Source: Halopiger djelfimassiliensis (GTDB lineage: Archaea > Halobacteriota > Halobacteria > Halobacteriales > Natrialbaceae). From it: a stretch of 64,000 bases of DNA. The stretch covers positions 815,888 to 879,887 of the forward strand of contig NZ_HG315686.1 in assembly GCF_000455365.1 (NCBI RefSeq), given 5' to 3'. Positions 1 to 64,000 of this stretch are shown here, one piece after another; the first letter of the stretch is position 1, and every line of letters begins with the position of its first letter. Made by a program: the position numbers and the translations under genes. The notes below the pieces were generated by a model, which saw only the letters and a program-made list of their open reading frames with translations, was not told the DNA's origin and ran no database searches.

Positions 1-243
1 CCCGAGTCGTACAACTTCCAGAGTAGGGACCCTGACCTCTACGAGGAAGACATCAAGTCGAACCGTGACGCTCGACAGGACGCCATCGAGAACGAGGAAA
101 TCACCAAGGCAGGCATCGGGGGCGGTATCGGTGGCTCGGCTGGCACGGCACTTCTTATCCTCGGTGGTCTCGCAGCAGCCATCCTTGGCCTGTCCGGTGA
201 AGATGGCAAAGGTGGAGTGAACGTCAACCTGCGAGACCGGTAG
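1..243 (+). CDS. Spike protein, C-terminal fragment (pleolipovirus VP4-like)
   Basis: The reading frame is open from base 1 to the TAG at 241-243, giving the last 80 residues of a protein that starts outside the window. A charged, probably coiled stretch is followed by a Gly/Ala/Leu-rich membrane helix (about residues 47-67 of the fragment) and a short charged tail. A large ectodomain with one C-terminal anchor is the topology of pleolipovirus spikes, and the gene sits just before the small membrane proteins and the ATPase, as VP4 does. The assignment rests on topology and context because the ectodomain is not visible. Confidence 0.6.
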   Translation, partial: PESYNFQSRDPDLYEEDIKSNRDARQDAIENEEITKAGIGGGIGGSAGTALLILGGLAAAILGLSGEDGKGGVNVNLRDR

Positions 244-338
244 TCGTCACACTCTTCTCTACCTGTCCAACACCCTGCCCGACCCGTCAGAAATATCAGA
301 GGAAAGACATTTAGACGTTGATATTATAAATAGTAGTA

Positions 339-515
339 ATGTCAGTAGTAGACCAAGATGGGCCACTAATCGCTATAGCTCTGCTCTTAGTGGCCTACGC
401 CATCATCTGGCAAGGTATAGCTGACTGGGCGGCCGCCCTCCCAGTTGGAGCGCAAGTACTGATTGTCGCTGTCCTCGGCATTGCCGGCCTATCCCTGGCG
501 GGAGGTGATGACTGA
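339..515 (+). CDS. Small viral membrane protein, 58 aa
   Basis: This 58-residue ORF begins at the ATG at 339, about 95 bases after the spike gene, and contains two hydrophobic segments (roughly residues 9-26 and 35-53) joined by a short loop with a Trp. Its TGA overlaps the next ATG (TGATG at 513-517), so it is translationally coupled to the next gene. A TTTAGA element near 310 could be its TATA box. Pleolipoviruses carry small membrane proteins here, but I do not recognise a family. It is probably a virion membrane component (inference from position and composition). Confidence 0.6.
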   Translation: MSVVDQDGPLIAIALLLVAYAIIWQGIADWAAALPVGAQVLIVAVLGIAGLSLAGGDD

Positions 516-730
516 TGCTACCAATAGCACTCGGAGGAGCGAAAGCAGGGGCATCAGCCATCCGACCACTCGCCGCGCTGGTCCTCGCCCTCGCTATCCT
601 CGACGTGACGGGTATCGTCCCATTCGAGATGTGGTTTACCTGGGCGTGGCAGCTGCTCGTGGCCCTGTTCGAGCGCCTCGCGGCTGAAGCACTCGGCCTC
701 TCCGCCTATCCGGCGGGTGGTGGGCTGTGA
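515..730 (+). CDS. Small viral membrane protein, 71 aa
   Basis: The 71-residue product has two hydrophobic segments, around residues 17-35 and 38-58, the second with several aromatics (WFTWAW). The gene overlaps the preceding one at TGATG and the following one at GTGA, placing it inside the tightly packed structural operon. No catalytic motif is visible. A minor virion membrane protein is the likeliest role, inferred only from context. Confidence 0.6.
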   Translation: MLPIALGGAKAGASAIRPLAALVLALAILDVTGIVPFEMWFTWAWQLLVALFERLAAEALGLSAYPAGGGL

Positions 731-1764
731 CTCGCAGGGCCGTCACGGGGGTCTTCCTCGCCATGATGCTCCTCTCCGTCCTTGCGGTCGCACCGGCAGC
801 TGCGGCTGACTACGAGGACTGCGAGCTTGACGACGATGTCGAGCAGTACCGTACCTGCCTCGCAGACTCGGTGACGCACGACCAAGTCCTCGACTGGACG
901 CAGGAGGACCCAGACGACCTATCACAGAAGCAGATTGACGCCGTCTACGCCGTCCCACTCGACGGATTCTCCGACGAAGAAATGGAGCAAGTGTCCAACT
1001 GGATGGTCGAGGAGAAGACTGGAGTCGACCCGAGTGAGGTCAACTTCAATAATGACTCCCTCGACGGGCTGCGCAACCGACTCGACGACGCAGGCAGCGT
1101 CGAGGACGCCCGCAACCGGGTTGATGGATGGGTAGACACTCATACCGAGACAGGACACGAGGAAGACGGTGAGACAACCGTTGAGAGCGACGAGAATGTT
1201 GCGGATGGGTCAGAGGATGATACCAGTAGCGAAGCTACTGAGACAGCTGTAGAGGAAGTTTCAGGTAACGGAGTGGACTGGGACTCCTCTGTCATCTACG
1301 AGGTTGGCACGCTCCGAGTAATCGAAGAGGATTGGAGTGAGGGCTACATCGTCATTGAAGCCGACCGGTCACAGGAAATCACGTTAGCGAAGAAGTCCTC
1401 TATCACCAGCACGACCGGTACGTACGAAGAGATTAGCATCGACTCAGATGAGACGCTCCGCATCGACCTCGACGAGGCGAGCTGGTACAGTATTAGCTCG
1501 TCAGGCGAGTTTCGGGAGCGGACCAGTTCGCTGACGCTGCGGCTGTTCCAAACGGCCGCTACGTGGAGTTTCGTCCTACGGACGTTCCTCGTGACGCTCG
1601 TGGGGATGTCGGGGCTGATGTACTATATTCACTGGCGGAAGGAGCGCAAGCGCAACAAGGGCGCACGCAGCGAGCTGAGCGGGGAGTACATCGAGAACAT
1701 CCCCGCGCATACATCGGACAAAGCGGACGACGATGACGCCGACGAGGCGGGTGAGAGCGAATGA
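727..1764 (+). CDS. Secreted membrane-anchored viral protein (pleolipovirus ORF6-like)
   Basis: This 345-residue protein starts at GTG 727, overlapping the upstream stop by 4 bases. It has a Sec signal peptide ending in an Ala-rich site (about residue 27), a very acidic Asp/Glu-rich ectodomain with a Thr/Ser/Glu-rich linker near residues 140-175, a beta-rich segment (about 180-265), one membrane helix (about 278-300) and a basic then acidic cytoplasmic tail. Only two Cys lie near the mature N-terminus. Position and topology match the conserved ORF6-type protein of pleolipoviruses, whose role is not established. It could be a second surface protein. Confidence 0.65.
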   Translation: MTRRAVTGVFLAMMLLSVLAVAPAAAADYEDCELDDDVEQYRTCLADSVTHDQVLDWTQEDPDDLSQKQIDAVYAVPLDGFSDEEMEQVSNWMVEEKTGVDPSEVNFNNDSLDGLRNRLDDAGSVEDARNRVDGWVDTHTETGHEEDGETTVESDENVADGSEDDTSSEATETAVEEVSGNGVDWDSSVIYEVGTLRVIEEDWSEGYIVIEADRSQEITLAKKSSITSTTGTYEEISIDSDETLRIDLDEASWYSISSSGEFRERTSSLTLRLFQTAATWSFVLRTFLVTLVGMSGLMYYIHWRKERKRNKGARSELSGEYIENIPAHTSDKADDDDADEAGESE

Positions 1765-2603
1765 TGCTCTACATCGCTGGTACAGTGCTAGCCGTGGCGG
1801 TCATCGCGGCCGGGACGTACCTGTTCGAGCGGGAGGATGTGGTCGAGGGTTACCAACGAGTGCGGGAAGAGGTACTCGACACCCTCTCGCAGCCGTCTAA
1901 GCTGCTGACGTGGGGCCTCATCCTGTTCCTCGTCGACCTAATCCTCGGCGGGCCGGTCGTGGTGCGGCTCAACGCCCTGTCGCTGGCGAACCAGCTGACG
2001 TTTATCGTGGCCCTGTGTACGCTCATCATCGGTTACAAGCCCGCACAGTACCTCCACGCCCTTATTTGGAGTTCGAACGACATCCACCTGCTCGTCGTCA
2101 ACCCGACCTGGAGAGGCTACGTGGACCTTGTCTCGATGTCGCCAGAGGTGCGCGACCAGTACAGCATCACCGGCGCGGACTCGCTGTACCGTAAGCCCAT
2201 CCCGCTCGCAGGCGAGATATACATCTGCTGGACGATATACACCGACACAAAGGAAATCGTCAGCACGTGGAAGGCGATGCCTGACCCCGTGGAAATCGAG
2301 GAGGAAAAGGGCGCGCTGGAGTCGATGCAGCGCATCGTCGAGGACAAGTTCGACGACTGGCGCGACGACCTCCATCTCTCTAACTACCGGAAGAAGGTCG
2401 CGCGAGAGGACGCCGAAATCGCCGTCGCCCAACTGTGGGACGAAGGCGAGCGAGTCACGGGCGAGATGACGCTCAAAGAGCTGTACGACCGTGCTGAAGA
2501 GGAGGATATAGACCCTGGGGAGGTCACGGTCACCCTTGAAGACCAAGAGCAGATGCCAGGGGCGGCTGCAAACGATGCCCACCAGGGCGGTGAGACGGCA
2601 TGA
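1761..2603 (+). CDS. Viral multi-pass membrane protein with cytoplasmic domain (ORF7-like)
   Basis: The 280-residue product has hydrophobic segments at about residues 2-20, 48-65 and 75-92, then a largely soluble region with an alpha-helical acidic C-terminus (about 180-280). The ATG at 1761 overlaps the preceding TGA (ATGA), and its own TGA overlaps the ATPase start, so the three genes form one coupled unit. This arrangement resembles the ORF7-like gene preceding the VP8-like ATPase of pleolipoviruses. The soluble domain may recruit the ATPase to the membrane (inference). Confidence 0.6.
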   Translation: MMLYIAGTVLAVAVIAAGTYLFEREDVVEGYQRVREEVLDTLSQPSKLLTWGLILFLVDLILGGPVVVRLNALSLANQLTFIVALCTLIIGYKPAQYLHALIWSSNDIHLLVVNPTWRGYVDLVSMSPEVRDQYSITGADSLYRKPIPLAGEIYICWTIYTDTKEIVSTWKAMPDPVEIEEEKGALESMQRIVEDKFDDWRDDLHLSNYRKKVAREDAEIAVAQLWDEGERVTGEMTLKELYDRAEEEDIDPGEVTVTLEDQEQMPGAAANDAHQGGETA

Positions 2604-3733
2604 TTAGCAGCTCTAAGCTGCGCGAGTCACTCCCCTCATTCAGGCTGCCTGTGCTACAGGATGCGGGCCTCATCCCGCCCGAGGAGCAGGAGTGGTTCGA
2701 CCTCTACCGGCGGACGTACTCGGAGGGGCAAGGCGTCCACTACGAGACGGGTGAGCCCGCTGATGAGTACCACGAGTCAAAGACCTACGTCGACAGGGCA
2801 CTCCCAGTCATTGAACGCCAAGTTGCGAGTGCCGTCAGGAACGGGAACGAGTCTGTTATGGACTTCATCCGCGGCCTTGACGGAGACGATGGTATTGACA
2901 TCGCATACTGGGAAGAGTACGAGAAAATCAAGGACCTATTCCGTCAAGAGCCGCGCTACACTGACTTCACGAACTCCATCTTCCAGTGCGTGATTTACTC
3001 GTCGGCCGTCCCCCCGACCGGGCGCGGGAAGTCGAACACGATGTACACGCTCGTGGAGATGGCTCAGACCGTCTATCCAAACCTACGAGTCATCACGAAC
3101 AACACTTCCGACGACTTCGAGACTGCGCCCGAACAGTGGGAAGACATCGAGAGACTCGTCCGAAGCGATGACGGCTGGAAGCTCCTCTGCATCGATGAGG
3201 CGGCACAATTCCTGCAGTACGCCGACCAGAGTGGCGGTAAGACCGTTTCCCAGTGCCTGAAGCTCCTCCGGCATAACCACTGCCACCTGTTGATGGTCGG
3301 CCACACGGGGATGGACATTCCGGCTGACATCCGCCGGCAAGTATTCTTCCTCGACAAGCAGAGCCAGAAGCAAGGCGTCTTCGGGTATGGAATCACCTCG
3401 AACGACATCGGGACGATGGAGGTAGCCAACGAGTTGTTCAAGGTCTCGAAAATCCCGCCCACGAACCTTGACTACGACGATATAGACGACGAAGGAATCG
3501 AAATCAAGTTCGATGGTGGGGGAGTTACTAGCGAGTACATCGTTGAGGGCCTTGTCCGCGAAATAGGGCAGGTTAGCGACGAGATTGCCAAGATAGAAGA
3601 GTTAGAGGAGAAGCGTCGAGACCTCATCCGGGAACTTGACGAGGAAGGGGACCTCACCATCCGAGAGATTGCGGATGCGGCAAATGTGTCGAAATCCAAG
3701 GTTTCGAACATCCTCTCCGAGGAATTCGAATAG
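2600..3733 (+). CDS. P-loop ATPase with C-terminal HTH (pleolipovirus VP8-like)
   Basis: This 377-residue NTPase has a P-loop at residues 138-146 (PPTGRGKSN) and a Walker B at 195-200 (LLCIDE) followed by AAQ. The first P-loop residue is Pro rather than the usual Gly or Ala. A region around 225-245 contains HNHCHLLMVGHTG, which may be the sensor segment. A coiled segment (about 310-335) leads into a helix-turn-helix at about 340-377 with the TIREIADAANVSKSKVSN pattern. It is the last gene of the structural operon, the position of the conserved VP8-like ATPase. It may act in DNA handling at the membrane; a packaging motor is unproven because pleolipoviruses bud. Confidence 0.7.
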   Translation: MISSSKLRESLPSFRLPVLQDAGLIPPEEQEWFDLYRRTYSEGQGVHYETGEPADEYHESKTYVDRALPVIERQVASAVRNGNESVMDFIRGLDGDDGIDIAYWEEYEKIKDLFRQEPRYTDFTNSIFQCVIYSSAVPPTGRGKSNTMYTLVEMAQTVYPNLRVITNNTSDDFETAPEQWEDIERLVRSDDGWKLLCIDEAAQFLQYADQSGGKTVSQCLKLLRHNHCHLLMVGHTGMDIPADIRRQVFFLDKQSQKQGVFGYGITSNDIGTMEVANELFKVSKIPPTNLDYDDIDDEGIEIKFDGGGVTSEYIVEGLVREIGQVSDEIAKIEELEEKRRDLIRELDEEGDLTIREIADAANVSKSKVSNILSEEFE

Positions 3734-3830
3734 CCGTCCACGGGTTGGACAGCCCACATTCTGGCTGCCGCGCATAATCGACAGACAGTGAGCCGTTCGC
3801 CGAGTGGACGATTCCACCTGCACAGATACC

Positions 3831-3853
3831 CACCCTCTACTACGTAGAGGGTG
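3831..3853. terminator. Perfect 10-bp inverted repeat after the structural operon
   Basis: CACCCTCTAC and GTAGAGGGTG flank a TAC loop, about 100 bases after the ATPase stop and before the convergent regulator ends at 3946. A two-way terminator is the simplest reading, but no T-tract follows, so a protein-binding or replication-related site is also possible. The rest of the 3734-3945 gap holds no gene that I can support. Confidence 0.5.
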
Positions 3854-3945
3854 ACTATTCTCGGGCCGACCTCGTTGCGCTCGCGCCCGCTAAGACCTAC
3901 CGTTGGTGCAGCCGCCAACCCGGGGAATACGGGGTAGAATAGGGG

Positions 3946-4491
3946 TTATTCGTCGTATCGCTCCATTTCGAGCCGCTTCTTCACTCCCGATACCGTTGCT
4001 CCCTCCGTTTGCCGGAGCGTCTTTAACGCCACCTCAACCAAAAACTCCAGCTCCTCGACCTTCTCTTCGAGGTCTCCACTCGCGCCCGTGTCTCCGTGTT
4101 GGGTGGCTGTTCGGGCCGCGAGAGCGTCGAGGCGGTTCTCGTGCCGGTCGAGACGGCCGTGCAGCTCCTCGAACTCAGACTTAGTGACCGTGACGGTCTG
4201 CTCGTCCTGGTCCTCGTTCTCGTTGAGGAGGTTACCGCCGATGTTGCCCTTCCGAATCCGCTGCTCGGCCTCGTCAGTGAGTACGGCGATGCGGGGCGGG
4301 AAGCCACCGTTGGGAGCTTCATCCGCTGTCTCGATGCGGATGAGGCCGCGCTCCTCAAGGTCTGGGAAGTAGTACTTAATCTCGCCCCGAGAGAGGCCTG
4401 CGTCTGCTCGAATCTGGGAGGTCGTAGCCTCTCCTCCGTGGCGCACCACCGACCGGAGGAACTCGATGTGCGTGTCGTTTAGGTCTGTCAT
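3946..4491 (-). CDS. Winged-helix transcriptional regulator with coiled coil
   Basis: The 181-residue protein starts at the ATG at 4491 (MTDLNDTHIEF). The longer open frame upstream reads through a promoter region and lacks protein-like composition. Residues 1-75 form a winged-helix domain (HGGEATTSQIRADAGLSRGEI as the HTH, then a YYFPDLEERGLI wing). Residues 100-165 are a likely coiled coil for dimerisation. It is transcribed against the structural operon, and its promoter faces an operator cluster shared with the rightward gene at 4762. It is probably a viral regulator that controls this divergent region. Confidence 0.7.
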   Translation of the reverse strand: MTDLNDTHIEFLRSVVRHGGEATTSQIRADAGLSRGEIKYYFPDLEERGLIRIETADEAPNGGFPPRIAVLTDEAEQRIRKGNIGGNLLNENEDQDEQTVTVTKSEFEELHGRLDRHENRLDALAARTATQHGDTGASGDLEEKVEELEFLVEVALKTLRQTEGATVSGVKKRLEMERYDE

Positions 4492-4546
4492 ACAAGTGTC
4501 ACTATAGCCGAAGACTATTGGTTTACCCCTCAGGTTGCAACTACGC

Positions 4547-4593
4547 CATCCTAGGAGGCTACCCACTAGGATGTCCTCTGACGACCTCCTAGG
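4547..4593. promoter_or_regulatory. Operator cluster of CCTAGG-centred inverted repeats
   Basis: In the 270-base gap between divergent genes, CATCCTAG (4547-4554) pairs with CTAGGATG (4566-4573), and CCTAGGAGG (4550-4558) pairs with CCTCCTAGG (4585-4593). Three related CCTAGG/CTAGGA sites therefore interlock within 47 bases. They lie upstream of the winged-helix gene (3946-4491) and of the rightward gene at 4762, whose TATA-like TTTAGAAA is near 4734. Autoregulation by the neighbouring winged-helix protein is the obvious hypothesis. Confidence 0.5.
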
Positions 4594-4761
4594 GGGCGAC
4601 GGTCTAACGACATCCCCATCGCGCGCGGACCTTTCACCACTGGCGCGAGGTGCGGGCCAGAAGTAGACGAGCGACTGTTGAGGGCGAGGGCCGAACAGCG
4701 CAACCCAACCCCGAATCCAAGGGAGGGGAATACCTTTAGAAATGGCAGTCAAGAAACAAGT

Positions 4762-5157
4762 ATGGCAGCATCAGACCGAAGCGACGACGCACAGGCACGA
4801 CGAGAACAGCTGACCACCGAAGAGCGACTCCAGCGACTGGAGAGTGAAATGGAGTTCCTCGACGAGGTCAGCATCGACCAAGGAAGCAGCCTCAACTTCC
4901 TCAACGACGAGAACAACGAGCAGTGGGACGAGATTATCAGCCTCCAACAGGAACTTGTAGAGCTTGAGAGCCGAGTTCACGAACTGGAGAACATGGGCAT
5001 AGTGTTCCGACATTTACTCAACCTCGACGGTGTGAAGCCAGCGGGCCGCGCCGGAGACATCCGCGAATGCAACGGCGACCCCGACTGCGAGGTCTGCAAC
5101 GACGAGGACCTAACTGACATCGACATCATCGGCGACGACGTAGAGTACATCGACTGA
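4762..5157 (+). CDS. Small coiled-coil protein with Cys pair, unknown function
   Basis: The 131-residue product starts at ATG 4762, 28 bases after a TTTAGAAA box, so the mRNA is probably leaderless. Residues 10-85 are a long amphipathic coiled coil. The tail has a C-x5-C-x2-C cluster (CNGDPDCEVC) that could bind zinc, then a very acidic end. No family is recognised. Being divergent from the winged-helix regulator and behind its operators, it is likely an early or regulatory viral gene. Confidence 0.65.
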   Translation: MAASDRSDDAQARREQLTTEERLQRLESEMEFLDEVSIDQGSSLNFLNDENNEQWDEIISLQQELVELESRVHELENMGIVFRHLLNLDGVKPAGRAGDIRECNGDPDCEVCNDEDLTDIDIIGDDVEYID

Positions 5158-5200
5158 CACCGCCGCCCCATTTCCCGAGAACCTGGCCCACGAGCAGCCG

Positions 5201-5527
5201 CTACACCGGCGCGGTGAAATAGGCGATTGTGAACGAGAGACCGACGTAGACTATTGCTCCGACAAGGAGGGCAGCTACGACCCGCCCGCTACGCAATGTG
5301 AGGACCGAGCTAATGGCAGCGATGAACACCGCGAACAGAGCCTCTGCGTGCGACGTAGGGGCGAGCGTAACGGTGAAAGCGTAGATGAAGCGGGCGATGG
5401 AGCCCCCAGCGGCCGAGGAGCTGGATAAGTCCCCGAACCAGAGGAGGAATGCACCCGCTACCCCGACGACAACCACCATAGCGACACTCAATGCCTCTTC
5501 TGGGTTAGTCCCGCCCCTCGTTCCCAT
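5201..5527 (-). CDS. Small multi-pass membrane protein
   Basis: The 108-residue protein has hydrophobic segments at about residues 14-30, 42-58, 62-78 and 84-103, giving three to four membrane passes, with no catalytic motif. It starts at ATG 5527 and is transcribed leftward, convergent with the gene at 4762. Its compact four-helix look resembles the internal membrane proteins of pleolipoviruses (VP3-like), but the position outside the structural operon argues against a firm assignment. Confidence 0.6.
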   Translation of the reverse strand: MGTRGGTNPEEALSVAMVVVVGVAGAFLLWFGDLSSSSAAGGSIARFIYAFTVTLAPTSHAEALFAVFIAAISSVLTLRSGRVVAALLVGAIVYVGLSFTIAYFTAPV

Positions 5528-5640
5528 ACCCGAACTACAACATCACGATATATGATAATTTGGACGAGATAGAGATACAGCTGCTACCGACTGTACAGTA
5601 GTTTTAACCAATCTCGTACCTACCGGTTGGGTAACTGACT

Positions 5641-5961
5641 ATGCCATCTTGGGACGGAGGAGATGTAATCGATTACGACGGGAACGAATTTGCTGTCGGG
5701 GAGCAATTGGAGGTCTCCACCCCAGACGCTCAATACGCCGAGATTCTCCGCATCGGACATTATACACGTACGAATGCTGACCCACTCACAGGATATGGGC
5801 AGATGAAGCCAACTTGGAGTTACGACATCGGCGTCTTTGACGAGGATGGAGAGATGGTCCGACGACTGGATTTAGAGGAAAACGAGGTACTGGAGCGTAT
5901 CGAGGACGGCGAGTGGGAGCGCCGCCGAGAACAGTCCTCGCTGGATGACTGGGGTTCCTAA
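5641..5961 (+). CDS. Hypothetical protein, 106 aa
   Basis: This 106-residue acidic protein is probably beta-rich at its N-terminus (FAVGEQLEVS, YAEILRIGHYTR, WSYDIGVFDEDGEMVRRLDL), suggesting a small barrel fold, with a charged helical C-terminus. It starts at ATG 5641. An AGTTTTAACC stretch near 5597-5606 may be the promoter. Its end overlaps the convergent micro-gene at 5958-6098 by a few bases. I do not recognise the family. Confidence 0.55.
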   Translation: MPSWDGGDVIDYDGNEFAVGEQLEVSTPDAQYAEILRIGHYTRTNADPLTGYGQMKPTWSYDIGVFDEDGEMVRRLDLEENEVLERIEDGEWERRREQSSLDDWGS

Positions 5962-6098
5962 CCCTCGTCTCGAATCCCAAATGCCGCTTCCTTGAACGAT
6001 GGGAACGCCTCAGGTCCCCACTCCTCTTTCTCTGATTCCACGGTCATAAGGCCCTGATTCTCACCGGTCATAGTCTTACCAACGGGCGCAACAGCCAT
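5958..6098 (-). CDS. Micro-protein, 46 aa (hypothetical)
   Basis: On the minus strand an open frame runs from ATG 6098 to TAG 5958. It encodes 46 residues with typical haloarchaeal composition: a short hydrophobic N-terminus (MAVAPVGKT) and an acidic, aromatic body (EEWGPEAFPSFKEAAFGI). A second in-frame ATG at 6071 would give 37 residues. The tail overlaps the stop of the converging gene at 5961. Support is composition and fit into an otherwise empty gap. Confidence 0.4.
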   Translation of the reverse strand: MAVAPVGKTMTGENQGLMTVESEKEEWGPEAFPSFKEAAFGIRDEG

Positions 6099-6172
6099 AG
6101 TACTCCCGACCAGCCTGTAAGCAGGGAAGTGTCACAAATAGTTTGATACTCCCACCGTCGAAACCCGGGTGT

Positions 6173-6556
6173 ATGTCCGAAGCAGACACCGACGAACAGT
6201 TAGACCAATTCCTCCAACTCGTCGAGGAGAAGACCGGCGAAGAGCCACTCCCCGACCCACACCTCGGAGACATCTGCTGGATTATGATACACTACCCCAT
6301 CGAGTTCCAGGGCGAGACGTTCCGCGCCGAATTCGACATCAACATCTCCGAAGACGGTGTCACCCCGCAATGGGGCGAAATCCTCCTCGACCTCCCGGAC
6401 GAGGAGCGTGTGGCAATCCTAAACGACGTTGACATTACAGACCGAATCGGATACGCAGAGGGAGTAGAAGCACTCTACGAGTTCCAGGCGTCCAAGGACC
6501 AGATACCCGAGCTGATGGACGACCTCCAAGCGGCCCACGCCAAAGTCTACGGGTAG
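6173..6556 (+). CDS. Hypothetical acidic protein, 127 aa
   Basis: The start is the ATG at 6173 (MSEADTDEQ), about 30 bases after an AAATAGTTTGATA promoter-like stretch. A TTG ten codons upstream is possible but reads less like protein. The 127-residue product is acidic and mostly helical with a central hydrophobic patch (ICWIMIHYPIEF). No motif is recognised. It lies just before the first copy of a 32-bp repeat (6572-6603). Confidence 0.55.
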   Translation: MSEADTDEQLDQFLQLVEEKTGEEPLPDPHLGDICWIMIHYPIEFQGETFRAEFDINISEDGVTPQWGEILLDLPDEERVAILNDVDITDRIGYAEGVEALYEFQASKDQIPELMDDLQAAHAKVYG

Positions 6557-6571
6557 TCTGTCTACAGGAAC

Positions 6572-6603
6572 AGGAACACGACGTGGGCGACGCCAGGCTA
6601 TAT
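6572..6603 (+). repeat. 32-bp imperfect direct repeat, copy 1
   Basis: This copy matches 7735-7766 at 28 of 32 positions, including an identical 15-base block GACGCCAGGCTATAT. The pair brackets the CoiA-like gene. In copy 2 the CTATATATGA end sits where a TATA box for the gene at 7801 should be. Copy 1 has no good ORF just downstream, so it may be a displaced duplicate promoter. Confidence 0.7.
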
Positions 6604-6662
6604 GTCCGAGGTAGGTGATTGAGGAGCTACAGGTTACTGCAGACTGATTCTGACCTCCTCTA

Positions 6663-7664
6663 TCACTGGAAGTCTCCGAAAGTAGCCTGCCCTCGCTCCG
6701 GCCGCTTCCACGTATTTGGTGATTTAGTATTCTCTTCCTCTTCTTCAACCTCCTCGCGCCCTCTGCCCTTTTGGTCATCTGACTCGGTCGAGTTTTCCTG
6801 TTCGTCATCTGTCTCATCTTCACGGAGGAGTGGAGCAGGGATGTAGTGGGAAGCGTCTTTCACGTAGGCGATTTGGCGACCAACGTGGTCGGTTAAGACG
6901 AACTCTGGTCTATCGGTGAACTTGTCGAAATCAACTTTGGTCCATCTGTACTGAGGCAGAATTCCTCGACTCAAGTGAGCATACATCATGTAATACCTAT
7001 CTTGAGCGAGCCATTTGGGGAGATGAAACCGGGCTTGAACCTCGGGTACAGTCGGTTCCACGTCTAGCTCGAACGGCGGTTCCCACTCTTCAGCATCGGG
7101 AACCATCCAAACGAAGACCTTGTACGCATCATCCTCAATCTCTTCCCGGGTGAGGATGCAGCGGTCGCTCTCGAAATCACACTCGTACGCCCAGAACACG
7201 CTGTAACCAAGTCGATGGTAGTCGTGCTGAACCCAGTCAGCATCCTTATCCTCGTTCTTGTGCTGGACCTCAATTATGATACCCTTCCCGAATAGGGGGT
7301 CTGGCTCTTCAAATTCAAGAAGAACATCTGCCCTCCGGTACTCAGCGGGGCTTGGAATTTTACCTAAGTCCAGTGTAACCTCAGGTTCGCAGCGTTTCCA
7401 TTCGGACTCGTCGTAGAGTTCTTTCAATCGAGAGGTGGCCAGAGAAACCCATTTACGGTGAGTTTCTGATTCTCCCCCTCCGCCTCTTCCCGAACAGGAC
7501 TTACTATCCGCGGATGAGTTGTGAACGAAGTGTCGGGCTCGACCGTCTGAGGTTGGGCCACGAGGATGCATCTCGCCGCCGCAGTCGATACAGGTGACTT
7601 CTTCTCCGTCCTCGACCCCCTCCGGGATTACTCGCTCTCCGTCTTTCTCCCCAATCCACGGCAT
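6663..7664 (-). CDS. CoiA-like nuclease-family protein
   Basis: The 333-residue protein is taken from ATG 7664 (MPWIGEKDGE); upstream ATGs at 7691 and 7742 add an unlikely N-terminus. Residues 25-28 are a CxxC, followed by H45/H48 (RHFVHN), C57 and ESETHRK at 65-71. These are the zinc-knuckle and S/E-x-x-H hallmarks of the competence CoiA family. A PD-(D/E)XK-like core follows: D113 (RRADVLLEF) and E132-V-Q-H-K136 (IIIEVQHKN). CoiA-like proteins are predicted DNA nucleases linked to uptake and recombination. The C-terminal 60 residues are low-complexity acidic. The gene is flanked by the 32-bp repeats, suggesting it was inserted or duplicated as a unit. Confidence 0.7.
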   Translation of the reverse strand: MPWIGEKDGERVIPEGVEDGEEVTCIDCGGEMHPRGPTSDGRARHFVHNSSADSKSCSGRGGGGESETHRKWVSLATSRLKELYDESEWKRCEPEVTLDLGKIPSPAEYRRADVLLEFEEPDPLFGKGIIIEVQHKNEDKDADWVQHDYHRLGYSVFWAYECDFESDRCILTREEIEDDAYKVFVWMVPDAEEWEPPFELDVEPTVPEVQARFHLPKWLAQDRYYMMYAHLSRGILPQYRWTKVDFDKFTDRPEFVLTDHVGRQIAYVKDASHYIPAPLLREDETDDEQENSTESDDQKGRGREEVEEEEENTKSPNTWKRPERGQATFGDFQ

Positions 7665-7734
7665 ATTCGGCAAGTATCCAAGAAGCAGCATTAACTTTCT
7701 GCTCAGATGGAATGTTGGTTGAGCATGGAAAAGC

Positions 7735-7766
7735 AGGAGCACGATGTGAGTGACGCCAGGCTATAT
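7735..7766 (+). repeat. 32-bp imperfect direct repeat, copy 2, with TATA box
   Basis: This is the partner of 6572-6603. It ends in CTATAT and continues as ATGA, giving a TATATA box centred about 35 bases before the ATG at 7801. It therefore looks like a promoter for the downstream HTH gene. It also lies upstream of the leftward CoiA-like gene. Confidence 0.7.
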
Positions 7767-7800
7767 ATGACAAGTCTCTCGTCGGAATCTATCGGAAACA

Positions 7801-8064
7801 ATGACAGAGACGCTGAGAGACCAGATTTGGGACGCTACGATGGAGAAACTCGTCGCCGAAGGCAAGCTTAAGGCCGCCCACGTGATGGTCCATTGCGGGC
7901 TGGACGAATCCCAGCGACAGACTGTCCGGCGTACACTGCGGGCACTCGAAGAAGACGGCTGGCTCGAACGGGATAGCCCGCAATCTGGCATCTGGCGAAT
8001 CGGCTGGAAAGGCCGGATGCTTCTCGACGTAGATGACGAGACTATCGAGAACTCACAAACCTAA
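7801..8064 (+). CDS. Winged-helix DNA-binding protein, 87 aa
   Basis: The 87-residue product reads as one winged-helix domain: a helix (residues 3-20), a turn and recognition helix (QRQTVRRTLRALEEDGWLER at 39-58) and a wing (SGIWRIGWKG). It starts about 35 bases after a TATATA box inside repeat copy 2, consistent with a leaderless or nearly leaderless mRNA. It is probably a small viral regulator. Confidence 0.65.
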   Translation: MTETLRDQIWDATMEKLVAEGKLKAAHVMVHCGLDESQRQTVRRTLRALEEDGWLERDSPQSGIWRIGWKGRMLLDVDDETIENSQT

Positions 8065-8071
8065 CGAGAAG

Positions 8072-8317
8072 TCACGGCTGCCGATTCAGCACGTCGCAAT
8101 TGTCGAGGATTTTACGCTCCCTGATGTCCCGGCGAAGAATAGTCTCCGCCCACACTGAGAACGGAGTGTCCTCGGGACGGCCAACCCGGTCAATCTCTCC
8201 CTGCAGCATCCGCTCGACGAACTCCTCGAACGTCTCGTCGTTATCGAGTTCTGCGAACTCGTCACGGAGGTCGTCGATGTTCTCAACCTCGCTGATGTCG
8301 TGGTCTAAGACTGCCAT
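8072..8317 (-). CDS. Hypothetical acidic protein, 81 aa
   Basis: The start is taken at ATG 8317 (MAVLDHDISEVENI). A GTG at 8371 would lie inside the operator cluster and is less likely. An AATATTATT element about 28 bases upstream can serve as TATA box. The 81-residue protein is helical and very acidic, without recognised motifs. It is divergent from the zinc-finger micro-gene cluster and shares its control region. Confidence 0.55.
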   Translation of the reverse strand: MAVLDHDISEVENIDDLRDEFAELDNDETFEEFVERMLQGEIDRVGRPEDTPFSVWAETILRRDIRERKILDNCDVLNRQP

Positions 8318-8368
8318 ACTGCGTCCGTCACCACCGCCCACAATAATATTGTCTATTTGATATGTGGG

Positions 8369-8398
8369 CACGTGGTCAGACGGTCACGTGACCACGTG
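8369..8398. promoter_or_regulatory. Triple CACGTG operator between divergent genes
   Basis: CACGTGGTC (8369-8377) and GACCACGTG (8390-8398) form a 9-bp inverted repeat, and the palindrome GTCACGTGAC (8383-8392) lies between them. Three CACGTG cores therefore occur in 30 bases. The site lies between the starts at 8317 (minus) and 8455 (plus), upstream of both likely TATA boxes (AATATTATT on the left, ATAAACCTTAAG near 8421 on the right). This is the layout of a repressor that controls a divergent pair. Confidence 0.6.
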
Positions 8399-8454
8399 GG
8401 CACGCCGCCGATAACCACCGATAAACCTTAAGTCCTATAAGATAAGTGATAGGT

Positions 8455-8601
8455 ATGGGCGTACCCGATACCCGAGTACAGGTTCGCTGCTCTCGATGCA
8501 CCACGACCCTCGTCGTGCCCCGCCAGTGCATCGACGCTATGGCCGAGTGTCCCGTCTGCGGCTACCTCCCCGAGGAAATCCGCGAGACGTACAAGCAGTA
8601 A
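8455..8601 (+). CDS. Zinc-ribbon micro-protein, 48 aa
   Basis: ATG 8455 opens a 48-residue protein with two Cys pairs, C13-x2-C16 (CSRC) and C32-x2-C35 (CPVC), spaced as in a compact zinc ribbon. A TATA-like AAACCTTAAG lies about 28 bases upstream. It begins a chain of five tiny genes (8455-9139), four of them adjoining or overlapping by stop/start. Small zinc-ribbon proteins are a known hallmark of haloviruses. The function is unknown. Confidence 0.65.
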   Translation: MGVPDTRVQVRCSRCTTTLVVPRQCIDAMAECPVCGYLPEEIRETYKQ

Positions 8602-8603
8602 CG

Positions 8604-8771
8604 ATGCGGGCCACGCTCACCCTCTGGGTGGTTCTCACCGCCCTCTTCGGCGCGACTCTCACCCTCGCCGGGTGGCTCAACCCGCTCGACGGCATCACGC
8701 TGGGCATCGCCTGCCTGGTCTTTGTCGAAGCCGCGAACGGCGACGCTCTCGCCGGTGGTCAGCGTGACTGA
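8604..8771 (+). CDS. Small two-helix membrane protein, 55 aa
   Basis: The ATG at 8604 follows the preceding stop by 2 bases. The 55-residue product has hydrophobic segments at about 3-20 and 30-45, then a short polar tail (GGQRD). Its end overlaps the GTG of the next gene by 8 bases, so the genes are coupled. Family unknown. Confidence 0.55.
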   Translation: MRATLTLWVVLTALFGATLTLAGWLNPLDGITLGIACLVFVEAANGDALAGGQRD

Positions 8772-8898
8772 CGCTTGGCGGCCAGTGTGCAAGCCCGATA
8801 TTCTGCTCTACGTTGATGGGGATGCAGAGCCACGGTGCTGCCCGTGGTGCGAGTCTTGGTGGTGTCTCGAACAGGTAGACGCCGGTGGTGGAGAATGA
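8764..8898 (+). CDS. Cys/Trp-rich zinc-finger micro-protein, 44 aa
   Basis: Starting at GTG 8764, this 44-residue protein has C9 plus a dense cluster CCPWCESWWC near residues 25-34, enough to bind one zinc. Its TGA overlaps the next ATG (ATGA at 8895-8898). The end of the gene carries GGTGGTGGAGA just before that ATG, a likely Shine-Dalgarno for the next gene. Function unknown. Confidence 0.55.
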   Translation: MTDAWRPVCKPDILLYVDGDAEPRCCPWCESWWCLEQVDAGGGE

Positions 8899-8996
8899 CC
8901 CGTCACGGACGCCAAGCCCGCCTCTTCGAACCGTACTGGGACGACGAACAGACTGTTATCGACGAGTGGGCGGCCACCCGCCAAGAAAAGCAATGA
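8895..8996 (+). CDS. Micro-protein, 33 aa
   Basis: The ATG overlaps the preceding stop (ATGA), and the TGA at 8994-8996 overlaps the next ATG at 8993. The 33 residues are mixed charged with aromatics (LFEPYWDDE) and no Cys. Overlap on both sides is the main support. Function unknown. Confidence 0.45.
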   Translation: MTRHGRQARLFEPYWDDEQTVIDEWAATRQEKQ

Positions 8997-9139
8997 TAGG
9001 GACCGTGACGAACCATCCATGTCCCGGATGCGGAACTGTTCTCCTGCGATGGGGCGAGGAACTCTCCTGCCCGGCCGCACACTGTCGCATCCGAATGGAG
9101 GGCTGCGACTGCCTCGACAGCGGGCTGAGCGACCATTGA
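8993..9139 (+). CDS. Zinc-ribbon micro-protein, 48 aa
   Basis: From ATG 8993 the 48-residue product has CPGC at residues 10-13, a lone Cys at 26 (SCPAAHC, with C32) and CDC near 39-41. The first two groups form a classic small zinc ribbon (C-x2-C ... C-x5-C). It ends the micro-gene chain that begins at 8455. Function unknown; DNA or RNA binding is plausible. Confidence 0.6.
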   Translation: MIGTVTNHPCPGCGTVLLRWGEELSCPAAHCRIRMEGCDCLDSGLSDH

Positions 9140-9175
9140 TTCACTCACGGGCCGAGAGCGCCCGAGAGCTGGCGG

Positions 9176-9547
9176 TTACCAACGATTCAGGAGCTTCTCA
9201 ACGTAGTAATCGACCCACGATGGGTAGCGGAGCCATCGTAGCACGGGCAGACCGACCGTCCACCCGCATCGATGGCAGATGAGGAACCGGTCGCCGTCGA
9301 GGCGGCGAACGTACGCTTGACAGTTTGGGCACGTGCCCTCGTTCCGAGTGGTATCGTAGTAGTCGGATTTGAGTTGCCGGTAGTACTGCTCGCCGAACTC
9401 GATTTTGTAGACCCAGGTATCGCCGTTGACAGTGAGGTAGTCGTCCTCAAATTTCAGCTGCCACCCGTCGTTCTCGTAGACCTCGCGCACCCAGCGCGGC
9501 GGGTCTTCGAGCCGCTCCCACGACATACGTCGTGGATTCTCCCACAT
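9176..9547 (-). CDS. Zinc-ribbon protein, 123 aa
   Basis: The start is placed at ATG 9547 (MWENPRRMSW), 33 bases after the AGAATATAGAAA box read on this strand. The longer frame to 9640 would overlap the divergent promoter and gene. The 123-residue protein is Trp/Tyr-rich and has CPNC and CHRC (about residues 73-76 and 89-92), a zinc ribbon. It is convergent with the micro-gene chain. No family recognised. Confidence 0.6.
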   Translation of the reverse strand: MWENPRRMSWERLEDPPRWVREVYENDGWQLKFEDDYLTVNGDTWVYKIEFGEQYYRQLKSDYYDTTRNEGTCPNCQAYVRRLDGDRFLICHRCGWTVGLPVLRWLRYPSWVDYYVEKLLNRW

Positions 9548-9577
9548 TGTGATAAGTTCACCGACCAACCATAACGA

Positions 9578-9592
9578 CTTTCTATATTCTCT
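9578..9592. promoter_or_regulatory. Shared divergent TATA element
   Basis: CTTTCTATATTCTCT reads as a TATA box on both strands. It lies 27 bases before the ATG at 9607 (plus) and about 33 bases before the ATG at 9547 (minus). The 59-base gap has room for little else, so the two genes probably compete for one promoter. Confidence 0.5.
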
Positions 9593-9606
9593 GGAAAGTG
9601 GAGTGT

Positions 9607-10242
9607 ATGCACAATATAGACGGTGATGCGTTGGATTCACTCGGAACGAGTGCAGATGAGCTTGCTGCCATCGGCCAACTGCTCAACCGGCCGCGACTCG
9701 CACACATCTGGTACACTCTCTACGTAGAGGGAAACATCGTCCAAGAGGGTGACAACCCGTTTCTCTGGGATGGGCTAACCGTTTCCGAGCTGGAAGAACA
9801 CCTGAAGGTCCCCCAATCGACGCTGTACAACGACATCGAGGAACTCGTCGACATCGGCGCAGTAGAAGTGGCCTCAGAATCCCAACCAAAAGGGTACAAG
9901 GCCACTTTTCTTGAGGCAGAGGGGGACATCGTCGAGGAAATCGATGAAGAAGATGCAATCGTCAACCCTCCGCTGATTGGACTGGTCGGGCAAGCATACG
10001 TCGATGAGAAGGTTGAAGAATTCCTCGACGAACACGGACACGACGCTGTCTGGGAGGCACTCTTGTTCTACAGAGCGAAGGGTGGTAGTCAGGCAGAACT
10101 CGGATACACTGACCTCATCCCTGACATCCCTGACGACCAGTTGGAGTCGATTGTGCCCTCGCTACGACATATCCTCCGGCAGATGTCACGAGACCCGGTC
10201 TGGGGCGGGGATTACTCAGAGGTGTTGGAGTCGGCTCAGTAG
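9607..10242 (+). CDS. ArsR/TrmB-like helix-turn-helix regulator
   Basis: The 211-residue protein starts at ATG 9607 (MHNIDGDALDSLG). A GTG nine bases upstream lies too close to the TATA element. Residues 20-100 form a winged helix (LTVSELEEHLKVPQSTLYND as the HTH, then EVASESQPKGYKATF as the wing). The remaining residues are a helical effector or dimer domain. Such proteins are frequent in haloarchaea and their viruses. It probably regulates the divergent promoter it shares with 9176-9547. Confidence 0.7.
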   Translation: MHNIDGDALDSLGTSADELAAIGQLLNRPRLAHIWYTLYVEGNIVQEGDNPFLWDGLTVSELEEHLKVPQSTLYNDIEELVDIGAVEVASESQPKGYKATFLEAEGDIVEEIDEEDAIVNPPLIGLVGQAYVDEKVEEFLDEHGHDAVWEALLFYRAKGGSQAELGYTDLIPDIPDDQLESIVPSLRHILRQMSRDPVWGGDYSEVLESAQ

Positions 10243-10350
10243 CCCGTCGGAGAAACTCGTAGGAATACGACATCAGCGGAATACCTTTGCACTCTGCGAA
10301 CTACTATCAAGACGCCTTCACGAGTGGTCGGGACCAACGCACACTCAGTC

Positions 10351-10374
10351 GGGCGGCCCGCCGCCCGCTTTTCC
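10351..10374 (+). terminator. GC hairpin followed by a T-tract
   Basis: GGGCGG and CCGCCC (10351-10356 and 10361-10366) form a strong stem with a CCCG loop, followed by GCTTTT. It lies about 110 bases after the HTH gene stop and before the promoter of the gene at 10453. Its form is that of an intrinsic terminator. Confidence 0.45.
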
Positions 10375-10452
10375 GTGTCGTAGAACCAGCGATAATCCGA
10401 CACCAACCTGTCAACCGACACACCTTAGACATATAACATATATTACCATTGT

Positions 10453-10758
10453 ATGGCAAAGTCAACTGACAGCGACGAAGAGACCTACGAACTGACCCGC
10501 GAGCAGGTCGAACTATTGGTGACCGACATTGGGCCGGAACGCCGTGACCAAGGAGCGTTCGCCCTCGTAATGACCGCCGCCGGTTTGGGGCTGATGGTTG
10601 ATGCCTCCGAGGTAACAATGGCCGTCGTAGGGACGCTACTCTTCAGTTTCGGGCTCTACTGCGCCATCCAGTTCGACAAGTACGAAGCCGACCTTGACGA
10701 CTTGGCGTTCGCGCAGTCGTTCGACGAGTGGGCCGAGTCCGGTGGTCGAGATGACTGA
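10453..10758 (+). CDS. Two-helix membrane protein, 101 aa
   Basis: The 101-residue product has a soluble charged N-terminus, two adjacent membrane helices (about residues 34-52 and 55-72) and an acidic C-terminal tail. Tandem AT-rich elements (ACATATAACATATATTACC, about 10428-10446) lie just upstream as promoter. It overlaps the next gene by 8 bases at GGTGGTCGAGATGACTGA, where GGTGG precedes the downstream ATG as ribosome binding site. Function unknown. Confidence 0.6.
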   Translation: MAKSTDSDEETYELTREQVELLVTDIGPERRDQGAFALVMTAAGLGLMVDASEVTMAVVGTLLFSFGLYCAIQFDKYEADLDDLAFAQSFDEWAESGGRDD

Positions 10759-11008
10759 CGATTTTGACCCCGACGAGGTGGACATCCCCGACTCGGCCGC
10801 CCCCTTCGAGGAGGACCAAGAGCGAGTCATCCGCGAGGCGTACTGGGACTCGTACGAGACGAAGTACTACGACGAACTCTCCTTCGACTGCCCAGAGTGC
10901 GGGAGTCGGATGAACTTTATCGGCGACCAGCGGTTCAAGTGTCCGAACTGGCGATGCCGGGAAGAGCGGGACGTGGAGCTGGTGCGCGCCGGTGGTCGAG
11001 ATGAGTAA
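10751..11008 (+). CDS. Zinc-ribbon protein, 85 aa
   Basis: From ATG 10751 the 85-residue acidic protein has an N-terminal helical part and a zinc ribbon near residues 47-69 (CPEC ... CPNWRC). It ends with the same GGTGGTCGAGATGA junction as its upstream neighbour and overlaps the next gene by 8 bases. The two nearly identical junctions suggest copied translation-coupling cassettes. Function unknown. Confidence 0.6.
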   Translation: MTDDFDPDEVDIPDSAAPFEEDQERVIREAYWDSYETKYYDELSFDCPECGSRMNFIGDQRFKCPNWRCREERDVELVRAGGRDE

Positions 11009-11141
11009 CATCGAGGTTGAGTACGCAGGCGAGGTCGAGAGGATGGGTTTTGTTCAAGATGTAGTCTGGTCCGCAGGACGCCAAGCCAAACAGCTAGCCC
11101 ACTTCATCCTCTATGGGCCGCGCACCTTGGACGACCTGTAG
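11001..11141 (+). CDS. Micro-protein, 46 aa
   Basis: ATG 11001 lies in the repeated GGTGGTCGAGATGA junction and opens a 46-residue frame with an amphipathic helix (FVQDVVWSAGRQAKQLAHFI) and a short tail. Support comes from the overlap and from having the same ribosome binding site as the preceding gene. Function unknown. Confidence 0.5.
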   Translation: MSNIEVEYAGEVERMGFVQDVVWSAGRQAKQLAHFILYGPRTLDDL

Positions 11142-11223
11142 CTCGTGTCGTAGAATAGGATACTCGGCGACGCCCGGTGTGCCCTCGACGCCCGTGGACC
11201 TTCTCACACCCGCCTGAATCCTA

Positions 11224-11511
11224 CTACAGTAGACCCTTGATGCTGCCGGTGAGTTTAACGAGGAGCCAAACGATGGCGTATAACATCGTGTAGAGGCCCA
11301 ACAACCACGAAGCCAAAACAACCAGTGTCGACGCTCCGAGCAGGAGGAGTAGTGCCCCAAGGAGGGAGCTTCCGATTCTCACCGGCAGCGAACTTGGGTC
11401 CGGTGCGGTACCCAAGAACGATTTACCCTTACTGTAGGCACCTGTTGTGAGTCTTCTCGCGGTATCTCTCGCAGCATCAATCGGAGTCGGTAGAGTGTCT
11501 AGTATGCTCAT
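11224..11511 (-). CDS. Small membrane protein, 95 aa
   Basis: The start is chosen at ATG 11511 (MSILDTLPTP), about 25 bases after a GTATAAAAATC box; the longer frame would include that promoter. The 95-residue product has a polar N-terminus (to about 45) and two hydrophobic helices (about 48-68 and 70-88). It is divergent from the gene at 11570, and the two TATA elements overlap. Function unknown. Confidence 0.6.
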   Translation of the reverse strand: MSILDTLPTPIDAARDTARRLTTGAYSKGKSFLGTAPDPSSLPVRIGSSLLGALLLLLGASTLVVLASWLLGLYTMLYAIVWLLVKLTGSIKGLL

Positions 11512-11569
11512 AACAAGCGTGTATCTATCATCAGAGATTTTTATACGTCTAGGATGGTAATTCAGAAAC

Positions 11570-12031
11570 ATGGACACAGGCCTGACCAACCGAGAGGAGT
11601 ATGTCCTGACGAACGGGAATCATCCTGGTGCAGTTGAGAAGGGGTTTGAGTGGCTTCAAGAGGAGTGGCAAGACCCGGAGAACAGAGATACAGTAATCGC
11701 TGTCCCGAGCAAAGGAAACCTCGATAACATCCGAGACAGCCTAAAATCACTTCTCGGTGAAAGCGGGTTTAAAGACCTCAAGAGCAGCGACAACTACACT
11801 AATCTCGGAGAAGGCGTTCATCTCCACACAATGACGAAACGCATTCGTCCGAATAGATGGGATGGAGGGCCGGTATTGGCATTATTTGTCGATGACGAGC
11901 AACTGGAAGAGATAGACGAACTACGTGGGACTACATCAATTCTGGCGGTCCCTTGGCGGAGAGAGGATGTTAGCGATTGGGAAGACCGGTGGTCACCAGA
12001 GGTAGTCCAGTTTGACCCCAACGAGAACTGA
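11570..12031 (+). CDS. Hypothetical protein, 153 aa
   Basis: The 153-residue acidic protein starts at ATG 11570, about 30 bases after TTTTTATACG. It has an alternating helix/strand pattern (VIAVPSKGNLDNIRDSLKSL; VLALFVDDEQLEEIDEL; SILAVPWRREDVSDW) that suggests a small alpha/beta fold, with no recognised catalytic motif. It is the last gene before the integrase. Confidence 0.6.
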   Translation: MDTGLTNREEYVLTNGNHPGAVEKGFEWLQEEWQDPENRDTVIAVPSKGNLDNIRDSLKSLLGESGFKDLKSSDNYTNLGEGVHLHTMTKRIRPNRWDGGPVLALFVDDEQLEEIDELRGTTSILAVPWRREDVSDWEDRWSPEVVQFDPNEN

Positions 12032-12065
12032 AGTATAGCTAGTGGCCTACCCGAGCAGTATTGTC

Positions 12066-12097
12066 AGTTTGGGTTTCTCCTTACAGAAAACCAAACT
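12066..12097. promoter_or_regulatory. Interrupted inverted repeat upstream of the integrase
   Basis: AGTTTGG-g-TTTCT and AGAAA-a-CCAAACT form a 12-bp-arm inverted repeat with a matching single-base bulge on each side and a 6-base centre (CCTTAC). It is about 110 bases before the integrase ATG. It could be an integrase or excisionase binding site, an operator, or the terminator of the preceding gene. Confidence 0.4.
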
Positions 12098-12207
12098 CAA
12101 TCCCGAAATCACCCCTATATCCACCCCAAACCGGGGCAGATTCGGCCCGTTCTGCAGATGCCAAAACTGACGCAAGACCTATAGTATCGGAAATCCAATC
12201 AGTTGCT

Positions 12208-12843
12208 ATGCCAGACACTCAGACCGTCCACCGGTACATCGGCATCGGAGAGGTGGACAAACTGCGCGATGCCGCCCACGACCGAGACCTCCGGTACAAC
12301 TCGCTCGGCCGCCGGCTGCGCGACGAGGTCCTCGTCGTCCTCGGCATCGACCTCGGCCTCCGCGCCGTCGAACTCCACCGCCTGAAGCGGTCGATGTTCC
12401 GACTCAATGAGGGCGAGGTGATGCTCCCCGGCGCGATACAGAAGGACTATCCTGTCGAGGACGCCAGCCCGAAGCCCGCGACGCTGCGCCTTGACCCATA
12501 CGACCATTTCGGCACAGTGCGGTTGCTCCGCTCGTACTTCGCCTCCGAGTGGTATCAGGAGCGCGACAGCGACTACGTCTTCCCGTCGCGCCAATCCGAC
12601 CAGATGACAACCGAGTCCATCAGGAATACCATCGAAGACCTCGCCGTCGAGGCCGATGTCATAGTCCACCGGACGGACGGCGAGCCCGCCAACCCTGAGG
12701 AACTCCACCCGCACGCCCTCAGGCACAGCGTAGCAAACTATATGCTCGCTGCAGACGCCAACCTCGTCGAGGTGCGGAACAGACTCCGGCACCGGAGCAT
12801 CAACACCACCGAGAGAGTCTACGACCACTTCCAGAGACGGTGA
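12208..12843 (+). CDS. int: Tyrosine recombinase integrase
   Basis: The start is set at ATG 12208 (MPDTQTVHRYIG), 28 bases after CCTATAGTAT; the 49 extra residues upstream in frame look non-coding. The 211-residue protein keeps the catalytic set: R52 (GLRAVEL), H169-x2-R172 (HALRH), H195 (LRHRS) and Y205 (VYDHF). Only about 40 residues precede the catalytic domain, so the usual SAM-like core-binding domain is short or absent. It should catalyse site-specific insertion at tRNA-Arg. About 4.3 kb of cargo separate it from the tRNA, more than is usual for archaeal integrases. Confidence 0.85.
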   Translation: MPDTQTVHRYIGIGEVDKLRDAAHDRDLRYNSLGRRLRDEVLVVLGIDLGLRAVELHRLKRSMFRLNEGEVMLPGAIQKDYPVEDASPKPATLRLDPYDHFGTVRLLRSYFASEWYQERDSDYVFPSRQSDQMTTESIRNTIEDLAVEADVIVHRTDGEPANPEELHPHALRHSVANYMLAADANLVEVRNRLRHRSINTTERVYDHFQRR

Positions 12844-12920
12844 TTCTACTTCTTGGCAGACGAAAAACCGTCCGAGCTAGGAGACAGAACTTAAAAGTAG
12901 CATTCTGAGAATGTGCTACC

Positions 12921-13970
12921 ATGGGGAATGACGAGGGGCTAACAAAAGATGAGTTAAACCGTCTCTATTACGACTATTCACCAGTTAGCGAATTCCTCAG
13001 AGAGGCGGTTCAGAAGACACAACCCCATCTCCTATGGTTCATCTTCGGAATATTTCTCGTGCAACCGGTGTTACTGGTGTCTGCTGACCAACCATTATCG
13101 GAATTACCTGTATTGGGATGGCATCCTGGATTAGCCCCCTTAGCAGTGACTACCATCGGTTGTTCACTTCTGATTTACAAATTTCTGCTAATCCAAGAGC
13201 ATTCTCTCCATAGCCAGCCCCCGTTCAATACGCCTGAATGGATTTCTAAACAACGGATAGCACTTCTCTTCCTCTCAGTTACATTCGCCCTCACGATTCT
13301 CATACCGTTATTTCACGGCATGAACATACCAGAGGGGAAGCCAGCGAGTCCATTCAACGACACATTCCTGCAACTCAGCGGTCTCGCGGTCCTCCTATCC
13401 TACAAATACATCTCCAAGGTTTTGTGGGATATGCTAGAACTCACCAAGAATGAGTTTCGGGCATTTGGAGTCATGCTTCTCGCACTTGCAGTTGTTATGA
13501 TTTCTTCACTCAATTTCCCAATGTTATCCAGTGTAGACCTCTCTCTACGGCAAAATGCCAAGATGATGGTTACATCTGGACTCATAATTGCATCACTCTA
13601 TGTCGGAGTCTCTAGGCAGCTCAATAGTCTTCGAGAGTCTTACCCAGAAGATACCGGGAGCCCTCAATCTCGACCGTTGGCTATCCTTCGAGAAAGTCGA
13701 TTAGTCTCAGTCGGAGCTGGAACCATCGTGGGTATCGGTCTGCCTCTCGCTGCTTCGGTCGAAACTGCACGAAATGCTGGCGTAGAGTACGGTGACATGC
13801 TCATCATTGACCATCTGATAACGGGGTATATGAGTGCAGTACTCGGTATTGTTGCTCTCGTCTGGTTCTATCTTGTCCTCACAGTAGTGATTGCAGCACT
13901 GTTAGGAGTTACCGGCATTCTTGGACGAGTCACAGTACGGTTCCACAGCCGCCTACAAGAGTTTAAGTAG
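12921..13970 (+). CDS. Multi-pass membrane protein, cargo gene
   Basis: This 349-residue protein has about eight to nine hydrophobic segments (near residues 37-53, 68-90, 113-133, 152-168, 182-200, 212-230, 252-275, 295-325). No transporter signature or catalytic motif is recognised. The base composition is visibly AT-richer than in neighbouring viral genes and codon choice is more relaxed, which suggests separate acquisition. It sits between the integrase and the HEPN gene, so a membrane role in the same defence or exclusion cassette is a hypothesis only. Confidence 0.65.
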   Translation: MGNDEGLTKDELNRLYYDYSPVSEFLREAVQKTQPHLLWFIFGIFLVQPVLLVSADQPLSELPVLGWHPGLAPLAVTTIGCSLLIYKFLLIQEHSLHSQPPFNTPEWISKQRIALLFLSVTFALTILIPLFHGMNIPEGKPASPFNDTFLQLSGLAVLLSYKYISKVLWDMLELTKNEFRAFGVMLLALAVVMISSLNFPMLSSVDLSLRQNAKMMVTSGLIIASLYVGVSRQLNSLRESYPEDTGSPQSRPLAILRESRLVSVGAGTIVGIGLPLAASVETARNAGVEYGDMLIIDHLITGYMSAVLGIVALVWFYLVLTVVIAALLGVTGILGRVTVRFHSRLQEFK

Positions 13971-13992
13971 CAAGCCACGGCCAACCGCGGCC

Positions 13993-14205
13993 ATGCACCC
14001 TCGCCTTGGAGACCGTGTACGAATTGACGTTCCCGACGAGACAGACCCCGACTTCCGTTGGCATGGCGAGCCCGGCTTAGTCATCAACATCACTGAGAGC
14101 GAGCTGGGTCCCATCTACTCCGTCGGTCTCGAAAACTACTCCATTACCATCGACGCCAGTCCGCGAGACCTCCGGCCACCGGTGAATGATAGATTAGTTC
14201 GTTAA
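13993..14205 (+). CDS. Small beta-barrel (SH3/KOW-like) protein, 70 aa
   Basis: From ATG 13993 the 70-residue product reads as one small barrel: LGDRVRIDVP, then WHGEPGLVINI and IYSVGLENYSITIDASPRDL. This is the pattern of KOW/SH3-like folds that bind RNA or proteins. It is short and GC-richer than its two neighbours. Function unknown. Confidence 0.55.
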   Translation: MHPRLGDRVRIDVPDETDPDFRWHGEPGLVINITESELGPIYSVGLENYSITIDASPRDLRPPVNDRLVR

Positions 14206-14290
14206 AACAGTCAAAGAGATGCTTGAACATGGAGATGTGGCAGAGTTGACTGACACGGAACTTAAGTGCAAGTAAGGCCCAAAATAGGTG

Positions 14291-15955
14291 ATGGCTGAAA
14301 AGTCACTGAAGGAACTCTTCGAAGCGATTGAAGATGAAGCAGAGGGGGACGGAGCTGCGGCAGGGGAGGCGGAGGAAGCTGTTGAGCGAGACCGGTTACA
14401 GAGGTTGCTTGATGCTACAGACGAGGAATGGGATGAACTGAGTGTTAGAGAGCGTCTCAGTTTGGTATCTGCTCTATTCAACTATTCAGATAAGTACGAC
14501 GAAGTAGAAGGGTTGGAGCGGGTAATCGAACTAAATGACCAACTTGACGTTCAGGACCTTGAGCCAGAATATGCTGCACAATGGTACTACCAATTGGGGA
14601 ACGCTCATTCAGCCTTAGCGCACAAAACAGCCAGTGGACCGCGAAAGCTCGACTTTTTCGATAGCAATCACTTCATCGAGGCGATTGGTTACAAGCGCGC
14701 TGCAGTTGTCCAAGACGACCTCGATAAACTCTCAGACTATCGAATTAGTCAAACGTACTGTAATTTAGCGAACATCCTGGCCGAAACTGGCCGGAGTTCT
14801 GAAGCTCTGAGACTGTACAATATTGCCCTTGGTGTCAATCCCGACCACGGGATGGCTTTAGCGAATCGAGGACAGACTAAATGGGAATACTCGCTGTTTC
14901 TATTCGATGAACATCAAAAGCATATGTTCCTCCATTCGGCGTATCTGGATTTGAAGGTAGCTCTGGAGAACGCTGACGACATCCATCCAGGAGCTGAGGC
15001 AACTTTCCGCTCGACTCTTGAGCAGTTGAAGCCATTTGCGGATAAAGGCAATTCGATACACGCAGAAGACGAGAGGTCGTTAGGTGACTCAGAAGAGGAA
15101 ATAGCATATAATGAATGGGTTTTGGACAATCGTCTCTTTCTGAACCCCCTTAACGACATTTCCACTCATACCTGCGCCGCTTATGATGATTTTCATCTAC
15201 CGAACATGATTTTACCGGAGGGGGACTTCCCGTACCCCGGTATGTATAATCGAATGAAACAAGAATTCGCCTCTGCTAGATATATATTCTACGAAGGTCT
15301 CACCGGGGATAGAAACCATTTCTCTGATAGACGTGTTCGACTAGAAAATACCCTTGATTACTCTGTATCTGGATACCGCACGGAGCAAATCAAAACCGCA
15401 CTTCGCCTATCCTATTCAATATTTGATAAAATCGCAGTCTTCTTGAACAAGTACTACGACGTACACGAGATTAATGAAGGAGATGATGAGCCGAGTTTCG
15501 ATGAAATTTGGTATCCCAATATGTCCTACGATTACCACAATCTCCATGATGTGTTTGAGAGCAGCACAAACTGGGCGCTTAACGCACTATATTGGCTAAA
15601 AAAGGACTTCAGTCACCACATCAGTGAGCGTGACGACGAATCATCAGTAACCGTTGCACACGAACTAAGAAGTGTCAGAAATGCAGCCGAGCACGACTAC
15701 TTCAAAGTAATTGAAAACGGTTTCATTGATGAGGCTCGACACAGAGAGAACCCTGTGTTCCAGGATACAATCTACGACGCCATAGGAGAGCGTGAACTCG
15801 AACAAGCCACAATGGAGATGCTCCGGCTCTCCCGAGCGGCTTTGTTCTATCTCAGCTTTGCTGTACACATAGCGGAAGAGGCGAAGCGAGAAGCATATGA
15901 GGATGTCCTAGGGGGGATAAGAAGCACTCCCCTTCCGAACGAATTCAAAAGATAA
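14291..15955 (+). CDS. TPR-like protein with C-terminal LA2681-type HEPN domain
   Basis: The 554-residue protein starts at ATG 14291, about 28 bases after AACTTAAGTG. The N-terminal half contains TPR-like helices (YCNLANILAETGRSSEALRL; GMALANRGQTKWEYS). The C-terminal half matches the LA2681-like HEPN architecture as I know it: DFHLPNMIL, a RYIFYEGL segment, KTALRLSYSIFDKIAVFLN, NWALNALYWLKKDF, and the key R463-N-A-A-E-H468 motif, the R-x4-H active site of HEPN RNases. HEPN proteins of this kind are predicted toxins or abortive-infection RNases, with the TPR region as possible sensor. It is AT-rich cargo beside the attachment tRNA, a place where proviruses often carry anti-phage genes. Activity is inferred. 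Confidence 0.75.
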   Translation: MAEKSLKELFEAIEDEAEGDGAAAGEAEEAVERDRLQRLLDATDEEWDELSVRERLSLVSALFNYSDKYDEVEGLERVIELNDQLDVQDLEPEYAAQWYYQLGNAHSALAHKTASGPRKLDFFDSNHFIEAIGYKRAAVVQDDLDKLSDYRISQTYCNLANILAETGRSSEALRLYNIALGVNPDHGMALANRGQTKWEYSLFLFDEHQKHMFLHSAYLDLKVALENADDIHPGAEATFRSTLEQLKPFADKGNSIHAEDERSLGDSEEEIAYNEWVLDNRLFLNPLNDISTHTCAAYDDFHLPNMILPEGDFPYPGMYNRMKQEFASARYIFYEGLTGDRNHFSDRRVRLENTLDYSVSGYRTEQIKTALRLSYSIFDKIAVFLNKYYDVHEINEGDDEPSFDEIWYPNMSYDYHNLHDVFESSTNWALNALYWLKKDFSHHISERDDESSVTVAHELRSVRNAAEHDYFKVIENGFIDEARHRENPVFQDTIYDAIGERELEQATMEMLRLSRAALFYLSFAVHIAEEAKREAYEDVLGGIRSTPLPNEFKR

Positions 15956-16046
15956 CTATCAGTCACCAACTTACGAGCTGCACTTCTTCTTTGCATCAGT
16001 GAATCATTTACATAAATCAATAGGGTAGGGGTGCATCCACACAGGT

Positions 16047-16232
16047 ATGGCAAAGTTCCAGGCTGACAAGCTCCGCGAACTCGAACAGGCTAAGAACAGC
16101 GACGACGCAGACATCTCCGTCCTCGCCTTCGCAATCGGAGTCGAAGTGGCCGAACTCGAAACTATGAGCAAAGACGAACTCCGGGGCATTGCCCAAGCGA
16201 ACGCCCTCGACCCCGACGAGTTTGACCTCTAA
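16047..16232 (+). CDS. Small helical protein, 61 aa
   Basis: The 61-residue acidic protein starts at ATG 16047, about 35 bases after TTTACATAAATCAATAG. It is mostly helical, and its last 25 residues (LETMSKDELRGIAQANALDP) resemble a SAP- or Rho-N-like helix-extended-helix motif, which could bind nucleic acid. It overlaps the converging SWIM gene by 4 bases. Function unknown. Confidence 0.5.
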   Translation: MAKFQADKLRELEQAKNSDDADISVLAFAIGVEVAELETMSKDELRGIAQANALDPDEFDL

Positions 16233-16555
16233 ACACGCCGCTCTTTTCCCCACGCCCGCTGCACCTGAGGAGCGGGCAGCCGCTCGATATTCGCCAGCTC
16301 AACATCTCGTTCAATAAGCTGGTCCTCCTGGTGACCCAAGTCCTGATACGTCGAGATGTAGGCTAATATGTAACGGATGTGCGGGCACGTGCGCTCCTCC
16401 GGCGGCTGGCTTTGATGCCGCTCCCAAGCGTCACAATCGCACGCTGCGCCTCGGTAGATGTTCATCTCCCCGTCCGCTGGCTCGTACCAGACCGAGGTTG
16501 AGAACGAGTCAACCCGCCAGTGAAGGACCAGCCACCCCTGCTCGCTCGACACCAT
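16229..16555 (-). CDS. SWIM zinc-finger protein, 108 aa
   Basis: The 108-residue protein carries the SWIM pattern C39-x-C41 ... C57-x-H59 (CDCDAW ... CPHI), preceded by a strand-rich WYEPADGEMNIYRGA segment, as is typical for this finger. SWIM domains bind DNA or proteins and are common as stand-alone proteins in haloarchaea and haloviruses. It ends overlapping the gene at 16047. The start at 16555 is the only reasonable one. Confidence 0.7.
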   Translation of the reverse strand: MVSSEQGWLVLHWRVDSFSTSVWYEPADGEMNIYRGAACDCDAWERHQSQPPEERTCPHIRYILAYISTYQDLGHQEDQLIERDVELANIERLPAPQVQRAWGKERRV

Positions 16556-16602
16556 CTTACCAACACTCCAGGGGGCTGACAGATAGGCTTTGCTGCGCGG
16601 CC

Positions 16603-16956
16603 CTACTCCGCGCCGAGGTTGCAGACGAAATCCAACCGGATGAAAGCGACCTGCTGCTCTGCGACCATCACTAAGTGCCCCTCTGGTTCACTGTCTCGGT
16701 ACTCTAACTCGGCCTCAGGAGCGAGCGATAGGTCAGACGGGTTATCCCACTCCGCGCGCCATCCATCAGGAATACGTACGATTTCGTCCCCGTCAAGGTC
16801 AATGGCAAGCTGGTCATCGCGCTCCCCCACATCAACAATATCGATAACGTAGAGGTCTTCCTGGGGCTGCTTGATGCCGGCTTCTTCGAACTGTTCGGTC
16901 CACTCGTTCGTGGCCTCAATTACGGTCTCAGCGATGTCGTCCGGTACGTTTCCCAT
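16603..16956 (-). CDS. Hypothetical acidic protein, 117 aa
   Basis: The 117-residue protein starts at ATG 16956. It has an N-terminal helix (VPDDIAETVIEATNEWTEQF) followed by beta-rich segments (LYVIDIVDVGERD, LAIDLDGDEIVRI). No motif is recognised. It is the last element gene before the tRNA; the 180 bases between them hold no gene or obvious repeat. Confidence 0.55.
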   Translation of the reverse strand: MGNVPDDIAETVIEATNEWTEQFEEAGIKQPQEDLYVIDIVDVGERDDQLAIDLDGDEIVRIPDGWRAEWDNPSDLSLAPEAELEYRDSEPEGHLVMVAEQQVAFIRLDFVCNLGAE

Positions 16957-17137
16957 GGTTGGGGGTGACCCCAGGGATTATTACCTCTTGCCAAGTTGGC
17001 TCCAGCAGGAATCGTGGCACGGCTCCGACCCCAAAGTCCTCACAGCTTCAAATCGCCGACCCGTCGTGCGAGTCGTAGCTGTAGCCTCGACGCTGTATGG
17101 CGATTACCCGTGGCTTCGAGGATAGTTGTGAGAGGAT

Positions 17138-17211
17138 GGGCGCTGCAGGATTTGAACCCGCGACAGCTTGGTCCGAAGCCAAGTACTCTGTCCAGACTGA
17201 GCTAAGCGCCC
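17138..17211 (-). tRNA. tRNA-Arg (anticodon UCG)
   Basis: Read on the minus strand, GGGCGCT pairs with the 3' end to close the acceptor stem. The D-arm is AGCTCAGTCTGGACAGAG, the anticodon arm is CTTGG-CTTCGGA-CCAAG (anticodon TCG), and the T-arm carries GGTTCAAATCC. The gene is 74 bases with no intron and no encoded CCA. Its promoter is a CTTATAC box on the minus strand near 17240. The provirus abuts its 3' end, so it is the probable attachment site. Confidence 0.92.
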
Positions 17212-17212
17212 G

Positions 17213-17232
17213 CACCTGATCCGTATCAGGTG
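17213..17232. promoter_or_regulatory. Palindrome in the tRNA-Arg leader
   Basis: CACCTGAT-CCGT-ATCAGGTG forms an 8-bp-arm hairpin directly next to the mature 5' end of tRNA-Arg, between the TATA box and the tRNA. It may fold in the precursor leader or be a protein site. Confidence 0.4.
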
Positions 17233-17391
17233 GGTCCGTATAAGTCACTCGATTTTCACCGATTCCGACAGGCGTCGACACACGCCGCGGTGAGACGACT
17301 CGAGCCCGCGATCGGCTGCCAAAATACGGCTCGTTCCCACCGAATGAAAACCACCGGAAGGGGTCTATGTAGTGGTGGTCTATGCGGGGAT

Positions 17392-17571
17392 ATGACGGTC
17401 AACGAGCCACCCGTTCCGGAGGACGGAAACGACGATGCACCGCTCGAGTTGCTGTCGGACGACGAGGGGACCTGGACGGCCGTCCCGGTCGATGCGAGCG
17501 GCGACGAGCGGGTGACCAAGTGGCTCTCGATTTCGGCCGACGACCTCTGTGATCTCGAGGAGTGGCGGTAA
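17392..17571 (+). CDS. Conserved haloarchaeal small protein, 59 aa
   Basis: The start is ATG 17392 (MTVNEPPVPED); the frame upstream runs into the tRNA promoter region. The 59-residue acidic protein ends in KWLSISADDLCDLEEWR, a pattern I associate with a haloarchaeal family of very small proteins (DUF7511-like, from memory). It is the first chromosomal gene after the provirus. Function unknown. Confidence 0.65.
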   Translation: MTVNEPPVPEDGNDDAPLELLSDDEGTWTAVPVDASGDERVTKWLSISADDLCDLEEWR

Positions 17572-17647
17572 CGGGCGCGAAAGCGAGCGGCGACGGCCGC
17601 TGTTGCGGATCGTACGGTTTAACCGGTCCCGTTGAGCAGTTGCGTCC

Positions 17648-18502
17648 ATGACAGCGGGGGAGACGATCCGCGGGTTGGTCGAGTTGACGCGGCCGGTGAA
17701 CGTGATCGCCGCGAGCGTGCTGACGTTTATCGGCGCGTTCGTCGCCGGCGGGGTCACAGACCAGTCGCTCGAGGTGGCGGCCGCCGTCGGGGCGACCGGG
17801 CTGGCCGTCGGTGCGGGGAACGCGATCAACGATTACTTCGACCGGGAGATCGATCGGATCAATCAGCCGGAGCGGGCGATCCCGCGGGGGGCGGTGAGTC
17901 CTCGGGGAGCGCTGGCGTTCAGTGTCGTCCTCTTCGTGATCGCCGTTGCGCTCGCGGTGACCCTGCTGCCGCTTGCGGCGATCGCCATCGCGGGGATCAA
18001 CCTCGTCGCGCTCGTGGCGTATACGGAAGTCTTCAAGGGGCTGCCGGGACTGGGCAACGCGCTGGTCGCGTATCTCGTCGGAAGTACGTTTCTCTTCGGC
18101 GCCGCGTCGGTCGGGGAGATCGGCCCCGCAGTCGTCCTCTTCGTCCTCGCTGCGATCGCGACGCTCACGCGGGAGATCGTCAAGGACGTCGAGGACGTCG
18201 AGGGCGACCGCGAGGAGGGGCTCAACACCCTTCCGATCGCGATCGGCGAGCGGCGGGCGCTCGTGGTTGCCGGCGGCCTCCTCGTACTCGCCGTGCTCGC
18301 AAGTCCGATCCCGTACGTGCTCGGGTACTTCGGCGGAACGTACCTGCTCGTCGTCGTTCCGGCCGACGTGCTCATGCTCGGTGGGGCCTACGAGAGTTTC
18401 GAGAACCCGACGGCCGGTCAGGCGCGGCTCAAGTACGGCATGTTTCTCGCGGCGCTTGCGTTTATCGTCGGTCGGACTGCCCTCGAGTTCGGTGCCCTCT
18501 AG
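17648..18502 (+). CDS. ubiA: Digeranylgeranylglyceryl phosphate synthase (UbiA family)
   Basis: This 284-residue membrane enzyme has the two Asp-rich prenyl-diphosphate motifs of the UbiA family: N61-D-Y-F-D-R-E-I-D69, and D180-V-E-D-V-E-G-D-R around 180-188. About eight to nine membrane helices are visible. The archaeal member adds the second geranylgeranyl group to geranylgeranylglyceryl phosphate, the second ether bond of archaeal membrane lipids. The opening LVELTRPVNVIAASVLTFIGAFVAGG is characteristic of the archaeal DGGGP synthase rather than of quinone-type UbiA. Confidence 0.88.
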   Translation: MTAGETIRGLVELTRPVNVIAASVLTFIGAFVAGGVTDQSLEVAAAVGATGLAVGAGNAINDYFDREIDRINQPERAIPRGAVSPRGALAFSVVLFVIAVALAVTLLPLAAIAIAGINLVALVAYTEVFKGLPGLGNALVAYLVGSTFLFGAASVGEIGPAVVLFVLAAIATLTREIVKDVEDVEGDREEGLNTLPIAIGERRALVVAGGLLVLAVLASPIPYVLGYFGGTYLLVVVPADVLMLGGAYESFENPTAGQARLKYGMFLAALAFIVGRTALEFGAL

Positions 18503-18665
18503 GAACTTCACGTTTCGAATTGGATCCCGATAACGTTTCGAAGTTACCGGAGCTAGTGGGGCGCTAATCAAAAGTACTATAAGCGTAATACCGAATCTAC
18601 ATACCAACCTGAACGGTACCAGCGGTGACGACGACCACCGCCGCAGATGGATGTGAGTATCTGGT

Positions 18666-19286
18666 ATGTATGACCTAGACGTCCTCCCGGACACCGAACT
18701 GGATCCGGGGACGAACGTTCTCATCGCGGGCCCGCCGCTTACTGGCAAACGTCAGATCGCGCTCGATATCCTCGCAAGCGGCGCAGACAGGGGAGACGGA
18801 TCGATCGTGGTGACGACCAAAGACAGCGCCGAGAAGATCCTCTCGGCGTTTACCGAGCGGGTCGGCGGGGATGTCGACGTCGGGATTGTCGACTGTGTCA
18901 CGAAACAACGCGGCATCGGCACCATCGAAGCCGATCCACGGGTCAAGTACGCGTCCTCGCCCGTCGATATGACCGGCATCGGAATCAAGCTCTCCGAGTT
19001 CCTGCAGGAGTTCTACGAGGAACGTGGAGTGACCGAGAACCGCGTGCTGTTGTACTCGATTTCGACGCTGCTCATGTACTCGGATCTCCAGACGGTGTTT
19101 CGGTTCCTCCACGTGTTTACGGGCCGAATCCAGAGCGCGAACGCCCTCGGCGTTTACGTCGTCGACTCGACCGCCCACGACGATCAGACGATGAACACGC
19201 TCAAACAGTTGTTCGACGGCGTCATCGAGGTCGATCAGGGCGACGAGAACGGGCCGGAGATCAATACGGTCGGGCTCGCGACGTAA
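18666..19286 (+). CDS. RAD55/KaiC-like ATPase-fold protein
   Basis: The 206-residue RecA-fold protein has a P-loop near residues 25-32 (GPPLTGKR, with Arg where Ser or Thr is normal). A TTKDSAEKIL segment follows the second strand, RVLLYSISTLLMYSD sits at the Walker B position with Ser in place of the acidic residue, and a KaiC-like end (GVIEVDQGD) follows. Similar haloarchaeal proteins belong to a RAD55-related family often linked to signal-transduction loci. The altered Walker residues suggest weak or absent ATP hydrolysis. The start follows AAAGTACTATAAG by some 90 bases. Confidence 0.7.
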   Translation: MYDLDVLPDTELDPGTNVLIAGPPLTGKRQIALDILASGADRGDGSIVVTTKDSAEKILSAFTERVGGDVDVGIVDCVTKQRGIGTIEADPRVKYASSPVDMTGIGIKLSEFLQEFYEERGVTENRVLLYSISTLLMYSDLQTVFRFLHVFTGRIQSANALGVYVVDSTAHDDQTMNTLKQLFDGVIEVDQGDENGPEINTVGLAT

Positions 19287-19364
19287 CCGACCCGACCCCG
19301 GCGCTTCTGGCCGGCCCACGAGGTGACCCGGAGAGGTTTACGGCCCGAGCGACTACCGCCGAGT

Positions 19365-19775
19365 ATGGCGGTCGATTCCGACTCGGAGATCCGAGACGTG
19401 CTCGCTCACGAAACGATCGCGGTCGTCGGCTGCTCGAGTACGCCGGGCAAAGCGGCCCACGACGTCCCGAGCTATCTCCGCGAACAGGGGTACGACGTGA
19501 TCCCGGTCAATCCGTACGCCGACGAGATTTTCGGTCGGCCGGCTCCGGATACGCTTTCGGACGTCGAAACGGAGATCGACGTCGTCTGTATCTTCCGGCC
19601 GAGCGAGGAGGTCAGCGATATCGTCGACGAGGCGCTCGAGCGCGACGACGTCGACGTTATCTGGACACAGCAGGGGATTCGTGACGACGACGCGGCCGAA
19701 CGGGCCGAACGCGACGGTCGGCAGGTCGTCCAGGATCGGTGTCTGAAAGTCGAACATCGACGACTCGGTGCGTAG
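19365..19775 (+). CDS. CoA-binding domain protein (YccU-like)
   Basis: The 136-residue protein from ATG 19365 is a single Rossmann CoA-binding domain: IAVVGCSSTPGKAAHDVPSY near residues 17-36, VIPVNPYADEIFG, DVVCIFRPSEEV and VIWTQQGIRDDDAAERA. This is the succinyl-CoA-ligase-like fold of YccU proteins. It binds CoA or an acyl-CoA; no reaction is assigned for the family. It is a stand-alone gene after the RAD55-like gene. Confidence 0.85.
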   Translation: MAVDSDSEIRDVLAHETIAVVGCSSTPGKAAHDVPSYLREQGYDVIPVNPYADEIFGRPAPDTLSDVETEIDVVCIFRPSEEVSDIVDEALERDDVDVIWTQQGIRDDDAAERAERDGRQVVQDRCLKVEHRRLGA

Positions 19776-19902
19776 TGCATTGGGGGACATCAAAACCGGC
19801 GGTGCTGTGGCTGACAGCCTTGGTTTGAAACGAACGGCAGCGGAAGGGGTGTGGTCACCGACAGAGACTTACCCGCAAGCGCTGTACACAGTAGCAGTAC
19901 CC

Positions 19903-20097
19903 ATGTGTGACCGGTCCGGGAGCTGTTCGAACGACGGCACCTGCCAACTCGTGCTCAAAAACCGGAATACTGGGATGGAGTTGGTCGAACACCACTGCAA
20001 GGCCCATCTCGTACTCCGGGTGTGGGAGGTCGAACGCGACGAGGGGCTGGCTGTCGTCGACGCGACCACGCTCCATCGGTCATCGTCACCGGGCTGA
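19903..20097 (+). CDS. Small Cys-containing haloarchaeal protein, 64 aa
   Basis: ATG 19903 opens a 64-residue protein with C2, C8 and C14 at the N-terminus (MCDRSGSCSNDGTC) and HHC at about residues 32-34, enough for a zinc or iron site. The longer frame to 19768 overlaps the previous gene and reads poorly. No family name is known to me. Confidence 0.5.
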   Translation: MCDRSGSCSNDGTCQLVLKNRNTGMELVEHHCKAHLVLRVWEVERDEGLAVVDATTLHRSSSPG

Positions 20098-20204
20098 GGC
20101 GACGTCCCCGCCTCGAGCGCGATGTCTCGCCTCGAGCATGGCGAAAGGCAGGAGACGACGGACGACCGTTGTCCGGCCGTGTTTCGGAGCTCTCGAGAGC
20201 GCAC

Positions 20205-20318
20205 TGATCGGTGAAAGCGGTTATCCGTTCGCACATACGTTTGAGACAGTGGCACCTACAAGTACGTCTGCGAACCGCACAGAACGATGGGTATGAAGGT
20301 GTCGTCGTTGTCGAGTGA
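20205..20318 (+). pseudogene. Halocyanin (blue copper protein) C-terminal remnant
   Basis: The frame at 20231-20246 reads AHTFE(T). After a small deletion near 20248 the frame from 20251 reads GTYKYVCEPHRTMGMK, the type-1 copper loop C-x2-H-x4-M of halocyanins. One missing base near 20298-20300 then shifts the expected GVVVVE end, which is still readable in the other frame up to TGA 20318. Two frameshifts and no visible N-terminus mark it as a relic. The remaining gap 20098-20404 shows nothing else. Confidence 0.6.
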
Positions 20319-20404
20319 TGCCCGCTGCGGCAGTCATTCGTCTTTTGACGTCTTTCCAAAGTAGAGGCATCCTCAACGGCTCTGATAACTGCTGTCGGCT
20401 CGCT

Positions 20405-20845
20405 TCACAGAAGCCCGGCAACGACGAGCAGCGCTATCGAGACACCGCTCGCGCCGAGAAACCACGGTCGCGCTTGAGTTGCAGCCGCGACCGCTGATGT
20501 CTCAGATGGGCTGCCGGTCAGTCGACGGAACCCGAAGAACAGCACGACTGCGAGGACGAGCCACAGGCCGACCATCGCCAGTACGAGGTTTCCTCGGCCC
20601 GTCGTCTGGAGCGATTCGGCAGTATATAGGGTTCCTGCGAGATGGCCGCCGCTGAACAACAATAGAAGGACTGAGGCCCCCGTAAGATGCCAGAATCTCC
20701 GTGCGATAAGCGTCAGCGCTTCCGCACTCAGCAATTCGCTTCGCGCTGCCGGGATAACAGCCCCTGCAATCACGAGAGTCCCACCCGTCCACAGCGCAGC
20801 GAAGACCGTGTGGATGGTCATTACTACATCAAGTACAGTCGTCAT
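20405..20845 (-). CDS. CopD-like membrane protein
   Basis: The 146-residue protein has four membrane helices (about residues 7-28, 52-70, 82-102, 125-145). It begins MTTVLDVVMTIHTVFAALWTGG, the His-containing first helix typical of CopD/copper-resistance and related haem-type four-helix proteins. Such proteins are common in haloarchaea with unproven substrate. It is convergent with a decayed halocyanin, which hints at a copper-related locus. The substrate is not certain. Confidence 0.6.
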   Translation of the reverse strand: MTTVLDVVMTIHTVFAALWTGGTLVIAGAVIPAARSELLSAEALTLIARRFWHLTGASVLLLLFSGGHLAGTLYTAESLQTTGRGNLVLAMVGLWLVLAVVLFFGFRRLTGSPSETSAVAAATQARPWFLGASGVSIALLVVAGLL

Positions 20846-21017
20846 TGACGAACCCCCGCGCTCGATTGCGCATCAACCGAAACGGAGTTGCGCGATCGAC
20901 GCATTGTGCTTATACGCCCAGCGTTTCTGGGGGTGACTCGGGTAGTAGCTCTGTATGACATCAGTCGATTATTCGGGGCAGGATATAAACATCAAAGGAG
21001 GTGTCCCAGAGTCTGGG

Positions 21018-21182
21018 ATGAGTACCTGTGAACGACCAGAAACAGCAGTAACGCACCACAGCGTGCTATTCCAGTACCCTGGGAATGACCGTGGACTCTA
21101 TACGCTCTACGACGGAAGAATTGAGCAATATAACATGGCGCACGTGAAATGCCACAGCGAGTATACAATAGACAGCACCTAA
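21018..21182 (+). CDS. Small hypothetical protein, 54 aa
   Basis: A GATATAAACAT box near 20979 is followed by ATG 21018 (MSTCERPETAV), opening 54 residues that end one base before the HTH gene. The product has scattered His, Cys and Tyr and no motif. It could be a leader gene of the operon or non-coding 5' sequence of the HTH mRNA. Confidence 0.35.
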   Translation: MSTCERPETAVTHHSVLFQYPGNDRGLYTLYDGRIEQYNMAHVKCHSEYTIDST

Positions 21183-21183
21183 G

Positions 21184-21639
21184 ATGAGCGAACAAAACGT
21201 TGATCCGAATCGACTATCACTGATTCCGTCGAACATTTCATTCCGAGAATCATCGACTGAAATGGACCGATGGTCGTCCGAAGAACCCAATGAACCCGCC
21301 CTCCCGATGGTGTTGAAATCCCTCGACGACGATAAATGTCGAACCATACTCACGCTCTTGGACGAACCGAAGTCCGCCAGCGAACTCTGCGAGGAGTGCG
21401 GTCTATCGAGTTCGACGGTGTATCGGAAGCTCGAACTGCTTCGCGAATCGATGCTTGTCCGTGAATATACGGAGGTTCGGCGTGACGGACCAAACGCGAC
21501 CCTCTACGAACGCGATTTTACTGATATCTCGATCAGTGTCACCGATGACGAGTTCACGATAGAGGTATCTCGACCTAAAGAAGACCCAGAAGATCGGATG
21601 GCAACGTTCTGGTCCGCAATGAAGGAGGAGTCGAAATGA
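21184..21639 (+). CDS. ArsR-type HTH regulator
   Basis: The 151-residue protein has a winged helix at about residues 38-105 (CRTILTLLDEPKSASELCEE; SSSTVYRKLELLRESMLVRE; a wing ending ATLYERDF), then a beta-rich C-terminus. The ATG overlaps nothing upstream, and the gene's last bases overlap the next start (ATGA at 21636). HTH genes of this form paired with a three-to-four-helix membrane protein are frequent in haloarchaea, often next to exporters. It probably controls the RND gene downstream. Confidence 0.75.
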   Translation: MSEQNVDPNRLSLIPSNISFRESSTEMDRWSSEEPNEPALPMVLKSLDDDKCRTILTLLDEPKSASELCEECGLSSSTVYRKLELLRESMLVREYTEVRRDGPNATLYERDFTDISISVTDDEFTIEVSRPKEDPEDRMATFWSAMKEESK

Positions 21640-21911
21640 ACCTATCTATTGTTTTGCTCGGCGTCGTCAAGATTACTGCCCTCGTTCTCGGGGGGATTGT
21701 GTCTCTGATGGCATACAGAGCGTACAATCGCACGCGAATCGCGGGCCTCCAGTTCTTTGCGATAGGGTTGGCGCTCATCACACTTGGAACGTTTCTCGTT
21801 GGAGTGTTCCATCACATCGGTGGAGCTTCTGCTATCATCGGGATGACCCTCGAGAGTGTGATCATCAGTATTGGGTTCGTCGTGATGATCTATGGGCTCA
21901 GCCAGACGTAA
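21636..21911 (+). CDS. Small membrane partner of the HTH regulator (DUF7521-like)
   Basis: The 91-residue product has three membrane helices (about 6-24, 33-58, 65-88), with YRAYNRTRIAGLQFFAIG between the first two, as in a haloarchaeal family I recall as DUF7521. It overlaps the regulator by 4 bases, a conserved pairing. It may sense membrane state and signal to the HTH protein (inference). Confidence 0.65.
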   Translation: MNLSIVLLGVVKITALVLGGIVSLMAYRAYNRTRIAGLQFFAIGLALITLGTFLVGVFHHIGGASAIIGMTLESVIISIGFVVMIYGLSQT

Positions 21912-22105
21912 CGTCCGAATCGGTCTTACTGAAGATCAGTCCTTGAGCTAGTTTCGTCGACCCAACGACTAGTTCTCCCATGTCCTGGGAACCTTCCATC
22001 TCTCCTTATCAACCCTCATCGGAGTGAGCGTATGGACAGGCCCACCATAGCTATCAGTCAGTCAAATCCCTCACCCCCTGCCATAACAGGCGGTGGTGGT
22101 AATCG

Positions 22106-24712
22106 ATGAAGCGAAACCTGGCGTCCGAGTACGCGGACCTAATCGCATCGCGGAGTAGGTTACTCATCGTACTGTTGCTCGTCATCAGCGCCGTCGTTGG
22201 TGCTGGCGCGATTGTCGGTACGACTGGGGAGGGACAGATCGGCCAAGCCGACATCGATTCCCCAGAACAGGCGGCACTTGACCGCATCGAAGCAACGTAC
22301 GAGACGGACGATGCAGTCGTTTCACAGGTCGTTGTCAGGGACGAGGGTGATAACGTACTCACTCGCGAATCGTTACTCAAAAGCCTCCGTCTTCAGCGGG
22401 CCCTCCGAGAAAACGAATCGGTCAATGCGACACTTCGTGACGGGACGGGGATTATCGGCATCGAGAACGTCGTTGCGAACGTTGCATACGCCCACGATCG
22501 GGGTGAAAACACCGGCACGTCGGCTGTCGACAGGGGTTCTGGAAACAATACGTCGGTGACAGGGCAGGGTCAGTCGTCAGCACCGACGCTCGACCAGCAG
22601 ATCACAGCACTTGAATCCAGCACTGACGAGGAAGTCGAAACGTATCTCAGCCGTCTCCTCGACTCAAATACCTCTGTCTCCGGCAGTGATCCAACCCAAT
22701 TTTTGCCGACGGATTACGAACCAGGAACGACGAGTGCCGACGCGAGAACGACCCTCGTCTTTCAACGGAGTCCGAGCAGTTCGACGGCGACTCCCCAGAC
22801 GGTGAACGATGCACAACTGGTCATCGGTTCGCTCGTCGAGAAGCGCTTCGACGACGCGTTCGTGTTCGGACAAGGTATCATCGATGCGGAATCCTCGCAG
22901 GCGATCGGCGACACGTTCATCATCATCACGCCTGTCGCCATCGTCCTCCTCCTCCTCGTCCTCACGATTGCCTACCGGGACCTCATCGACGTTCTCGTGA
23001 GCCTCTTCGGAGTGGCCGTCGTGCTGGTTTGGTACGCTGGCATACAAGGGTGGCTCGAGATTCCGTCGAATTCGACCCTGATCGCCGTTCCGTTCTTGCT
23101 TATTGGCCTCAGTATCGACTACTCGCTCCACGTCGTCATGCGCTACCGTGAAGCCCGAGAGGGAGCGCTCGACACCACCGATGAGAACGTCGGTCGACGC
23201 GACCCTACGACGGCGATGCGTGTCGGAATCGCCGGCGTCGTTGTCGCTCTTGCTACCGCCGCATTCTCGACGGCTGTCGGGTTCCTCTCGAACTACACCA
23301 GTCCGCTGGGCTCGATTCAGGATTTCGCCATCCTGAGCGGTGTGGGTATCGTCGCGATCTTCGTCGTTTTCGCTGCGCTTGTGCCAGCCATCAAACTCGA
23401 ACTCGAACGGTTCTTTGACTGCCGTGGCCGCGGCCGTCATAATCCCGCCGTCGGCGTTGGTTCGGGGCGGCTGAACCGTGTTCTCTCGGGCACCGCTACG
23501 GTGGCCCGACGCGCCCCAATCGTCGTCATCGTCCTTTCGTTGCTCCTCGCCTCCGCAGGCGCGTACGGCGCAACGAGTATCGACACCGAGTTCAACCAAG
23601 CGGATTTCATCCCGCAGGATGCACCGCCGTGGATGGAGACACTCCCGGAACCGTTCGCACCCGGCGAGTATGAGGTGAGCGAGAACCTCGAGTACCTGAG
23701 CGACAACTTCCGCCAACGCGGAGAGGAAGCAGAGGGGCAGATACTGATACGCGGGAACGTGACCGCGCCAGCACTGCTCACCGCAACCGACGATGTGACC
23801 CGGAATACGAACAGCAGCGGCACGGTCGTCGTCGGTTCCGATGGAAGAGCCGCTATCGAAAGCCCAACATCCGTCCTTCGTGCGGTTGCCTCGGAAAATC
23901 AAACGGTCGCAGATGCAATCGAAGCCCGTGATACGGACGGTGACGGTCTCCCAGACAGAGACGTCGCGGCAGTCTACGACCTGCTGTTCGATGCTGCTCC
24001 CGAACAAGCATCGTCGGTCCTCTATCGTGCCGAGAACGGGTCGTACGAATCTGCACGGCTAACTGTCGGCGTGCAGAGGGACACCTCGGCTCAGTCGGTC
24101 GCAGGGGACGTACGAAACGTTGCCTCGACCATCGAAGAGGACGCCCCAGTTCGAGCCATTGCAACGGGCGGTCCGATCATTACTGCCGTGGTCCAGAGTG
24201 CTCTGTTCGAAACGCTCGTCGAAGGGTTCGCTATCACACTCGGGGTTATTCTCGCGCTACTTATCGGCATGTACTGGTGGCGGTACCGAACACCGGAGTT
24301 GGGAGTCGTGACGCTCGTGCCCGTTCTGATCGCGCTTGCGTGGTTGCTCGGCACCATGTCCGTGCTCGATATTCCGTTCAACAGTGAGACAGTCGTGATC
24401 ACGAGTTTGGCGATCGGCCTCGGTGTGGATTACAGCATTCACGTCAGTGAGCGGTTCTTCGACGAACGCGCTCGCCACGATTCGCTCGTCGAAACGCTGG
24501 CAACGACACTCGAGGGAACTGGTGGTGCGTTGCTCGGAAGTGCAGTGACGACGGCGGCGGGCTTTGGGGTACTCACACTGGCGCTGTCACCCCCGCTCCA
24601 ACGCTTTGGCATCGTCACCGGGTTGAGTATCGTCTACGCGTTCATCGCATGCGTGACGGTGCTTCCGTGTCTGCTTGTGGTTCGGGAGCGCGTGCTCACA
24701 CGATTGGTCTGA
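22106..24712 (+). CDS. RND-superfamily (MMPL-type) exporter
   Basis: The 868-residue protein has the doubled RND plan: one N-terminal helix (about 17-38), a large extracytoplasmic domain, five helices (about 270-435), an inter-half segment, then a second set (helix about 470-490, second loop to about 690, five helices to the end). Both halves contain the GLSIDYSLHV / GLGVDYSIHV motif of the sterol-sensing-like core. It should export lipid or hydrophobic substrates using the ion gradient; the substrate is unknown. Strong GGTGGTGG precedes ATG 22106. The HTH and DUF7521-like genes 195 bases upstream are the likely regulator. Confidence 0.82.
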   Translation: MKRNLASEYADLIASRSRLLIVLLLVISAVVGAGAIVGTTGEGQIGQADIDSPEQAALDRIEATYETDDAVVSQVVVRDEGDNVLTRESLLKSLRLQRALRENESVNATLRDGTGIIGIENVVANVAYAHDRGENTGTSAVDRGSGNNTSVTGQGQSSAPTLDQQITALESSTDEEVETYLSRLLDSNTSVSGSDPTQFLPTDYEPGTTSADARTTLVFQRSPSSSTATPQTVNDAQLVIGSLVEKRFDDAFVFGQGIIDAESSQAIGDTFIIITPVAIVLLLLVLTIAYRDLIDVLVSLFGVAVVLVWYAGIQGWLEIPSNSTLIAVPFLLIGLSIDYSLHVVMRYREAREGALDTTDENVGRRDPTTAMRVGIAGVVVALATAAFSTAVGFLSNYTSPLGSIQDFAILSGVGIVAIFVVFAALVPAIKLELERFFDCRGRGRHNPAVGVGSGRLNRVLSGTATVARRAPIVVIVLSLLLASAGAYGATSIDTEFNQADFIPQDAPPWMETLPEPFAPGEYEVSENLEYLSDNFRQRGEEAEGQILIRGNVTAPALLTATDDVTRNTNSSGTVVVGSDGRAAIESPTSVLRAVASENQTVADAIEARDTDGDGLPDRDVAAVYDLLFDAAPEQASSVLYRAENGSYESARLTVGVQRDTSAQSVAGDVRNVASTIEEDAPVRAIATGGPIITAVVQSALFETLVEGFAITLGVILALLIGMYWWRYRTPELGVVTLVPVLIALAWLLGTMSVLDIPFNSETVVITSLAIGLGVDYSIHVSERFFDERARHDSLVETLATTLEGTGGALLGSAVTTAAGFGVLTLALSPPLQRFGIVTGLSIVYAFIACVTVLPCLLVVRERVLTRLV

Positions 24713-24985
24713 GCACGAACGAACACGCGTGCGTTCTTCCACCGATGTCGTAACTTTCCAAATCGGGGAGGCCACTTTGTGATCCAGCGACGATCTGAAT
24801 GTTAGCCGATAGTGTCCGTCTGGCCGGGAGTGATGCACGAAGAAGAATCTACACTGTGTCAGAATCGGTCTTGATACGAGAACCTACAGGTTCCCTTCCG
24901 CAGGGTACTTCTTAAGATACTGGTGGTTTGTCGGACTTCAAACAGTGACACACGTGCGAGCGGGCGGCCCGACCGTCCGATCGAA

Positions 24986-25966
24986 TCAGGAACTCCACTC
25001 CTCGAACGACCGGTAGATCCCCTTCGAGAGGTAGCGTTCGCTCGAGTCCGGAAACACCGTGACGACCGTATTGTGCGGCGTCTCGATGTCCCCGTCGGCG
25101 ATTTCCCGGGCGACCCGTCGTGCGGCGACGCTTGCAGCGCCTGCACTCGAGGCGACGAGATGACCTTCCTCGCGGGCGAGGCGCTTGAGTTCGTCCTGTG
25201 CATCCCGGTCGGAGACGGGGTAGACCGCATCGACCAGTTCGGGGTCGAACAGTTCGTTCGTTTCGACGTCGTGGGTTCCGATCCCCTCGATCTTGTACTC
25301 GTCTTCGGTACGCTCTTCGCCGAAGAGTTCACCGTAGACCGATCCCTCGGGCTCGACGGCTGCGACGTGTGTTTCCGAATCCTGCTCGAGCGCGTAGCGG
25401 GCGATTCCCATGAGCGTGCCCGCCGTTCCACAGCCGGCGACGACCGCACCGACCTCGCCGTCGAGGGCCTCGTAGATTTCGGGACCGGTCGTCTCGTAGT
25501 GGGCTTCCGTATTCAGCGGATTCGAGAACTGCTGGGGGACGACGGCGTCGTCGAGTTCCGCGGCGAGCTCGTGGGCGCGCTCGATCGCACGCTCCATGCC
25601 GTCCTCGGTCGGCGTGTTGATGATCTCTGCGCCGAGGGCCTCCATCAACTGCTGTTTCTCGACGCTGAACCGCTCGGGAACGACGAAGATCGCGTCGAGT
25701 CCGAGCTGCTCGGCGGCGATCGCGAACCCGATCCCCGTGTTGCCCGCAGTCGGCTCGACGATCGTTCCACCCGCCGGCACGTCACCCCGTTCGAGCATCC
25801 GCTCGAGCATATAGCGGCCGATGCGGTCTTTGATGCTCGCGCCCGGATTGAACGACTCGAGTTTCGCGTAAATACGAACGTCGTCCGGGCCGCCGTGAAC
25901 GTGGACGAGCGGTGTCTGACCGACCGTCTCCAGCACCGATTCCAGCGGTCGCTCGTGGATAGTCAT
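24986..25966 (-). CDS. cysK: Cysteine synthase family, PLP-dependent
   Basis: The 326-residue enzyme (ATG 25966, MTIHERPLES) has the PLP lysine K46 in NPGASIKDR, the substrate loop PTAGNTG near residues 71-77 and a phosphate loop GCGTAGT. This matches O-acetylserine sulfhydrylase/cystathionine beta-synthase catalytic domains at full length. It makes cysteine (or a related beta-replaced amino acid) from an activated serine. Ala in PTAGNTG where CysK often has Ser leaves CBS-type activity open. It is monocistronic; the 270-base gap before 24986 holds nothing I recognise. Confidence 0.85.
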   Translation of the reverse strand: MTIHERPLESVLETVGQTPLVHVHGGPDDVRIYAKLESFNPGASIKDRIGRYMLERMLERGDVPAGGTIVEPTAGNTGIGFAIAAEQLGLDAIFVVPERFSVEKQQLMEALGAEIINTPTEDGMERAIERAHELAAELDDAVVPQQFSNPLNTEAHYETTGPEIYEALDGEVGAVVAGCGTAGTLMGIARYALEQDSETHVAAVEPEGSVYGELFGEERTEDEYKIEGIGTHDVETNELFDPELVDAVYPVSDRDAQDELKRLAREEGHLVASSAGAASVAARRVAREIADGDIETPHNTVVTVFPDSSERYLSKGIYRSFEEWSS

Positions 25967-26122
25967 CGTGCTGGCAAATGTTGCCCCCACTGTTAGCAGT
26001 TGCGATACGACCGCTACCGCCGGACCCGGTCGACGACGACGAAAACGTATCCGAACACACAGTTGTATACGGAGCTTTCGAGACGGGAAACGCGAGACGA
26101 GATCACAACCCGTGGATCGACG

Positions 26123-26473
26123 TTACTCCGCCGTCGCGTCGGTCGACTCGCTTTCGGCGGTCGAGTCCGCGTTCTCGTCTGTCTCCGAGTTTGCGTCGCT
26201 TTCACCCTCGCTTTCTCCGTCGAGTTCGGCCTCGTCGATCGCCGCGTCCGCGAGGATCTGCTCGCCGTCGATCCCCTGTTCCTCGGCGATCGCGAGCAGC
26301 AACGCCCGCTGTTCCGTAAGCTGGTGGTCCAGCCGCCGTACCGTATCGTGGGTGTCGTCCATCTCCTCCTCGAGGCTGATAATTCGTTTCTGGAGTTGCT
26401 GTACCTGTTTGTACATCGCTTCGGCCCGGTCCGAAAGGCCCTGAATCTTCTTTGCAGTGCTGCCGAGTCCCAT
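26123..26473 (-). CDS. Conserved haloarchaeal coiled-coil protein, 116 aa
   Basis: The 116-residue product has a conserved N-terminus (MGLGSTAKKIQGLSDRAEAM), a long coiled coil (about 15-65), and an Asp/Glu/Ser-rich low-complexity tail (about 80-116). I associate it with a haloarchaeal family of unknown function (DUF5798, from memory). Prefoldin-like coiled-coil action is conceivable. Monocistronic, divergent from hsp20. Confidence 0.65.
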   Translation of the reverse strand: MGLGSTAKKIQGLSDRAEAMYKQVQQLQKRIISLEEEMDDTHDTVRRLDHQLTEQRALLLAIAEEQGIDGEQILADAAIDEAELDGESEGESDANSETDENADSTAESESTDATAE

Positions 26474-26552
26474 ACCCGTGTGATGTGTTGGCCGGCTAAT
26501 GGGCCTTTTCCTCTCGGTACATGGTCCTGAACCTCTTGTTCATTATTACCAT

Positions 26553-26576
26553 GGTTCGAAAGTCTTATTACGAACC
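26553..26576. promoter_or_regulatory. Inverted repeat around the hsp20 TATA region
   Basis: GGTTCG (26553-26558) and CGAACC (26571-26576) flank a TCTTATTA TATA-like core, some 40-60 bases before the Hsp20 ATG at 26613. A repressor bound here would block TBP, as in archaeal heat-shock control. Confidence 0.5.
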
Positions 26577-26612
26577 GCGTTCAATCATCGACTGAATTCG
26601 AGGTGAACAGCC

Positions 26613-26981
26613 ATGGTGCTCCGACCGAGCGCAAGCACCTGGACCCAGAGCCTCGACATGCCATCCCAGCTGTTCGGTGACCGCGGAGGCAGCGACTACG
26701 AACTGTACGAAGAAGACGACGAGTTCGTCCTGACGATCGACATGCCGGGGTTCGAGACCGACGAGATCGATCTGGCCTGGGACGAGGGTGTCCTGAACAT
26801 TGCCGCCGAACACGTCGACGACGAACGCGGCCGGAAGAAGACCTATCACCGCCGGTTCCGGTTCCCCAAGGACATCGCCGACGACGAGATCGTCGCCGAG
26901 TACACCAACGGCGTCCTCGAGGTCGCCCTGCCGATCCGGGGTGCGACCACCCACGGCAAGGAGATCCCGCTCGAGGGCTAA
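26613..26981 (+). CDS. hsp20: Small heat-shock protein, Hsp20 family
   Basis: The 122-residue protein is one alpha-crystallin domain: DDEFVLTIDMPGFETDEIDL near residues 35-54, EGVLNIAAEH, the basic HRRFRFPKDIADDEI segment, and YTNGVLEVALPI as the conserved GVL end. Short N- and C-terminal extensions are typical of haloarchaeal Hsp20. It holds unfolding proteins in a refoldable state under stress. The upstream inverted repeat around the promoter suggests heat-shock control. Confidence 0.9.
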   Translation: MVLRPSASTWTQSLDMPSQLFGDRGGSDYELYEEDDEFVLTIDMPGFETDEIDLAWDEGVLNIAAEHVDDERGRKKTYHRRFRFPKDIADDEIVAEYTNGVLEVALPIRGATTHGKEIPLEG

Positions 26982-27176
26982 CGTCACCCGATCGTCGCCG
27001 GTTCCGTTGCGTGTATCGCCTCCGGGCACCGCCGCCGATGAACCGCGTCCCGGCTCCGGCCGGTGAACCACCCCTCCCGTCGACGCGTCCGTTCTCTCGT
27101 GTCGACCGGTCGTTTCTGGTCGTTTCGGAGTCGACGGCGGCATGCTCGCGCGTCGACGGTCGAGACGATTCGACCG

Positions 27177-29435
27177 ATGCAACTCAGCGTAAAACCGCTC
27201 AAACGGAAAGACGCGGGGAGTGGTCTCGCCTCGATCGACCGGGCCGCGATGGACGAACTGGGGGTCACAAGCGGTGAGTTCGTCGCGATCGAGGGCCGTG
27301 ACGGCCGCGTTATCGCGCGGGTCTGGCCCGGCCGATCCGAAGACACCGGGCGAGGGATCGTCCGGATCGACGGGCAGTTGCGCCAGGCCGCTGGCGCGCG
27401 GATCGACGACACCGTCTCCGTCGAAGCGGCCAACGTCGAGCCGGCGTCGACGGTTACGGTCGCGCTCCCGGAAAACGTCCGGATTCAGGGCGACGTCGGC
27501 TCGTATCTCAAGGACAAACTCTCGGAGCGAGCCGTACGCCCGGGTGAGACGCTCTCGCTCTCGCTCGGCTTCGGACTCCTGACGAGTCGCTCCGGCCGGC
27601 GACTGCCGGTAACCGTCGTGGACACCGAGCCGAGCGGAACGGTCGTCATCACAAGCGGGACCGAGATCGAGGTCGTCGATCGGACCCCGGACCAACTCGA
27701 GATCGAGGCCGAAGGACCGATCGAAGGGGGCGACTCCCGGGGGGAGACGCCGAACGTCACCTACGAGGACGTCGGCGGGCTCGACGACGAACTCGAGCAG
27801 GTCCGGGAGATGATCGAATTGCCGATGCGCCACCCCGAACTGTTCAGAGCGCTCGGCATCGAGCCGCCCAAAGGCGTCCTCCTGCACGGGCCGCCGGGCA
27901 CCGGCAAGACGCTGATCGCTCGGGCGGTCGCAAACGAGATCGACGCCCACTTCCGGACGATCTCCGGCCCGGAGATCATGTCGAAGTACTACGGCGAGAG
28001 CGAAGAGCAGCTACGCGAAGTCTTCGAGGAGGCCGCGGAGAACGAGCCGGCGATCGTCTTCATCGACGAGCTCGACTCCATCGCCCCCAAACGCGAAGAT
28101 GTCCAGGGTGACGTCGAACGCCGCGTCGTCGCGCAACTGCTCTCGCTGATGGACGGCCTCGAACAGCGCGGCGAGATCACCGTCATCGGGACGACAAACC
28201 GGGTCGACGCAATCGATCCCGCGCTGCGCCGTCCTGGCCGGTTCGACCGCGAGATCGAGATCGGCGTCCCCGACGTCGACGGTCGCGAAGAGATCCTCCA
28301 GATCCACACCCGCGGCATGCCGCTTGCCGAAGACGTCGATCTCGACCGCTACGCCGAGAACACCCACGGCTTCGTCGGGGCCGACCTCGAGAACCTCGCG
28401 AAGGAGGCCGCGATGACGGCCATGCGGCGGCTCCGTCCCGAACTGGATCTCGAGGCCGACGAGATCGATGCCGACGTCCTCGACGAAATCGAGGTCACCG
28501 CGGACGACTTCAAGCGCGCGCTTCGCGGGATCGAACCCTCCGCGATGCGGGAGGTCTTCGTCGAAACCCCCGACGTCACGTGGAACGATGTCGGCGGTCT
28601 CGAGGCGGCCAAAGAACGGCTCCGGGAGAACGTCCAGTGGCCGCTCGAGCACGCCGACGCCTACGAGCGGGTAAACCTCAGTCCCGCCAAGGGCGTGTTG
28701 CTGTACGGCCCGCCGGGTACCGGCAAGACCCTGCTCGCGAAGGCCGTCGCCAACGAGGCCCAGTCGAACTTCATCTCGATCAAAGGCCCCGAGCTCTTCG
28801 ACAAGTTCGTCGGCGAATCCGAGCGGGCCGTCCGCGACGTCTTCGAGAAGGCCCGGGCGAACGCGCCGACGATCGTCTTCTTCGACGAGATCGACGCCAT
28901 CGCGAGCGAACGGGGCAGCGGCGTCGGCGACTCGAACGTCGGCGAACGGGTCGTCTCTCAGCTGCTGACCGAACTCGACGGACTCGAGGAACTCGAGGAC
29001 GTCGTCGTCATCGCCGCCTCGAACCGGCCGGAGCTGATCGACGACGCCCTCCTGCGGCCGGGCCGGCTCGACCGTCACGTCGCGGTTACCGAGCCGGACG
29101 AGGAGGCCCGCCGCGAGATCTTCGGGATTCACACTCAGGAGCGGCCCCTCGCCGACGATGTCGACCTCGACACCCTCGCGGCCGAGACGGCCGGCTACAC
29201 CGGCGCGGACATCGAAGCCGTCTGTCGGGAGGCCGCGACGATCGCGGTCCGCGATCACGTTCAGGCCGAAGCCGCCGGTGAGGAGCGCGACGTCGACGAG
29301 ATCGTTCTGACCGCCGGGCACTTCGAGCAGGCCCGACAGGAGGTCTCGCCCGAATCGACCGCGGCGTTCGAAACCGGTCCCGAGGCGGGCGGCTTCGACG
29401 AGGTCCTCGAAGACGCCGAAACCGAAGCCGAGTAG
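27177..29435 (+). CDS. cdc48: CDC48/VCP-type double AAA+ ATPase
   Basis: ATG 27177 ([14 protein letters not shown]) gives 752 residues, the usual CDC48 length; the 38 residues upstream in frame read as non-coding. Residues 1-180 form the N-domain (double-psi barrel, [20 protein letters not shown]). D1 has Walker A GPPGTGKT at 238-245 and FIDELDS; D2 has GPPGTGKT at 511-518 and FFDEIDA, each with arginine-finger regions ([16 protein letters not shown]). It unfolds proteins, often for the proteasome. The acidic C-terminus (about 720-752) lacks an obvious HbYX motif. Confidence 0.93.
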
Positions 29436-29595
29436 GCGGGTCCACACGGAGGGCGACTGCGCTCTCCGAGTCGCGGCTCGCCGACACGGCCGACCTCCGA
29501 ACGCCCGTTCGACCGACTTCTCCTCGAGCGTCGTTTCGACGAGCCGCCGGACTTCATCGGGAACCTATATGTCGGCCGACTTTCTATCGGGTTTT

Positions 29596-30900
29596 ATGAC
29601 AGTTTCGAGGGAGCCGAAATCCCGTCGTCGGCGTCGGCGCGATCTGCTGACGACCGCCGGCGCGACGCTCGTGACCGGTCTCTCGGGTTGTATCGACGCA
29701 CTCGAGGGGGAGACCGAAACGGACCCGGCAGCCGATCCGACCGGTTCGGGAGACGATCCGGCCGAGTCGGTCGCCGAATTACGACCCGACCTGACCGACG
29801 CCGGGTCCTACCGGATGCACCAGTACGGTCCCGATCACGTCGGTGCCGCGGCCGGTACGGGACCGACCGCCGACGTCGAAGCCGCCTGGACGTTCCGCGA
29901 GGGCGAGGACGACTCGTACTACGAAATCGGGTCGCCGGCAGTCGTCGACGGGACGGTGTACGTCGCCGAGGGACGCTCGGTCGGCAACGACGGTGCGGAA
30001 ACGACCGTCTACGCCCTCGACGGCGCAACCGGCGAGATCGAGTGGGAGTGGACTTACCCCGGGACCAACTCCTTCGGCGGGACCGTCGTCGCCGACGGGA
30101 CGGTCGTTCAGGGGGTCGGTCCCTCGGTCGTCGCCCTTGAGGCCGACACCGGAACCGAACGCTGGCGGGTCGATCGCGACCTCAACGACGAGGTGACGGT
30201 CGCCGACGGAACGGTCTACGCCATCGAGACCACGTACTCCGGTCCGCCGACGCTCGTCGCGATCGACCTCGAGAGCGGGCACGAGCGCTGGACCGCCGCG
30301 TTGGCGGACGACGGGACGTACTGGCCGACGCTGCCGGCGGTCGCTGATGGGATGGTCTACCAGGGTGGGAGCGAACTCGTCGCGCTGTCGGCCGCCGACG
30401 GCGAGCGGCAGTGGTCGCGCGACGTCGAGCGCCCGGTTACCGGACCGCCGACCGTCGTTGACGATGCTCTCTACGTTCCCGTCGGCGACGGCACCGTCGC
30501 GGCGTTCGATCGGGACGGAACGCCGCGCTGGAGCCAGGCGGTCGAAAGCGCTGGCCAAGGGTCGGGACTGGAACCCGTCACGTCGCCGGCCGTCGACGAC
30601 GGCACGCTGTACGTCACGAACGCGTGGCAGCTGACCGCGTTCGAGGCCGAAACCGGCGAGAAACGCTGGACGACCGAAACGGGCAGTAACGATCCGCCCG
30701 TCGTCGCCGACGGCGTCGTCTACGCCGGCGGGCTGAACACGATGGAGGCGTACGACGGGACAGACGGGAACCTCCTGTGGCGATACCGGTCGGACGCCAC
30801 CTCCGGCAGCGGCGACGTTGCGCCGGTCGTCGGCGGGGCCGTCTTCTTCCCCAGCGGGGGACTTCACGCCCTCATCGAACCGGACGAAGCGTCCCGATAG
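29596..30900 (+). CDS. PQQ-type beta-propeller lipoprotein
   Basis: The start ATG 29596 (MTVSREPKSR) gives a Tat-like signal: an Arg-rich stretch, then DLLTTAGATLVTGLSGC with a lipobox Cys near residue 30. An acidic linker follows, then repeated PQQ/WD-like blades (VYALDGATGEIEWEW, VALEADTGTERWRV, VAIDLESGHERWTA, TAFEAETGEKRWTT), about seven in 434 residues. This BamB-like scaffold sits on the outer face of the membrane. Haloarchaea have many paralogues of unknown partner. The gene is followed by the SRP RNA gene. Confidence 0.85.
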   Translation: MTVSREPKSRRRRRRDLLTTAGATLVTGLSGCIDALEGETETDPAADPTGSGDDPAESVAELRPDLTDAGSYRMHQYGPDHVGAAAGTGPTADVEAAWTFREGEDDSYYEIGSPAVVDGTVYVAEGRSVGNDGAETTVYALDGATGEIEWEWTYPGTNSFGGTVVADGTVVQGVGPSVVALEADTGTERWRVDRDLNDEVTVADGTVYAIETTYSGPPTLVAIDLESGHERWTAALADDGTYWPTLPAVADGMVYQGGSELVALSAADGERQWSRDVERPVTGPPTVVDDALYVPVGDGTVAAFDRDGTPRWSQAVESAGQGSGLEPVTSPAVDDGTLYVTNAWQLTAFEAETGEKRWTTETGSNDPPVVADGVVYAGGLNTMEAYDGTDGNLLWRYRSDATSGSGDVAPVVGGAVFFPSGGLHALIEPDEASR

Positions 30901-30997
30901 AACCGCAAGCGCCGCCGCCTCGAGCGCGTGAGATCCCCGTTCCCTCCGGCGATCGGAGAGGCGAAAGGTCCTTAAGTTCGCCCCGACTACGACGAGA

Positions 30998-31280
30998 TGG
31001 ATAGGTCGGGCAGTTAGGCCCTGCTCGTTACCCGCAGTATGGCCTTCAGCGGGGACCGAACACCGCGGGCGTCCGGTCAGACCGGCCGGGGCCCCGGGAG
31101 CCAACGTGGAAGCCTCGTCCGTCGGGGACAGCGGTCCGCGATGGCCGTCCGCAGGGACGTCCCATCGCGGTTAGCCGGCGACAGCCCATCAGGCGCGGAA
31201 GCGAGCAGTGGACCGCCGGACACCTGTCGCTCGACGGGTCGCGGGGTGGAGAAGGCAACCGGGATTCCCCCGACCGGAAC
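30998..31280 (+). ncRNA. ffs: Signal recognition particle RNA (7S RNA)
   Basis: The S-domain helix 8 signature is present: TCAGGCGCGGAAGCGAGCAG at 31189-31208 (UCAGG, a GGAA loop, AGCAG). The 5' end GGTCGGG (31004-31010) pairs with CCCGACC (31269-31275) to form helix 1, and GCAGTTAGGCCCTGCTCG near the 5' end fits the Alu-domain helices 3 and 4. A CCTTAAGTT promoter box lies at 30970-30978. Ends are approximate. It forms SRP with SRP19 and SRP54 for membrane protein targeting. An ORF over this region is spurious. The adjoining spans 30901-30997 and 31281-31515 hold no clear gene. Confidence 0.87.
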
Positions 31281-31515
31281 GCCGGGCAACCGTGGGTTCC
31301 ACATTCATACCGTATCGTTGTACGGCGAGCGGCGGCACTCCTCTCGAGACACAGCACAACCCGAAAGTAGCAACCACGAGGGTCTCCTCGCACAGCAGTC
31401 GGTAAACGATCGTTTCGGTCGCAGGGATCGCATTCCGTACGGCCCTCGGTCCGTGACTGCCCAGAGCAGATACCGTTCCCGATACATCGAAATATTCGGC
31501 CCGAATAGTCATCGT

Positions 31516-31686
31516 ATGGACGTCCCGTACGGGGCCGGTTCGAATCGGACTCGTCACGGGTCCCGTGCTCGCGGTACCGTCGTCGCGTCTCTGCTCCTGA
31601 CGGGGTGGAAACCCCTCACTCGAGGACTCCAGATCGCCGCTATCGTCGGTTGGATCGGTCTCTATCTCCCGCTGTTGTGGACGTAG
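31516..31686 (+). CDS. Possible small membrane protein, 56 aa
   Basis: ATG 31516, about 28 bases after AAATATTCGG, opens 56 residues with a basic N-terminal half and one or two hydrophobic stretches (TVVASLLL and LQIAAIVGWIGLYLPLLW). It lies in a gap with no better candidate. Composition of the first part is weak, so this may be non-coding. Confidence 0.35.
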   Translation: MDVPYGAGSNRTRHGSRARGTVVASLLLTGWKPLTRGLQIAAIVGWIGLYLPLLWT

Positions 31687-31805
31687 TAATCGATCTCGGT
31701 AACGGGCAGCCGTCCGGCCCGCGACCGTCCCGTCCGAAGGCGGCGTCGACGGGAAGAAGTAGCCGCGATCGCAAGTCGATTGGTGCTCCGGCCCGAGGAG
31801 TCGGT

Positions 31806-32534
31806 ATGATCTCCCTCGCGCTTTCGGTCCGACAGTGTGACTGCCCGTTGAGCGCGGCCAGTGGAGCCCACGACGTGGCGTTCGTCACCCCACACTGGCA
31901 CTACCACCACGACCGGTCGCGGCTCGAGCTTCGCGTACTCGCGGAGGGCAGCGATCGAACCGAAGTCGAACGCGGGCTGGACGTGCTCCGGACCCACGAG
32001 GAGACGAAATCGTTCGAACTCCTCGCCAAACAAGGGCACGCGGCGCGGGCGCGTCTAACGATGGGAACGACGAACATGATGGGGGCAGTGGTCGAACACG
32101 ACGGCTATCTCACCGGCCCCTTCGAGAACGTCGGCGGGAGCGAGCGCTGGGAGATCGGCTTCGACGACGAGGTCGCCGCCGAGGGCGCGCTGGCGGCCTT
32201 CGAGAGACACGACGACGAGTACGAGATCCGCGACCGGCGACGCGTCGACCCCGCGACGGTGCTCGAGGACGTCCGCGCCGACGTCGTCGGCACGACGGTA
32301 CTCGAGGGAGCGCGCCGACTGACCCGGACCGAACGCGAAACGATCCGCCGGGCCGTCGACGCGGGCTACTACGACGTTCCGCGGACGGCGACGCTCGGCG
32401 ACCTCGCAGCGGCGCTCGAGGTCTCGGACGCCGCCGTCTCGAAGACGCTGCGCCGGGCCGAGCGCAAACTGCTCGCACCGACGGTGACCGCCCTCGAGTC
32501 GACCGATCGACACGCTCGCACGACCGGCGAGTGA
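31806..32534 (+). CDS. Bat-type HTH regulator
   Basis: The 242-residue protein (ATG 31806) has an N-terminal ligand-type domain and a C-terminal HTH_10 of the bacterio-opsin activator family near residues 170-230: LTRTERETIRRAVDAGYYDV, then ATLGDLAAALEVSDAAVSKT and LRRAERKLL. Many haloarchaeal paralogues control energy, redox or light responses. Its C-terminal acidic tail ends 3 bases before the EamA gene, so both may be cotranscribed. Confidence 0.83.
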   Translation: MISLALSVRQCDCPLSAASGAHDVAFVTPHWHYHHDRSRLELRVLAEGSDRTEVERGLDVLRTHEETKSFELLAKQGHAARARLTMGTTNMMGAVVEHDGYLTGPFENVGGSERWEIGFDDEVAAEGALAAFERHDDEYEIRDRRRVDPATVLEDVRADVVGTTVLEGARRLTRTERETIRRAVDAGYYDVPRTATLGDLAAALEVSDAAVSKTLRRAERKLLAPTVTALESTDRHARTTGE

Positions 32535-32537
32535 TCT

Positions 32538-33551
32538 GTGAGCGACGGGGTTAACATCCTAACGAGAGCACCCATCCCCGGGAGCTTCGTAATCCAGCGT
32601 GTGATTCGAAACTGGAACCGTGACGTCTCGCTCTCGGGAACGATTCTATCGACCGTCTCGACGTATCTGTTCGCGCTGGCACCGCTCGCTGCGGCCGCCC
32701 TGTGGGGCGGCCTCTATGTCGTGAGCAAGTGGGGCTTCGACGCCGTGCCGCCGCTGACGCTTGCGTTTCTGCGGGTCGTCGTCGGCGCGGTCGCGCTGCT
32801 CGTCGTCGTCCAGTTGACGTATCCGGCACGGCAGTTTACGCGGCGCGATCTGTTCGGATTCACCGCGCTCGGGGCCGTCGTCGCCACGTCGCTTGCGACC
32901 CAGTTTCTCGGCACTGCGCTGACGACGGCGAGTCAGGGCTCGCTCATCACCGTTCTCACGCCGGTCTTTACGATCCTCTTCGGGGTGACGCTGCTCGGGG
33001 AGCGGCTCTCGATGCGGCTGCTCGTCGGCATGCTGGTCGCTATCGCCGGAACGATCGTCGTACTGACCGGCCAGTACGACCTCTCGGAACTGGCCGGCGC
33101 GGCGACGACGGGTGTCGTCATGCTCCTGCTGGCGAGCGCGACGTGGGCGCTGTACACCGTCTGGGGAAAACCCCTGATCGACCGGTACTCCGCCCTCGAG
33201 ACGGCGACGTACTCGTGTGTCGCCGCGGTTCCGATGCTCGCGGCGCTGGTGCCGCTCGAGGTCGCGGTCACCGACGCCTCGCTGCGGGCGATCGAACTGA
33301 CGCCGGCGCTGATCGTCGCGGTCCTGTATCTCGGGCTGCTCGGGACGGCCGCAGCGTGGTATCTCTGGTACAAGGGAATGGAGTACGTCGACGCCAGCGT
33401 CATCTCGGCGTTTTTCTTCAGCCAGCCCGTCGTCGGCGCGCTCTTCGGGGCGACGCTGCTCGGCGAATCGCTCGGGTCCCGGTTCGTTCTCGGCGGCGTC
33501 GTGATGGCCGTGGGTGTCTATCTGGTCTCGACGACGCGAACGGCCGCGTAG
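32538..33551 (+). CDS. EamA/DMT-family transporter
   Basis: The 337-residue product has ten membrane helices in two similar halves (LWGGLYVVSKWGFDAVPPLT in the first; ATWALYTVWGKPLIDRYSA and IISAFFFSQP-like VISAFFFSQPVVGALFGATL in the second), the EamA duplicate. Such proteins export or import amino acids, nucleotides or other metabolites; specificity is not visible. The start is GTG 32538 as no Met occurs before the first helix; the exact start is uncertain, since about 50 polar residues precede the first helix. Confidence 0.82.
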   Translation: MSDGVNILTRAPIPGSFVIQRVIRNWNRDVSLSGTILSTVSTYLFALAPLAAAALWGGLYVVSKWGFDAVPPLTLAFLRVVVGAVALLVVVQLTYPARQFTRRDLFGFTALGAVVATSLATQFLGTALTTASQGSLITVLTPVFTILFGVTLLGERLSMRLLVGMLVAIAGTIVVLTGQYDLSELAGAATTGVVMLLLASATWALYTVWGKPLIDRYSALETATYSCVAAVPMLAALVPLEVAVTDASLRAIELTPALIVAVLYLGLLGTAAAWYLWYKGMEYVDASVISAFFFSQPVVGALFGATLLGESLGSRFVLGGVVMAVGVYLVSTTRTAA

Positions 33552-33614
33552 CTGACCGTGAAAAATACCGTTTGGTAACAGTAAGATTTAGGGCAACTAT
33601 TGTGGAACGGTAGC

Positions 33615-34424
33615 ATGATGGCGCTGTTCAGATCCGTAGCCAGACTCGGTTTCGTCGTGCTCGTCCTCCTCAGCGGGTGTATTACGCTCGCTCCGCCGGC
33701 GATCGACAACGGCGTCGCTGCCGAGGCCGATCCCGATCCGGACGAGGTCTTCGACGGCGCGTTCGTTCACAGCGACGATCTCGAGGACGTCCACGGCAAC
33801 CAGACGACGATCGTATCGACTGAAAACGGGACACACACCGAAGTCGTTCGCGTTTCCGAACGCCCCTACGTCGATTTCCGCAGCGAAGTGCTCGAGTCGT
33901 CCGTTTCCGATCGCGTCGGTGAGCAGTACGTCTCCAACGCCTCGGCGTCGTGGTGGTACGACCCGAAATCGAACACCGCAAGCGTCTTCGAACCCGACGA
34001 CCCCTTCGACAACGAGGCGGTCCGCGACGCACGGGCCGACGAAGCCGACCGCCAACGCGACCTCTACGATCTCGAGTACCAGGGGACGGAGACTGTCGCC
34101 GGCCGTGAGGCACACGTTCTCTCTGCAACGGCCAAGAACGAATCCGTTGTCGACGAAATATCGCTGCTCGTTGGCGATACCGAGTTCGTCTACGCGCTCG
34201 AAACGGTCGATCCGTCCGAAGAACTCGACATCACCGAACAGACGATCTGGATCGATACGGAGTACAAGTATCCGCTGCAGGAAGAACTGGTCGTCAACGG
34301 AACGGACGACGACCAGTACGTGATGACCGAACGGTTCGAGACGATCGAGTTCAATACGGACCTGTCCGACGATCGGTTCGCGTTCGAGCCGCCGGAGAAC
34401 GCGACGGTCGAAGAGCTCAATTGA
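33615..34424 (+). CDS. LolA-like lipoprotein
   Basis: From ATG 33615 (MMALFRSVAR) the signal ends in the lipobox LLSGC. The 269-residue product has a mature part with an extended beta pattern (RPYVDFRSEVLES; EQYVSNASASWWYDP; TVAGREAHVLSATAK; TIWIDTEYKYPLQEELV; FNTDLSDDRFAFEPP) typical of LolA/LppX-like or DUF4367-type folds. Family members carry lipids or act in envelope sorting. In archaea the role is not established. Stand-alone gene. Confidence 0.72.
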   Translation: MMALFRSVARLGFVVLVLLSGCITLAPPAIDNGVAAEADPDPDEVFDGAFVHSDDLEDVHGNQTTIVSTENGTHTEVVRVSERPYVDFRSEVLESSVSDRVGEQYVSNASASWWYDPKSNTASVFEPDDPFDNEAVRDARADEADRQRDLYDLEYQGTETVAGREAHVLSATAKNESVVDEISLLVGDTEFVYALETVDPSEELDITEQTIWIDTEYKYPLQEELVVNGTDDDQYVMTERFETIEFNTDLSDDRFAFEPPENATVEELN

Positions 34425-34452
34425 TTGTGTCCGGCACGAAACGCGACGCCGG

Positions 34453-34850
34453 CTATTCGGCCGGCTGAACGACGCTCGAGGGGTTCTCGAACGCCAGTCC
34501 GCCCTCGAGCGTCCGGACCGGGTACGGGATGTCGATCCCCTCCTCGTCGAACCGTTGCTTGACCGTGGTGACGTACTCGCCTTTGATTCGGACGAAGTCC
34601 GCCCGCGAGGGGTCTTCGATCCAGAACCGCGACTGGAGACCGACGTCGGAGTCGTTGAGTTCCGTCACCCGGACCGACGGCGCAGGGTCGTCCATGATGT
34701 CGGGATGTCGTCCGGCTTCCTCGACGATGCTGTCGGTTGCTTGCTAGATGTCGTCGTCGCAGTAACGTGGCGGTACTGTAACCGAGTTGACTCGACTCGC
34801 GCCCCCCGTGAACGGCGCGACTCTCTCGCTGTTGAAAGGTAGTGGGACCA
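34453..34850 (-). pseudogene. Decayed MscS-type mechanosensitive channel, C-terminus only
   Basis: The minus-strand frame encodes the cytoplasmic end of an MscS channel: DSIVEEAGRHPDIMDDPAPS, SRFWIEDPSRADFVRIKGEY, then RFDEEGIDIPYPVRTLEGGL. A TAG (around 34744-34746) breaks the frame where Glu or similar is expected (VPPRYCDDDI-stop-QATDSIVEE). The membrane domain and pore helix are absent, as the region further upstream is occupied by the YhbY gene. An 80-residue ORF from ATG 34695 is all that could still be translated. Confidence 0.72.
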
Positions 34851-34865
34851 AACCGGGGACGGCGG

Positions 34866-35114
34866 TCATCGATGCACGACGGCCGTGTGGCCGCGCGTTT
34901 CGACGAGGTCGGCGTCGACGCGGTCCGCGAGGTCGGCCGCCTTCTCCTCGGTCGAACTCCCGGCGCGGGCGGCGCGCAAGAACTTCACCTTCACGAGGTC
35001 CCTGTTCGAGAGCTGATCGTCGAGTTCGTCGACGACCGATTCGATACCGCTCTTGCCGACCCAGACGGTGACGTCGAGGTCGTGTGCTTTCCGTTTGAGT
35101 TCCTGTTGATCCAT
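34866..35114 (-). CDS. YhbY/CRM-domain RNA-binding protein
   Basis: The 82-residue protein is a CRS1-YhbY domain: ELKRKAHDLDVTVWVGKSGI (the GKSG turn near residues 20-23), then LVKVKFLRAARAG and DLVETRGHTAVVHR. YhbY-like proteins bind ribosomal precursor RNA and act in ribosome assembly. It is followed downstream on the same strand by the decayed MscS, and upstream lies RNase P component 4 in the same orientation, a common archaeal RNA-processing pairing. Confidence 0.88.
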   Translation of the reverse strand: MDQQELKRKAHDLDVTVWVGKSGIESVVDELDDQLSNRDLVKVKFLRAARAGSSTEEKAADLADRVDADLVETRGHTAVVHR

Positions 35115-35183
35115 AACCCCGCCTAGGGGGGCGACCCGCTTGAATCTTCTCGAAACGAAACCGCTTCGAACGCAACGTGACGA

Positions 35184-35468
35184 TCAGTCCTCGTAGGGGT
35201 ATCTGGCGTGGTGACCACACTCACAGGTGACGACGACGTGGCCGTCCTGTAGCCTGACGCGGGCGTTATCACCCGGTCTGAGATACGCATCACAGGCGTC
35301 ACAGGTGAACCGCCGAAACGTCCGCGGAAGCGAAAGTCGGTTGCGCTCGGCGACGCGGCGCGCGAGTCGGACGTAGTAGCGGGCACGGTCGTCGTCGTCC
35401 GCCGTCGCCGCCGCTCGAGCGAGGTCGTGGAGGCGCTCGATCCGTTCGACGGCGATGTCCGCGGTCAT
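35184..35468 (-). CDS. rnp4: Ribonuclease P protein component 4 (Rpp21)
   Basis: The 94-residue protein has N-terminal helices (IERLHDLARAA; YYVRLARRVAERNRLSLP) and a zinc ribbon from CDAC and CECGHH (about residues 55-58 and 82-87), the Rpr2/Rpp21/SNM1 pattern. RARYYVRLARRVAERN and LPRTFRRFTCDAC are typical. It binds the RNase P RNA with component 1 to process tRNA 5' leaders. It lies 70 bases upstream of yhbY, probably in one operon. Confidence 0.9.
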   Translation of the reverse strand: MTADIAVERIERLHDLARAAATADDDDRARYYVRLARRVAERNRLSLPRTFRRFTCDACDAYLRPGDNARVRLQDGHVVVTCECGHHARYPYED

Positions 35469-35604
35469 GCGTCCGTGTTTCGTCGGTGCACCTATTGGTG
35501 TTGCGTTCCGCGCTGGAACGAGCCGCCCGGAGCGCGATCGCCGCCGCCGAACGGCGCTCGCGCGGGAGTACCGTTTTGAGGCCGGCCGGTGAGGATACTG
35601 GTTC

Positions 35605-36687
35605 GTGCGAGTCCTGAACTACCTCGAGTGCGGATCGCTGCTAGCACGCAGCGGGATCAGTACGGCCGCCGCTCAGCAACGGACGGCGCTGTCGCGGATC
35701 GCCGACGCAGCGTTCGCCGTCGATCTCGAGGTCGTGACCGATCCCTGGCGCGACCCACGGTGTGCGTTTCGGGGCGGCGCGGCCACCTGGCCGATCGTCG
35801 ACTACGACCTGGCTCACTGCAACGCGGTCGGTCCGGGTTCGATCGCGGTCGCACGACACGCGATCCGAACCGGACGGCCGCTGGTCTTGCACGCCCACGT
35901 TACCCGCGCGGACTTCCGCGACAGCTTCCGCGGATCGAACGCGATCTCGAGACCGCTCGGGCGGTATCTCCGCTGGTTCTACTCGCAGGCCGATCTCGTG
36001 TGCTGTCCCAGCCGAGCAACGAAGCGCCACCTCGAGAACGAGTCGGTCGACGCACCGATCGAACCGATCACGAACGGCGTCGACGTGGCGTCCCTGAAAG
36101 GGTACGAACGGCTCCGCGAGCCCTATCGGAGCCGGTACGGTATCGACGGCGACGACCCGGTCGTCTTCGCGGTCGGGAACGTCTTCGAACGGAAGGGCGT
36201 CTCGACGTTCTGCCGGCTTGCCCGGCAGCTTCCATACGAATTCGTCTGGTTCGGCCCGTACGATCGCGGGCCGCTGGCGAGTCAGGCTATCAGGAAGTGG
36301 ACACAGGAGCCGCCGGACAACGTGACGTTCACCGGATGGATCGACGACAAACGCGGGGCCTTCGGTGCCGGCGACGTGTTTTGTTTTCCGACCCGGGTCG
36401 AAAACCAGGGCATCGCCGTTCTCGAGGCGATGGCCTGTGGAAAGCCGGTCGTAATACGCGATATTCCCGTCTTCGAGGAGTTTTACACCGACGGGAAAGA
36501 CTGCCTGAAGTGTACGACGGACGCGGAGTTCCGGAACGCGATCGAGCGGCTCGCAGCCGATCCCGGCCTCCGGCGACGGCTGGGTCGAAACGCCCGCGAG
36601 ACCGCCGCCGAACACGATCTCGAGACGGTCGGCGAACGGTTACTCGAACTGTACCGACAGGTATCCGTTCGGAGTGTCGACGATTGA
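35605..36687 (+). CDS. Glycosyltransferase, GT4 family
   Basis: The 360-residue protein from GTG 35605 has a GT-B fold. The N-terminal domain has LECGSLLARSGISTAAAQQ and LVLHAHVTRADFRDSFRGSN; the C-terminal domain has VVFAVGNVFERKGVSTFCRL, VTFTGWIDDKRGAFGAGDVF and ENQGIAVLEAMACGKPVVIR, which is the E-x7-E-type donor-binding motif of GT4. It transfers a sugar from a nucleotide donor onto a glycan or lipid; specificity unknown. Monocistronic. Confidence 0.85.
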   Translation: MRVLNYLECGSLLARSGISTAAAQQRTALSRIADAAFAVDLEVVTDPWRDPRCAFRGGAATWPIVDYDLAHCNAVGPGSIAVARHAIRTGRPLVLHAHVTRADFRDSFRGSNAISRPLGRYLRWFYSQADLVCCPSRATKRHLENESVDAPIEPITNGVDVASLKGYERLREPYRSRYGIDGDDPVVFAVGNVFERKGVSTFCRLARQLPYEFVWFGPYDRGPLASQAIRKWTQEPPDNVTFTGWIDDKRGAFGAGDVFCFPTRVENQGIAVLEAMACGKPVVIRDIPVFEEFYTDGKDCLKCTTDAEFRNAIERLAADPGLRRRLGRNARETAAEHDLETVGERLLELYRQVSVRSVDD

Positions 36688-36751
36688 GCCGCTGAATCAA
36701 CGAATCCGTGATTGGAAAGATTCTTAATCATTCCATGCAACCGAATGTAGT

Positions 36752-36767
36752 ACGCAATACTGTTATA
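36752..36767 (+). promoter_or_regulatory. Shared promoter motif, copy 1
   Basis: ACGCAATACTGTTATA occurs here, ending 31 bases before the ATG at 36799, and again at 39457-39472 with nearly the same spacing to 39505. TTATA is the TATA element. The invariant ACGCAATACTG upstream of it looks like a BRE or activator site. Confidence 0.65.
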
Positions 36768-36798
36768 TACCAGAATAATAGGGGTGTCATAGAACGGA

Positions 36799-38568
36799 AT
36801 GAATCACGAACTCAGTAACCCTGACGACGGCGTCAGCCGACGGTCGGTGCTGGCTGCGACTGCAGCCGGGCTGGTCGGCTCGACGGGCGGTTGTATCGAC
36901 CGCGTCCAGAGCGTCGTCGATCAGGACGGAGACGATCAACTCTCGCTCTCTATCATGACCGTCCCCGCGGACGGCGACAGGGAGAGCGTCCAGATCGCCC
37001 GCCAGCTCGAGGCGAACCTCGAGGCGGTCGGTGTGGACGTCACGGTCTCGATGCGGTCTCGGTCCGAGTTTCTCGAGGCGGTACTGATCGAGCACGATTT
37101 CGACCTCTACGTCGGTCGCCATCCTGCCGATTTCGATCCCGACTTCCTCTACGAGGCCCTCCACTCGACGTACGCGAACGAGGCCGGCTGGCAGAACCCG
37201 TTCGGGTTTACCAGTATGGCGTTCGACTCGTCCCTCGAGACACAGCGCCGCGCGGACGGCCAGGAGCGAGCAACACACGTTGCATCGGTACTGAACGGAC
37301 TGGCACAGGAGAAGCCGTTTGAGCCGATCTGTATCCCATCGGAGTATCGAGTCGCCCGAACGGATCGGTTCGACGGCTGGGAGGACGACCATCTCGCGAC
37401 CCGACTGGGCTATCTCGGGCTCGAGTCGGGCGAAGGCGTCGACCGGCTTCACGCCCTCGTCACCGACGCTCGACCCTCCCAGAACGTCAATCCACTCTCG
37501 GCGACGATCAGGGAACGGGGGACCGTCATCGACGTCCTGTACGACTCGCTCGCGACCGTCGACGTAACGGACGACACGACGTCGCTTCGGCCCTGGCTCG
37601 CCGCCGACTGGGAGTGGAACGATTCGACGGCGACGGTAACCCTCCGCGAGGGCTGTCGGTTCCACGACGGCGAACCGGTCACCGCCGCCGACGTCGCGTT
37701 CACCTACCGCTTTCTCGCGGACACGACGCTCGGCCGTGGACCGGTCCCGTCACCGGCACCGCGATATCGCGGCCAGGTCGCGGCGATCGACGACATCGAG
37801 GTCGTCGACGACCGCCGGCTGACGGTCTCGGTAACGAGCGGCCAGGAGGTCGGCGAGCGGGCGTTTACCGTCCCGATCCTCCCCGAGCACGTCTGGCGGG
37901 AACGGGTCGAATCCCGCATCGGTCGACCGGACGAGTTCTCCCCGCCACAGGGGAAATGGGGTGTCGTCACCACGGACAACGTTCCACCCGTCGGGAGCGG
38001 CCCCTTCCAGTTTGCCGCCCGCACCGAGCGCGAACACATGACCCTCGAGCGCTTCGACGAGCACTTCACGCTCCGAGAGGACGTTTCCCTCCCCGAACCG
38101 ACCGTCGAGGAACTGCGGTTCGGCGTCGATCCGGGAACCGCGTCCTCGATCGAACGGGTCGCCGGCGGTGAGGCGGACGTCACGACGTCGATGCTCGAGA
38201 CGTACGCCCTCGAGGAGATCCCGGACGCGCCCGAAATCGAACGGCTGGAATCGCCGTCATGGACGTTCTATCACGTCGGCTTCAACACCCGGAAGACGCC
38301 GTTTAGCAACTCACACTTCCGGCGTGCGGTCGCCCGACTGCTCGACAAGGAGTGGCTGGTGGAGTCGGTGTTCCACGGTCACGCCACGCCGGTCACCGCG
38401 CCGGTCGCCGACGAGTGGGTACCCGACTCGCTCGTGTGGGACGGTGAGGATCCGGTTACGCCGTTTGTCGGCTCCGGCGGCGATCTCGACGTCGAAGCCG
38501 CCAGAGCCGCGTTCGAAGCGGCCGGCTTCCGGTACGACAGTGACGGACGGCTCTTGGGGCAGTACTGA
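36799..38568 (+). CDS. SBP_bac_5-type solute-binding lipoprotein, copy 1
   Basis: The 589-residue protein has a Tat signal (SRRSVLAATAAGLVGSTGGC, lipobox Cys near residue 34) and reads as an extracellular family 5 (oligopeptide/nickel) binding protein. Blocks include DRESVQIARQLEANLEAVGV, TVTLREGCRFHDGEPVTAAD (about 277-296, the classic start of the binding fold) and HFRRAVARLLDKEWLVESVF. No permease or ATPase gene lies near; the partner is instead a PAP2 protein overlapping at TGATG. The whole pair is duplicated at 39505-42239. Ligand unknown. Confidence 0.85.
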   Translation: MNHELSNPDDGVSRRSVLAATAAGLVGSTGGCIDRVQSVVDQDGDDQLSLSIMTVPADGDRESVQIARQLEANLEAVGVDVTVSMRSRSEFLEAVLIEHDFDLYVGRHPADFDPDFLYEALHSTYANEAGWQNPFGFTSMAFDSSLETQRRADGQERATHVASVLNGLAQEKPFEPICIPSEYRVARTDRFDGWEDDHLATRLGYLGLESGEGVDRLHALVTDARPSQNVNPLSATIRERGTVIDVLYDSLATVDVTDDTTSLRPWLAADWEWNDSTATVTLREGCRFHDGEPVTAADVAFTYRFLADTTLGRGPVPSPAPRYRGQVAAIDDIEVVDDRRLTVSVTSGQEVGERAFTVPILPEHVWRERVESRIGRPDEFSPPQGKWGVVTTDNVPPVGSGPFQFAARTEREHMTLERFDEHFTLREDVSLPEPTVEELRFGVDPGTASSIERVAGGEADVTTSMLETYALEEIPDAPEIERLESPSWTFYHVGFNTRKTPFSNSHFRRAVARLLDKEWLVESVFHGHATPVTAPVADEWVPDSLVWDGEDPVTPFVGSGGDLDVEAARAAFEAAGFRYDSDGRLLGQY

Positions 38569-39440
38569 TGTTCACCGAGGTATTACTGCGGGTCGTCACC
38601 GTCGTCGTCGGGCTCATGCTGCCGGTGGCGATTGCCGTCTTCGTCGGTCGGCAGCGACTCGCGACGGTGCGTTCCGAGTGGAAACACCGCCTTCGGGTCT
38701 GTGGGCCGACCATCGCCGTTTTGCTCGTCGTTTTGGCACTCAATCGGGTGATGCGCCAGATCGGTCCCGGACTCTCCAGAGATATCGGGATCCACATGAC
38801 GGAGGTATTCTACGACCTCGAAGGGGAGTTCGTTCTGATCTTCCAGACCATCCAGACGTCGGAAGTGACGTCGTATTTCACGTTTACGTACGTGTATGGC
38901 TACACGTTTTTGCTGCTCTTTCCGGTCGTCGCCTACTTCGCGCTGTCGGATACCGTCCCGTTTCGGCGACTCCTCGTCGCGTATTCGTTCAACTACGCGT
39001 TGGGGTTGGTGCTCTACATTTTCGTGATCGCGTACGGCCCACGGAACATGATGCCCGAGTTGGTCGGCGAGACGATGCTCTACGATACGAAACCGGAGTA
39101 TCAACACCTCACCCGACAGGTCAACCGCAACACCAACGTCTTCCCGTCGCTTCACACCTCGCTTTCGGCGACCGTCGCGACGTTTGCCTACATGACTCGC
39201 TCGGAGTATCCGAAATGGTTCCCCGTCGCGACCGCCCTCGCGGTCAGCGTCATCGTCTCGACGATGTATCTGGGAATCCACTGGGGGATCGACGTCGTCG
39301 CCGGTCTGCTTCTGGCCGCGGTCTCCGTCGCGCTCTCGATCAAACTCGTCGGTCGATGGTCGGTCTCGGCGGGCCTCGAGACGATCGGAGCCGTGCTCCG
39401 ACCACCCTCCGACGACCCGTCGACGACCGACCGGGAGTGA
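38568..39440 (+). CDS. PAP2-superfamily membrane phosphatase, copy 1
   Basis: The 290-residue membrane protein has about seven to eight helices. The PAP2 catalytic blocks are seen late in the sequence: RQVNRNTNVFPSLHTSLSAT (PSLH, C2 block, about 182-201) and STMYLGIHWGIDVVAGLL (C3 block, about 223-240). The C1 Lys-x6-Arg-Pro block is less clear; YDTKPEYQHLTRQ lies before C2. Inositol-phosphorylceramide synthase (AUR1)-like proteins share this look. It dephosphorylates or transfers phospholipid headgroups at the outer face (inference). Its start overlaps the binding-protein stop. Confidence 0.82.
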   Translation: MFTEVLLRVVTVVVGLMLPVAIAVFVGRQRLATVRSEWKHRLRVCGPTIAVLLVVLALNRVMRQIGPGLSRDIGIHMTEVFYDLEGEFVLIFQTIQTSEVTSYFTFTYVYGYTFLLLFPVVAYFALSDTVPFRRLLVAYSFNYALGLVLYIFVIAYGPRNMMPELVGETMLYDTKPEYQHLTRQVNRNTNVFPSLHTSLSATVATFAYMTRSEYPKWFPVATALAVSVIVSTMYLGIHWGIDVVAGLLLAAVSVALSIKLVGRWSVSAGLETIGAVLRPPSDDPSTTDRE

Positions 39441-39456
39441 CGACGCCGCGACGGCA

Positions 39457-39472
39457 ACGCAATACTGTTATA
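39457..39472 (+). promoter_or_regulatory. Shared promoter motif, copy 2
   Basis: The 16 bases ACGCAATACTGTTATA are identical to 36752-36767. The motif ends 32 bases before ATG 39505. Bases around it have diverged, so the motif itself is conserved. Confidence 0.65.
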
Positions 39473-39504
39473 CCACCGCCAGCGAACTGTGACAAACGAA
39501 CGAG

Positions 39505-41328
39505 ATGAGCGAAGCCGCCCCGGATGCCGACCACGGTCGTGAGAGCAGTACCGGCGGAGTCAGTCGCCGAGCGATGCTGGCCGCGGCGACAGGCCTGACC
39601 GTCTCGAGCAGCGGGTGTATTCGGCGGGTCCGCAGTATCGTCAATCGCGACGCGATCGAACCGCTCTCGCTCACGATCACGACCCTCCCGGCCGACGGCG
39701 ACAGGGAAAGCATTCAACTCGCTCGGGAAATCGCATCGGTTCTCGAGGCGGTCGGAATAGACGTCTCGATCGAAATGCGGTCCAACGAGGAGTTCCTGCG
39801 GGCGATCCTGATCAACCACGACTTCGACGTCTACGTCGGTCGCCACCCCGGGGGCACTGACCCGGACGTTCTCTACGAGGCGTTGCACTCCCGGTACGCC
39901 GAGGAGGCGGGCTGGCAGAACCCGTTCGGGTTCACGAACCTGACGTTCGATACCCTCCTCGAGGAGCAACGTCGCGCCGTCGGTGAGGAGCGATCGGCGG
40001 CCGTCGCAACCGTGCTCGAGGCGCTGGCCGTCGAACAGCCGTTCGTCCCGATCTGCGTGCCGGAGGAGTACCGGCTCGTCAGGAGCGACCGCTTCGACGG
40101 CTGGAACGACGGCCACCTCGCGACCCGGCTGGGCTATCTCGGGCTCGAGTCGCTCGGGGACGCGGACGGGAAGCGAACGCTCCGCGTCGTTCATACGGAT
40201 GCGCGGCCGTCACAGAACCTCAACCCGCTTTCGGTCGAGTACCGCAATCGGGGAACGTTTACGGATCTCCTGTACGATTCACTGGCGAGCCCCGACGTGG
40301 ACGCCGTCGCCGGCGACGGGGAATCCGACGGGATCGAAACGCTTCGACCCTGGCTGGCGGCCGACTGGGAGTGGTCCGACGACGCAACGATGACCGTGGA
40401 ACTCCGCGAGGGCTGTCGGTTCCACGACGGCGAGCCGGTCACCACCGACGACGTCGTCTTTACCTACCGCTTTCTCGCGGACACGACCCTCGGGGACGGC
40501 GAGTTCCCGTCACCGTCGCCACGCCACCGTGGCCGGGTTGCGGCCGTCGACGGCGTCGACCGGATCGACACACATCGGGTCGAACTGTCGTTTGACGCCG
40601 GTGACGCCGCGGCCGAGCGTGCGCTGACGGTCCCGGTGTTGCCCGAACACGTCTGGCTCGACCGGGCGACGAAAGCGGACGTCCCCGGCGTTCGCGTCGC
40701 CGACGGGACGACCGAAGCCCTCGTTGCCGACAACGTGCCACCGGTCGGGAGCGGTCCCTTCCGGTTCGTCGACCGGGCCGAGCGCGAACACGTCACCTTC
40801 GAGCGCTTCGACGAGCACTTTACGCTCCGGAAGGGCGTCGCCCTGCCGGAACCGACCGTCGACGAACTCCGGATCCGGATCGACCCCCGGAGTACGTCGG
40901 CCATCGAACTCGTCGAGACCGAGAGCGCGGACGTGACGAGTTCGACCCTCGACACCTACGTACTCGACGACGTGATAGGGTCGACGGGCGACGGCGTCGA
41001 ACTGCTCGAGTCGCCGTCGTGGACGTTCTACCACCTCGGGTTCAACGCCCGACGGGCACCCTTCAGCAACCCGCGATTTCGCCGCGCGGTCGCGAGGGTG
41101 ATCGACAAGGCGTGGCTGGTCGAGACGGTCTTCGACGGATACGCTCGCCCAATCGCCGCGCCGGTCGCCGACGAGTGGGTACCCGACTCGCTGGCGTGGA
41201 ACGGCGAAGATCCCGAGACGCCGTTTCTCGGCTCCGACGGCGATCTTGACGTCGAAGCGGCACGCGACGCGTTCGAAGCCGCCGGATTCAGGTACGACGA
41301 GACGGATCGACTCCGGGTGAGACGCTGA
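39505..41328 (+). CDS. SBP_bac_5-type solute-binding lipoprotein, copy 2
   Basis: The 607-residue paralogue of 36799-38568 keeps the Tat signal (SRRAMLAAATGLTVSSSGC), the DRESIQLAREIASVLEAVGI opening, VELREGCRFHDGEPVTTDDV and the RRAVARVIDKAWLVETVF end. It has extra residues around 260-275 (DVDAVAGDGESDG) and 405-420. The pair arose by tandem duplication and has clearly diverged, so a different ligand is possible. It overlaps the PAP2 gene at TGATG and has no ABC partner nearby. Confidence 0.85.
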   Translation: MSEAAPDADHGRESSTGGVSRRAMLAAATGLTVSSSGCIRRVRSIVNRDAIEPLSLTITTLPADGDRESIQLAREIASVLEAVGIDVSIEMRSNEEFLRAILINHDFDVYVGRHPGGTDPDVLYEALHSRYAEEAGWQNPFGFTNLTFDTLLEEQRRAVGEERSAAVATVLEALAVEQPFVPICVPEEYRLVRSDRFDGWNDGHLATRLGYLGLESLGDADGKRTLRVVHTDARPSQNLNPLSVEYRNRGTFTDLLYDSLASPDVDAVAGDGESDGIETLRPWLAADWEWSDDATMTVELREGCRFHDGEPVTTDDVVFTYRFLADTTLGDGEFPSPSPRHRGRVAAVDGVDRIDTHRVELSFDAGDAAAERALTVPVLPEHVWLDRATKADVPGVRVADGTTEALVADNVPPVGSGPFRFVDRAEREHVTFERFDEHFTLRKGVALPEPTVDELRIRIDPRSTSAIELVETESADVTSSTLDTYVLDDVIGSTGDGVELLESPSWTFYHLGFNARRAPFSNPRFRRAVARVIDKAWLVETVFDGYARPIAAPVADEWVPDSLAWNGEDPETPFLGSDGDLDVEAARDAFEAAGFRYDETDRLRVRR

Positions 41329-42239
41329 TGCTCGGCAGAGTACTGCTGCAACTGGTCGTGGTCGAGACGCTGCTGATCGCCGTCTCGGTCCCCATCTTCG
41401 TCGGCCGATATCGGCTCCGGGATACGCTGGCAGAGTGGCCGGAACGCCTGCGCTCGATCGCCCCCGCTACGGCCGTGCTTGTACTCGTCCTGCTGTGTAA
41501 CAACGTCGCCAGACAGGTCGTCCCCGACCTGTCGTGGATGATCGGCCGGAACCTCACCTGGACGATCTACGACCTCGAGGGGCAGCTTATCCCCTGGATC
41601 CAGTCGTACGCGACGCCCGCGGTGACGGCGTACTTTTCCTTTATGTACATCTACGGCTACGTCTTCCTGCTCGTCTTTCCAGTCATCGCGTACTTCGCGC
41701 TCTCGAACACCCGGCCGCTCCGGGAGTTGCTGGCGGCCTACACGCTCAACTACACGCTCGGGTTGCTCTGTTACGTCTTCGTCATCGCCTACGGGCCGCG
41801 AAACATGATGCCGGAACTCGTCGAGGCGCTGCTGTACGATACGTATCCGGAGTATCAACACCTCACCCGACAGGTCAACCGCAACACCAACGTCTTCCCG
41901 TCGTTGCACACCTCACTTGCGACCACCGTCGCAGTCCTCGGCTACCGGACGCGGTCGATCTATCCGAAGTGGTTCCTCGTCGCGACTGCGCTTGCGGTTT
42001 CGATCGCGATATCGACCATGTATCTGGGGATCCACTGGGGAATCGACGTTCTCGCTGGAATCGTGCTCGCGTACGTCAGCGTCGAGTTCGCCGGAACGCT
42101 CGTCGGTCGCTGGTCGCTCTCCGAGTGGCTCTCCGGACACGGCCGATCGCTCCGGAGATGGGTGTGGCGGTCACGTTCCAACCGTCACGATGCCGAACGA
42201 TCCCCTGATCGGACGAAAACGCACGATACCGAGGAGTAG
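41328..42239 (+). CDS. PAP2-superfamily membrane phosphatase, copy 2
   Basis: The 303-residue paralogue of 38568-39440 retains the same blocks: YQHLTRQVNRNTNVFPSLHT and MYLGIHWGIDVLAGIVL, with IAYGPRNMMPELVEALLYDT before them. The C-terminus differs and is basic (RWVWRSRSNRHDAERS). The blocks PSLH and GIHWGID hold the catalytic His and Asp residues. It completes the duplicated two-gene unit. Confidence 0.82.
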   Translation: MLGRVLLQLVVVETLLIAVSVPIFVGRYRLRDTLAEWPERLRSIAPATAVLVLVLLCNNVARQVVPDLSWMIGRNLTWTIYDLEGQLIPWIQSYATPAVTAYFSFMYIYGYVFLLVFPVIAYFALSNTRPLRELLAAYTLNYTLGLLCYVFVIAYGPRNMMPELVEALLYDTYPEYQHLTRQVNRNTNVFPSLHTSLATTVAVLGYRTRSIYPKWFLVATALAVSIAISTMYLGIHWGIDVLAGIVLAYVSVEFAGTLVGRWSLSEWLSGHGRSLRRWVWRSRSNRHDAERSPDRTKTHDTEE

Positions 42240-42294
42240 TCACACTGGTTGCTCGGCGATGACGAAAACGGGAATCGGTCCGTCGGAAAAGCCG

Positions 42295-42654
42295 TTACTC
42301 GTCCTCGAGCGCGTCGGCGATGCGCTTTAGCGCACGCGTCTGGTCGCGCATTTCGTCCCGAAGCTGGCGCACTTCGCGGACGAGTTCCTCGTTGCCGACC
42401 TCCTCGCCGCGACCGCCCGGCCCGCCGGGGCCGCCGCCGGGGCCGCCACCCATCATGCCGCCCATCATCTGTGCGAACGGGTTGCCACCCATACCGCCGG
42501 GGCCGCCGCCACCACCGAACGGACTTTCAGGGGGTTCGCCCTCCCCTTCGCCCTCTTCGGCGCGTTTTTCGCGGATCTCTTCGACTCGCTCCCGGAAGGA
42601 TTTCTCTTCGGCGTCGTCGCCTCCCTCGTCGGGGGATTCGTTTTCGTCCGTCAT
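42295..42654 (-). CDS. Conserved haloarchaeal Gly/Met-rich coiled-coil protein
   Basis: The 119-residue protein (ATG 42654, MTDENESPDEGG) has an acidic helical start, a Gly/Pro/Met-rich low-complexity middle (residues about 52-85, with QMMGGMMGGG) and a C-terminal coiled coil (ELVREVRQLRDEMRDQTRAL). The longer frame to 42804 crosses a strong hairpin. Found widely in haloarchaea to my knowledge; function unknown. Confidence 0.65.
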   Translation of the reverse strand: MTDENESPDEGGDDAEEKSFRERVEEIREKRAEEGEGEGEPPESPFGGGGGPGGMGGNPFAQMMGGMMGGGPGGGPGGPGGRGEEVGNEELVREVRQLRDEMRDQTRALKRIADALEDE

Positions 42655-42706
42655 ACACTCGGATTCTGGGCCGTCGCGGAAAAGGATTGCCATGTTTCGA
42701 ACCGAG

Positions 42707-42739
42707 GGACTGCCGGCGGAGTGGGTCCGCCGGCAGTCC
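42707..42739. repeat. Perfect 14-bp-arm hairpin between divergent genes
   Basis: GGACTGCCGGCGGA (42707-42720) and its exact complement TCCGCCGGCAGTCC (42726-42739) flank a GTGGG loop. It lies in the 207-base gap between divergent starts at 42654 and 42862, so it is not a normal terminator. The gap otherwise holds only promoter-like AATTATTGGGTAAC near 42844. Confidence 0.75.
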
Positions 42740-42861
42740 GGAACGATCGATCGCGGCGTACCGGCGGGTGACCCATCGGATGGCAGTGGTTCGAATCGAA
42801 GCACCTGCTATTGCACCCCACAGCCTGACACGCCCACTCGTGTCAATTATTGGGTAACTAA

Positions 42862-43197
42862 ATGACCGAACCGAATCAGCCGTCCGCCGGAGACGGGGAT
42901 CGGCCGGTACGGGTCGAACACGAATACGACGCGGAAACGCCGCCGAGCATCGCCATCGTGCAGGCGATCGCCGCGATCGAAGGTATCGATCCGATGAACT
43001 CCCCGGCCGCTCTCGGTATCACGCTCTACGATCACGTCGACACCGAGGCGCTGGATCGACTCGTGACCGACGACAGCGTCGGTGCGATAACGATCGATCT
43101 AGCGATAGAAACCGAGCGACGGTACGCCGTGCGGGTACGAACGAACGGCCGACTCGTGGTCCAACGGATCGAGCAGTCCGTCGAACGAGTGGAATGA
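42862..43197 (+). CDS. HalOD1 output-domain protein
   Basis: The 111-residue protein from ATG 42862 consists of the halobacterial output domain HalOD1: PPSIAIVQAIAAIEGIDPMN near residues 32-51, SPAALGITLYDHVDTEALDR, then the strand pattern GAITIDLAIETERRYAVRV. HalOD1 proteins are thought to be outputs of haloarchaeal two-component systems and act as stand-alone effectors here. It is convergent with the DUF2797 gene, with a 2-base gap. Confidence 0.85.
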   Translation: MTEPNQPSAGDGDRPVRVEHEYDAETPPSIAIVQAIAAIEGIDPMNSPAALGITLYDHVDTEALDRLVTDDSVGAITIDLAIETERRYAVRVRTNGRLVVQRIEQSVERVE

Positions 43198-43199
43198 CG

Positions 43200-43964
43200 T
43201 CAACCGAACGATCCCAGCGACGACTGAAGGCTTCGGTCCGTCTCGCCGTCCTCGAGATCGTAGCCGACGAGATCGCGCATGTCGACGGCGTAGGTCGTCC
43301 CGCCGTTTTCGAGGACGAGCAACCGCCCTTTCACGCCGACGACAGTTCCCGTCGCGAGCGTCTCGCGGACCGGTCGCGACTCGAGGTCGATCCCGTAGTC
43401 GAACGCGAACCGCTCGATGACGTCGAACGGTTCGAGTGCCCGCACCCAGCCGTCCGTATCGACTTCGCTCGCGAGCGCGGCGACTTTCGGGCCGGTGCGG
43501 ACGCGATCGACCAGTCGGTCGGCGATTTCGGCCTCGATTTCGCGGGCGAGTCGACCGTTCGAGACGGTGTGGACGTGGGCCGCACGGTCGGCTCCCTGCT
43601 CGCGGAGTCGGGTCTCGAGCCGCCGGGTTCGGGTGACGCCCACCTTGAACGTATTCGGTGCGAACGCGGCGATGTACACGGCGTGGTCCTCGTAGCAATC
43701 CATCTCGTCTTTCAGACAGGTGCCCGTACACCGGGCGCAGACCCACGTACTCGTGTGGTAGTCGCAGTAAGGGGTTTCGGGCCGGTCGCACGGACGGTGA
43801 TCGTCGTCCTCGAGGACGCCGGCACAGTGGCGGTCGCCGAGCGAGTACGAGAGGCGGTCACCGGCCTCGAGCGACTGGCGTGTAACCTGCCGTCTGTCGC
43901 CGTCACCATCGCTGACCAGAAGCGCCGATCCGCGGCCGCTCGGTTCGTACCCGACCAGTTGCAC
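43200..43964 (-). CDS. DUF2797 family protein
   Basis: I place the start at GTG 43964 (VQLVGYEPSGRG), giving 254 residues. The frame beyond extends through a divergent promoter area. A Cys-rich segment (about residues 41-93: CAGVLEDDD, RPCDRPETPYCDYHTSTWVC, ARCTGTCLKDEMDC) looks like one or two zinc sites, followed by HAVYIAAFAPNTFKVGVTR, a GIY-YIG-like strand pattern, and YAVDMRDLVGYD near the end. DUF2797 is widespread in haloarchaea; its activity is unknown. A nucleic-acid enzyme is possible. Confidence 0.75.
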   Translation of the reverse strand: MQLVGYEPSGRGSALLVSDGDGDRRQVTRQSLEAGDRLSYSLGDRHCAGVLEDDDHRPCDRPETPYCDYHTSTWVCARCTGTCLKDEMDCYEDHAVYIAAFAPNTFKVGVTRTRRLETRLREQGADRAAHVHTVSNGRLAREIEAEIADRLVDRVRTGPKVAALASEVDTDGWVRALEPFDVIERFAFDYGIDLESRPVRETLATGTVVGVKGRLLVLENGGTTYAVDMRDLVGYDLEDGETDRSLQSSLGSFG

Positions 43965-44228
43965 GACGGGGGGTTCGGACCGGGCGCAAATAGGCGTAGC
44001 GCTCCCGGAACACGGACGCCGTCGCCGACCGCCGACCCGAAACGTTGTAAGTTTCCCTACAGTATTTACGAGGATATATCCGCCCGGTGAAATAACTACA
44101 GCAGCAGTCCCTACCGACGGGAATATACCGGTACGACGGCCCCTCTCCCGGTCCGCCCATAAACATACCATTATTTATATAAAATATATAAATTGTTTGC
44201 GGAGCGGGAACTCGAGGTCACTGCCACG

Positions 44229-46448
44229 ATGGCACCATCAGATTCGGACGGACACGACGGACTGGAAGCGAAACAGCGGCGGGCGTTCCTCCAGCGTGTC
44301 GGGCTGGTCGCGACGTCGAGCGGACTCGTCGGAACCGCGGCTGGGTCCGACGAAGACGAGACGACGCCGGCAGACGACGAAGCCGGGTCGGACGAAACCA
44401 CCCCACAGCGACTCGACGGAACCGTTTCGCTCACACACGGCGTCGCGGCGGGCGACGTCACCGCGACGACGGCAGTCGTGTGGGCGCGAGCGGCAAGCGA
44501 AGCCACGATTCACGTCGCGTACAGCGACGACCCGTCGGAAGACGACCGCGGCTACGATCGGCTGTCGGTCGACGGCGAAACCGACCACACCGGCCACCTC
44601 CGACTCGAGGGGCTCGAGCCCGGAACGCGCTACCGGTACTACGTCTGGGCCACGGACGGGGAGACCACGTATCGAACGCTTGACGACTGGGCCGACGGCG
44701 CGGACGCGCAGGAGCGGACCGGCACGTCGGCCCTCTCCGACGGCGAACCGAACGGCGGCGACTCGGCCGAACGCCCCGACACCGACGGACGACCGACCGA
44801 CCGCTCGAGCGCCGCACCGGACGCCGACGCGATTCCGGACGCGGTCGAACACGGGACGTTCGTCACGGCACCCGCACCCGACGACGACGCGGGCGTCACC
44901 TTCGCCTGGAGCGGCGATACGTGGGGGTACGGGAACGACCCCGTCGAGCCGCCGTTTCCGGGGCTGCGGACAATCGCGGAGCGAGAGCCGGATTTCTTCC
45001 TCTACCACGGGGATACGATCTACGCCGACGCGAAGACGCCGGCCGGGAAAATCACCGACAACACCCCGATCGACGACGCGCTCGGGATCTACCGGGACAA
45101 GTACAAGGAGATGCGCGATCCGCCCTCGGAGATCGCTCCCCGAACGAACCTGCAGGAACTCCTCGAGTCGACGTCGGTCTATACGGTCTGGGACGACCAC
45201 GAAGTCGTCAACGACTTCGCGGGACCCGTCGAGCCGTTGATGCCGGCGGGACGCCGCGCGTTCCGGGAGTACTGGCCGCTCGACAGGGACGACGACGCCC
45301 GGCCCGGGGCGTCGAACCGGTTCTACGATTCGTTCCGCTGGGGGAGCCACGTCGAACTGTTCATCATCGATACGCGCCAGTACCGCGATCCAAACGTCGA
45401 CCGCGACGAGAAGTCACTGCTCGGGCGCGAGCAACTCGAGTGGCTGCAGGACGCGCTCGCGGCGTCGGACGCGACGTGGAAACTCCTCGCGTCGCCGGCC
45501 CCGCTCGGCTATCCGTCCGATTCGTGGGTCACCGCCGGGGATCGGACCGGCTACGAAGGGGAACTGCTCGAACTCCTCGAGTTCGTTCGGACGGAACCGA
45601 TCTCGAATCTGGTGGTCGTCGCCGGCGACATCCACAAGTCGGTCGTGGGGGCGTTCGATCCGGACGACGACGGCGAGTTCGAATTCGTCGAAGCCACTGC
45701 GGGACCGCTGGGTGCGCCGGCCGGAAAGCCCGCCGACCTCCATCCCCCGCTCAACCCGACGGAGTTTTTCGCCAAAGGCGAGTATGCCAACTTCGGGACC
45801 GTCGACGTCGACGAATCGGGCGAAACGTTGACGATCAGTATTTGCGACGAACACGGGGCCGAACAGTTCACGAAGACGTTCCACACCGCCGACGTCGATC
45901 CCGGCACGGAGCCGGTCGATCGAATCGAGAGCACGTTCGACGAGGGGACCGACGGCTGGCTCATCTCGCAAAACGGTGGGAGCACCCAACCGGAGTACCG
46001 CGAAAGCGGCGGTAATCCCGGGGGGTACATCCGCGAGGCGGAAAACAAGGGCGGCATCGCCTGGTACTATCAGGCCCCGTTCAAGTTCCTCGGCGACCGC
46101 GAGGCGTTCTACGACGGGACGCTTTCGTTCGATCTTCGACAGGAACGAACGGACCAGCAGTTCGACGCCGATCCGATGGACGGCGGGGACGTCCTGCTCG
46201 CAAGCGGCGAGACGAAACTCGTCTACGAGTTCCGCGGCCCGGACAGCAAACCGGGGACCGAGTGGACCTCGTTCGAGGCCCCGCTTGACGCCGACGCCGG
46301 CTGGATCGACCTGACGGCTCGAGAGCCGCTCGCGACCGAAGACCGGCTTCGGGCCGTCCTCGCCGATCTGGAGGTGCTTCGAATCCGCGGCGAGTATCGG
46401 AACGGAGACGACGCGAGCGAACTCGACAACGTCGTCCTCTCGCGGTAA
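44229..46448 (+). CDS. phoD: PhoD-like alkaline phosphatase with C-terminal laminin-type domain
   Basis: ATG 44229 (MAPSDSDGHDGL) follows TATATAAAATATA by about 45 bases, and gives 739 residues. It has a Tat-like signal (QRRAFLQRVGLVATSSGLVG, about residues 17-36), a fibronectin-like N-domain (SLTHGVAAGDVTATTAVVWA) and the PhoD metallophosphatase core: YHGDTIYADAKTP, VYTVWDDHEVVNDF, EQLEWLQDAL and VVVAGDIHKS. Residues 580-739 form a laminin IV type A-like beta-sandwich (FDEGTDGWLIS, GTLSFDLRQER). It probably releases phosphate from phosphodiesters at the cell surface. The second domain may bind surface glycans. Confidence 0.85.
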   Translation: MAPSDSDGHDGLEAKQRRAFLQRVGLVATSSGLVGTAAGSDEDETTPADDEAGSDETTPQRLDGTVSLTHGVAAGDVTATTAVVWARAASEATIHVAYSDDPSEDDRGYDRLSVDGETDHTGHLRLEGLEPGTRYRYYVWATDGETTYRTLDDWADGADAQERTGTSALSDGEPNGGDSAERPDTDGRPTDRSSAAPDADAIPDAVEHGTFVTAPAPDDDAGVTFAWSGDTWGYGNDPVEPPFPGLRTIAEREPDFFLYHGDTIYADAKTPAGKITDNTPIDDALGIYRDKYKEMRDPPSEIAPRTNLQELLESTSVYTVWDDHEVVNDFAGPVEPLMPAGRRAFREYWPLDRDDDARPGASNRFYDSFRWGSHVELFIIDTRQYRDPNVDRDEKSLLGREQLEWLQDALAASDATWKLLASPAPLGYPSDSWVTAGDRTGYEGELLELLEFVRTEPISNLVVVAGDIHKSVVGAFDPDDDGEFEFVEATAGPLGAPAGKPADLHPPLNPTEFFAKGEYANFGTVDVDESGETLTISICDEHGAEQFTKTFHTADVDPGTEPVDRIESTFDEGTDGWLISQNGGSTQPEYRESGGNPGGYIREAENKGGIAWYYQAPFKFLGDREAFYDGTLSFDLRQERTDQQFDADPMDGGDVLLASGETKLVYEFRGPDSKPGTEWTSFEAPLDADAGWIDLTAREPLATEDRLRAVLADLEVLRIRGEYRNGDDASELDNVVLSR

Positions 46449-46517
46449 CCCGGGGACGACGGGCCGGTTCTGTTCGCCACGGGAAGAACTATCAGTAATG
46501 AGTCCAAACGCGGAATC

Positions 46518-46865
46518 ATGAGCCTCGAGGGAACGCTCGAGACGACAGGCGACGCGACCGGCCCCGTCACGTTCCAGTTTACCGTCACCAACACGGGAGC
46601 CGAACCGATCGAACTCGAGTTCACCGACGCGTGTAAAGCGGAGTTCGTCGTCGAAGACGACGGCACGGAGATCTGGCGGTTTACCGAGGGACGGATGTTC
46701 GCCCAGGTCATGAGTTCGAAGACGCTCGACCCCGACGAGTCGTTGACGGTCGACGCGGAGTGGGCCGATCCCGACCCCGGCGAGTACGACGCGGTCGCCG
46801 AGCTACGGGCGCGAAACGAAACCTGCAACGCCGGGACCGAGATCACGGTGGCGTCCGCGCCGTGA
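46518..46865 (+). CDS. BsuPI-like beta-sandwich protein
   Basis: The 115-residue protein has the intracellular-proteinase-inhibitor (BsuPI) pattern: PVTFQFTVTNTGAEPIELEF (about 18-37), EIWRFTEGRMFAQVMSSKTL, then EYDAVAELRARNETCNAGTE. The fold is a small beta-sandwich. In bacteria BsuPI binds subtilases; in haloarchaea an adapter or inhibitor function is a guess. No signal peptide. Monocistronic. Confidence 0.8.
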   Translation: MSLEGTLETTGDATGPVTFQFTVTNTGAEPIELEFTDACKAEFVVEDDGTEIWRFTEGRMFAQVMSSKTLDPDESLTVDAEWADPDPGEYDAVAELRARNETCNAGTEITVASAP

Positions 46866-46943
46866 CGAACGCGGGGCGGCCGGAAGCCGGCGATGGAAAC
46901 CGACAGCGAAGTCCCTAAACCATCGCCATCCTAAGCCGCTCGT

Positions 46944-47843
46944 ATGCAAGCGCTGGTTATCGCGGCCCACGGATCGCACCTCAATCCGGACGCCTCGGAC
47001 CCGACCTACGCCCACGCCGACGCCGTCCGCGAAACGGGCGCGTTCGACGAGGTCCGCGAGGCGTTCTGGAAGGAGGAACCCCACTTTCGGGAGGTGATCC
47101 GAACCCTCGAGTCCGACGAGGTCTTCGTCGTCCCGCTGTTTATCAGCGAGGGATATTTCACCGAACAGGTAATCCCCCGCGAGTTACGCCTCGATGACTG
47201 GGATCCCGACAAGTGGGACTCCGACGGAACGAACGCGTCACAGGTCACCCTCGAGGCCGAGGACGTGGGCAAGACCATCCACTACTGTGGTCCGGTCGGA
47301 ACCCACGACGCGATGACGGACGTGATCGTCCAGCGGGCCGAAAGCGTGACCGGGGACCCCGACGTCGGCGACGGGTTCGGCCTCGCGGTCGTCGGTCACG
47401 GAACCGAGCGAAACGAAAACTCGGCGAAGGCGATCGAGTACCACACCGAGCGGATCCGCGAGCGAGATCGGTTCGACGAGGTCAGGGCGCTTTTCATGGA
47501 CGAGGAGCCGGAAGTCGACGACGTCACCGACTACTTCGAGAGCGACGACATCGTCGTCGTCCCGCTGTTTATCGCCGACGGTTACCACACGCAGGAGGAC
47601 ATTCCCGAGGACATGGGGCTGACCGAGGACTATCGGCTGGGGTGGGAGGTTCCGGCCGAGGTAGCGGGCCACCGCATCTGGTATGCCGGTGCCGTCGGGA
47701 CCGAGGGGCTGATGGCCGACGTCATCCTCGAGCGTGCCGCCGACGCCGGAGCCGACATCGGCGATGCGGTCGAGGCGGTCCGGGAAGCGACCTCGATCGA
47801 AACCGATGCCGAGACGGAGCCGAGCGCGGAGCCGGGGGACTGA
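46944..47843 (+). CDS. cbiX: Sirohydrochlorin cobaltochelatase-type CbiX
   Basis: The 299-residue protein is a two-domain CbiX with N- and C-terminal half-repeats. The first begins ALVIAAHGSHLNPDASDPTY; the second begins GLAVVGHGTERNENSAKAI, and each has the chelatase motif with its His. Both contain VVPLFI segments, followed by EQVIP or TQEDIP, the metal-inserting fold. CbiX inserts cobalt (or related metal) into sirohydrochlorin for cobalamin. A very acidic tail follows. The next gene begins 4 bases later. Confidence 0.88.
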   Translation: MQALVIAAHGSHLNPDASDPTYAHADAVRETGAFDEVREAFWKEEPHFREVIRTLESDEVFVVPLFISEGYFTEQVIPRELRLDDWDPDKWDSDGTNASQVTLEAEDVGKTIHYCGPVGTHDAMTDVIVQRAESVTGDPDVGDGFGLAVVGHGTERNENSAKAIEYHTERIRERDRFDEVRALFMDEEPEVDDVTDYFESDDIVVVPLFIADGYHTQEDIPEDMGLTEDYRLGWEVPAEVAGHRIWYAGAVGTEGLMADVILERAADAGADIGDAVEAVREATSIETDAETEPSAEPGD

Positions 47844-47846
47844 CCC

Positions 47847-49001
47847 GTGACCGAAGATAGCGCCGGCGTCGAACCCCTGCTCGAGGCGGTCGACGACGAC
47901 GGGATCGAGTTCGACGGCCTCCGGATCGATCGCGGAGACGACGGCTACGCCCTCGAGACGCCCGACGAGACGTGGGCCGGCCTCGACGAGGGCGACCTGC
48001 GAGACGCGCTCGAGCCGCTTGAAGCGTACGTCACGAACTGGCGCTACTGGCAACGGTCCGTCGGCGGCTCGGGGACCGCCCGCCGGGCGTTCCTCCGGTG
48101 GTGTGAACGGGCCCCGCTCGAGTTCGCAATCGACGATTCGGACGGCGACCATCCGTCGGTCGACGAACCGTTGTCCGTTCCCGACCGGTACGAGGTCCTT
48201 CGAGAGGGGTTCGACCGCGAGTGGGGACAGCTCCGCATCACCGCTCGGCTGGTCGACGATGCCGACGATGATCCGGCTGGCGAGCGGGTCTACGACCTCT
48301 GGCACGTCGACGATGCCGACACCGACCTCGCCGAACTCGAGGTCTACGACGACCCACGCGACGCCCGCGAGATCGCCACGTACGACGAGGACGGACGGTA
48401 CCGGCCGCTGAAGACCGCACCCACGCTCGCCTCGGGGTGGGCCTTCACCGGCCTTTCGGCCGACGAACTCGTCGACGCCGTCGAATTCTTCTATCCGGCG
48501 ACGATCGCGAACTGGCATCGCGAACGACGGGGGTCCCTCGACGTCGACCACTGGCGCGAGACCGCCGAGCGACAGACCGGTATCTACGACGTGATCGACG
48601 AACTCCCGCGGGAGGCCGTCGACTGGATGGCCGAAGCCTGCTGTGTCGACTCCCAGTGTCTCCGCCGTCGGGAGTGGGAGTTCGAGGCGGGCGACGAACT
48701 CGACGTCGACGGCGGCGACGGCCGGTTCCCCTGCCGGGAGCCGTGTTCGCTCGTCGTCGCCGCCGCCCGCAAGTGGACCGTCCTCGAGTCCGAAACCGAG
48801 CGGACGTACGAACTCGAGTTGACCACGAGCGAACTGAACCAGCTCGAGGAACTGATCGACGCGGTTGCGGACGGACGGACCGACGAGATCCGCGAGGCCG
48901 ACGTCTACGAGGGCGCGAACCGCTATCGTGCGCGATACCTTCGGGCGAAACGGTTCGACGACGAGGGGAACCTCGAGGTCAACGAACTGACCGAGGAGTA
49001 A
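47847..49001 (+). CDS. DR2241-family protein (CbiX partner)
   Basis: The 384-residue protein starts at GTG 47847, 4 bases after cbiX. It has an alpha/beta body with YVTNWRYWQRSVGGSGTARR (about 54-73) and two Cys clusters near residues 266-271 and 294-298 (CCVDSQC and CREPC), fitting a putative iron-sulfur or zinc site as in the Deinococcus DR2241 family, which is linked to CbiX. In haloarchaea the two genes are regularly adjacent. It may supply electrons or stabilise the chelatase (inference). Confidence 0.78.
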   Translation: MTEDSAGVEPLLEAVDDDGIEFDGLRIDRGDDGYALETPDETWAGLDEGDLRDALEPLEAYVTNWRYWQRSVGGSGTARRAFLRWCERAPLEFAIDDSDGDHPSVDEPLSVPDRYEVLREGFDREWGQLRITARLVDDADDDPAGERVYDLWHVDDADTDLAELEVYDDPRDAREIATYDEDGRYRPLKTAPTLASGWAFTGLSADELVDAVEFFYPATIANWHRERRGSLDVDHWRETAERQTGIYDVIDELPREAVDWMAEACCVDSQCLRRREWEFEAGDELDVDGGDGRFPCREPCSLVVAAARKWTVLESETERTYELELTTSELNQLEELIDAVADGRTDEIREADVYEGANRYRARYLRAKRFDDEGNLEVNELTEE

Positions 49002-49012
49002 GTACACTCGCA

Positions 49013-49036
49013 GGCGGCTCGAGGCCTCGAGTCGCC
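49013..49036. terminator. 24-bp near-perfect palindrome between convergent genes
   Basis: GGCGGCTCGAGG abuts CCTCGAGTCGCC (11 of 12 positions complementary). It lies between the stops of the DR2241-family gene (49001) and the leftward gene ending at 49039. A two-way terminator is the simplest reading. Confidence 0.5.
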
Positions 49037-49038
49037 GA

Positions 49039-49623
49039 CTATCGAAGCAATAGCGAAAGCGCCACCACGAACCCGACGACGACGATACCGGCCCCGATCG
49101 TGGCCGCGGGACCGCCGATCGTCGCGGCCATCGTCGTTCCGATTCCCAGCGAAACCACCCCGAGCGCGACGACGGCGACCGTCGCCGGTTCGGGACCGCC
49201 CACGCCCGTCAGCCGGTCGAGAGCCGTCGGTTCCGGCTCCGATCGGGACGGTTCCGCGAGCGATTCGTCGACATCGATGTCGGGCGGTCCCGGCGTAACG
49301 GTGACCGGGATCGAGACGGCTTCGGAGCCGTACCCGGTCAGGACTTCGAGGTGACCGTCGACGGACTCGGCGATGGAATCGGTGTCGACGGCGATCGGGA
49401 CGGCGGTGACGTCACCCGGCTCGACGTAGTAGTTCGGGGTCTCGAGTGAGGCGATCCGTTCGAGATCACCGTCGAGTCGGCAGTGAACGTGTGCCGGCGA
49501 CTCGTGGCCGTGCAACCGAACCACGATGGACTCGCTCGTTTCGATCGGTCCGTCGTCTCCGTCGACCTCGAGCGAGTCGGAGACGCCGCGATTGACGTGG
49601 ACGGTGACCTCGGTTTCGGGCAC
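49039..49623 (-). CDS. Haloarchaeal membrane-anchored protein (DUF7524-like)
   Basis: The 194-residue protein has a beta-rich N-domain (TEVTVHVNRGVSDSLEVDG; SIVVRLHGHESPAHVHCRL; AVPIAVDTDSIAESVDGHL) and two C-terminal membrane helices (about residues 146-165 and 170-192). I recall the family as a haloarchaeal DUF (DUF7524-like). No enzyme motif. It follows the Trm112-like gene with a 15-base gap on the same strand and may be cotranscribed. Confidence 0.65.
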   Translation of the reverse strand: MPETEVTVHVNRGVSDSLEVDGDDGPIETSESIVVRLHGHESPAHVHCRLDGDLERIASLETPNYYVEPGDVTAVPIAVDTDSIAESVDGHLEVLTGYGSEAVSIPVTVTPGPPDIDVDESLAEPSRSEPEPTALDRLTGVGGPEPATVAVVALGVVSLGIGTTMAATIGGPAATIGAGIVVVGFVVALSLLLR

Positions 49624-49638
49624 GATCGATCAGGCCGA

Positions 49639-49833
49639 TCAGGCCGGCGTTTCCCCGCGCATGTCCGGCGGCAGCAGGTTCGGGATGCCGTCGTCGACCG
49701 GATATCGTTCGCCGCATTCGGTACAGACGAGCGCCCCCGCGACGACTTCCTCGTCGTCGTACTCGGGGTCCTCGAGTTCCAGTTCGTGTTTGTCCAGCGG
49801 ACAACGGAGGATGTCAAGCAACGACTCCTTCAT
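49639..49833 (-). CDS. Trm112-family methyltransferase activator
   Basis: The 64-residue zinc protein starts at ATG 49833 (MKESLLDILRCPLD). It has CPLDKH near residues 11-16 and CTEC near 37-40, then RYPVDDGIPNLLPPD, the Trm112 signature. Trm112 stabilises and activates several rRNA, tRNA and protein methyltransferases. The promoter is on the right, divergent from the histidine kinase gene. Confidence 0.87.
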   Translation of the reverse strand: MKESLLDILRCPLDKHELELEDPEYDDEEVVAGALVCTECGERYPVDDGIPNLLPPDMRGETPA

Positions 49834-49985
49834 AGTAGATACGCTTGCCGCGTTCAGCAAAAGGCTTCGGGAACGTCGGAACGACGAGTCGGTCGACGGT
49901 GCCGACCAGTGAACCTTTATACGATATCGTGCTTGTGACTACCAATGGAGCCGAAGGTTTCAGTGGGGTGACCAGATTCGAACGT

Positions 49986-51524
49986 ATGTCCGATACTCGT
50001 CTCGCCGACAGCATCAAACGACTCGGCGCGGTCGCATCGACGCTCGAGGAGTGTGAATCGATCGACGACGTCTACTCCCGTGCGGTAGCGACGGCAGAAC
50101 GCGTCATCGAGAGCGACGCCGTGATTATCTGTACCGTCGAAGACGGCAGGTTCGTGCCACAGGCGGCGAACGTCAACCGGCTGATCCCGGCCGAACCGTT
50201 GACTATCGAGGACGGAATCGCCGGGAAAACCGTCCGCGAGGACCGGACGTACGTCGTCGACGACCTCGAGTCCGATCCCGACGCAGCACCCACGAACGAG
50301 TCGTTCCGGTCGGTCCTCTCGGTTCCGCTGGACGGCGGCGGTATCGTTCAGTTCCACTCGACGGAACGGGGGGCCTTCTCGGCCGTCGACCGCCATCTCG
50401 GTGAACTGTTCGTTGCGACCGTTACGAACGCCCGCAACCGGGTCGCCTACGAGACGGCGCTCGAAACCGAACGCGACCAGTTCGCGGCGCTTTTCGAGAA
50501 CGTCCCCGACGCAGCGTTGCAGTATCGAATCGAAGACGGACGCCCGATCATCGACGCCGTAAACTCCGCGTTTATCCGCGTGTTCGGATACGATGCCGAA
50601 GACGCCGTCGGCGAACCGGTCGAGAAGCTCCTCCTACCGGCCGACGAGAGAACGGAGTCCGGAGCCGAGCCGGAACTGACGAACGCCGTCGAACTGGACG
50701 CGCAGTCGGATATCGAAGTCGTCCGTGAAACCGCGTCGGGACTGCGGCCGTTTCTGTTGCGAAACGTCCCGGTCGCGACCGACGACGAGACGAGCCGTGG
50801 CTACCTGATCTACACCGATCTCACCGAACTGAAAGTACGCGAGCGGGAACTCAGACGAAAGAACGAGCGGCTCGACCAGTTCGCGAGCATCGTGAGCCAC
50901 GATCTCCGGAATCCGTTGAGCGTCGCCAACGGTCACCTCAAACTCGCGCTCGATCGGGACGGAGATGCGACCGACGAACTCGAGGAAGTACGACGGGCAC
51001 ACGAACGGATGGACCGGCTCGTCGAGGACCTCCTGGCGATGGCACGCGACGGGACGGTCGACGATCCAGCCCCGGTCGACCTCGCGACGGTCGCGGGTAC
51101 GGCCTGGAACAACGTCGAGACGGCGACCGCATCGCTCGAGGTCGCCGCCGATACGCGACTCGCCGCCGACCGGAGCCGACTGTTACAGCTGTTCGAGAAC
51201 CTCTTTCGAAACGCGATCGAACACGCCGGCCCGGACGTAACCGTCCGCGTCGAGGACACCGCAAACGGGTTCGCCGTCGCGGACGACGGCCCCGGGATCC
51301 CCGACGACGACCGGGAGGCCGTTTTCGAATCGGGCTACTCCGGGACGACGGACAACACCGGTCTCGGTCTCGCCATCGTTCGCCAGATCGCCGAAGAACA
51401 CGGCTGGAACGTCGAAGTAACCGGCGGAAGCGACGGCGGTGCCCGGTTCGAGTTTACGGACCATCCCCTCGAGAGCATGGATAGACTCGGAATCGTCGAC
51501 CAGCGGCCACAGGGGTCCGGATGA
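49986..51524 (+). CDS. GAF/PAS sensor histidine kinase
   Basis: From ATG 49986 (MSDTRLADSIKRLG) the 512-residue kinase has an N-terminal GAF domain (about 20-155: VIICTVEDGRFVPQAANV, GIAGKTVREDRTYVV), a PAS domain (about 168-285), the HisKA H-box with H305 (FASIVSHDLRNPLSVANGHL), and an HATPase with the N-box (LLQLFENLFRNAIEHAG), G1 (ADDGPGIPD) and G2 (GLGLAIVRQIAEEHGW). No transmembrane segment, so it senses a cytoplasmic cue. It overlaps the CHAT-like gene by ATGA, which suggests a dedicated output in place of a response regulator. Confidence 0.9.
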   Translation: MSDTRLADSIKRLGAVASTLEECESIDDVYSRAVATAERVIESDAVIICTVEDGRFVPQAANVNRLIPAEPLTIEDGIAGKTVREDRTYVVDDLESDPDAAPTNESFRSVLSVPLDGGGIVQFHSTERGAFSAVDRHLGELFVATVTNARNRVAYETALETERDQFAALFENVPDAALQYRIEDGRPIIDAVNSAFIRVFGYDAEDAVGEPVEKLLLPADERTESGAEPELTNAVELDAQSDIEVVRETASGLRPFLLRNVPVATDDETSRGYLIYTDLTELKVRERELRRKNERLDQFASIVSHDLRNPLSVANGHLKLALDRDGDATDELEEVRRAHERMDRLVEDLLAMARDGTVDDPAPVDLATVAGTAWNNVETATASLEVAADTRLAADRSRLLQLFENLFRNAIEHAGPDVTVRVEDTANGFAVADDGPGIPDDDREAVFESGYSGTTDNTGLGLAIVRQIAEEHGWNVEVTGGSDGGARFEFTDHPLESMDRLGIVDQRPQGSG

Positions 51525-53644
51525 CTCGAGCAGCCGACACGGATCCCGTGTCCCTGTCGATAGACGGAACGACGCTTCGTGCAAACGATATCGCGAGCAA
51601 CTGTGTCTCGTTCGATCTCGTCGGGTGGGACCGGCTGGCAACGCCCCACGAGTTCGACGAGCCGATCGACGCGACGATCGTCGGGAGAGTCTCGGAGATC
51701 AGATACGATATGCGGAATCTGGTCGATATCTCCCGGCTCGACGGCTCGCTCGATCCCGACGGCGGGACGGAAACGACGCGGTTTGCGGAGTCGAACATCA
51801 CCGGTGAGGACAACGAACGGCTGGCGCTTCCCGACGGGGAGTACGCCTGTCGGTTCGATTCCGCGCTTTTCGTTCGCCTCCGGTTCGACGGGGAAGCGAC
51901 GATCCGAAACCAGCCGTGTGGGCCGCTGACGATATCGTTTCGCCATCCGACGCGGGTCACGTTCGGGTTCAAATCGCCCGTCGACTACCCCCGCCACGAG
52001 CTGACCGTCGAGCCGTCGCCCGACGGCGTCGCGACCGCGCTCTCCCATCTCACCGCATCGATCGAGACGACCACGGCGGACCGCGTGCACCGTAATTACC
52101 GCGGCTACCCGCCGTTAATCGAGTTCGGCTCCGAAACGCGGATTCCCGAACCGGTCCGTGAGGCGACGCCGGAGACCGGAATCGAACTCGTCGTCCCGTC
52201 ACGGCTGTCGGCGCTCTTTCCCGTGGCCCCGCTTGCGTACTACCTCGGTGCACGTCTCCGGACGGGTGACGTAGAAACGCCCGTTCTTCGCGCATCCCGG
52301 GTCGGGCTTCGATACGAGTTCGACGGGAGCGACCGACTCGCAACGGAAGCGATCTCGCTCCTCCGGCGGGCGTTCTTTCTCGATCTGCTGTCCTCGTGGG
52401 CCGATCCCGGAAAGCCGACCGTCAGGGAGTACGAACGGCTCGAAGCCGTCGGTATCGACCTCGAGAACTGGGTCGACCGTCCCCTCGCGGAACGGATCGA
52501 CCACTACCTCGGATTGCCGACCGCAACCGTGGACGAAATCCTGCCGGAGTGGCCCTATCGAATGGCCGTCACGCCGTCGATCGATCACGTATCAGTGTTG
52601 CCACACCTGTTGTACGACATCGCCGCGATCACCGTTCCCTCGGAACACGACGGCCGAAGTTCGTCGCAGTCGTCGGAGTGTCCCGGACCGGGCCGGAGCG
52701 ATTCCACGGCAACCGATCCGCTGTCGACGTGTCGATGGATTCGTGGCCGGCTGGGAGACGGCGAACTCGAGGCACCAAGCGATGGGACGAGAGGTTCGTC
52801 GACGTATGCGACGTTTACGGCGCTTCCGAGCGCGTACGAGAACCGGCTCTCGGATCTCGAGCAACGCTCCGACGAGCGGGAGATCACCGTCGTGTTCGCG
52901 GCCGATCGCGTGCCGGAGTCGGGACGAACTACCGTCGTGGACAGGTACGCCCGTCGATCCGATGTCGTCTCGCCCGCGGTCGAGCGAATCGATGACCCGA
53001 CGCGGGCGGAACTGGCCGAGGCGTTCGCCGACGGTGCCGACTTCCTTCATTATGTCGGCGACTGTGACGGCTCGGGTCTCGCGTGTCGGGACGGCTACCT
53101 GACGCCGGCAACGCTGGACGAAAACGACGTCGGACTGTTCCAACTCGATTCCCCCCGTTCCGGGGCGGTAGCGACCGACCTGATCGAAACGGGAAGCATC
53201 GCCGGCGTCGTCGGTGCCGACCTCCCGTCGACCGTGGACGGCTCCGTCTCGACGACGATCGGCGAACTGGTGTTGGACGGCCAGAGCCTCGCGACGGCCC
53301 ACGCCTGTGCCAGCGACGGAACGAACGGAGCCGGCGGACGCGTCGTCGGGGACGGCACACATCGGTTCGTTGCAAAGTGGAAACCGTCGCCCGTCCACAC
53401 CCTCTCGACGGACGCGGACGGAAACGTGCGTGCGATAACGGTCCCGTTCCCGGTCGATCCGGTCGGCGGTCACTGGCGAGGCAGCCGGCCGGAGCGAAAA
53501 CGCCTGCTCCCGGCAATGATCACCTACGAGGTCGCACAGGACGAACTCGACGAGTTCATCTCGGGTGCGTCGATACCGATTTACTACGACGGGCGGTTTT
53601 ACTGGCCCGAAACGCAAAAACAGCTCATCTATCCCGTCTCCTAG
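51521..53644 (+). CDS. CHAT (caspase-like)-related protein, active site altered
   Basis: The 707-residue protein overlaps the kinase stop (ATGA). The first 380 residues are a mixed beta/alpha region I cannot assign. The C-terminal 300 residues look like a CHAT/caspase-type domain: the strand block ADFLHYVGDCDGSGLACRDG (H510, where CHAT has H-x-x-G-H-G) and GLFQLDSPRSGAVATDLIET, the position of the catalytic Cys motif (L-N-A-C-x-S), now with Asp. The second His is also replaced (G-D-C). It is probably an inactive or reprogrammed caspase-like protein. No signal peptide. Coupling to a kinase suggests a regulated effector (inference). Confidence 0.6.
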   Translation: MTRAADTDPVSLSIDGTTLRANDIASNCVSFDLVGWDRLATPHEFDEPIDATIVGRVSEIRYDMRNLVDISRLDGSLDPDGGTETTRFAESNITGEDNERLALPDGEYACRFDSALFVRLRFDGEATIRNQPCGPLTISFRHPTRVTFGFKSPVDYPRHELTVEPSPDGVATALSHLTASIETTTADRVHRNYRGYPPLIEFGSETRIPEPVREATPETGIELVVPSRLSALFPVAPLAYYLGARLRTGDVETPVLRASRVGLRYEFDGSDRLATEAISLLRRAFFLDLLSSWADPGKPTVREYERLEAVGIDLENWVDRPLAERIDHYLGLPTATVDEILPEWPYRMAVTPSIDHVSVLPHLLYDIAAITVPSEHDGRSSSQSSECPGPGRSDSTATDPLSTCRWIRGRLGDGELEAPSDGTRGSSTYATFTALPSAYENRLSDLEQRSDEREITVVFAADRVPESGRTTVVDRYARRSDVVSPAVERIDDPTRAELAEAFADGADFLHYVGDCDGSGLACRDGYLTPATLDENDVGLFQLDSPRSGAVATDLIETGSIAGVVGADLPSTVDGSVSTTIGELVLDGQSLATAHACASDGTNGAGGRVVGDGTHRFVAKWKPSPVHTLSTDADGNVRAITVPFPVDPVGGHWRGSRPERKRLLPAMITYEVAQDELDEFISGASIPIYYDGRFYWPETQKQLIYPVS

Positions 53645-53652
53645 ACGGGTGG

Positions 53653-55017
53653 TTACGCGTACGGGTCTTCGACGACCACGGTTTCCTCGCGGCCGGGACC
53701 GACGCCAACTGCGTAGATCGGGACCTCGAGTTCGTCGCTGATGTACTCGAGATACGTCCGGGCGTTCTCGGGGATCGCATCGTACCCTTCGTCGGCCACG
53801 TCGCTCCAGTCGACGTCGTCCCAGCCCTCGAAGGTCTCGAACGTTGCCTCACAGCGTCCCCACTGTTCGGTCGTCGGTGGCATAGTGAAGATCTCCTCGC
53901 CGTCGAACTCGTAGCTGTGGCCGACCTTGACCTCGTCCAGACCGGCGAGGACGTCGATGTGGTTGATCGCAAGCCCCGTAAAGCCGTTCGCGCGGGTGGC
54001 GTGGCGCAACATCGGCATATCGAGCCAGCCGACGCGGCGGGGACGGCCCGTTACGGTGCCGTATTCGCCGCCTTCATCGCGGATGTAGGTCGCCAGCTCC
54101 TCCTCGTCGTCGCCGGCACCCGCGTCGGGATCGTAGCCGGGCGTCTGTCCCTCGACGCCGCCGAGTTCGGTCGGGAGCGGACCGGTGCCGACCCGCGAGA
54201 GGTAGGCTTTGACGATACCGATGACCTCGCCGTCGCCGACGACGGTCGGGCCAAGTCCCGTTCCGACGGTCGCGCCGCCCGCAGTCGGGTTCGAAGAGGT
54301 GACGTAGGGGTAGACCCCGTGATCGATATCGAGCGACGTCCCCTGTGCACCCTCGAGCATGACGTTGTCGCCGGCGTCGATGCGCTCCTGAAGGAACGAG
54401 CCACAGTCGACGGTCATATCCTCCTCTGCGAGCCGGGTTCCGTACTCGCGGTAGGTTTCGAAGAGGAAGTCGATGTCGAACGCCTCGCCCGTTTCAGCGT
54501 CGAAGACCTCTTCGGCGAGGGCCTTCTTCTGGGGGACGACGTACTCGAGGCGTTCGCGGAGGACGTCGGGGTCTAACAGATCGCCGATCCGGACGCCGCG
54601 TCGGCCCGCCTTGTCCTCGTAGGTTGGGCCGATCCCGCGTTTGGTCGTTCCGGCGGCGAGGTCGTCTTTCTCCGATTCCTCGATCCCGTCGAGGGCACGA
54701 TGATAGGGAAGGATAACGTGTGCGCGCTCGGCCACGCGAATGTCCGGGTCGAGCCCCCGCTCTCGAAGCGTGTCGATTTCCTCGAACAGCGTTTCGGGAT
54801 TGACGACGCACCCGTTGCCGAGCACACCGACCTTCCCCCGGACGGCTCCCGACGGAACGAGCGATAGTTTGTACGTGTCACCGTCGTAAACGACGGTGTG
54901 TCCGGCGTTGTCGCCGCCCTGATACCGGACGACGACGTCGGCAGCGTCGCCATAGAGGTCGACGACGCCGCCCTTGCCTTCGTCGCCGAGTTGCGACCCG
55001 ACGATTGTGACGGTCAT
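53653..55017 (-). CDS. purA: Adenylosuccinate synthetase
   Basis: ATG 55017 (MTVTIVGSQLGDEGKGG) gives 454 residues, full length. The P-loop GDEGKG near residues 11-16, VRYQGGDNAGHTVVYDGD, ILPYHRALDGIEE, TTKRGIGPTYEDKAGRRGVR and EGAQGTSLDIDHGVYPYVTS are all invariant PurA blocks. It makes adenylosuccinate from IMP and aspartate with GTP, the first step to AMP. The 348-base gap upstream (55018-55365) shows no other gene; it contains only the promoter area of both divergent genes. Confidence 0.95.
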   Translation of the reverse strand: MTVTIVGSQLGDEGKGGVVDLYGDAADVVVRYQGGDNAGHTVVYDGDTYKLSLVPSGAVRGKVGVLGNGCVVNPETLFEEIDTLRERGLDPDIRVAERAHVILPYHRALDGIEESEKDDLAAGTTKRGIGPTYEDKAGRRGVRIGDLLDPDVLRERLEYVVPQKKALAEEVFDAETGEAFDIDFLFETYREYGTRLAEEDMTVDCGSFLQERIDAGDNVMLEGAQGTSLDIDHGVYPYVTSSNPTAGGATVGTGLGPTVVGDGEVIGIVKAYLSRVGTGPLPTELGGVEGQTPGYDPDAGAGDDEEELATYIRDEGGEYGTVTGRPRRVGWLDMPMLRHATRANGFTGLAINHIDVLAGLDEVKVGHSYEFDGEEIFTMPPTTEQWGRCEATFETFEGWDDVDWSDVADEGYDAIPENARTYLEYISDELEVPIYAVGVGPGREETVVVEDPYA

Positions 55018-55365
55018 AACAGCGGCGGATTCTTGCCGGGCCGATAAACAGATTACGGTATTGGCGAACCGGATACCGCCGAAGTGTCCACGAGCGTGCA
55101 TACCCGGGCCGACGATTCCCGACAACCAACACGAATCCGTGAGTACCCGAGGCGGGAGCCAAACGCGGTCTCCGCGACCGGTTCGAATCCGAATCCCCTT
55201 CCGGTGGCAGGTGCTACTCCGTTGCAACCGGCCCGTCTCGGCTTCGCCGCAAACGGAAGCGTTAACTACTCTCAAGAACAACCATCGAGTTGAGAGTGGC
55301 CGTCGCCGTCGTTTCAGTTCTCGAGAGTAACCTTTAAAAGCCACAAAGACAAGTTAACAAATGCC

Positions 55366-55671
55366 ATGATAGACAGACTTGAGAAGGAAGTCGATATGTT
55401 GGAACGGCATCTCCAGGTCCTGAAGATGGTAATCGAAAACGAACCCATCGGGATCGTCAAGATGTCGAACGAGACGGGCTATCCGCATCACAAGGTCCGC
55501 TACTCCCTCCGCGTGCTCGAGGAAGAGAACCTCATCGAACCCTCCAGCCAGGGCGCGATCAAAACCGAACGCACCGTCGAATTCGTGGACGAACTCGACG
55601 GCAAACTCGACGACATCATCGGCAAGCTCGAGGGCATGAAGATCGAAGACGTCGCCGAAGTCGAAAACTGA
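55366..55671 (+). CDS. Winged-helix regulator with coiled coil, 101 aa
   Basis: The 101-residue protein starts at ATG 55366, about 30 bases after AACCTTTAAAAG, a leaderless arrangement. It has an N-terminal helix (EKEVDMLERHLQVLKMVIE), a winged helix (SNETGYPHHKVRYSLRVLEE, then LIEPSSQGAIKTERT) and a C-terminal coiled segment. It is strongly conserved in haloarchaea to my knowledge and probably a global DNA-binding protein. Confidence 0.78.
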   Translation: MIDRLEKEVDMLERHLQVLKMVIENEPIGIVKMSNETGYPHHKVRYSLRVLEEENLIEPSSQGAIKTERTVEFVDELDGKLDDIIGKLEGMKIEDVAEVEN

Positions 55672-55830
55672 TCTATCGCCGCGTCACCGTTCGGAGTACT
55701 CCCCCGAGAACCGCTGACCTCCGGATTTCTCGGTCAGTTCGATTCCACCGAGCGACTGCGTTCTGTCCCCGTCGTTGATCTCTGGGATCGGCCACGAACG
55801 GCCGATTTACGAGCAACCGCCGCCGAGGGT

Positions 55831-58212
55831 CTACAGCTCGGGGACGTTCATGTGGAACCCTTCCGAGCGCGACTCGACCAGACAGAGGTGATAGCCCCGC
55901 TTGCGCGAGAGATTGACGTAACTCAGTTTCGACCCCCGACTGAGGAAGCCGCTACTCGTCGCCGCTTCCGTGACCTCGAGTGCGCCGGGCTCGAAGTAAC
56001 TCGAGGTGACCGCGATCGCCGCCGCGAGATCGGGATGGTTCGCCTTGACCGCCGACGCCGCTTCCTCGAGTTCCTCGAGGGTCGTCTGGGTCGCCGGCTC
56101 CCGCGAGTCGTTGAGCGTCGCAAGCACCAGCGGGTTCCCCATCTTGTCGAACGCGACGACGTCGAAGGTCACCTCGTCGGGAACGTCGTCGGTATCGTCG
56201 TCCTCGAGCGAGATCGTCGCCTGAAGCTCGGCGCGGTCGATCCGCGGGATCGCATCGTAGAGGTCGGCCAGCCCGTCCGCGTGGCCGGTGTCGCGGATCT
56301 CGTAGAGGACCATCTCCGTGAGCCAGTCGACGAACCGATACTCCATCGACGAAGTGAGGAACTCCTCGTACGATTGTCCGTCGACGACGACGTCCGCCGC
56401 GTCGAATCCCGTGTGATGCTCGAGCCGGAGGTTCGACGCGACCTCCTCGCGGTCCGCGTTGCCGTCGTGGGCCGTCTCGAGGGTCGGCTGACTCTTCGAG
56501 TCGTATCGGACGAAGAGGTTCGTCCCGGAAAGGGCCTCCGCGGGCGAAAGCTCGGTCCCCCCCGACGGTCCCTGCGGTCCCGCTCCGTCACGGGCCCGTT
56601 CCAGTTCGGTCTCGAGTTCTTCGATACGCGCCCGAAGCCGTTCGACCGTCGAGGACAGCTCCTGATTTTCGGCTCGAAGCTGTTCGCGCTCGGACTCCAG
56701 CTCCTCGACTTTCGTCGCCAGCGCGTCGCGCTTTTCCTCGAGGCGTTCGATACGCTGTGTGAGCGCTGCGGTTTGCTGGTTGCGGTTACCAGCCCGCCCG
56801 GCGTCGGAGCCGGTTCCGGACTCGGCTCGGGACGACGAACTGCGCTGCTGTCGGGCGTTCGACGCCGCTCCGGTCGCGCGAGCCTCCGACGCCGTGGTTC
56901 CGGATTCGATGGTTCGGGAACCGGTTCCGGACCCTGAACCTGCCGCTCGGCGTGTGCCAGCCCGCTGGTCGGACTCCGTTCCGGCTGCCGTTTCCGAACC
57001 GGTCGCGTCGGTCTTGTCCGGATCGATCGACGGGATGCTTCGCGTCTCCCGCCACTGTTCTTCCTCTTCGAACTGCTCTTCGAGTTGCTCGTCGGATCCG
57101 CCCTGTGTCCCGTCTACCGCAGCCGATTCGGTCGGATCGCCACCGCGTTCGGCGTCGGCCTCCGCCGACTTCGTGGCACGGGCGGCCTCCGTTTCGGGTT
57201 CGTCCTCGCCCTCGACCCAGGAGATGTCCTTCCGGTCGAGTTCTTCGGCTGCTGCCTCTACCTCGGCCGGATCCGGACTCGAACTCGAGGTGACCGTCGA
57301 GTCCGGGTCCGCCTCCGTCCCGGTCGTGTGTGGCTCGTCCGTCGCTCCCGCGGCCGTCTCCGTCGGCTCCGGGATGTCGACGCTCGGTTCCGATACCTCC
57401 GTGTCGGCAGTCGACTGGTCGGACGACGGGTCGCTGGGATCTCTGGTAATGCTTTCCGTTGGTTCCGGCTCCGACGTCACTCCGGTGGCCGTCGTAATAC
57501 TCGAGGAGTCCTCGGGTTCTTCGCTGGAAACGGGCTGACTGCCGCTCGAGATGTCAATCGGTTCGACACCGGATCCGGTCGACTCGGGGGCCGGTTCGGT
57601 GCTCGCGGAGTCGCCGGCGCTGTCGGTCGACGCGGAGTCGGTGCCGGCGGTTGACCGGGCGTCGCTCTCGTCGGCACCGGGAACATCGGTGACGTCGATT
57701 TCGACGTCGACGACCTCGTAGATGCCGACTTCGTCGGCGGCGCGTTCGAACGCCTCCTCGCCGGTAAGCAGCCGCTCGGCGTTCCCGATGTAGGCCGCGG
57801 CCATCCGACGCCCGCCGTAGTAAACGGCGTAGTAGTCGCCGCTGAGGACGTTCTCGCTCAGTTCGATGTAGCCGGTGAACGAACCGCTCTGGAGCGTTTG
57901 ATCGACCTCCCGGAGCGGCGTCTCGTTGGTGTAGTATTTGGCTCGAGTTTCGCCGCCGCGTTCCTCCATGGTACAGAGCAACGGCAACGACGGATGCGGT
58001 GCCTGATAAACGGTTCCAGAAGCGCTCTCGAAGTCCTCGATCTCGCCGTCGAAGACGCCGACGACGCGACCGTTGAGCATGAATAGCCAGGAACCACCCC
58101 CAGCGACGGCTCCCGAAAAGCCACTATCAGCGAGATCAGAAAGGCCATCGTAACCGCCACTGAACGGGCGAGAATCCCACTGCTCGACGCGCTCTTGCGT
58201 GCGCGGGTCCAT
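55831..58212 (-). CDS. Large haloarchaeal coiled-coil protein, conserved ends (DUF7527-like)
   Basis: The 793-residue protein has a conserved N-domain (about residues 1-170: FSGGYDGLSDLADSGFSGAV, GGSWLFMLNGRVVGVFDGEI), a long acidic Ser/Thr-rich low-complexity region (about 180-430), a Gln-Arg-rich segment and a coiled coil (about 483-545: RIERLEEKRDALATKVEELE), and a globular C-domain (about 560-790: NLFVRYDSKSQPTLETAHDG) with an alpha/beta pattern. I recall it as a haloarchaeal DUF (DUF7527-like). It may be a scaffold. The 160-base convergent gap to its left holds no gene. Confidence 0.7.
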   Translation of the reverse strand: MDPRTQERVEQWDSRPFSGGYDGLSDLADSGFSGAVAGGGSWLFMLNGRVVGVFDGEIEDFESASGTVYQAPHPSLPLLCTMEERGGETRAKYYTNETPLREVDQTLQSGSFTGYIELSENVLSGDYYAVYYGGRRMAAAYIGNAERLLTGEEAFERAADEVGIYEVVDVEIDVTDVPGADESDARSTAGTDSASTDSAGDSASTEPAPESTGSGVEPIDISSGSQPVSSEEPEDSSSITTATGVTSEPEPTESITRDPSDPSSDQSTADTEVSEPSVDIPEPTETAAGATDEPHTTGTEADPDSTVTSSSSPDPAEVEAAAEELDRKDISWVEGEDEPETEAARATKSAEADAERGGDPTESAAVDGTQGGSDEQLEEQFEEEEQWRETRSIPSIDPDKTDATGSETAAGTESDQRAGTRRAAGSGSGTGSRTIESGTTASEARATGAASNARQQRSSSSRAESGTGSDAGRAGNRNQQTAALTQRIERLEEKRDALATKVEELESEREQLRAENQELSSTVERLRARIEELETELERARDGAGPQGPSGGTELSPAEALSGTNLFVRYDSKSQPTLETAHDGNADREEVASNLRLEHHTGFDAADVVVDGQSYEEFLTSSMEYRFVDWLTEMVLYEIRDTGHADGLADLYDAIPRIDRAELQATISLEDDDTDDVPDEVTFDVVAFDKMGNPLVLATLNDSREPATQTTLEELEEAASAVKANHPDLAAAIAVTSSYFEPGALEVTEAATSSGFLSRGSKLSYVNLSRKRGYHLCLVESRSEGFHMNVPEL

Positions 58213-58249
58213 AGTTCAACAAGCGGGAACCGGAACAAATACGTTTCGC

Positions 58250-58528
58250 CTAGATTTTCGACTCGGCGTCCTCGGCCAGCTCCTTCATGCGCTTGCCGAT
58301 TCGGCCCGCACTCGAGAACTCGTCTTCGCTCATCGCACTGGCGAGGGCGTTGCCGAGGACGAAGACGGCGTGTTTGTGCTCGCTTTTCGATTTGTGGACG
58401 TGGGAAGGATCGACGTCGAGCTGTCGGTACGGATCGAAGAGAGTCTCGTCGACCTCCTCGCGCTCGGAGAAGTATTCCATAATGACGACGAGTTCTTCGT
58501 GGAGCTCGAGGAGTTCGTCTTTATGCAT
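58250..58528 (-). CDS. UPF0058 family protein
   Basis: The 92-residue protein begins MHKDELLELHEELVVIMEYF and has DVDPSHVHKSKSEHKHAVFV and a C-terminal helix, the UPF0058 signature found across archaea. It is helical and His-rich in the centre. Function unknown. It is followed on the same strand by the large coiled-coil gene, 37 bases away, so both may be one operon. Confidence 0.85.
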   Translation of the reverse strand: MHKDELLELHEELVVIMEYFSEREEVDETLFDPYRQLDVDPSHVHKSKSEHKHAVFVLGNALASAMSEDEFSSAGRIGKRMKELAEDAESKI

Positions 58529-58667
58529 ACACCGGTGTATGGACGGTCTCGGCTTAAGAGTTGTGTGCCGAGCGATGCCAAAACGGGGCTGGGAGCGGTC
58601 AGCAGGACACTACGGCCCGTTTATCAACCGCGGAGATCGGCCCGTCGCCGAACGCGACGATCGAGAA

Positions 58668-59834
58668 TCAGTCGGCGGCGACCGAAACGTCCCTGTTTCG
58701 CTGGCCAGCGGGGAACCAGGCGAGTTCGTGGTCGGCCGTAACGCGGACGGCGACGCGCTCGTCGAGGTCGATCCGATCGGAGTGATTGTGCATACACTCG
58801 ATGGTTTCTCCGGAATCGAGCTCGACCCGATAGAGAACCGTCGGGCCGAGATAGCGTCGATAGACGACGCGGCCGTTGGCTTCGGCGTCGTCGGCCGGGA
58901 AGGCGGTTACGTCGTCCGGACGAACGAGGAGGTCGATCCCGGTTCTGTCGTACTGTTCGGCGAGGCCGTTGACGTCGTCGCGTAACACGCGCCCGATGGC
59001 GGTATCGACGTGGTCGCCGTGGACGTCGCCGGAGAGAAAGCTGGCGTGACCGAGAAAGCCGGCGACGAACCGCGATTCGGGCTGTTGAAAGACCCGCTCG
59101 GGGGTGTCGATCTGTTCGACGTCGCCGTCGTTCATCACGGCGACCCGATCGGAGATCGACAGCGCCTCCTCCTGATCGTGGGTCACGGAGATGGCAGTGA
59201 CGCCCGTTTCCTTGATGATCCGCCGGACTTCCTCGCGCATCTCGACACGGAGGTCGACATCTAGGTTCGAGAACGGCTCGTCGAGCAACAGCATCTCTGG
59301 TTCGGGCGCGAGCGACCGGGCGAGTGCGATGCGTTGTTGCTGTCCGCCCGAGAGTTCGTCCGGGTAATCCCCCCCGTGATCCTCGAGACCGACGAGTTCG
59401 AGCAGTTCGTCCACTCGTAGCTTTCGTTCCGTTTCGGTCCAGTCCCGAAGCCCGAAGGCGACGTTCTCGCGGGCGGTCAGATGGGGAAACAGGGCAAACT
59501 CCTGAAAGACGATGCCGACGCCGCGGTCCTCCGGCGGGACGAACTGTCCGTCGCCCGCGACGGGATCGTCCTCGAGTCGGATGCGTCCGCCGTTGGGTTT
59601 CTCCAGGCCGGCGATCAGCCGCAACGTCGTGGTCTTGCCACAGCCTGACGGGCCCAGCAACGTGAGGATCTCGCCGTCGTGGACGGACAACGACAGGTCC
59701 GAGATCACGTCTTCGCTCCCGTAGCGTTTCGCTACGTTTTCGAGCTCGAGTACGACATCGTCCGTCGACGGCGATGATTCGGACTCTCGGGTCAGTTCGT
59801 CGGCCGCTGTCGTAAGTAGTTGTCCGTTCGCCAT
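58668..59834 (-). CDS. ABC transporter ATPase, iron-type (FbpC/PotA-like)
   Basis: The 388-residue ATPase has Walker A GPSGCGKTTT (about residues 59-68), Q-loop IVFQEFALFPHL, signature LSGGQQQRIALARSL, Walker B MLLLDEPFSNLD, H-loop (VTHDQEEAL) and a C-terminal TOBE domain (about 280-380). The sequence is closest in style to FbpC/PotA importers of ferric iron or polyamines. A perfect DtxR-type box just upstream of the start supports iron. It is followed by no permease here; permease and binding genes are not in the window. Confidence 0.85.
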   Translation of the reverse strand: MANGQLLTTAADELTRESESSPSTDDVVLELENVAKRYGSEDVISDLSLSVHDGEILTLLGPSGCGKTTTLRLIAGLEKPNGGRIRLEDDPVAGDGQFVPPEDRGVGIVFQEFALFPHLTARENVAFGLRDWTETERKLRVDELLELVGLEDHGGDYPDELSGGQQQRIALARSLAPEPEMLLLDEPFSNLDVDLRVEMREEVRRIIKETGVTAISVTHDQEEALSISDRVAVMNDGDVEQIDTPERVFQQPESRFVAGFLGHASFLSGDVHGDHVDTAIGRVLRDDVNGLAEQYDRTGIDLLVRPDDVTAFPADDAEANGRVVYRRYLGPTVLYRVELDSGETIECMHNHSDRIDLDERVAVRVTADHELAWFPAGQRNRDVSVAAD

Positions 59835-59870
59835 GTATCAACCCCCCGGCGTCCGCGGGCGCACATGTGG

Positions 59871-59886
59871 TTTAGGCACTCCTAAA
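59871..59886. promoter_or_regulatory. DtxR/SirR-type iron-repressor box
   Basis: TTTAGGCACTCCTAAA is a perfect inverted repeat of the TTAGG-n-CCTAA type used by haloarchaeal DtxR-family repressors (SirR/Idr). It overlaps the likely transcription start of the ABC ATPase gene, downstream of its TATA box CAACTATAAGTG (about 59887-59898, minus strand). Iron-dependent repression is expected. Confidence 0.65.
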
Positions 59887-59924
59887 ACACTTATAGTTGC
59901 CGGTCCCCTCCCACCCGCCGGGAA

Positions 59925-60392
59925 CTAGAGTTCGACGCCGCTGGGGATCAGACTGTGCTGGCGGAGCAGGTTCCCCTCGTCGTCGTAGACGAGGAAGGTC
60001 CGTTTGTCGTAGCTGACGAAGTGATCACCGTCGAGGGTGATTTCGACCTCGTAGCGGCCGTCGTCGCTCGCCGCCTCGCCGTAGCCCCGAGCCGCGCGAA
60101 TAAACCGCAACACGTCGTCGGCGTCCTCGTTGAGTTCGAGAATGAACTCGCCGGTGATGCGGTTCGTGACGCTCACGACGCCCGCGGCATCGCTTCCAAG
60201 CGGCTCCTGCAACCGCAGGGCGACGTCCGTCTCGCCGGCATCGAGGACGTCGCCGTCGGGACCGGTAAGGCGCTCGCGAAGCATCGTCGACGGGCCGGTA
60301 AAGTCGATCGATACCGAGGGTTTGCTCGGTTCACCGTCGGTTTCGACCCAGTCGACATTGTTGACATCTAACGTGAAGTGCTCGCGCCTCAT
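59925..60392 (-). CDS. Conserved haloarchaeal protein (DUF5793-like)
   Basis: The 155-residue protein begins MRREHFTLDVNNVDWVETDG (ATG 60392) and has repeated beta segments (PSKPSVSIDFTGPST, ETDVALRLQEPLGSDA, YEVEITLDGDHFVSYDKRTF), a compact beta-rich fold with a helical insert. I recall it as the DUF5793 family. Function unknown. The longer frame to 60656 overlaps the divergent methyltransferase region and was rejected. Confidence 0.7.
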   Translation of the reverse strand: MRREHFTLDVNNVDWVETDGEPSKPSVSIDFTGPSTMLRERLTGPDGDVLDAGETDVALRLQEPLGSDAAGVVSVTNRITGEFILELNEDADDVLRFIRAARGYGEAASDDGRYEVEITLDGDHFVSYDKRTFLVYDDEGNLLRQHSLIPSGVEL

Positions 60393-60576
60393 TCCGTGCG
60401 CATCGGTTAGCGCTCCCACCGTATGAACGTAACGCACAATGGGCTCGTTCACCGGAACGGCACAGCAGCGACGAGCCGTCCACCCAGCGGAACGAACCGA
60501 TGCCGCTGAACAGCCACCATCGGTCGTCCGACGGCGTTGCGAACGGTTTTTGCCCGTCCTCCGACGATTTCCGACA

Positions 60577-61317
60577 ATGGTCGAGGAGCAGAATCGACGG
60601 GACCGCGTCGCCGACGAGACCGCGGACCGCACTCGGCGCGCCGCAGTCCGTGACACCTACGACAGAATCGCGACGCACTTCGCCGCCACGAGGGAGTACG
60701 CCTGGCCCGAGGTCGAGGCGTTCGTCGACGCACACGCCGGTACAGCAGGACGCTCGAGCAGTGCAACCGGCCACGACGGTCCCGCGGTCGGCCTCGATCT
60801 CGGCTGTGGAAACTGCAGACACGCACAGCTGTTGGCCGAGGGGGGTCTCGAGCGCGTCGTCGGCGTCGACGTCAGCCGCGGGTTGCTCGAGACGGGACGC
60901 GAGAGGGCCGCCGATCGGGAGTTCGCCGTCGCGTTACTCCAGGGCGATGCGGCGACCCTCCCGCTCGCCGACGATAGCGTCGCCGTCGCCGTCTACGTCG
61001 CGACGCTCCATCACCTGCCGACCCGGCGTGCGCGCCGGGCGAGCCTCGACGAACTCGCCCGCGTCCTCGCGCCCGGCGGCCGCGCGCTCGTCAGCGCGTG
61101 GTCGACCGCTCACGACCGCTTCGAGCGAACGGAGGGATTCGACACGACCGTCGAGTGGACGCTCCCCGGCGGCGAACCCGTCGACCGTTTCTACCACATC
61201 TACGCGCCCGACGAGTTCGAAACCGACATCCGCGAGAGCGACCTCGCCCTCCGCGAGTGGGAACTCTCGAGCGGGAACTGTTACGCGACGGTGGCTGGAC
61301 CGCAGTCGGATGGGTGA
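60577..61317 (+). CDS. Class I SAM-dependent methyltransferase
   Basis: From ATG 60577 (MVEEQNRRDRVADETA) the 246-residue enzyme shows motif I LDLGCGNCRHAQLLAEGG (about residues 72-89), motif II-like VVGVDVS, motif IV AVYVATLHHLPTRRARRAS, and a C-terminal EWELSSGNCYATV. The spacing and the YDRIATHFAATREYAWPEVE start resemble Trm9/ALKBH8-type tRNA-wobble methyltransferases, which often work with Trm112. A Trm112 gene is in this window at 49639. The assignment to Trm9 is suggestive. Confidence 0.75.
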   Translation: MVEEQNRRDRVADETADRTRRAAVRDTYDRIATHFAATREYAWPEVEAFVDAHAGTAGRSSSATGHDGPAVGLDLGCGNCRHAQLLAEGGLERVVGVDVSRGLLETGRERAADREFAVALLQGDAATLPLADDSVAVAVYVATLHHLPTRRARRASLDELARVLAPGGRALVSAWSTAHDRFERTEGFDTTVEWTLPGGEPVDRFYHIYAPDEFETDIRESDLALREWELSSGNCYATVAGPQSDG

Positions 61318-61323
61318 CATCCT

Positions 61324-61343
61324 CTCCGGCGTGAACGCCGGAG
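61324..61343. repeat. Hairpin resembling an IS200/IS605 end relic
   Basis: CTCCGGCGT-GA-ACGCCGGAG folds as a 9-bp hairpin just after the methyltransferase stop, in a TGACATCC...GCTTCCC context like the ends of haloarchaeal IS200/IS605 elements. No transposase remains. A simple terminator is the alternative, though no T-tract follows. The rest of the 61318-61636 gap holds a promoter-like TTTTATG region only. Confidence 0.4.
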
Positions 61344-61636
61344 CTTCCCGTACCGCAGGTTGGGATATTTGCTGGTCTACGATACGACCTGTTCTCTCGT
61401 GGTGAACGTCCCGCTCTCGCGATCGAATAGGTAACGCGCCCCGAACCCCATCCATTCCGAAAAATATTACCGAAGGCAACAAAACGATATTTTCGACTGT
61501 CCCAGCCCGTATTTTACGCCATCTGTATAGATATATCACCGCTACGCAAACCGAATAAAACGTTCAAAATGGATACTAATCGTGTAAAGAAGGTCCAGCT
61601 TTTATGATTATCACTCCTGGAACCCCCGAATGCGCT

Positions 61637-62581
61637 ATGACGCGCTTCACCCGACGTTCGGCGCTGAAGTTCGCAGGCGCATCACTTGCCGCAGCTACCG
61701 TCCCCGCGACGGTCTCCGCAGACGGTAACGGCTGGACGATCGCCGAGACGCCGATCGACAGCAGCCTCTCCGACGTCGCCCACACGGCGACAAACGCCCA
61801 CGCGGTCGCGTGTGGTGGCCTCGTCATCGAACGGACCGACGCCGGGTGGGAGGTCGTCCTGCAGGGCGGTCCCACCGGCAACGGGAACGACCTCCTCGGA
61901 GCGGACACGACCGACGACGGCGAACGACTCTGGATCGTCGGCGCGAGCGGCGCGGTCGGCGAGTACGACGTCACGACCGGCAACCTCATCGACCGATCCG
62001 CACCGAACGATTACACGGCGAACTTCAACGACGTCGCCGTCACCGGCACTGCGGGCGACGCGGACGTCTACGTCGCCGACGATTCCGGGTCCATCCACTA
62101 CAGCTTCGACAACGGCGCGGAAGGCACCTGGGAGTACGAAGCTCCCGGCAGCGGTGCCGGACTGCCGGCGATCGAGTTCTACGACGACCGGTCGGGCCAC
62201 GCCATCGACACGAACGGCCGGGTGTTCGCCACCGACGACGGCGTCACCTGGAACCCGATCGGCATCGAGGACGCCGACGTCACGTTCTACGGCCTCGACA
62301 GCGACGCCGCCGACGACGTCACCGTCTGTGGCGGCAACGCGTCGATCTTCGAGTACGACGGAAGCCAGTGGACCCCCGAGAGTCTCGGCGACGCCGACCT
62401 CTTCGACGTCGAAACCGAGAGCGGGCACGGCTACGCCGTCGGCAGCGGCGGCGCGATCTTCGAACTGGATAGCGGCGAGTGGACCGTCATCGACACCCCC
62501 ACGGGCGAGAACCTACAGGCCGTCGCCCGCGGCTCTACCGATATCGCCGTCGGCGCTGGCGGCGAAGTCCTCGAGAAGTAA
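61637..62581 (+). CDS. Tat-secreted beta-propeller protein
   Basis: The 314-residue protein (ATG 61637) has a Tat signal, TRRSALKFAGASLAAATVPA, then repeated short segments (AHAVACGGLVIERTDAGWEV; LWIVGASGAVGEYDVTTG; GHAIDTNGRVFATDDGVTWN; GYAVGSGGAIFELDSGEW) of about 45 residues, each with a G-x-x-G-x-I/V pattern. This suggests a six- or seven-bladed propeller similar to WD40/BNR-like YCF48 repeats. No catalytic motif; it may be a scaffold or binding protein at the cell surface. Confidence 0.8.
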   Translation: MTRFTRRSALKFAGASLAAATVPATVSADGNGWTIAETPIDSSLSDVAHTATNAHAVACGGLVIERTDAGWEVVLQGGPTGNGNDLLGADTTDDGERLWIVGASGAVGEYDVTTGNLIDRSAPNDYTANFNDVAVTGTAGDADVYVADDSGSIHYSFDNGAEGTWEYEAPGSGAGLPAIEFYDDRSGHAIDTNGRVFATDDGVTWNPIGIEDADVTFYGLDSDAADDVTVCGGNASIFEYDGSQWTPESLGDADLFDVETESGHGYAVGSGGAIFELDSGEWTVIDTPTGENLQAVARGSTDIAVGAGGEVLEK

Positions 62582-62701
62582 CCCCTAGCTTCCCGCGTTC
62601 CTGACCTGGTTCCGCCCGGTAGCGACGGCCCGACGGGCCGTCCTCGGGCGAAGCAGGTTTCGGCTCGAGTTGGCAAGCGTCACGCCACCGGTTCGGTTCG
62701 A

Positions 62702-62717
62702 TACTTGGTATCAAGTA
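62702..62717. promoter_or_regulatory. Palindrome upstream of tRNA-Gly
   Basis: TACTTG-GTAT-CAAGTA is a 6-bp-arm inverted repeat about 56 bases before the tRNA-Gly 5' end and some 20 bases before the AGCCTTAAACG promoter. It might be an operator or chance. Confidence 0.3.
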
Positions 62718-62772
62718 GATACTCAATCGGAAAAGGAAGAGCCTTAAACGTGGAGCCGAAATCGGGAACTGC

Positions 62773-62843
62773 GCGCGGATGGTCTAGTGGTAGGACCTGA
62801 GCCTTCCAAGCTCATGGCCCGGGTTCAAATCCCGGTCCGCGCA
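62773..62843 (+). tRNA. tRNA-Gly (anticodon UCC)
   Basis: GCGCGGA pairs with TCCGCGC to close the acceptor stem. The D-arm is GGTCTAGTGGTAGGACC, the anticodon arm is TGAGC-CTTCCAA-GCTCA (anticodon TCC) and the T-arm is CCGGGTTCAAATCCCGG. The 71-base gene has no intron and no encoded CCA. It has an AAACG-type promoter near 62748. The 289-base gap to the next gene holds no clear feature. Confidence 0.95.
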
Positions 62844-63132
62844 CTTCTCGACGAACGGACGGCGGAGAAAGTACTCGAGAGGGTTTTTCGGTCACCGTTT
62901 CAGATCAGTACAACCAGTTGTCTATTCCAAGCGTGCCCTGACGGTAACGGCGAATCCGCCGCTGACGACGGACTGAGAACTGGACAGTCGCTCGAGGGTA
63001 CTAACGGCAGCCACGGCGTCCCTGTTCGCTTCGAATCGTGGTGAGTTCGTGCCAGCAGCCGAACGATGCGGCGTCGAATCGTTCGTCCGGGTGCTGTCTA
63101 AGTTCAAAAAGGATGGCGAAAACAATAGCGGT

Positions 63133-64000
63133 ATGATAGCCATCGCTGGATCGAAAGGAGGGTGTGGCAAGTCCACCGTTACGCTCGGACTCGCCGAAGC
63201 GTTCGCCCGGGCTGACACACCCGCGATCGCCATCGACGCGGACAGACAACTCCCGAACCTGCATGTGATGACCGATCTCGACCGTGAGCCAACACTTGCT
63301 GTACTCGATCAAGGGAGGGACCTTCGGGAAATCGCACAGCAACATCCTCAGGAACCCAATGTCGGCGTCGTTCCTGCACCCAAGTCGTCGCAGTCGTTCG
63401 AGTTCAGTTCGCTTGAGGAATATGTCGATATTGACGGGCGACAAGTACTGATCGACTGTCCTTCCGGTGCCGGACCGGATGTCGTCGATCCATTGAGTCA
63501 AGCCGAGGGTGTGGTCATCGTTGCATCGGACACCGAACGGAGCCTGAAAGCTGCAGAAACGACGATTGAGATGGCTCGCCGACTCGGCGCTCCCATCTAT
63601 GGGGCCATTCTGAACAAATGTTCGGAGATCCCGACACCGGCGACCCGCTGGGAGGGTGTCCCAGTACTCGGATGTGTGCCCGAGCGACCATCACCGCTGT
63701 TGAACGATGAGGTTTCGCAAGCTTTCGACGAAATCGTCGAGCAGTTGGCCACACAATCACCAACTGACCGGGCACCACCGGAATACGCTGGTGATCGGCT
63801 CCCCACGGGAACCAACGAGATCGATCGACGGCTCGGTGGAGGACTTCCGGCCGGGACCATCGTCACACTCGTGGCGGATCCCGCGAGCCAGTCGGAACAG
63901 CTCCTGTATCGAGCTACCGGCGTCCGCGGAACGCTCTATCTCTCTACCGAGCAGTCACGGGAGAACGTTCGTCGAGCAATTGAGTCGACATCAATCGGGT
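63133..64000 (+). CDS. MinD/ParA-type ATPase with added RAD55-like segment, partial
   Basis: ATG 63133 follows an AAGTTCAAAAAGG TATA box by about 28 bases. The frame stays open to the end of the window (289 codons). Residues 1-200 are a MinD/ParA domain with the deviant Walker A GSKGGCGKST (about 6-15), DADRQLPNLHVM and LIDCPSGAGPDVVDPLSQAE as Walker B. After a linker the frame continues with RLPTGTNEIDRRLGGGLPAG (about 217-236), the typical opening of a KaiC/RAD55 RecA-like domain, but the P-loop there is degraded (VADPASQSEQLLY). It is a two-P-loop fusion, cut by the window end. Confidence 0.75.
   Translation, partial: MIAIAGSKGGCGKSTVTLGLAEAFARADTPAIAIDADRQLPNLHVMTDLDREPTLAVLDQGRDLREIAQQHPQEPNVGVVPAPKSSQSFEFSSLEEYVDIDGRQVLIDCPSGAGPDVVDPLSQAEGVVIVASDTERSLKAAETTIEMARRLGAPIYGAILNKCSEIPTPATRWEGVPVLGCVPERPSPLLNDEVSQAFDEIVEQLATQSPTDRAPPEYAGDRLPTGTNEIDRRLGGGLPAGTIVTLVADPASQSEQLLYRATGVRGTLYLSTEQSRENVRRAIESTSIG

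Follow-up and report, generated by a model that had tools for sequence, protein, structure and literature searches.

In the window analysed here, a 64-kb stretch of the 3.78 Mb genome of a haloarchaeon from the family Natrialbaceae, four open reading frames (ORFs) on the + strand take up the whole span 36799-42239. They are arranged as two head-to-tail copies of a unit comprising a gene for an SBP_bac_5 substrate-binding protein (SBP) with a Tat-type signal and a lipobox, and a gene for a PAP2_3 membrane protein, and in both pairs the stop codon of the former overlaps the start codon of the latter by 1 nt (TGATG). The Pfam profile PF00496 (SBP_bac_5, gathering score 32.4) matches SBP1 with E 1.7e-49 (169.3 bits) and SBP2 with E 6.3e-53 (180.6 bits), and PF14378 (PAP2_3, gathering score 27) matches PAP2-1 with E 5.8e-16 (59.3 bits) and PAP2-2 with E 5.9e-18 (65.8 bits). 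ORFs, Pfam matches and overlaps bear out, at exactly this span, the original prediction of two head-to-tail lipoprotein/PAP2 copies with overlapping genes, as well as its statement that the copies have diverged yet kept their coupling: SBP1 and SBP2 are 63% identical and PAP2-1 and PAP2-2 are 61% identical. A third SBP/PAP2 pair is found elsewhere in the genome (contig C3, ~17.7-20.4 kb). In the signal region of the SBPs, residues R21, R22, G37 and C38 (SBP2 numbering) are invariant among 35 relatives, and on the basis of the signal peptide and the lipobox cysteine these proteins are predicted to be lipoproteins. The features of the locus are as follows:

36799..38568, + strand: SBP1, putative circularly permuted SBP_bac_5 lipoprotein, 589 aa (Pfam, two stretches; order signal, C-part, N-part)
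36799..36894, + strand: Tat-type signal and lipobox of SBP1, RR...STGGC to Cys32 (sequence)
36898..37398, + strand: SBP1 residues 34-200, matching the canonical C-terminal part, at the front (HMM 366-535, i-E 1.4e-7)
37426..38565, + strand: SBP1 residues 210-589, matching the canonical N-terminal part, at the back (HMM 44-357 at 210-557, i-E 1.7e-46)
38568..39440, + strand: PAP2-1, PAP2_3-family multi-pass membrane protein, 290 aa (Pfam PF14378)
39144..39155, + strand: PSLH catalytic motif of PAP2-1 (invariant in 33 relatives)
39505..41328, + strand: SBP2, putative circularly permuted SBP_bac_5 lipoprotein, 607 aa (Pfam; PDB 5u4o aligned in swapped order)
39505..39618, + strand: Tat-type signal and lipobox of SBP2, SRR...SSSGC to Cys38 (sequence; R21, R22, G37 and C38 invariant)
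39628..40107, + strand: SBP2 residues 42-201, matching the canonical C-terminal part, at the front (HMM 368-530, i-E 3.6e-7; L010 match, Pfam 287-358)
40174..41325, + strand: SBP2 residues 224-607, matching the canonical N-terminal part, at the back (Pfam 2-283 at 280-600; HMM 91-344)
41328..42239, + strand: PAP2-2, PAP2_3-family membrane protein, 303 aa (Pfam; closest solved folds IPC synthase, Aur1 and LpxE)
41898..41909, + strand: PSLH catalytic motif of PAP2-2, residues 191-194 (invariant)
42033..42047, + strand: H236...D240 catalytic motif of PAP2-2, HWGID (H236 and D240 invariant)

Sequence comparisons make a strong case that SBP1, SBP2 and the third copy in the genome are circularly permuted, with the canonical C-terminal third placed right after the lipobox, before the N-terminal two thirds. 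The SBP_bac_5 profile matches them in two pieces in swapped order, with positions 2-284 in the C-terminal half and 287-363 near the N-terminus, and the same swap is found in the alignment with PDB chain 5u4o, where query residues 280-549 correspond to chain residues 88-324 and query residues 59-176 to chain residues 365-481. An HMM built from six canonical SBPs of this genome aligns to SBP1 first with its signal (positions 21-43 at residues 11-33), then with positions 366-535 (residues 34-200), and finally with positions 44-357 (residues 210-557). Rotation of the sequence lifts the best-domain score of the three permuted copies from 147 to 171, from 146 to 171 and from 96 to 115 bits; among the six canonical SBPs taken as controls, five gain ~2 bits or less, and the sixth gains 30 bits by moving only ~10 terminal residues. 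Hence profile, PDB alignments and rotation agree that the colinear N-to-C order of the SBP_bac_5 fold is absent from these proteins. The AF2 model of the 607-residue SBP has a pLDDT of 80.3, and its alignments to PDB structures, made in sequential order only, extend over only ~255-431 of 607 columns, a coverage that would fit a permuted order. The new N-terminal anchor is attached to the part of the fold that follows the conserved breakpoint, which would alter how the SBP hangs from the membrane. The original prediction mentioned neither the circular permutation nor the permuted relatives inside ABC operons described below.

SBPs of ABC importers are encoded with permease and ATPase genes, an arrangement that is not found for the permuted SBPs of this genome. 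The BPD_transp_1 profile (PF00528) has no match in the window, all 39 matches in the genome lying elsewhere, so that the absence of a nearby permease, noted earlier, is upheld. Two permease genes lie within a few kb of every canonical SBP_bac_5 gene of the genome (6/6), and these six pairs account for the twelve top-ranking permease matches overall; judging from the genome-wide PF00528 matches, none of the six pairs is situated near any of the three permuted SBPs. In the PAP2-linked loci, the sole constant neighbour of the permuted SBPs is PAP2.

SBPs of this clade are present in ~264 of 392 genomes of Halobacteria, i.e. about two thirds (our own count, E < 1e-40), and at other loci the SBP gene is directly followed by a PAP2 gene in 87 of 93 cases. 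A PAP2 gene on the same strand comes next for 31 of 33 SBP genes in one set of loci (L012-L030), for all 30 in a second set (L031-L060), which has some loci in common with the first, and for 26 of 30 in a set of distant families (L061-L090). The neighbourhood survey suggested with the original prediction thus finds the SBP_bac_5/PAP2 pair well beyond this locus, and since the arrangement recurs across Halobacteria and a third pair exists in the genome, the two-pair layout is not due to chance. Named examples include the pairs of Haloferax gibbonsii pHG2 (L153; WP_231608391.1 with WP_004977931.1) and of Halostagnicola larsenii. The SBP stop overlaps a start codon in 79 of the 103 stop codons inspected. 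At one locus counted as a miss (L085), the reading frame of the SBP is disrupted, with PAP2 located directly behind the second fragment. No fused SBP-PAP2 gene was found; three long open frames considered as candidates (L061, L062 and L068) extend upstream and contain no PAP2 domain, and an apparent PAP2-EF-1A fusion (L094) is most likely two genes in one frame with no stop between them, unrelated to the pair.

The two genes also travel together at the level of whole genomes. Among 35 genomes selected for either the absence or the presence of the SBP, SBP and PAP2 are jointly present or absent in all 35 (24 without, 11 with): the 24 SBP-less genomes contain no close PAP2 relative (the best reaches ~34% identity in long alignments, with E no stronger than 2.6e-16), and all 11 SBP-bearing genomes contain one (39-55% identity, E 2e-48 or better). 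A PAP2 relative is present even in three genomes (G147, G033 and G136) whose SBP locus that was looked at has no adjacent PAP2 gene. The Fisher test on this co-occurrence gives 2.4e-9, a value that overstates independence, as the genomes are hand-chosen and related. In trees of Natrialbaceae sequences, the copy-1 SBPs and the copy-1 PAP2s each form a clade (support 0.999 for both), which indicates that a joint duplication of both genes predates the divergence of these genera; the clade of second-copy PAP2s is weakly supported (0.03). Adjacency, co-occurrence and joint duplication all sustain the view that the SBP and PAP2 genes form a genuine, conserved unit, inherited together and lacking ABC partners, and to this extent the interpretation in the original prediction is supported in part.

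Few conserved neighbours are able to name a pathway. A GT4 glycosyltransferase gene (35605-36687) was considered as a third partner and rejected, since just 4 of the 17 Natrialbaceae loci have it ahead of the pair. At some distant loci, including that of H. gibbonsii, an arylsulfotransferase-like gene, a PMT_2-like glycosyltransferase or a membrane protein with a WPYTS motif lies near the SBP, none of them constantly; such neighbours would fit a role in envelope glycoconjugates. The WPYTS-motif family has no match in Pfam even at E 10, and a tentative assignment of an LssY_C-like domain to it was dropped for this reason.

Permuted SBPs that are ~25-32% identical to SBP2 have been also found inside complete ABC operons (SBP, two permeases, ATPases) of several haloarchaea (loci L118-L121, L123, L125-L127 and others). 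In one of them (L119) the swapped order is unambiguous: residues 225-538 align with residues 23-323 of PDB 8efz (E 2.6e-22), and residues 41-168 with residues 336-454 (E 1.8e-8). A permuted SBP within an ABC operon is carried also by plasmid pOM-1 of the alphaproteobacterium Nitratireductor (L152). The presence of such relatives in ABC operons argues that the permutation is independent of PAP2 and preceded the pairing, and adaptation to PAP2 is rejected as its sole cause. In a quick maximum-likelihood tree of 60 SBPs, each first rotated so that their domain order agrees, all 21 PAP2-linked SBPs fall into one clade (SH-aLRT 100), whose branch also holds 15 sequences of the permuted ABC-linked group and two long canonical ones; subject to the position of the root, the PAP2-linked clade most likely lost its transporter. 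Another permuted protein (L132) groups in the same tree with a canonical SBP of this genome (L006), to which it is 43.7% identical over residues 236-654 vs 53-465 (blastp, E 9e-124) and 38% identical over residues 59-239 vs 472-655 (E 1e-40), and it reads as the product of an independent permutation event. Both permuted kinds end at the same point, just after the AxxxLLeeAGY helix, so that at least two apparently independent permutation events with the same breakpoint are seen in these sequences.

In the PAP2 protein the PSLH and HWxxD motifs are invariant among 33 relatives, including P191, S192, H194, H236 and D240 (PAP2-2 numbering). These catalytic motifs are located on loops 4 and 6, which are not positively charged, and the alternate loops 1, 3 and 5 are positively charged, with on average 6.5, 2.2 and 2.3 K+R vs 2.1, 1.1 and 0.5 D+E, respectively. 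According to the positive-inside rule, loops 1, 3 and 5 would be cytoplasmic and loops 2, 4 and 6 would be outside, which would place the active site on the same side of the membrane as the lipoprotein. The AF2 model (pLDDT 80.9) has as its closest folds inositol phosphorylceramide (IPC) synthase (9vj4), Aur1-Kei1 (9ivc) and LpxE (6ebu), with E from 1.7e-3 to 1.6e-2; these matches are weak even at best, which makes the substrate class uncertain, and the protein may be a lipid phosphatase or a transferase of phospho-head-groups, both being possible.

Taken together, we consider it about as likely as not that the SBP, at the outer surface of the membrane, assists or regulates as a subunit a PAP2 enzyme whose active site faces outwards. 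This reading builds on the pairing, co-occurrence and co-duplication of the genes, the intact PAP2 motifs, the lipobox, the permutation, and the kinship with ABC-linked permuted SBPs. The product of each pair would be an enzyme of two parts at the exterior side of the haloarchaeal membrane, in which a lipid-anchored, permuted SBP_bac_5 protein that gave up its service to an ABC importer acts as an accessory or regulatory, possibly substrate-presenting subunit of a PAP2_3 protein, the latter being presumably an Aur1/LpxE/PgpB-like phosphatase or phosphotransferase with its His-His-Asp site outside. The likely substrate would be a membrane or polyprenyl phospho-lipid or glycolipid. Such an enzyme would involve physical contact between SBP and PAP2, an extracellular site, a substrate among the envelope lipids and an SBP that regulates catalysis; a ligand may pass from SBP to PAP2 or in the opposite direction, or the support may be purely allosteric or structural, all on an equal footing. 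Against this reading, the core of the SBP shows good conservation, so that it may still bind a ligand for transport in the ordinary manner. A more far-reaching version, in which a permuted former ABC SBP throughout the class recognizes a head group or ligand and either delivers it to an Aur1-like PAP2 enzyme with an outward-facing site or gates this enzyme, with the shift of the anchor to the other lobe aiding the switch from transporter to enzyme, is conceivable, though we hold it rather doubtful.

It is unlikely, to a slightly greater degree, that the pair serves for scavenging. In this case PAP2 would dephosphorylate a compound that is extracellular or attached to a lipid, and the SBP would capture the product and pass it to a shared permease of the ABC type whose gene lies at another locus. 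Permuted relatives of the SBP occur in complete ABC operons (including that of Nitratireductor), proteins that bind phosphorylated sugars, AccA among them, belong to the SBP_bac_5 family (according to the titles of PDB entries), and other SBP_bac_5-type permease pairs are available in the genome. However, the six strong permease pairs each already own a canonical SBP, and a shared permease would not demand strict pairing and joint loss with PAP2. SBPs close upon ligand binding, and together with the changed way in which the newly anchored protein would hang from the membrane this would suit a sensor of an extracellular ligand or of the envelope state, gating PAP2 allosterically and presenting no substrate; yet no sensor-specific feature was seen and no ligand is known, and we regard this variant as distinctly improbable. 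That the two genes form an operon of convenience, transcribed together yet with separate functions, as the variable neighbours beyond the pair and the few loci with an SBP and no adjacent PAP2 could suggest, is very improbable in view of the joint presence or absence in 35/35 genomes, unlinked cases included, and of the duplication of the pair as a unit.

With the SBP as a subunit of the PAP2 enzyme, the association suggests a novel enzyme made of two parts at the exterior surface of the cell membrane, and provides a clear and widely conserved case of an SBP that has gone from transport to a membrane enzyme, with traceable steps from a canonical SBP, to a permuted SBP in an ABC operon, to a permuted SBP with PAP2. 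The pair is present in H. gibbonsii, and since Haloferax is genetically well tractable, the role of an enzyme for archaeal envelope lipids can be tested directly. In the literature searched, largely limited to freely accessible papers, nothing relevant was found on the SBP/PAP2 pair or on permuted archaeal SBPs. Orphan SBPs serving envelope enzymes and permuted SBPs (MglB-2) are each already known; the permuted SBP_bac_5 branch appears to be undescribed, and its combination with a PAP2 partner was not found in that literature.

Among the known systems, the SBPs of ABC importers DppA, OppA, AppA and NikA (PF00496) share the sequence family and the predicted fold of the haloarchaeal SBPs, which differ from them by the permuted order and the lack of an ABC partner. 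Aur1/IPC synthase, LpxE and PgpB have in common with the haloarchaeal PAP2 the PSxH and HxxxD motifs, the multi-pass architecture and the best fold matches, but the latter is archaeal and paired with an SBP, and its fold match is weak (E 1.7e-3). LpqW has an SBP_bac_5-like fold and is a probable relative of the haloarchaeal SBPs. Unlike these, it is not reported to be permuted. In a title cited in PMC12802301, LpqW of mycobacteria and corynebacteria is described as a lipoprotein required for mannosylation of periplasmic glycolipids. A lipid-anchored substrate-binding protein that is naturally circularly permuted has been described in Treponema pallidum, namely Tp0684 (MglB-2; PMC4990184), but that protein is a Type I/cluster B sugar binder thought to serve an ABC importer, whereas the proteins analysed here are of the SBP_bac_5 (OppA/DppA) type and have no transporter. 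LpqZ and FecB are mycobacterial orphan SBPs that bind the membrane arabinosyltransferases AftA and AftB (PMC12802301); they belong to other SBP families, are bacterial and have not been reported as permuted, and their contacts were detected by co-immunoprecipitation, whereas a contact within the haloarchaeal pair is putative. Nonetheless, like the haloarchaeal SBPs, they are lipoproteins with the SBP fold and no transporter partner, associated with integral-membrane enzymes of envelope biosynthesis, and by this analogy they would be the closest functional precedent.

A gene for a GT4 glycosyltransferase lies 5' of the tandem SBP-PAP2 pair in 4 of the 17 Natrialbaceae loci, two of which carry an additional GT4 gene downstream (27-31% identity to the upstream one). 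GT4 genes are located as follows:

window 35605-36687, GT4 glycosyltransferase
L012:12735-13703, GT4 glycosyltransferase
L014:13112-13873, GT4 glycosyltransferase

Two Natrinema loci (L023 and L027) show partial loss: their first pair is intact, and no PAP2 gene follows the second copy of the SBP. In the window's genome (G000), a CetZ tubulin-like gene adjoins the third SBP-PAP2 pair (at L098:11763-12920), and the frame of a solitary PAP2_3 gene (L094:1084-3396; G000:C1, about 914 kb) continues stop-free into elongation factor 1A.

In several families the SBP gene is adjoined by a member of a membrane protein family with a WPYTS/WPFTS motif, which yielded no Pfam matches, even at E 10:

L104:10877-12139, family member
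L105:10311-11687, family member
L110:7470-8564, family member
L117:11202-12428, family member
L153:3465-4934 (Haloferax gibbonsii), family member

Circularly permuted SBP_bac_5 proteins also form a broad set (L118-L131 and L152) in haloarchaea and one alphaproteobacterium, encoded mostly in complete ABC operons and annotated merely as ABC transporter substrate-binding proteins. A further permuted gene adjoins one for a DppB-like permease:

L132:2377-4359 (G006:C1, about 406.9-408.9 kb), minus strand, permuted SBP_bac_5 protein

This protein represents another SBP_bac_5 subfamily, apparently permuted in a separate event; its breakpoint is that of the PAP2-linked permuted SBPs, and it matches a canonical SBP_bac_5 protein of the window's genome (L006) in two segments of 44% and 38% identity, in swapped order.

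Follow-up and report, generated by a model that had tools for sequence, protein, structure and literature searches.

Does the gene that runs off the end of this stretch of archaeal DNA encode one protein in which a MinD-type ATPase is joined to a KaiC-like domain, and if so, what might such a protein do? The stretch (hereafter the window) covers 64,000 nucleotides of the 3.78-Mb genome of Halopiger djelfimassiliensis (G000:C3:815888-879887). The first 289 codons of the gene occupy 63133..64000 on the + strand. The ATG at 63133 opens MIAIAGSKGGCGKST, the start of the fusion protein; starting instead from the in-frame GTG at 63049 would lengthen it by 28 residues, and the alignment of relatives starts from the ATG. 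A tRNA-Gly(TCC) gene identified by ARAGORN lies directly upstream on the same strand (62773..62844, converted from L002:4661-4732, L002 being the window locus). The first-pass annotation described a MinD/ParA ATPase that is followed in frame by a KaiC/RAD55-like domain. The frame is open at 64000 and its stop codon is 422 bases past the window edge. The sequence beyond the window was obtained, and the last 140 codons, which together with the stop lie outside the window, complete the second domain. The whole gene (L002:5021-6310) thus encodes a single protein of 429 aa, as had been described, and the frame does not stop shortly beyond the window. Thirty-nine fused relatives align with the fusion at 40-75% identity. 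Although one related locus (L052) has decayed, and its MinD half there reads into the end of MinD1, the possibility that the fusion is a decaying gene, or an artefact of a frameshift, of assembly or of annotation, is already refuted by the relatives, with 58 fused rows in 57 genomes confirmed from their DNA and motifs conserved in both halves across 40 aligned sequences, and we give it practically no weight.

The N-terminal half (residues 1-200; 63133..63732, +) is a MinD/ParA ATPase domain by both Pfam and NCBIfam, with Pfam matches to CbiA (2e-12) and ParA (1e-11). When a profile of the fused relatives was compared with the PDB, MinD 1g3q was matched with an E value of 5e-20, the closest solved relatives being archaeal MinDs, and FleN was also matched. 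Foldseek likewise matched the model of the full fusion to MinD 1ion and 1g3q (TM 0.74 by target length). The deviant Walker A motif that had been read as GGCGKST is intact: GSKGGCGKS is encoded at 63148..63174 (+), with the signature lysine at K8 and the P-loop lysine at K13. In the 40-sequence alignment, K8, G9, G10 and G12 are invariant and K13 is conserved in at least 90%, L005 being the one exception to the P-loop lysine. D35, D37, N42 and the DCPSGAG switch are invariant or nearly so. The catalytic motifs of MinD are intact in the fusion. The N half is a relative of MinD and not a member of the archaeal MinD subfamily model TIGR01969, against which it scored 69.8 bits (curated cut-off 201.75). 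In the full-length model, the last MinD helix spans residues 192-207 and is followed by a short linker and then by the second domain.

Residues 222-415 match DUF7125 (PF23442; E 2.2e-47, 161.3 bits against a gathering cut-off of 29.1). The start of this domain, from residue 222 onward, is at 63796..64000 (+), and the rest is outside the window. The KaiC/RAD55-like opening TGTNEIDRRLGGGLPAG is present as first described. We modelled a lone DUF7125 protein from the same genome with AlphaFold2 (pLDDT 89.7, pTM 0.87), and the model has structural matches to SSO2452, FlaH (4yds, 4wia), KaiC and RecA, with Z scores of 20.6 for KaiC 8zn5, 20.2 for PH0284 and 20.1 for SSO2452. Therefore, DUF7125 has a RecA/KaiC fold. 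This excludes a second part of another fold, and together with the Pfam and profile matches it bears out the SIMIBI and RecA fusion that the first-pass annotation had proposed. The model of the full fusion has a pLDDT of 84.7 and a pTM of 0.53, and leaves the relative orientation of the two domains undefined. Against the ArlH model NF052589 the score was 21.6 bits, below membership (cut-off 215).

In place of Walker A, the DUF7125 half has ADPASQSE (63874..63897, +), which had been taken for a degraded P-loop. None of the 165 DUF7125 rows compared (162 distinct sequences; loci that repeated the same genes had been removed before counting) has a Walker A. At its place, 159 of the 165 have P-x-x-(Q/H/R)-x-E and 153 have the stricter P-x-x-Q-x-E, while the remaining six are close variants in which the glutamate is kept. 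The P-loop is indeed lost, but it is not randomly decaying: it has been replaced family-wide by a conserved motif.

Some match to the fusion protein was found in 386 of the 391 genomes of the class. The full-length fusion is present in at least 60 of these 391, namely in 49 of the 101 genomes of family f1 (which we take to be Natrialbaceae), 10 of f3 and one of f7, as counted by hand. The 60 genomes comprise 57 verified from DNA, G265, and G025 and G362 (from the match table only), and the figure is a lower bound, with one-stop rows only partly fetched. Among plasmids, there were six records and none covered 80% of the fusion. In 59 other rows, for example in Haloferax larsenii, MinD and DUF7125 are split into neighbouring genes on the same strand. 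Four of the 48 rows scored as solo (L085, L103, L126, and L151) are actually split pairs that the overlap rule missed. All 15 Haloferax genomes encode DUF7125, each with a MinD match just upstream (a partial or split match in two of them). Overall, PF23442 was above its cut-off in 151 of 294 genomes of the phylum, including genomes outside the class, with many of the matches partial; among 14 named control genomes, only H. volcanii was above the cut-off.

The lone DUF7125 of the window's genome (G000:C3:175575) has no neighbouring MinD and is near an FKBP gene. An FKBP gene is also beside the MinD/DUF7125 pair of Haloferax massiliensis, and in the named Natrialbaceae loci DUF7125 often stands alone. 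From this it seems that the lone gene represents the ancestral locus and that its MinD neighbour has been lost. The same genome has a third, divergent DUF7125 (L199, G000:C1:244160-244768) without Walker A, which ends in DHSRNI. One f7 genome (G141) carries a Natrialbaceae-like fusion cluster as well as its own split pair (L066 and L061), suggesting that the whole fusion cluster was transferred.

To which MinD does the N half correspond? Haloferax genomes have four main MinD types, and the MinD1 type (about 1e-46 or better) was found in 11 of 14 genomes (not in G266, G304, and G261). In G078, the order of the MinD genes and their spacing of 72, 262 and 1,068 kb fit the H. volcanii minD locus tags 0225, 0322, 0595 and 1634 given in the accessible part of PMC11588486. 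Therefore, the MinD neighbour of the fusion is the MinD1 orthologue and the partner of DUF7125 is MinD3; from gene spacing in other Haloferax, we infer that the MinD of the split pairs is MinD3 (HVO_1634). The MinD1 assignment is supported by DUF7857, which adjoins MinD1 in 19 of the 20 fused loci L200-L219 and in all 11 Haloferax MinD1 loci (L240-L250). DUF7857 and MinD1 form a conserved gene pair in the fused loci (L002:8658-9023) and in Haloferax. We also considered that the split pair might correspond to MinD2 and HVO_0596, an idea prompted by the conservation of the gene downstream and by the C-terminal contacts described in the accessible text of PMC11588486. It was rejected, since the Haloferax spacing points to MinD3 and the gene after MinD2 is an unrelated one of 184 aa. 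By orthology, the N half is a haloarchaeal MinD3-group ATPase, joined here to a KaiC-like pseudo-ATPase. In Haloferax, MinD2 and MinD4 influence where the motility machinery is located (PMC11588486, PMC11621097, as far as their accessible parts go). The accessible text of PMC11621097 reports that deleting all four minD genes resembles deleting minD2 and minD4, and that MinD3 and MinD1 are dispensable for soft-agar motility; in that part of the paper (2024), haloarchaeal MinD1 and MinD3 have no described function.

The genes downstream of the fusion point to a possible context. Two of them encode membrane proteins of 381 and 386 aa (TrkA1 and TrkA2); Pfam found nothing in the first, and TrkA-C in the second (27.5 bits, cut-off 27). 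A DUF7857 protein, MinD1, a GLUG-repeat surface protein and a small DUF7382 protein are also downstream, and we take the last, judged by eye, for a putative pilin. The pilus-like set consists of HerA-like, DUF7310, DUF7311, PilB-like (T2SSE, 6e-19) and PilC-like genes, the PilC-like match to T2SSF (19.6 bits) being below the Pfam cut-off of 25.2. We compared 21 tailless fused loci, that is, fusions without the C-terminal DTSRD tail discussed below, over about 20 kb (the window locus and L200-L219, our choice from 53 tailless rows). The MinD1 orthologue was present in 20, the TrkA pair in 14 and pilus-set genes in 14, two of which (L206 and L208) qualify solely through HerA-like genes together with small-protein or DUF7311 genes; in the other seven, pilus-set genes are missing from the fetched stretch. 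None of the 20 split loci and none of the five tailed fusions has MinD1, TrkA or pilus-set genes. Among 16 tailless fusions viewed at 8-10 kb (L169-L186; four genomes are shared with the set of 21), 12 have a second MinD, the exceptions being L170, L171, L182, and L183. In G253 (L170), MinD1 is about 58 kb from the fusion. Two side observations concern this neighbourhood. At the decayed locus L052, the MinD half of the fusion and MinD1 have both lost key parts at the same time. The window's genome also encodes two very similar repeat-rich surface proteins (L002:9807-11732, −, and L053:8412-10823, +); the first, with the GLUG motif by Pfam, is beside the pilus-like genes and the second is near the lone DUF7125.

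In f1, a close relative of TrkA2 (E<=1e-68) was found in 41 of 49 fused genomes versus 1 of 52 others (Fisher 8e-19; table 41/8/1/51, counted by hand), the cut-off having been set after the list was inspected, with G223 narrowly missing it. Five of the eight fused f1 genomes without a close TrkA2 have tailed fusions. Because the genomes are related and are not independent trials, Fisher values overstate independence, and thus we offer the counts as strong linkage and not as probabilities. The TrkA pair was beside HerA/pilus-set genes in seven fusion-free stretches (L268-L271 and L278-L280), and it was without such neighbours in L267 and L272, from genomes that have no fusion. Two of the seven stretches (L268 and L269) are from fused genomes in which TrkA2 is on another contig than the fusion, still beside HerA/pilus-set genes.

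The DTSRD tail of DUF7125 is present in all 59 split rows, in 45 of 48 solo rows and in 5 of 58 fused rows. In the N-domain tree, built by a quick method, all 58 fused MinD halves formed one clade (SH-aLRT 99), which grouped with 52 split MinDs (91) and was apart from 23 MinD1 rows. In the C-domain tree, from which 26 near-copies had been dropped beforehand, the 53 tailless fusions formed one clade (99/98) and the five tailed fusions were placed elsewhere, weakly. A single origin of the fusion is compatible with the trees, and domain exchange is also possible. We considered that the tail might dock MinD3 and become useless once the two are fused. This idea is weakened, because the tail is still there on the lone DUF7125 of the window's genome, in which no free MinD3 was recognised (one genome checked), and because the five fusions without pilus linkage keep it too. 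Tail loss tracks the MinD1/pilus locus, not the fusion itself. In non-fused DUF7125 proteins (L053, L054, L056, L058, and the Haloferax copies) the tail is nearly invariant as DTSRDIA, and it is of low confidence in the model.

The MinD half might instead be a ParA-type ATPase that serves DNA or another cargo, with DUF7125 as the cargo adaptor. The ParA and MinD families have the same catalytic motifs, and no segment of the fusion protein reaches the hydropathy cut-off for a membrane helix, both of which would suit such a role. However, no ParB-like gene was among those run through Pfam, and the neighbours that were found are membrane and pilus-like proteins, so a role in partitioning seems quite improbable. 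Another explanation is that DUF7125 works as a KaiC-like signalling hub that regulates MinD3 in general, with no particular connection to pili, and that the pilus linkage is an accident, in one lineage, of where the fused copy came to lie. This would account for the complete lack of pilus linkage among the split pairs and tailed fusions, and for the persistence near an FKBP gene of a lone DUF7125 that has no MinD neighbour. On the other hand, the linkage to MinD1, TrkA and pilus-set genes is seen in f1, f3, and f7 and survives several gene orders, in which the genes are on the same strand, convergent, or separated by pilus genes, and TrkA2 follows the fusion even across contigs. A general hub is a serious possibility that we nevertheless doubt. 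Pilus-set genes are missing from the stretch read in 7 of the 21 tailless loci and in all the split and tailed loci, so a role in pili need not be ancestral to the pair.

In sum, the fusion exists and has been conserved, and it gives a testable link between MinD3, MinD1 and pili. Its architecture implies joint action of MinD3 and DUF7125, and in one lineage the pair is connected to MinD1 and to pilus-like genes. Starting from the single frame, the MinD motifs, the RecA/KaiC fold without Walker A, the split genes elsewhere and the linkage of the locus, we tentatively prefer the following proposal, whose chance we put somewhat short of even. The MinD half would be an ATP switch whose cycle includes ATP-dependent dimers. 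The other half, DUF7125, would not hydrolyse ATP and would contact a cargo or partner as an adaptor, a role that ArlH, also KaiC-like, has on the archaellum motor. MinD1 would be a second ATPase and the TrkA-C membrane proteins would be the membrane anchor, and together they would determine where the pilus machine is placed or how active it is. The fusion may thus help to control where or when pili are built. The suggestion of a spatial regulator in the first-pass annotation is plausible, given the intact MinD half, the adjoining MinD1 and the often present type IV pilus-like genes; its idea that the second domain reads a signal is unsupported, and an adaptor that does not bind ATP fits as well or better. 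If DUF7125 is an adaptor, it would clearly exemplify a KaiC-type domain that was retained for its binding role although it no longer binds ATP.

In the accessible part of PMC4858521, FlaH and FleN/MinD-like ATPases are the most abundant regulators associated with type IV pili, KaiC-family ATPases are also predicted to be such regulators, and FleN/MinD is compared with FlaH; a MinD-KaiC-like fusion is not mentioned in that part. Neither a description of the MinD-DUF7125 fusion nor the name DUF7125 was found in the open-licence literature searched. The fusion could conceivably belong to a new archaeal positioning system, in which a MinD with a dead KaiC-like, ArlH-like adaptor acts with MinD1 and TrkA-C proteins to place or switch the type IV pilus motor, and we regard this wider claim as rather unlikely. 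If it were true, the FleN/MinD and KaiC-like regulators that have been predicted separately for archaeal pili would be united in one protein.

Several known systems resemble the fusion in part. In FleN/FlhG and CpaE/TadZ, a MinD-family ATPase is tied to a pilus-like or flagellar machine, as we propose for the fusion, and CpaE/TadZ are MinD-family regulators of Tad pili. To our knowledge, none of them has a KaiC-like domain, unlike the fusion. ArlH/FlaH, a subunit of the archaellum motor, shares the RecA/KaiC fold with DUF7125 (FlaH 4yds and 4wia), but ArlH binds ATP (according to the accessible part of PMC13286277) whereas DUF7125 is without Walker A. H. volcanii MinD4 (HVO_0322), which affects the position of archaella and chemoreceptors (accessible parts of PMC11588486 and PMC11621097), has a MinD domain with a large C-terminal extension like the fusion. 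By spacing, MinD4 corresponds to a long ORF of some 610-740 aa, and unlike the fusion, none of the nine such ORFs tested matched the DUF7125 profile. H. volcanii MinD2 (HVO_0595) and HVO_0596, likely one operon in the accessible text of PMC11588486, have a MinD gene followed by a small gene, as in the split pair. By spacing, MinD2 is the MinD of 256-286 aa, and the 184-aa protein after its Haloferax orthologue (L260:3691-4245, −), which probably corresponds to HVO_0596, is not DUF7125 and matched no Pfam family. The Haloferax MinD3 (HVO_1634) and its DUF7125 neighbour are two proteins, with a DTSRDIA tail on DUF7125, unlike most fusions, and the H. larsenii pair (L222) has no MinD1, TrkA or pilus-set genes in 20 kb, unlike the fusion locus. 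Nevertheless, the pair has the same two domains as the fusion, encoded adjacently on one strand, and the MinD halves group together.
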